A stretch of 13,409 nucleotides of DNA, from NCBI GenBank assembly GCA_008363265.1, contig RHKR01000023.1, positions 1 through 13,409 on the forward strand. Reading direction: 5' to 3'. Below the pieces are notes generated by a model, which did not search any database, was not told the DNA's origin, and worked only from the letters and a program-made list of their open reading frames with translations. Source of the DNA: Chlorobiota bacterium (lineage in GTDB: Bacteria; Bacteroidota; Ignavibacteria; Ignavibacteriales; Ignavibacteriaceae). Position 1 is the first letter of the stretch, and each line of letters begins with the position of its first letter. Made by a program: the position numbers and the translations under genes. This document shows positions 1 to 13,409 of the stretch, piece after piece.

Positions 1-621
1 ATATTCATGCAGTTCGATCTGATCGGCGCGCTCCAGTGGAGTTTTGCTTCCATTATTCTTACGATCGTTGTGATGGACATAGTTGACACGATCGGCACAC
101 TTACGGCCCTTTCGATGGTCGGGGGGATGCTCGATAAAGACGGTCACCTCCCTGATATGCACAAGCCGATGCTCAGCGACGCGATCGCTACCACACTGGC
201 AGGTTTCCTCGGAACCACCACCGCGGGGGCATATATCGACTCCGCGACCGGCATAGAGGCGGGAGGCAGAACCGGACTCACGGCAGTGGTTACGGCGTTC
301 CTCTTTCTTGTGGCACTCTTCCTTTCACCGTTCGTGGCTGCAATTCCCGCATATGCATATTCCCCTGCGCTTATCGTTGTCGGGTTGCTGATGATCGGAA
401 TGGTGACAAAGATCAATTTTAACGATTTTAGCGAGGCGGTACCCGTTTTTGCCACTCTTGTTCTTATGGCTTTTAGCTATAATATCGGTATTGGAATGAC
501 GGGAGGTTTCATCGTCTATATTATCTTTAAAACTGCAGCGGGCAAAAGGTCGGAAATTTCCGCGGGTATGTGGGCTCTCGGCATCATTTCGATGCTCCTG
601 TTCATCATCTATCCGTATTGA
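1..621 (+). CDS. NCS2-family purine permease (AzgA/GhxP type), C-terminal part
   Basis: This is the 3' end of an inner-membrane nucleobase:cation symporter; the frame is open from base 1 and the N-terminus lies outside the window. About 206 residues are visible. The segment FAS..LTIVVMDIVDTIGTL is the NCS2 helix with the acidic D-x-x-D-T-x-G-T signature. Further on, TTTAGAYIDSATGIEAGGRT and then GLTAVVTA match the substrate-site loop and the following helix of the AzgA/GhxP (COG2252) branch, which imports adenine, guanine or hypoxanthine. Four or more hydrophobic helices follow, ending in LLFIIYPY. Whether the substrate is adenine or guanine/hypoxanthine cannot be decided from this fragment. 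The stop lies 37 bp before the preferred era start, so the two may be co-transcribed. Confidence 0.9.
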   Translation: MFMQFDLIGALQWSFASIILTIVVMDIVDTIGTLTALSMVGGMLDKDGHLPDMHKPMLSDAIATTLAGFLGTTTAGAYIDSATGIEAGGRTGLTAVVTAFLFLVALFLSPFVAAIPAYAYSPALIVVGLLMIGMVTKINFNDFSEAVPVFATLVLMAFSYNIGIGMTGGFIVYIIFKTAAGKRSEISAGMWALGIISMLLFIIYPY

Positions 622-658
622 GGCTGGTACCATGAAAGAAAACGGAAAGGAAGAGATC

Positions 659-1514
659 ATGACGACAAAAGCCGGTTTCGTTACCATACTCGGAGCCCCG
701 AACGCGGGCAAGAGCACGCTTATGAACGCGCTGCTCGGTGAAAAGCTTTCGATCACCACTTCAAAACCGCAGACCACCCGCAAGAGGGTGCTTGGCATCC
801 TTTCGGAAGAGAACTATCAGATGATCTTCCTCGACACCCCCGGGATACTTGAACCGAAATACAAACTCCAGGAAAAAATGATGGAGTATGTTAACCTTTC
901 GCTTCAGGATGCGGATATAATCGTCTGGCTTCACGATGCACGTAAAAAAAATGGACACCCCAAAGATCGCCTGCGTGAACAAGATCGATATTGACGAAAA
1001 AAAGACTATCGAAAGCATAGAATTTTTCGAGGAGAGCAAGAAGTTCGACAAAGTGCTTCCCATCTCAGCCCTTGCAAACGTGAATCTGAACATGCTCAAG
1101 GAATTTATAATCGAAAACCTTCCCGAGCATCCCAAATACTATCCCGATGACGACCTCTCCGATGAAACCGAAAGGTTTTTCGTCTCTGAAATAATCCGCG
1201 AACACATTTTCGAACTTTACGAGAAAGAGATCCCCTACAGTTGCGAAGTGGCGATAGAGGAGTTCAAGGAGCGGGAGGGAAGAAAAGATTTTATCTATGC
1301 CATGATCTACGTCGAGCGTGACACGCAGGCGGGAATAATCATCGGCAAGAAAGGCGCGATGATCAAGAAACTCGGTGAGCAGTCGCGTGCCGCGATCGAG
1401 AGTTTCCTGGGACGCGAAGTATTCCTCGATCTCAGGGTAAAGGTTCGTGCAAACTGGCGGAGTGACGAAAAGTATCTGAAATATTTCGGCTACGCGCGTG
1501 ATGAAGAAGAATAG
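659..1514 (+). pseudogene. era: GTPase Era, frameshifted and internally shortened
   Basis: Era is an essential GTPase that binds the 3' end of 16S rRNA during 30S subunit maturation. The first frame (659-994) carries G1 GAPNAGKST, the switch region with PQTTR, and G3 DTPG. The second frame, open up to 1514, carries G4 NKID, G5 SALAN and the C-terminal KH domain with IIGKKG. The frames differ by +1 and meet at an A8 run (944-951); an A7 run would join them. Even when joined (284 aa), about 14 residues that B. subtilis and E. coli Era have between G3 and G4 are absent. A single deletion of about 41 bp would explain both defects. I chose ATG 659 because AAGGAAG lies just upstream and MTTKAGFVTILG matches Era N-termini; the ATG at 632 has no good ribosome site. 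It could be a true pseudogene, a slippage-rescued gene or an assembly error. Confidence 0.85.
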
Positions 1515-1523
1515 CGGAGTCTG

Positions 1524-2459
1524 ATGAACAAGGCCAGACTGAAGGAATTCAAAGCAGAACTTATCCTTCTGCTCCTCACGATCCTGTGGGGAGGCACTTT
1601 CGCGCTGATCAAGAACGCGATAGAACATGTCTCTCCCTTCCTGTTCGTGACGATCCGTTTCGGATTTGCATCATTGGTATTTTTACCTTTCGCGTGGCCT
1701 CATTTGAAAGGATTAACCGCGCAGCAACTGAAAGACGGTTTCTGGATCGGTTTTTGGTTTTTTCTCGGATTCATCCTTCAAACCATCGGTCTTCAGTACA
1801 CCACCGCGTCGAAATCGGCCTTTATCACTGGAACGTTTGTGGTTTTTACTCCATTGGCCCAGACCATTATTGCAAAACGTCCGCCATCTCTTGTGAACTC
1901 GATCGGGATCGGAATTGTAGCCGTGGGCATTATCTTCCTCTCAAGCGGTGACAAGGATATACTCAGCGTGCTCACCGAGCTTGGCGAAACATTCAATTTC
2001 GGTGATTTTCTTACACTCCTCTGCGCGATGTCGTTCGGTATCTATATCGTCTGGCTCGATGTCATCTCGAAGCGGAGCCACTACATCTATTCCACTTTTG
2101 CCCAGCTTGCCTTCACTGCTGTTACCGCGACAGTTCTGATGCCCTTCTTTCACTTCACGGGAGTTGAGGTGATACGGTTCGCGCTCAATTTCGATGTGAT
2201 CGGCGCCCTCCTTTATACGGCCCTTTTCGCGACCCTCTTCAACGTAACGATGATGACCAAGTACCAAAAAGAGGTTGTCCCGGTGAAAGCTGCGATTATT
2301 TACTCATTTGAACCTATATTTGCTGCTGTTATAGCTTTCATTCTTCTCGGCGAACATTTCACCCGAATGGGACTTATCGGTGCCGCTATTATTTTTGGAG
2401 GACTGATATTTACGGAAGTCTTTAAGAAGGAAGAAGCTGGTCATGAGGCTGAAGGCTGA
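1524..2459 (+). CDS. EamA/DMT-superfamily transporter (10-TM permease)
   Basis: This is an inner-membrane protein of 311 residues, the normal length for EamA-family drug/metabolite transporters. There are two tandem EamA repeats of about five helices each. The first begins with LLLTILWGGTFALIKNAI, the typical family opening with the W-G motif. The second ends with the helix pair containing EPIFAAVIAFILLGE, the conserved (E)P..A...A...LGE signature. GGAG lies 6 bp upstream of ATG 1524, and the start is only 9 bp after the era stop, so the two genes are probably co-transcribed. Family members export amino acids, metabolites or drugs, and nothing here identifies the substrate. The last codons run into the GGCTGAA heptamer repeat. 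Confidence 0.9.
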   Translation: MNKARLKEFKAELILLLLTILWGGTFALIKNAIEHVSPFLFVTIRFGFASLVFLPFAWPHLKGLTAQQLKDGFWIGFWFFLGFILQTIGLQYTTASKSAFITGTFVVFTPLAQTIIAKRPPSLVNSIGIGIVAVGIIFLSSGDKDILSVLTELGETFNFGDFLTLLCAMSFGIYIVWLDVISKRSHYIYSTFAQLAFTAVTATVLMPFFHFTGVEVIRFALNFDVIGALLYTALFATLFNVTMMTKYQKEVVPVKAAIIYSFEPIFAAVIAFILLGEHFTRMGLIGAAIIFGGLIFTEVFKKEEAGHEAEG

Positions 2460-2474
2460 AGGCTGAAGGATGAA
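2447..2474 (+). repeat. Tandem heptamer repeat GGCTGAA (3 exact + 1 variant copy)
   Basis: Exact GGCTGAA copies lie at 2447-2453, 2454-2460 and 2461-2467, followed by GGATGAA at 2468-2474. The array encodes the last residues (EAEG) and the stop of the EamA permease. The fourth copy supplies the ATG (2470) of the acylphosphatase gene. The GAAGG formed between units (2458-2462) lies 7 nt before that ATG and is the best candidate ribosome binding site. Confidence 0.85.
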
Positions 2475-2745
2475 GATCAGAGCTAATTTTTTGGTTAAGG
2501 GGTTTGTGCAGGGGGTTGGGTTCCGGTGGTATATTCTGCGTGAGGCCCAGGAGATAGGTGTGACGGGTTTTGTCAGAAATACTTGGTCGGGGGAAGTTGA
2601 GATAGTTGCCGAGGGTGAGGAATGGCAGATAGAGGCACTTCACGAGAAGGCAAAAACCGGACCCATGCGTTCGCGTGTTACCGGTGTAAAGGTGGTGAAA
2701 GATTCCGCGAAAAATGAATTCAACAAATTCGAGATCAGACATTGA
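2470..2745 (+). CDS. acyP: Acylphosphatase
   Basis: This is a small cytoplasmic hydrolase of 91 residues, the usual length, that cleaves acyl phosphates such as carbamoyl phosphate and 1,3-bisphosphoglycerate. The active-site loop is GFVQGVGFR with catalytic Arg at residue 19. The second motif, GFVRNTWSGEVE, carries catalytic Asn at residue 37. The rest has the ferredoxin-like fold pattern of the family. The ATG is in the last unit of the heptamer repeat. The stop TGA (2743-2745) overlaps the TTG start of ispF, which suggests translational coupling. The physiological substrate is unclear, as for most bacterial acylphosphatases. Confidence 0.95.
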   Translation: MKIRANFLVKGFVQGVGFRWYILREAQEIGVTGFVRNTWSGEVEIVAEGEEWQIEALHEKAKTGPMRSRVTGVKVVKDSAKNEFNKFEIRH

Positions 2746-3227
2746 AATTTAGAATTGGCAACGGCTACGACGTTCATCAACTGGCCGAAGGAAGAAAACT
2801 GATATTGGGTGGCATTGAGATCGCCGCCGAAAAAGGCCTTCTCGGTCACTCAGATGCCGATGTGTTGCTTCACGCGATAATGGATGCCATGCTCGGTGCT
2901 TTGGCACTGGGTGATATCGGCAAGCACTTCCCCGACACGGGCGCCGAGTTTAAGGATATCGACAGCAAGATCCTCCTGAAGAGGGCGTACGGTCTGATCA
3001 AGGACCGGGGCTATACGATCGGCAACATCGATTCCACCGTAGTGCTTGAAAAACCGAAGATCGGAAAATACATTCCGGCGATGCAGCGTGTCATCTCGGA
3101 AATTCTTGAATGCAGCCCTGAAGATATTTCTATAAAAGCAACCACCTCCGAGAAGCTCGGTTTTGTCGGCAGGGAAGAAGGTGCGGTTGCGTACGCGGTG
3201 GCGTTGCTTGAGAACTTAAGAACCTAA
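2742..3227 (+). CDS. ispF: 2-C-methyl-D-erythritol 2,4-cyclodiphosphate synthase
   Basis: IspF catalyses the fifth step of the MEP isoprenoid pathway, releasing CMP to form MEcPP, as a cytoplasmic homotrimer with a divalent metal. The protein has 161 residues, the normal length. RIGNGYDVH gives metal ligands Asp10 and His12; GHSDADVLLHAIMDA gives the third, His44. ATTSEKLGFVGREEG near the C-terminus is the cytidine-site and closing motif. Translation must start at TTG 2742: there is no ATG at this position and the family begins right before RIG.GYDVH. The TTG overlaps the acylphosphatase stop by 4 bp. The last codons (LRT) are already part of the octamer repeat that continues downstream, so the repeat has grown into the 3' end of the gene. 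Confidence 0.97.
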   Translation: MKFRIGNGYDVHQLAEGRKLILGGIEIAAEKGLLGHSDADVLLHAIMDAMLGALALGDIGKHFPDTGAEFKDIDSKILLKRAYGLIKDRGYTIGNIDSTVVLEKPKIGKYIPAMQRVISEILECSPEDISIKATTSEKLGFVGREEGAVAYAVALLENLRT

Positions 3228-3228
3228 G

Positions 3229-3242
3229 TGCGCCGCGGCGCA
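3229..3242. repeat. Perfect 14-bp GC palindrome
   Basis: TGCGCCGCGGCGCA is its own reverse complement. It sits right after the ispF stop and interrupts the octamer repeat, which has one unit before it (3218-3225) and resumes at 3245. It could form a small hairpin in RNA, but no T-run follows, so it is not a standard intrinsic terminator. Confidence 0.8.
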
Positions 3243-3244
3243 TT

Positions 3245-3348
3245 AAGAACCTAAGAACCTAAGAACCTAAGAACTGAAGTTCCTAAGTTCCTAAGTTCTT
3301 AAGTTCATGAGTTCCTAAGTTCATGAGTTCCTAAGTTCTTAAGTTCAA
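3245..3348. repeat. Phased array of thirteen 8-bp units (AAGAACCT then AAGTTCNN)
   Basis: Thirteen consecutive octamers keep exact 8-bp register. Three are AAGAACCT (3245-3268) and one is AAGAACTG (3269-3276). Nine AAGTTCNN-type units then run to 3348: AAGTTCCT, AAGTTCTT, AAGTTCAT and GAGTTCCT variants. The two halves are partly reverse complements, so a transcript could fold into a long imperfect hairpin around 3273-3280. An A-run and the lnt ATG follow at 3349-3357. This fills the whole ispF-lnt gap. No CRISPR-like spacers are present. Confidence 0.9.
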
Positions 3349-3356
3349 AAAAAATT

Positions 3357-5024
3357 ATGAGTATATTCAAAAGAATCCCCAAAACGCCTGATGAAAAGGC
3401 CCGACTAAGAAGTGACAGGTACCTGCTGTTAATCGCGGGGGTGCTCATGGGCTTTGCCTATCCGCCGGTTCCGTTTCCTCTGACAGCGTTTTTCGCGTTG
3501 GTCCCTCTTTTTATTGTTCTTGAGAGGCGGGAAAAACTGATCGACCTGAACAGGGCGGCGTACATGTTCGGATTCGTTACAGGTGTCGTATCCCTCTATT
3601 GGGTGGGTGCCTACACCGTGGCCAAGGATCCCTTCCTGATGATCGGCGGCGGGCTGATGCTCTTCGCCAATCCAATATTCTTCCTGATACCGGTAACCCT
3701 TTACTATGGAGTGGTACGGTCAGGGTATTTAAAGCGGGAGCACGCGTTATGGCTGTTACCCCCTTTCTGGGCGGCCTACGAATATTTCTACATGAACATC
3801 GACGTGAACTTCCCCTGGATCACCATTTCGAATGCATTGCCGGACTTTCAGGTCTGGTACAAGTTCAGTGACGTGGTGGGAGCTCTCGGCATGACGATGA
3901 TGGTTATCTGGTTCAACATCTGTGTTTACAGATTATGGAAAGTGTGGCGGTCCGAAAAGAAAACCGATCGTCTTGCACTCCGCCTTCTGAACGTGATTGT
4001 GCTGATCCCTTTGTTCTATGGAATCATCACAACTGATGACAAACCCGCGGAAGAAACACTTAAAGTCGGGCTGATCCAACCGAACCTCGACCCGTACGAA
4101 AAATGGTCGGGCGGCCCCCTCGATCAGATCCTGGACAAATACCTTACGATGAGCAATAGAGCCGTGAAAGAAGGGGCAAAAGTGGTTATCTGGCCTGAGA
4201 CAGCACTTCCCGTTTACCTGATGAGCGGACAGTATACTGACATAGTCGAGCGTATTCATAAGTACGCTGACACCAACAAAGTGGCGATACTTACCGGCAT
4301 GCCGCACATGAAACTCTTCCAGCCGGGTGAACCTTACCCTGAAGGATCCAAAAAATTTCCCGACTCTGAGCTCAGGTACGCCACATACAATTCAGTTCTC
4401 CTTTTCTCTCCCGGTGACCCGGTGGTTCAGCGGTACGGGAAGCACAAGCTTGTCCCGTTCGGCGAGCGCACCCCGTATGTTGATCAGATACCCTTCCTGG
4501 GAGACATGCTGAAGTGGGGCGTGGGAATCAGCAGCTGGAACGTGGGAGAGGGCAGTCAGGTGATAACTGTTAAAACCACCACATCAAAAGGTGAGAGGGA
4601 AGTGAAGATAGGTGCACTGGTCTGCTTCGAGTCGGTTTTTCCCTATTACGCGGCGGAGTTTACGAATAAAGGGGCCGAGTTTTTCGCAGTCGTAACGAAC
4701 GACAGTTGGTACGGCAACACTTCCGGACCATATCAGCACAAGGAGTTCTCAAACCTCCGCGCTTTAGAGAACCACAGGGCCGTTGTAAGGGCCGCGAACG
4801 GAGGTATCTCATGTCTGATCGATCACACGGGAAGGACTGTCAAGACCACAAGAATGTATGAGGAAGCGGTTCTCACGGTTGATGTTCCGCTGCATAAAAG
4901 GGACACGATCTTTCTGCGGACCGCGTCTGTTATACCGTACGCTGTGTACGCAGTTTCGTTGCTCGCTATCCTCGGTTGGATCGCGGCAGTTGTTAAAGAG
5001 AGATTTCACAAAAAAGGGAAGTGA
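3357..5024 (+). CDS. lnt: Apolipoprotein N-acyltransferase
   Basis: Lnt is the inner-membrane enzyme that adds the third acyl chain to the N-terminal Cys of lipoproteins in diderm bacteria. The protein has 555 residues, slightly longer than the E. coli enzyme (about 512). Residues 1-225 form the multi-helix membrane part. Residues 235-510 form the nitrilase-like CN-hydrolase domain, followed by a last helix (about 525-545). The catalytic triad is visible as Glu281 (VVIWPETALP), Lys362 (RYGKHKLVPFGERTPY) and Cys423 (LVCFESVFP). NDSWYGNTSGPYQH is the conserved downstream motif. The start at ATG 3357 has only an A-rich stretch upstream and no clear Shine-Dalgarno; its leader is the octamer array. 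The next gene encodes a lipoprotein, a plausible substrate. Confidence 0.95.
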   Translation: MSIFKRIPKTPDEKARLRSDRYLLLIAGVLMGFAYPPVPFPLTAFFALVPLFIVLERREKLIDLNRAAYMFGFVTGVVSLYWVGAYTVAKDPFLMIGGGLMLFANPIFFLIPVTLYYGVVRSGYLKREHALWLLPPFWAAYEYFYMNIDVNFPWITISNALPDFQVWYKFSDVVGALGMTMMVIWFNICVYRLWKVWRSEKKTDRLALRLLNVIVLIPLFYGIITTDDKPAEETLKVGLIQPNLDPYEKWSGGPLDQILDKYLTMSNRAVKEGAKVVIWPETALPVYLMSGQYTDIVERIHKYADTNKVAILTGMPHMKLFQPGEPYPEGSKKFPDSELRYATYNSVLLFSPGDPVVQRYGKHKLVPFGERTPYVDQIPFLGDMLKWGVGISSWNVGEGSQVITVKTTTSKGEREVKIGALVCFESVFPYYAAEFTNKGAEFFAVVTNDSWYGNTSGPYQHKEFSNLRALENHRAVVRAANGGISCLIDHTGRTVKTTRMYEEAVLTVDVPLHKRDTIFLRTASVIPYAVYAVSLLAILGWIAAVVKERFHKKGK

Positions 5025-5030
5025 AGATAT

Positions 5031-5402
5031 ATGTTAAAAAGAGTGATGATGCCGGTTTTGCTGCTGGCTGTAATGGTTCTTCTCACGGGCTGCAAGGATG
5101 TTCCTTCCGGTTCGCAGTATGATGAACAGTACGACAAGGTAAGAACCTCCGTCAAGGATCTCCTGGGCCAGGAGTATGAGGCGGTCAACTTCAGGGTAAC
5201 CAAGGAGGGTTACACCACAGACGACAAAAAAAACTGGGAGGTCGACTTCATGTTCGATCTCAACAAACCGTACACCCTTCTCGGCGCTACGATTGCCGAC
5301 AAGGAGATACCCGGCAGCATGAAGTTCGAGAAACAGGAAAGCGGCTGGGTCTGCACTTCAAATAGTGGCGATCTTTCAGGAATACTAAAACTCTTAAAAT
5401 AG
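5031..5402 (+). CDS. Small predicted lipoprotein, function unknown
   Basis: This 123-residue protein has a clear type II signal: basic N-terminus (MLKR), hydrophobic stretch, and lipobox LLTGC with Cys21 as the lipidation site. The mature part is acidic and soluble, with strand-like segments (NWEVDFMFDLNK, GSMKFEKQESGW). I recognise no family. The alternating polar/hydrophobic pattern and the ending LSGILKLLK suggest a small beta-rich periplasmic domain anchored to a membrane, which is an inference. It begins 6 bp after the lnt stop and is followed 8 bp later by the M48 peptidase gene, so it is almost certainly in the same operon. Confidence 0.8.
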   Translation: MLKRVMMPVLLLAVMVLLTGCKDVPSGSQYDEQYDKVRTSVKDLLGQEYEAVNFRVTKEGYTTDDKKNWEVDFMFDLNKPYTLLGATIADKEIPGSMKFEKQESGWVCTSNSGDLSGILKLLK

Positions 5403-5410
5403 GGGCGACG

Positions 5411-6136
5411 ATGAAAAAGTATCTTTTTCTACTGCAGTTGTTCCTTGCCTGCACTCTATTCGCTCAGGGAGGAATATTTGATGAGATCACCGGTACCCTG
5501 GGTGACCTCGCGAAGACCACGCTTAATATCGTGGATATCAGTGAATCGGAGGAGAACCAGATCGGTGACGCCCTCGAAGCAGAACTTCAGAAAAAACACC
5601 GGAACGGCTCTTCAAAGAAGTGGGATGTGAACGGTGTGTTCAAGAAGGTGGTTAAGAACGTCACCAGAAAGAAGATCGACTACCGGTTCAAGATCGTGGC
5701 AGACAATGAGGTTAACGCTTTCGCCATCGCGGGAGGCATGATCTATATCAACACCGGGATGCTTAACTTCATAAAATCGGAAGCCGAACTCGCCTTCATA
5801 ATCGGCCATGAGCTCGCTCACATCGAAAAGAAACACTGTATAAATCAGATCAAACTCACCTATCTTGCAGGGAAGTTCGATGCAAATCTGGCCGTACTCG
5901 CCGACGCGCTTATGACGGTCTATTCACTTCCGTTCAGCAAATATGATGAGTTTGAAGCCGACGATTATGGGGTAAAACTGATGCGGAAGGCCGGTTACGA
6001 CAAGAAAGCCGCGGTCGACTTTTTCAACCGCCTCGCGAAGCACTACAAGGAAGCACCCCGTGATCCCGTGAACGATTTCATCGCGACGCACCCCCTGTCG
6101 GTGGAGAGGGCAAAAAGAATAGAGAAAATGAAGTGA
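5411..6136 (+). CDS. Secreted M48-family zinc metalloprotease
   Basis: This 241-residue protein has an N-terminal signal peptide (KKYLFLLQLFLACTLFAQG), so it acts outside the inner membrane. The metalloprotease core has the zinc motif HELAH (His133, Glu134, His137) in AFIIGHELAHIEKKH. The third ligand is probably Glu182 in DEFEADDYGVKLM, the usual E-A-D M48 pattern. VNAFAIAGGMIYINTGML before the zinc helix is the conserved M48 strand. The C-terminal ATHPLSVERAKRI is the ending shared with BepA/LoiP-type periplasmic proteases that act in outer-membrane protein quality control. It is short, with no TPR domain. FLAC at Cys14 resembles a weak lipobox, so lipidation cannot be excluded. AGGGG at 5401-5405 serves as ribosome site. 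Confidence 0.92.
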   Translation: MKKYLFLLQLFLACTLFAQGGIFDEITGTLGDLAKTTLNIVDISESEENQIGDALEAELQKKHRNGSSKKWDVNGVFKKVVKNVTRKKIDYRFKIVADNEVNAFAIAGGMIYINTGMLNFIKSEAELAFIIGHELAHIEKKHCINQIKLTYLAGKFDANLAVLADALMTVYSLPFSKYDEFEADDYGVKLMRKAGYDKKAAVDFFNRLAKHYKEAPRDPVNDFIATHPLSVERAKRIEKMK

Positions 6137-6143
6137 GAAGATC

Positions 6144-7040
6144 ATGGGGAAGACAACCATTGTTATTGGGTCACTCCTCCTCCTGCTGATCGTTGCGGGG
6201 GTTGGGGGATATTTTTATTTCAGCAAAGCAGTTTCTTACGAGGGTTTCAGATCGGTCAAGGTGACTTCGGTCGATGACTCCCTCCTGCACGCCGATGTCA
6301 CTATAGCCCTCAGGAACGGCGCGTTCACCCCGCTCGATCTTGAACAACTCGAAACGCGCATTCTCGGCTCGGGCAAGCAGATCGGCACTGTAACGGTAGA
6401 CTCGGTTGTCGAGCTGGCACCCGGAACCGTCCAGGACCTGGTGCTGAAACTCACACTCCGCATGAAAGAATCGATGCGGTTCTTTAAGAACGCCGGCGAC
6501 ACCCTCGATCTTTCAGTAGCAGGCAAAGCGGTGGCCGGTATCTCCTTTCTTTCCTTTCCTGTCAACCTCGATTTCGCGATTCCCATCGATCTTAACGAAC
6601 AGCTCTTAAACGGCGGAAGTGGTGCCGGTGACGGGATATTCACCTTCAAGGGGGTCGAGAATATCCGTCTCGAAGGGGATTCCCTCAAGTTTGACATGAT
6701 CACTGAACTGAATAATCCTTTCGATATGGAGCTTACGGTTATCTCGATCGACAGTGGCAAGGTTTTCACCCGGGGCAATGTGGCTGGCACGATCTACCTC
6801 TCCGCCCCAGTGACGATCGAAAAGAAAGCCAAAGGTACACAGGCAACGATTAACGCTTCCTGCTACGTTGGTGACATGCTGAAAGCGGGTCCCGGAGCAT
6901 TGCTCGGTGTGCTTGTCTCAGGCGGGCAACTCGAGTATGAAGTAAACGGTTATGTGGTTTTTGAGGTCGCCGGTGAAAGGGCGACACTTCCTGTTAAATA
7001 TAAAGATTCGTTAAGTATCGGGGAGCTGATAAAACAATGA
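6144..7040 (+). CDS. Membrane-anchored protein with two LEA14/WHy-like domains
   Basis: This is a 298-residue protein. One N-terminal transmembrane anchor (residues 5-27, TIVIGSLLLLLIVAGVGGYF) is followed by an all-beta extracytoplasmic part. Two similar halves are visible. The first (about 35-150) has LLHADVTIALRNGAFTPLDL; the second (about 165-290) has LKFDMITELNNPFDMELTVI. Both fit the LEA14/WHy pattern of a strand with N-(P/G)-F followed by a strand carrying small and hydrophobic residues. These domains are linked to desiccation or envelope stress, but the bacterial role is largely unknown and I infer none. GAGAAG precedes the ATG, which lies 7 bp after the protease stop. The stop overlaps the next start by 4 bp (ATGA), implying coupling to the FHA-ABC transporter. 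Confidence 0.75.
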   Translation: MGKTTIVIGSLLLLLIVAGVGGYFYFSKAVSYEGFRSVKVTSVDDSLLHADVTIALRNGAFTPLDLEQLETRILGSGKQIGTVTVDSVVELAPGTVQDLVLKLTLRMKESMRFFKNAGDTLDLSVAGKAVAGISFLSFPVNLDFAIPIDLNEQLLNGGSGAGDGIFTFKGVENIRLEGDSLKFDMITELNNPFDMELTVISIDSGKVFTRGNVAGTIYLSAPVTIEKKAKGTQATINASCYVGDMLKAGPGALLGVLVSGGQLEYEVNGYVVFEVAGERATLPVKYKDSLSIGELIKQ

Positions 7041-9274
7041 AAAAATGCGGAAAATGTGGCGGAAACAACGAAGAGGGAGCTAAATTTTGTGCTGATTGCG
7101 GCGCGCAAATGAACCCGGGTTCGATGGACCGAAGGGTCATAACTGTAGGAAGACACCCGCAGAACAATGTTGTGATCTCGGCCGGTGGCATCTCCAACAA
7201 ACACTGTGAACTGATCGTCCAGGGTGGCGCGGTAACCATACGCGATCTGACCTCCACTAACGGCACTTACGTTAACGGCGCGAAGATCACCGAAAAACAA
7301 TTGAAGAGCGGCGACAACGTGATGCTCGGAAAATTGTACAGTTTCGACTGGCAAAGTGCCATCCGGGTGGGTGAAGCTCCCGTTCCACCGTCAGCGGAGA
7401 CTTCATCCGCGAAGGGTGTTTACATCGTGGGACGTGCTCCCGAGTGCGACAGGGTGATCGACAACTTCAAGGTCAGCAGGAAGCATTGCAAACTCTATAG
7501 AGATGGAAACTCCTGGTTCATTCAGGACCTCGGAAGCAGCAACGGCACTTTTGTTAACGGCAGGCGGGTGACCCGTGAGGCTGTTCAGCCGCGGGACATA
7601 ATAACAGTCGGTGGCACCCCCTTCACGCTTGAGCAGCTCATGTCGGGCAGCAAAGTATCGCTTGAAGGGCTTAACATCGAGGCGCTACATCTGACCTTCA
7701 ACACGAATGAGGGTAAGAAACTGATAGATGATATAAGTCTGACGATCGGACCCGGGCAGTTCATCGGACTGATCGGGCCGGCAGGTGCGGGCAAAACCAC
7801 CCTGATGTACCTCCTTTGCGGAATAAACCGACCCACGCACGGCGATGTTAAGATAAACGGTGAATCGCTTGTAAGAAATCCCGACAACTTCAAGGGTGTT
7901 TTCGGGTATGTGCCTCAGGATGACATTCTACACAGGGAACTTGAAGTTACCGAGTCGCTGATGTACACAGGGAAGCTCCGCCTTGGGCACAAGTTTGACG
8001 ACTCCGCGATCGCAGAAAGGGCGACAAGCGTTATCCAAAAGCTTCGCCTCGAAGAGGCACGGAATGTCAGGATCGGATCTCCTGAAAAGAAAGGGATAAG
8101 CGGCGGACAACGAAAGAAAGTGAACCTCGGACAGGAACTGATGACCGACCCGAACATCCTTGTGCTCGATGAACCGACATCGGGGCTCGATCCGAAATCC
8201 GACAAAGAGGTGATGACGATCCTCCGTGGCATCGCGGATACAGGAAGGACGGTCCTCCTGACAACGCACAACATTTCAGAATCGAATTTCAAGTTCCTCA
8301 CCCATGTGATCGTTCTGGCTAAGACGGGTAAACTGGCCTACTTCGGACCCGCCTCCGAAGCTGCTGCCTGGTTTGGTGCTAATGATGTTGTGGATATTTT
8401 CGACAGTCTGGAAAAAATGACACCCGAACAGTGGAAGGAGAAATACAGGAAATCCGCATACTACTCCAACTACGCGGCGCCTGATACAACTTCGATCCGC
8501 AATACGCCTGTTTCAACTGTGAACCGTGCGGTTATAGATCCGTTCAATCAATTTCTTACACTTACCTCAAGATACTTTACGATTAAACTCAGGGATACCT
8601 GGAATCTCGCGTTTCTGCTGATCCAGGCGCCCGTGATCGGGCTTTTGATCAACCTCCTCTTCAACGACAATGATCTAAAGATACATCCGGTTTTCATACT
8701 TGTGATATCCACGATCTGGCTGGGTACTTCCAATGCCGTTCGGGAGATAGTGAATGAAAAGAGTATCTTTAAGAGGGAGCGGATGGTGAACCTTTCCATC
8801 GGCTCTTACATTGGCTCGAAATTCGCGATCCTCTTTCTCTTCTCGATCCTTCAGTCATTGGTGCTCATCGCGATAACTACCTCAAAATTCAATTTTTCTA
8901 ATGAAGTCTCTCTTTTTGGAGTGTTGATCTTCACCTCGTTTACCGCGACGGTGATGGGGCTGCTTATCTCTGCATACGCGAAAACGGAGGCATTCGCGCT
9001 GACGATACTTCCCTTGGTTCTGATCCCTACTGTCATCTTCGGTGGGTTGGTGCAACCTTTCAATAAAATGGCCGAAGGCGTTCAAGCCTTTGCGGCGATC
9101 TGGCTCAGCCGGTGGTCGTATGAGCTCTCTCTGATCATCGCGACTGATAAAGGCACTGAGGCACTTGGCTTCAGTGAAAACAACACGGGTCTTGATCTCG
9201 CGGTTATCGGACTGATGTTTGTAGTGTTTTTGGTGGCGCTGGTTATCCGCTTGGCCGGCGCGGAGAGAAGGTAA
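7037..9274 (+). CDS. Zinc ribbon-FHA-FHA-ABC transporter fusion (ABCG/ABC-2 half-transporter)
   Basis: This 745-residue single-chain ABC half-transporter has regulatory domains at the front. Residues 4-21 form a CxxC-x10-CxxC zinc ribbon. FHA1 (about 33-105) has GRH at 38, S..H at 53-56 and STNGTYVNG at 73. FHA2 (about 128-200) has GRA at 132, S..H at 147-150 and SSNGTFVNG at 167. Both keep the residues that bind phosphothreonine. The ATPase (about 215-450) has Walker A GPAGAGKTT (247-255), Q-loop Gln294, signature ISGGQ (354-358), Walker B ILVLDE (374-379) and H-loop His411, all intact. About six C-terminal helices (525-742) form an ABC-2 permease. The layout matches M. tuberculosis Rv1747, which is regulated by phosphorylation by the adjacent kinase PknF. 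Ser/Thr kinases also follow directly here. The substrate is unknown. Confidence 0.93.
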   Translation: MKKCGKCGGNNEEGAKFCADCGAQMNPGSMDRRVITVGRHPQNNVVISAGGISNKHCELIVQGGAVTIRDLTSTNGTYVNGAKITEKQLKSGDNVMLGKLYSFDWQSAIRVGEAPVPPSAETSSAKGVYIVGRAPECDRVIDNFKVSRKHCKLYRDGNSWFIQDLGSSNGTFVNGRRVTREAVQPRDIITVGGTPFTLEQLMSGSKVSLEGLNIEALHLTFNTNEGKKLIDDISLTIGPGQFIGLIGPAGAGKTTLMYLLCGINRPTHGDVKINGESLVRNPDNFKGVFGYVPQDDILHRELEVTESLMYTGKLRLGHKFDDSAIAERATSVIQKLRLEEARNVRIGSPEKKGISGGQRKKVNLGQELMTDPNILVLDEPTSGLDPKSDKEVMTILRGIADTGRTVLLTTHNISESNFKFLTHVIVLAKTGKLAYFGPASEAAAWFGANDVVDIFDSLEKMTPEQWKEKYRKSAYYSNYAAPDTTSIRNTPVSTVNRAVIDPFNQFLTLTSRYFTIKLRDTWNLAFLLIQAPVIGLLINLLFNDNDLKIHPVFILVISTIWLGTSNAVREIVNEKSIFKRERMVNLSIGSYIGSKFAILFLFSILQSLVLIAITTSKFNFSNEVSLFGVLIFTSFTATVMGLLISAYAKTEAFALTILPLVLIPTVIFGGLVQPFNKMAEGVQAFAAIWLSRWSYELSLIIATDKGTEALGFSENNTGLDLAVIGLMFVVFLVALVIRLAGAERR

Positions 9275-9285
9275 GAGAAATGTGA

Positions 9286-9300
9286 TCCGCCGCGGGCGGA
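9286..9300. repeat. GC-rich inverted repeat after the ABC transporter gene
   Basis: TCCGCC (9286-9291) and GGCGGA (9295-9300) pair perfectly around a GCG loop, 12 bp after the transporter stop. The loop is short and no T-run follows, so termination is uncertain. It shares the CGCCGCGG core with the palindrome at 3229-3242. Confidence 0.6.
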
Positions 9301-9420
9301 GTGAGGTGTCACGACTTCGTTATTATGTCATTATTGCGGGAAATTAAATTACCGAGTACAGCGGTTTAATTAAAATTGTTATTTTACAAGATACAAAACA
9401 TCGATTTTCAGGAAGGGAAA
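9301..9420 (+). promoter_or_regulatory. A/T-rich leader of the first kinase gene, probable promoter region
   Basis: This is the largest composition drop between genes after 3357 and the only clear break between the envelope set and the kinase set, so a promoter is likely here. An imperfect inverted repeat (TTAAATTACCG at 9344-9354 and CGGTTTAA at 9362-9369) lies in it. A strong Shine-Dalgarno, AGGAAGGGA (9410-9418), precedes ATG 9421. I cannot assign -35/-10 boxes with confidence. Confidence 0.35.
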
Positions 9421-11253
9421 ATGGGCAAAACAGTAAACAACACTTATGAATTGCTCGAGCAACTGGGTCAGGGTGGAATGGGCGTCGTGTATAAAGCCCG
9501 CCACATCCATTTTAAGGAAATTGTCGCAATAAAAAGACTGTGGGAGCAGTTCAGTAACGACCCCATGGTTTTGGACCTTTTCCTCAACGAAGGAATAATC
9601 CTTCGAAAACTTCATCATCAAAATATCGTACAGGTCTCAGACCTCTTTGAGTTTGAGGGGAGCCACTATATTGTCATGGAGTACATTGAGGGGCGAACCC
9701 TCAGTGATATTATCAGGAGAGAAACGGGTCCCATCCGCAGGGAGAGAGCGATCAGCCTTTTTAAACAGATGCTCGAGGGAGTTGCCTATATTCACAGCCA
9801 GCCGAAACCGATAATCCACCGCGACCTTAAACCACTGAACATCCTCGTTACTTCAGATGACACTGTAAAGATCACCGACTTCGGTATAGCCAAGGCCCTT
9901 GATGCCGGTGGACACAGCACCACTGTGAAGGGAACTCCTGTTTACATGAGCCCGGAGCAGATCATCAATCCAAAAACAGTTGATATCAGAACCGATGTTT
10001 ACAGTCTTGGTATGACCTTTTACGAGATGCTCTGTGCAAAAACCCCTTTCCATGGAGATACCACCACAACCCCTACAGCAGTTTACGCCGCCATCATGAA
10101 CGGCGAAGTGCCGCCCCCCACACTTTTCTATCCCGGTATTCCTGACGAACTTTCCGCTTTGGTAATGAAAGCCGTCCATAAAGACAGAAACCAAAGATTT
10201 GCCGATGCCTCAGAAATGCTTGGGGAGCTGGAAAAGCTTGAAATGAGCGGAGCGACCACGGTTCAGGGGACTATAAAAACTGCTCCGCCGGTGGTGAGCA
10301 AACCTGATCCTGTAAACAGAAATGATGATAATAAGTCCAAATCAGACCTTGTTCTTCCGATTGAGAAGGGTGAAGTTAAAAAAGATACAACTTTCATCAG
10401 GTGGCTTACTGCATCTACGATTATGGTGATCACAGGTTTTATATTATTGTCCGGTAATCTTTCAAAGATATTTAGAGTTCAAAGTGAATCTGAACAGGCT
10501 TCAATGTCATCACTTCAGCATAATACTCCAGAGATGACCTTTGTTGCAGGCGGCACCTTTCCGATGGGCAGCTATGATGGTGATTCCGATGAAAAGCCAA
10601 GTTCTCAGGTAACAGTCAGCAGTTTCATGATTAGTAAGACTGAGGTAACCCAAGCATTGTGGGAAAGTGTAATGGGGAATAATCCCTCAAACTTCAAAGG
10701 ATCAAACAGACCAGTTGAAAAAGTCTCTTGGTATGATGCAGTTGAGTTCTGTAACATGTTAAGTGAAAAGGAAGGCTTACAAACGGCATATACAGGTAGC
10801 GGAGATAATATCCACTGTGATTTCACCGTTAACGGTTACAGGCTGCCAACGGAAGCAGAGTGGGAGTATGCAGCGAGAGGCGGTAACAAGAGCAGGGGAT
10901 ACAAATATAGTGGAAGCAACGAAATTGGAGAAGTAGCCTGGTATGGGGGTTGGAATAAAAGTGGAAATCGTTTAGAAAATGATGGTACATCAAAGGTAGG
11001 TACAAAGCAACCGAATGAACTAGGAATATTTGACATGAGTGGAAATGTACATGAGTGGTGTTGGGATTGGTTTGGAGTATACAGTTCTGAGAGTCGGACC
11101 AATCCACAGGGGGCAACATCCGGATCGAATCGTGTCCTTCGCGGCGGTAGTTGGCTCCTTATAGCGAGTTATTGTCGTTTTGTAGATCGCGGAGGCAACG
11201 ACCCCGACTTCAGAAACTACGATCTTGGCTTCCGGTTAGTGAGAACAAGGTAG
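9421..11253 (+). CDS. Ser/Thr protein kinase with transmembrane segment and FGE-sulfatase-like domain
   Basis: This is a 610-residue protein. The N-terminal Hanks-type kinase (about 9-272) is complete: GQGGMG loop (16-21), Lys38, HRDLKPLN (133-140), DFG (153-155), an activation segment with several Thr, and SPEQ (177-180). A linker leads to one transmembrane helix (about 328-345). The C-terminal domain (370-610) is SUMF1/FGE-sulfatase fold: FVAGGTFPMGS, NRPVEKVSWYDAVEFCN, GYRLPTEAEWEYAARGG, MSGNVHEWCWDW, RGGSW and LGFRLVR. With the kinase in the cytoplasm, this domain should lie outside the inner membrane as a sensor. The first FGE catalytic Cys position is Leu580; only Cys585 remains, so FGE activity is unlikely. 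ATG 9421 is preferred over one 45 bp upstream because it matches the paralogue and has a strong ribosome site. Confidence 0.93.
   Translation: MGKTVNNTYELLEQLGQGGMGVVYKARHIHFKEIVAIKRLWEQFSNDPMVLDLFLNEGIILRKLHHQNIVQVSDLFEFEGSHYIVMEYIEGRTLSDIIRRETGPIRRERAISLFKQMLEGVAYIHSQPKPIIHRDLKPLNILVTSDDTVKITDFGIAKALDAGGHSTTVKGTPVYMSPEQIINPKTVDIRTDVYSLGMTFYEMLCAKTPFHGDTTTTPTAVYAAIMNGEVPPPTLFYPGIPDELSALVMKAVHKDRNQRFADASEMLGELEKLEMSGATTVQGTIKTAPPVVSKPDPVNRNDDNKSKSDLVLPIEKGEVKKDTTFIRWLTASTIMVITGFILLSGNLSKIFRVQSESEQASMSSLQHNTPEMTFVAGGTFPMGSYDGDSDEKPSSQVTVSSFMISKTEVTQALWESVMGNNPSNFKGSNRPVEKVSWYDAVEFCNMLSEKEGLQTAYTGSGDNIHCDFTVNGYRLPTEAEWEYAARGGNKSRGYKYSGSNEIGEVAWYGGWNKSGNRLENDGTSKVGTKQPNELGIFDMSGNVHEWCWDWFGVYSSESRTNPQGATSGSNRVLRGGSWLLIASYCRFVDRGGNDPDFRNYDLGFRLVRTR
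11140..11250 (+). other. Candidate DGR variable region (VR-like block) of kinase 1
   Basis: Codons 574-610 encode RGGSW, a 23-residue block (11155-11223), then LGFRLVRTR. The block differs from kinase 2 at 18 of 23 residues, while both flanks are identical. Its location at the end of an FGE/C-type-lectin-like domain is where known diversity-generating retroelement variable regions lie. Base composition also rises at this point relative to the A/T-rich preceding 600 bp. Its variable codons end in C or T rather than only C, so it fits a single AAC template less well than the kinase 2 block. No template copy is in the window. Confidence 0.45.
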
Positions 11254-11397
11254 GTTGTTTTTTGTCTGAATCAGGATTTACAGGATTGTGCATTTGGATT
11301 TACTGCCAAGGTAGCTGTCTGAATCATTGTCGAAGGTCACACAGGGATGCTTGTGGCACATTCCTTCGAGAGAATTTTAGGAATCACAGGATCGGTA
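11254..11397. repeat. Intergenic repeat unit, copy 1 (between kinase 1 and kinase 2)
   Basis: Landmarks in order are TCTGAATCAG (11265), GATTGTGCAT (11284), GCCAAG (11305), TCTGAATCA (11318), CAGGGATGC (11342) and GTGGCACA (11353). The same series recurs after kinase 2. Nested inverted repeats form a possible hairpin: TCGAAGG (11330-11336) with CCTTCGA (11363-11369), and inside it CACAGG (11340-11345) with CTTGTG (11350-11355) around GATG. No T-run follows the stem. Confidence 0.75.
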
Positions 11398-13113
11398 ATG
11401 GGCAAAATAATCAAACCATATGAAGTAATTTCACAGTTGGGACAAGGTGGAATGGGAGTTGTTTACAAAGCCCGTTCGCTAACATTGAAGAACAAGGTGG
11501 TCGCGATAAAGCAGTTGTGGCCGCAGTTCAACAATAATCCGAAGTTTGTGCAGATGTTCCTAGATGAGGGAGAGAAACTCTTCAACCTCGACCACAGGAA
11601 CATTGTGAAGGTTACCGACATCCTCGAAGAGGGGGGTGAGTACTTCATCGTGATGGAGTATGTCGAGGGGCGGACACTCAACGAGATCATCAAACGGGAG
11701 GTGGGGCCGATCGAACGAAAGAGAGCGATCAGACTTTTCAGACAGATTCTCGAGGGTGTCGCATACATCCACAGCCAACCGAAACCGATAATCCACCGCG
11801 ACCTGAAGCCCCTTAATGTACTTGTAACGAACGATGACACTGTAAAGATCACCGATTTCGGGATCGCCAAAGAACTGGAGTATGTCGAGGGCAGCAGCAC
11901 CACGATGAAGGGAACACCCACCTATATGAGTCCTGAGCAGATCATGGATCCCGGATCAGTTGACATAAGAACAGATATCTACAGTCTTGGTATGACATTC
12001 TACGAAATGCTATGCGCGCATACCCCCTTCACCGGAAACCAAAGCACCACCCCAACGGCCGTGTACACTCAGGTCATCAATGACAAAGTGCCCCTACCAA
12101 CCGTATTTTACCCAGATATCTCTGATGCCCTCGTAAATTTCGTTATGAAATCGATCCACAAGGATAGAGAGCAGAGGTTCCCCAATGCTATCGAGATGTT
12201 GAAAGAACTTGACAGACTGGATAGCGGCGGCCAGACGACTGTGCAGGGGGATGGTGGGTTTAAAACGATACATATCCCTAAGGCAAGACCGGAATATAAA
12301 TCTATTCCGTCGCCAGCTGTTCCGCAGAAGTCCGGTCTTGAGCAGTTAACCGGCAATGAGGTGGTTTTGGTCGAAGGCGGCAGTTTCATGATGGGGAGCA
12401 ACACAGGTGATCCCGATGAAAAACCTGTCCACAAAGTTACTTTGAGCAGCTTTTTCATTGGGAAAGTTCCTGTAACTCAGGCATTATGGCGGGAAGTAAT
12501 GGGAAATAATCCATCGCGTTTTAAAGGAGATAATAGACCTGTTGAATGTGTAAGCTGGTATGAAGCTGTTGAATTCTGTAACCGGTTGAGCAGAAGAGAA
12601 GGTCTCAGTGGATGCTACAAAGAGGTTGAGCGAGAAAAAACCGGTCTGGTGGGGAGTTTGTTTGGACAGAAGACCAAAGTAATGTTGTATGATTTCAATG
12701 CGAATGGATACAGACTGCCTACAGAGGCAGAATGGGAGTATGCCGCCCGGGGAGGAAACAAAAGCAGGGGCTTCAAATATTCAGGCAGCAATGATCTTGA
12801 CCAGGTTGGCTGGTACGATAACAACTCCGGTAGTGCTACAAAGGAAGTCGGTACAAAGCAGCCAAACGAACTTGGTTTATACGACATGAGCGGAAATGTA
12901 TGGGAGTGGTGTTGGGATTGGTACTCGAATAGTTACTACAGCTCATCAATTCAGACAGACCCGAGGGGACCTAATGCCGGTTCCAATCATGTGAAACGGG
13001 GTGGCAGTTGGAACTACCTCGCGGAGCACTGTCGAGTTGCCAACCGTGACATCAGCAACCAAGACAGCATGTACTTCAACCTTGGTTTCCGTTTAGTGAG
13101 AACAAGGTTATAG
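11398..13113 (+). CDS. Ser/Thr protein kinase with FGE-sulfatase-like domain, no transmembrane segment
   Basis: This is a 571-residue paralogue of the preceding kinase. The kinase domain (about 8-275) is complete: GQGGMG (15-20), Lys38, HRDLKPLN (133-140), DFG (153-155), SPEQ (178-181). The linker (about 276-318) is short and polar with no hydrophobic helix, so the whole protein should be cytoplasmic. The FGE-like domain (about 320-571) has VLVEGGSFMMGS, NRPVECVSWYEAVEFCN, GYRLPTEAEWEYAARGG, MSGNVWEWCWDW, RGGSW and LGFRLVRTR. It carries an extra stretch at about 408-430 that kinase 1 lacks. FGE Cys positions are Tyr540 and Cys545, so it is probably not an active formylglycine enzyme. ATG 11398 (MGKIIKPYEV) aligns with the kinase 1 start; the ATG 51 bp upstream lies inside the repeated spacer and is unlikely. 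Confidence 0.93.
   Translation: MGKIIKPYEVISQLGQGGMGVVYKARSLTLKNKVVAIKQLWPQFNNNPKFVQMFLDEGEKLFNLDHRNIVKVTDILEEGGEYFIVMEYVEGRTLNEIIKREVGPIERKRAIRLFRQILEGVAYIHSQPKPIIHRDLKPLNVLVTNDDTVKITDFGIAKELEYVEGSSTTMKGTPTYMSPEQIMDPGSVDIRTDIYSLGMTFYEMLCAHTPFTGNQSTTPTAVYTQVINDKVPLPTVFYPDISDALVNFVMKSIHKDREQRFPNAIEMLKELDRLDSGGQTTVQGDGGFKTIHIPKARPEYKSIPSPAVPQKSGLEQLTGNEVVLVEGGSFMMGSNTGDPDEKPVHKVTLSSFFIGKVPVTQALWREVMGNNPSRFKGDNRPVECVSWYEAVEFCNRLSRREGLSGCYKEVEREKTGLVGSLFGQKTKVMLYDFNANGYRLPTEAEWEYAARGGNKSRGFKYSGSNDLDQVGWYDNNSGSATKEVGTKQPNELGLYDMSGNVWEWCWDWYSNSYYSSSIQTDPRGPNAGSNHVKRGGSWNYLAEHCRVANRDISNQDSMYFNLGFRLVRTRL
12997..13107 (+). other. Candidate DGR variable region of kinase 2, NNC-codon rich
   Basis: Between RGGSW and LGFRLVRTR lie 23 codons (13012-13080). 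Fourteen are NNC codons of the type AAC, TAC, CTC, CAC, GAC, ATC, AGC and TTC. These are all reachable from AAC by changing only the first two bases, the signature of adenine-directed mutagenesis by DGR reverse transcriptases acting on AAC template codons. Fixed residues in the block (Ala542, Cys545, Arg546, Arg550, Asp556) match kinase 1. The 3' flank TTAGTGAGAACAAGGT is identical in both genes and could serve as the initiation (IMH-like) region. The assignment is inferred, because no reverse transcriptase or template repeat is visible in the window. Confidence 0.5.
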
Positions 13114-13330
13114 CCTTCAGTCTGAATCAGCTCGCCCCTTTGGGGGATTTACTGGATTTGAGGATTCGTAAGATTGTGCATCTGAGGTGTGCGCCAAGCA
13201 ATTTATCTGAATCAGTACCACAGGCTCTTCAGGGATGCCAGTGGCACATGCTTGTAAGAGATTTTCGAATTATCGGGGTGGGGATGAACTTGATTTCAAA
13301 AAATATTACTAATTAAACCAAAGTAAAATT
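13114..13330. repeat. Intergenic repeat unit, copy 2 (between kinase 2 and kinase 3)
   Basis: This is the diverged copy of the spacer after kinase 1: TCTGAATCAG (13121), GATTGTGCAT (13172), GCCAAG (13193), TCTGAATCAG (13206), CAGGGATGC (13230) and GTGGCACA (13241). It has a 15-bp insertion with the mini-hairpin CCCC-TTT-GGGG (13131-13145) and about 17 more bp before GATTGTGCAT. A hairpin CCACAGGC (13218-13225) with GCCAGTGG (13237-13244) has one mismatch. The last 60 bp are A/T-rich and hold a possible 10-residue reading frame at 13284-13316 behind GGGGTGGGG; I do not call it a gene. Confidence 0.7.
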
Positions 13331-13409
13331 ATGATCAAAAGAGTGAAATATTACAACCTGCTGAAGGTGATCGGCACCGGAGGAATGGGAACGGTCTATA
13401 AGGCTGAAG
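13331..13409 (+). CDS. Third Ser/Thr protein kinase, N-terminal fragment cut by window end
   Basis: The first 26 codons are visible and open to the window end. They read MIKRVKYYNLLKVI followed by GTGGMGTVYKAE, the glycine-rich ATP loop of Hanks-type kinases (residues 15-20). It aligns with the starts of the two preceding kinases but is more divergent. ATG 13331 fits the family start, being about 14 residues before the loop as in the paralogues (15 and 14). It has only a weak upstream AAAG. Whether it also carries an FGE-like domain cannot be seen. Confidence 0.85.
   Translation, partial: MIKRVKYYNLLKVIGTGGMGTVYKAE

Follow-up and report, generated by a model that had tools for sequence, protein, structure and literature searches.

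The locus analyzed here raises the question of whether two neighboring kinase genes of a Chlorobiota bacterium carry variable regions (VRs) written by a diversity-generating retroelement (DGR), or whether their C-terminal domains diverged in some other way. The window, i.e., the whole stretch of DNA that was analyzed, has a length of 13,409 nucleotides (assembly GCA_008363265.1, contig RHKR01000023.1). The following features are on its forward strand:

9421..11253, + strand: kinase 1, 610 aa, a Ser/Thr kinase with a C-terminal FGE-sulfatase (C-lectin-like) domain (Pfam)
11140..11250, + strand: VR block of kinase 1, from RGGSW to RTR, with variable residues at 11155-11223 (block alignment, codon counts)
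11224..11252, + strand: conserved 3' end of the kinase 1 block, at the position of the initiation-of-mutagenic-homing site in DGRs (assigned by position only)
11398..13113, + strand: kinase 2, 571 aa, same architecture as kinase 1 (Pfam PF00069, E 3.4e-56; PF03781, E 1.6e-56)
12997..13107, + strand: VR block of kinase 2, with variable residues at 13012-13080 (block alignment, codon counts)
13081..13109, + strand: conserved 3' end of the kinase 2 block, with one mismatch to the motif GGNTTCCGGTTAGYGAGRACAAGG
13331..13409, + strand: third kinase-FGE gene, of which only the start (MIKRVKYYNLLKVIGTGGMGTVYKAE) is in the window

In kinase 1, the Pfam domain PF00069 covers residues 9-261 (E 2.1e-59), and PF03781 covers residues 369-608 (E 7.3e-55); searches with kinase 2 were run with positions 11401-13110. 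The third gene contains 16 unknown bases directly after the window and resumes beyond them; its kinase and FGE domains carry on past the window (L008/L091; FGE match at C40:14697-15353), until the contig (C40, 15365 bases) stops inside its VR block, the last codons reading ...PDR. An Rfam scan of the window produced no matches.

The original prediction located two hypervariable blocks in otherwise similar FGE domains, and the alignment of the two kinases bears this out: RGGSW begins at 11140 and 12997, each block contains 23 variable residues, and only five of these (A, C, R, R and D) are common to both proteins. Identity between kinase 1 and kinase 2 is 134/201 in the FGE core, 174/259 in the kinase domain, 22/58 in the linker and 9/9 in the tail. 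Given the identity of the FGE core, five or fewer identical residues in the block have a binomial probability of 1.3e-5 (a single window fixed beforehand, uncorrected). The linker between the kinase and FGE domains is equally divergent, and the lowest 23-residue identity windows fall there; thus, the block is exceptional within the FGE domain, not across the whole protein. The prediction also carried the caveat that third codon positions differ at about half the sites. This is correct, since third positions agree in 11/23 block codons versus 84/201 FGE-core codons, so that the block fares at least as well as the rest of the domain; the caveat is also right that the blocks in their present form do not derive from one identical template.

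Homologues of each kinase were compared over the same segments. For kinase 2, 14 homologues were compared, one of them truncated, and the 13 with a complete block have a block identity of 17-43% and an FGE-core identity of 57-74%; for kinase 1, with 19 compared and four truncated, the corresponding values for the remaining 15 are 22-48% and 60-71%. One homologue (P0001) is 93% identical to kinase 2 in the kinase domain, 73% in the FGE core and 35% in the block. We also aligned 41 kinase-FGE proteins, i.e., the two from the window and 39 others (alignment A2, in which kinase 2 is the first row and kinase 1 is P0026); 40 near-full-length proteins were picked by hand among the 149 matches listed (the best 120 per search). 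Mean column entropy was 0.93 for the kinase domain, 2.34 for the linker, 1.27 for the FGE core, 2.37 for the block and 1.17 for the tail. Variation spread evenly over the domain in relatives, which had been named as evidence against the prediction, is therefore not what is seen, because within the FGE domain the variation is focal. A block of this kind can also sit still: in a related FGE gene common to G002 and G003 (L059/L060), 22/23 block residues are identical, versus 663/715 elsewhere.

A DGR with an FGE-type variable protein, reverse transcriptase (RT) and template together is present in a genome of the same family (G014), where template and VR differ at 15/35 template adenines and at 0/64 other bases; the target beside the RT is a 295-aa frame at a contig end, whose start resembles a signal peptide and which lacks a kinase. 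In G359, a genome of the same class, a template adjoins a partial DGR RT frame. In both of these FGE-type DGRs (L080/L195 and L197, respectively), template codons are N where the window kinases vary, and the entropy per column of the 41 aligned proteins tracks the adenine count of the two templates (Spearman 0.84 and 0.87, 33 codons). An RVT_1 search of 59 genomes, in which part of the matches was classified, detected DGR-type RTs at least in G006 (two), G014, G017, G020 and G036. The template pattern matched in 3/391 genomes class-wide and in 1/80 of the family (G014), and in IMG/VR it matched a single contig, carrying its own DGR; of the three class-wide matches, that in G384 was rejected, as it reads as a VR and not as a template. 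Among solved structures, the best match of the FGE-like domain is TvpA (2y3c, E 2.6e-51); the best formylglycine-generating enzyme has an E-value of 1.2e-24. The Treponema denticola TvpA belongs, according to the literature excerpts consulted, to a DGR system; it has the same RGGSW...C...R...GFRL block and differs in that the matched 294-residue chain lacks a kinase domain. The variable residues of the window lie near the 3' end of a gene with a C-lectin fold (predicted by sequence homology), ending about 10 codons before the stop.

We then considered codon positions. In eight FGE genes of a congener (G001), agreement over 12 presumed AAY codons is 33% at position 1, 37% at position 2 and 98% at position 3, the reverse of the upstream control (130 codons; 87, 85 and 75%). 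Up to four bases occur at the first two positions of the variable codons, with the third base fixed, and 87/96 presumed AAY codons end in C, versus 349/1600 upstream. The 12 codons were picked after viewing the G001 columns and the templates, and the low G001 agreement at positions 1 and 2 is therefore due in part to that selection, which does not account for the 98% at position 3; the blocks of the window's genome (G000) played no part in the choice. In kinase 2 (12997-13095) the AAC-derived signature is kept, the third bases of the 12 codons being 11 C and 1 T (P = 0.0014), while in kinase 1 (11140-11238) it has largely decayed (5 C, 5 T and 2 A, no significant excess of C, P = 0.32). C-ending codons number 12/12 in the G000 gene on C309 (P = 3.7e-5) and 9/12 in the one on C206 (P = 0.014); in the cut third gene nine of the 12 codons are readable, with 4 C and 5 T (P = 0.69, not significant). 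Pooled over the five G000 genes, 41/57 presumed AAY codons end in C, versus 226/1000 upstream, and the comparison of C to T among pyrimidine-ending codons is significant (Fisher P = 1.7e-6). Third positions of the four complete G000 blocks agree at only 56-60%, indicating that no recent copying from one template has replaced these blocks. The codon test is weak for any single gene, because FGE blocks outside the CR group have C-ending codons there as well (79/192 codons at the same positions, with one block, L007, at 10/12; three 34-codon blocks and the L048 rows were excluded from this comparison). One CR-type block (L025, in G002) has no signature, with 2 C of 12.

The best explanation overall, which we consider probable, is that the blocks are DGR-type VRs on kinase sensors, an older one in kinase 1 and a younger one in kinase 2, with the RT and template missing or lost. 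DGR copying in the genus follows from the codon pattern of G001; in G000 we infer it from homology, from the involvement of the same columns, and from AAC-derived codon ends in three genes (kinase 2, C309 and C206). In the genus, a DGR would have used an AAC-rich template to rewrite the 3' ends of dispersed kinase-FGE and FGE genes, randomizing the template adenines, which occupy positions 1 and 2 of a set of codons, and leaving the third bases and a scaffold (C, R, V, R, P and G) untouched. The window copies would have drifted since then, kinase 1 being the older and kinase 2 the younger, and the RT and template may have been lost, may reside on an element outside the assembly, or may lie in the part that the assembly lacks. 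The C-terminal lectin-like domain is a putative ligand sensor of the Ser/Thr kinase; a changed block would alter its binding and, as a result, presumably the timing of kinase firing. The DGR reading of the original prediction thus stands as to the VR position in an FGE/C-lectin domain, given the TvpA homology, the two templates and the adenine signature of G001, but the RT and template were not found in the organism.

Searches of the four genus genomes (G000-G003) with RVT_1 or a 7-sequence DGR-RT profile did not detect a DGR RT; the G000 assembly is 82% complete in 627 contigs, and that of G001 is 90% complete. RVT_1 has two matches in G000, one RT that reads as a fusion, presumably RT-Cas1, and one beside a helicase. 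We did not accept the RTs on C354 and C285 as DGR RTs because they show QGGVLSP or lack a motif of this kind, versus IGNLTSQ or close variants in the DGR RTs found, a motif type that we take as the mark of DGR RTs. A weak profile match on C338 of G000 (E 0.17), a 164-aa frame without the G..TSQ motif, was also rejected. The template was not found by DNA searches with the second window block (in G000) or with the G001 and C309 blocks (in the four genus genomes), nor in G000 by the 3'-end motif, and the template pattern matched 0/4 genus genomes; the DNA matches in G000 were FGE gene ends and short stretches taken as chance (not each read). The genome search that the original prediction called for therefore yielded neither a DGR RT nor a template copy, and both results count against it, for an incomplete assembly only.

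The 3' ends of the blocks were studied for homing signals. With up to two mismatches, the motif occurs four times in G000, always at the 3' end of an FGE gene, and a 24-base 3' end is conserved in four G000 genes; since these bases also encode GFRLVRTR (GFRLARTR in C206), the conservation may be for the protein. In BPP-1, a downstream hairpin/cruciform is required for efficient homing, as stated in an excerpt of PMC3240598. In the 200 bp that follow the two window blocks and the C309 and C206 blocks, no hairpin of at least 6 bp was detected; a hairpin does occur downstream of the G014 VR and of 5/6 G001 blocks (six of eight scanned). Stems of 6 bp also follow the G014 template and several FGE genes of other types (e.g., L009, L059, L079, L099), and a 7-bp stem arose in 18/300 shuffles, which makes the hairpin test weak.

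A DGR that is active at present, with its RT and template hidden in the 18% that the assembly lacks or carried by an unbinned plasmid or prophage, and acting in trans on dispersed kinase-FGE genes, is possible but rather doubtful. It is consistent with the incomplete and fragmented G000 assembly, in which C40 breaks inside the third VR, with G001 contigs C6, C10, C28 and C29 ending in FGE genes, as expected of a repeat-broken assembly, and with the nearly identical third positions of G001, which point to recent homing in that lineage. However, the RT and template were not found in the more complete G001 either, third positions in G000 have drifted, and the window copies have no downstream hairpin. 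We would tentatively add, as a speculative and unlikely variant, that the genus has large, lineage-specific kinase-FGE arrays and that a DGR located off the chromosome, on a mobile or transient element, diversifies them in trans; frozen and fresh sensors would then outlast the mutator. In G001, at least eight genes have been rewritten from seemingly one template, although the assembly yielded no RT and no template.

An origin without a retroelement, in which a ligand-binding lectin surface simply evolved rapidly once the gene had been duplicated, would agree with the failure to find the RT and template in four genus assemblies, with the drift of third positions in G000 and with the nearly unchanged L059/L060 block; however, the reversed codon-position pattern of G001 is not expected from amino-acid selection, nor are the C-ending codons of kinase 2 and C309 and the column-wise match to real templates, and we regard it as unlikely. 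A mosaic produced by conversion or shuffling between paralogous FGE blocks is very improbable: paralogues are many (25 FGE matches in G001, 10 in G000), and several G001 genes have near-identical tails and downstream sequence, but conversion moves existing variants, would carry third positions along, and cannot make up to four bases at codon positions 1 and 2 with the third base fixed.

The probable DGR-type VRs of the window are not a new kind, as DGR-diversified kinase-lectin fusions have already been published for cyanobacteria, whose variable proteins, according to the relevant sections of PMC7517822, include Ser/Thr kinases fused to a C-lectin domain at the C terminus. Shared with the window, as far as these sections go, are the architecture, a VR close to the 3' end of the CLec gene, the dispersal of several remote targets in each genome, and CLec-only paralogues beside kinase fusions; in contrast, the cyanobacterial targets were assigned to DGRs of the same genome, and in the window's genome the RT and template were not found. 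Over the protein, the cyanobacterial loci (Nostoc and others) show about 30% identity, and the host here belongs to Ignavibacteriaceae, to which our results would extend DGR-type diversification of Ser/Thr kinase sensors. In Thiohalocapsa PB-PSB1 (excerpts of PMC10907252), CLec/FGE targets are likewise found in signaling/conflict-domain proteins, with Pkinase among the listed domains, and diversification in trans was considered for incomplete or remote loci; that genome differs in having seven RTs and in diversification seen in metagenomes. A limited literature search for Ignavibacteria and retroelements produced excerpts in which the DGRs described are in Gammaproteobacteria. The genus offers a test case for the persistence of variable proteins where the retroelement was not found, as the old, drifted block of kinase 1, the younger block of kinase 2 and the nearly uniform blocks of G001 all occur in it. 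If a mobile DGR was responsible, the host would be left, once the mutator had gone, with a repertoire of both frozen and newly rewritten phosphorylation sensors.

The solved FGE/kinase structures 6muj, 5nxl and 7spq (ToxD) belong to the same fold family and match the window domain much more weakly than TvpA. Formylglycine-generating enzymes have two active-site cysteines in their C-terminal part. In the alignment to 6muj, the kinase 2 block has one of its two cysteines, and the kinase 1 block also has one; thus, the FGE domains of the window are, as judged from their residues, unlikely to be active as formylglycine-generating enzymes.

The window, bases 1-13409 of contig C40, contains two complete kinase-FGE genes and the start of a third:

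9421-11253: kinase 1 gene, encoding a Ser/Thr kinase domain with an FGE-sulfatase domain C-terminal to it
11398-13113: kinase 2 gene, adjoining kinase 1, with the same order of Ser/Thr kinase and FGE-sulfatase domains
from 13331: third kinase-FGE gene, within whose variable block contig C40 stops, at 15365

Sixteen unknown bases (C40, 13410-13425) lie directly past the window end, inside the third gene. Upstream of the kinase genes is a gene assigned by eye to an FHA-ABC transporter. Its orthologues in three congeners, G001-G003, are 59-63% identical and are followed by a convergent phosphomannomutase-like gene (also named by eye), with no kinase between; thus, among the four genomes, the kinase-FGE cluster at the transporter site is specific to the lineage of the window genome, G000 (3.44 Mb, 627 contigs, 82% complete).

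The original prediction of strong divergence in a 23-residue block between close FGE domains was confirmed: the two kinases share 5/23 block residues, compared to 134/201 in the FGE core and 9/9 in the tail, with 174/259 in the kinase domain and 22/58 in the linker. Three metagenomic homologs (P0001-P0003) are 92-93% identical to kinase 2 in the kinase domain, 59-74% in the FGE core and 17-43% in the block. The consensus of 41 aligned kinase-FGE proteins is RGGSWxxxAxxCRVAxRxxxxPxxRxxxxGFRLVRT, in which the x columns have an entropy of about 2.6-3.5 bits and the scaffold is mostly fixed.

Among solved structures, the best match of the FGE domain is TvpA, the variable protein of a Treponema denticola diversity-generating retroelement (DGR). 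In G014, of the same family, a stretch of no more than 3 kb at the end of a contig holds a DGR reverse transcriptase (RT), the template RGGSWNNNNNNCRVSNRNNNNPDNNNNNIGFRVV and a frame for an FGE protein, and the template differs from the variable region (VR) at 15/35 template adenines and at 0/64 other bases. In G359, of the same class, the template RGGSWNNNASNCRVANRNNNTPDNRNNNLGFRLA adjoins an incomplete 194-aa RT frame. The adenine count at positions 1 and 2 of each codon in these foreign templates predicts the variability of the matching kinase-FGE columns (rho 0.84 and 0.87 for the two templates, 33 codons). Both loci (L195, G014:C8; L197, G359:C172) have FGE-type templates with an adjoining RT, and the variable protein is near the G014 one. 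Two further DGRs (L084, G020:C2:51000-63000; L081, G036:C57) have templates of other types (FGGNWNNNTNAG... and FWSSTENNAANAY...) and apparently serve other lectin-like proteins.

An adenine signature is found in the congener G001, which has 25 FGE matches. Among its genes, eight have blocks of equal length, and three of these eight carry an in-frame kinase motif. In twelve block codons, positions 1 and 2 carry at most four different bases, whereas position 3 is nearly always C (always T in one codon); agreement at positions 1, 2 and 3 is 33, 37 and 98%, compared to 87, 85 and 75% upstream, and per-position agreement over the remaining 21 codons is 94-97%. This reversed codon-position pattern is the one that adenine-templated mutagenesis of AAC/AAT codons produces. 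A tandem array of eight FGE genes in one direction, several with a kinase domain, reaches a contig end in G001 (L092, C28:146000-161661).

The presumed AAY codons are twelve codons chosen from the G001 columns and the templates. Their third bases in G000 are 11 C and 1 T in kinase 2; 12 C in the FGE gene on C309; 9 C, 1 T, 1 A and 1 G in that on C206; 5 C, 5 T and 2 A in kinase 1; and 4 C and 5 T in the cut third gene. Pooled, 41/57 end in C versus 226/1000 upstream. C is found at 153/216 such codons in the CR-type blocks of the four genus genomes, and at 79/192 in control FGE blocks lacking the CR signature. The four complete G000 blocks agree at 35, 40 and 60% at positions 1, 2 and 3 of the twelve codons, compared to 80, 79 and 48% upstream. 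Kinase 2 therefore keeps the AAC-derived signature, and kinase 1 hardly does; nor are the G000 blocks recent copies of one template.

The RVT_1 profile search of G000 found two RTs, neither of which was accepted as a DGR RT; as a positive control, the same search pointed to DGR RTs in another five genomes of this family. The first is a long ORF (L001/L216, C354:2052-4397, 782-aa frame; G001 counterpart L200), which we take, from length and sequence, to be an RT-Cas1 fusion. The second (L002/L217, C285:5497-8774, 578-aa frame; counterparts L201 and L202 in G002 and G003) precedes a helicase-like ATPase frame and is perhaps a defence-type RT. A profile built from seven DGR RTs gave no DGR-type match in the four genus genomes. 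The G001 assembly yielded no template and no DGR RT, and neither profile detected a DGR RT in G002 or G003, both with a listed completeness of 100%. An FGE gene common to the latter two, in which the CR-group cysteine is absent, has a quiet block (22/23 identical; 663/715 elsewhere).

The analysis shows the kinase-FGE architecture, a focus of variation inside the FGE domain, columns that resemble a template and the adenine signature of a congener. We propose that the lectin-like domain would sense a ligand and control the kinase, and that a DGR may have rewritten this sensor surface in the genus, the window copies being one putatively younger and one older product. The DGR itself may be missing from the assembly, lie outside the chromosome, or have been lost. 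Among known parallels, PMC7517822 describes DGR-diversified kinase-CLec proteins in cyanobacteria, with many remote targets; PMC10907252 reports CLec and FGE targets in Thiohalocapsa PB-PSB1, lists Pkinase among the domains and considers trans-diversification. FGE-fused conflict systems with DGRs appear in PMC7159879, and a C-lectin fold of annotated VRs in PMC8144416.

Hairpins are present after the G014 VR and 5/6 G001 blocks, and none of at least 6 bp follows either window block. This feature has little weight as DGR evidence, because the G014 template is also followed by a hairpin, as are several FGE genes that belong to other types, and a shuffle control showed that a single 7-bp stem is only mildly unusual. 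Similar intergenic sequence, GTCTGAATCAG ... GATTTAC[AT]GGATT, lies 3' of both VR genes (11265-11300 and 13120-13160); its second part occurs once more on each of C254 and C242, and it is possibly a dispersed repeat.
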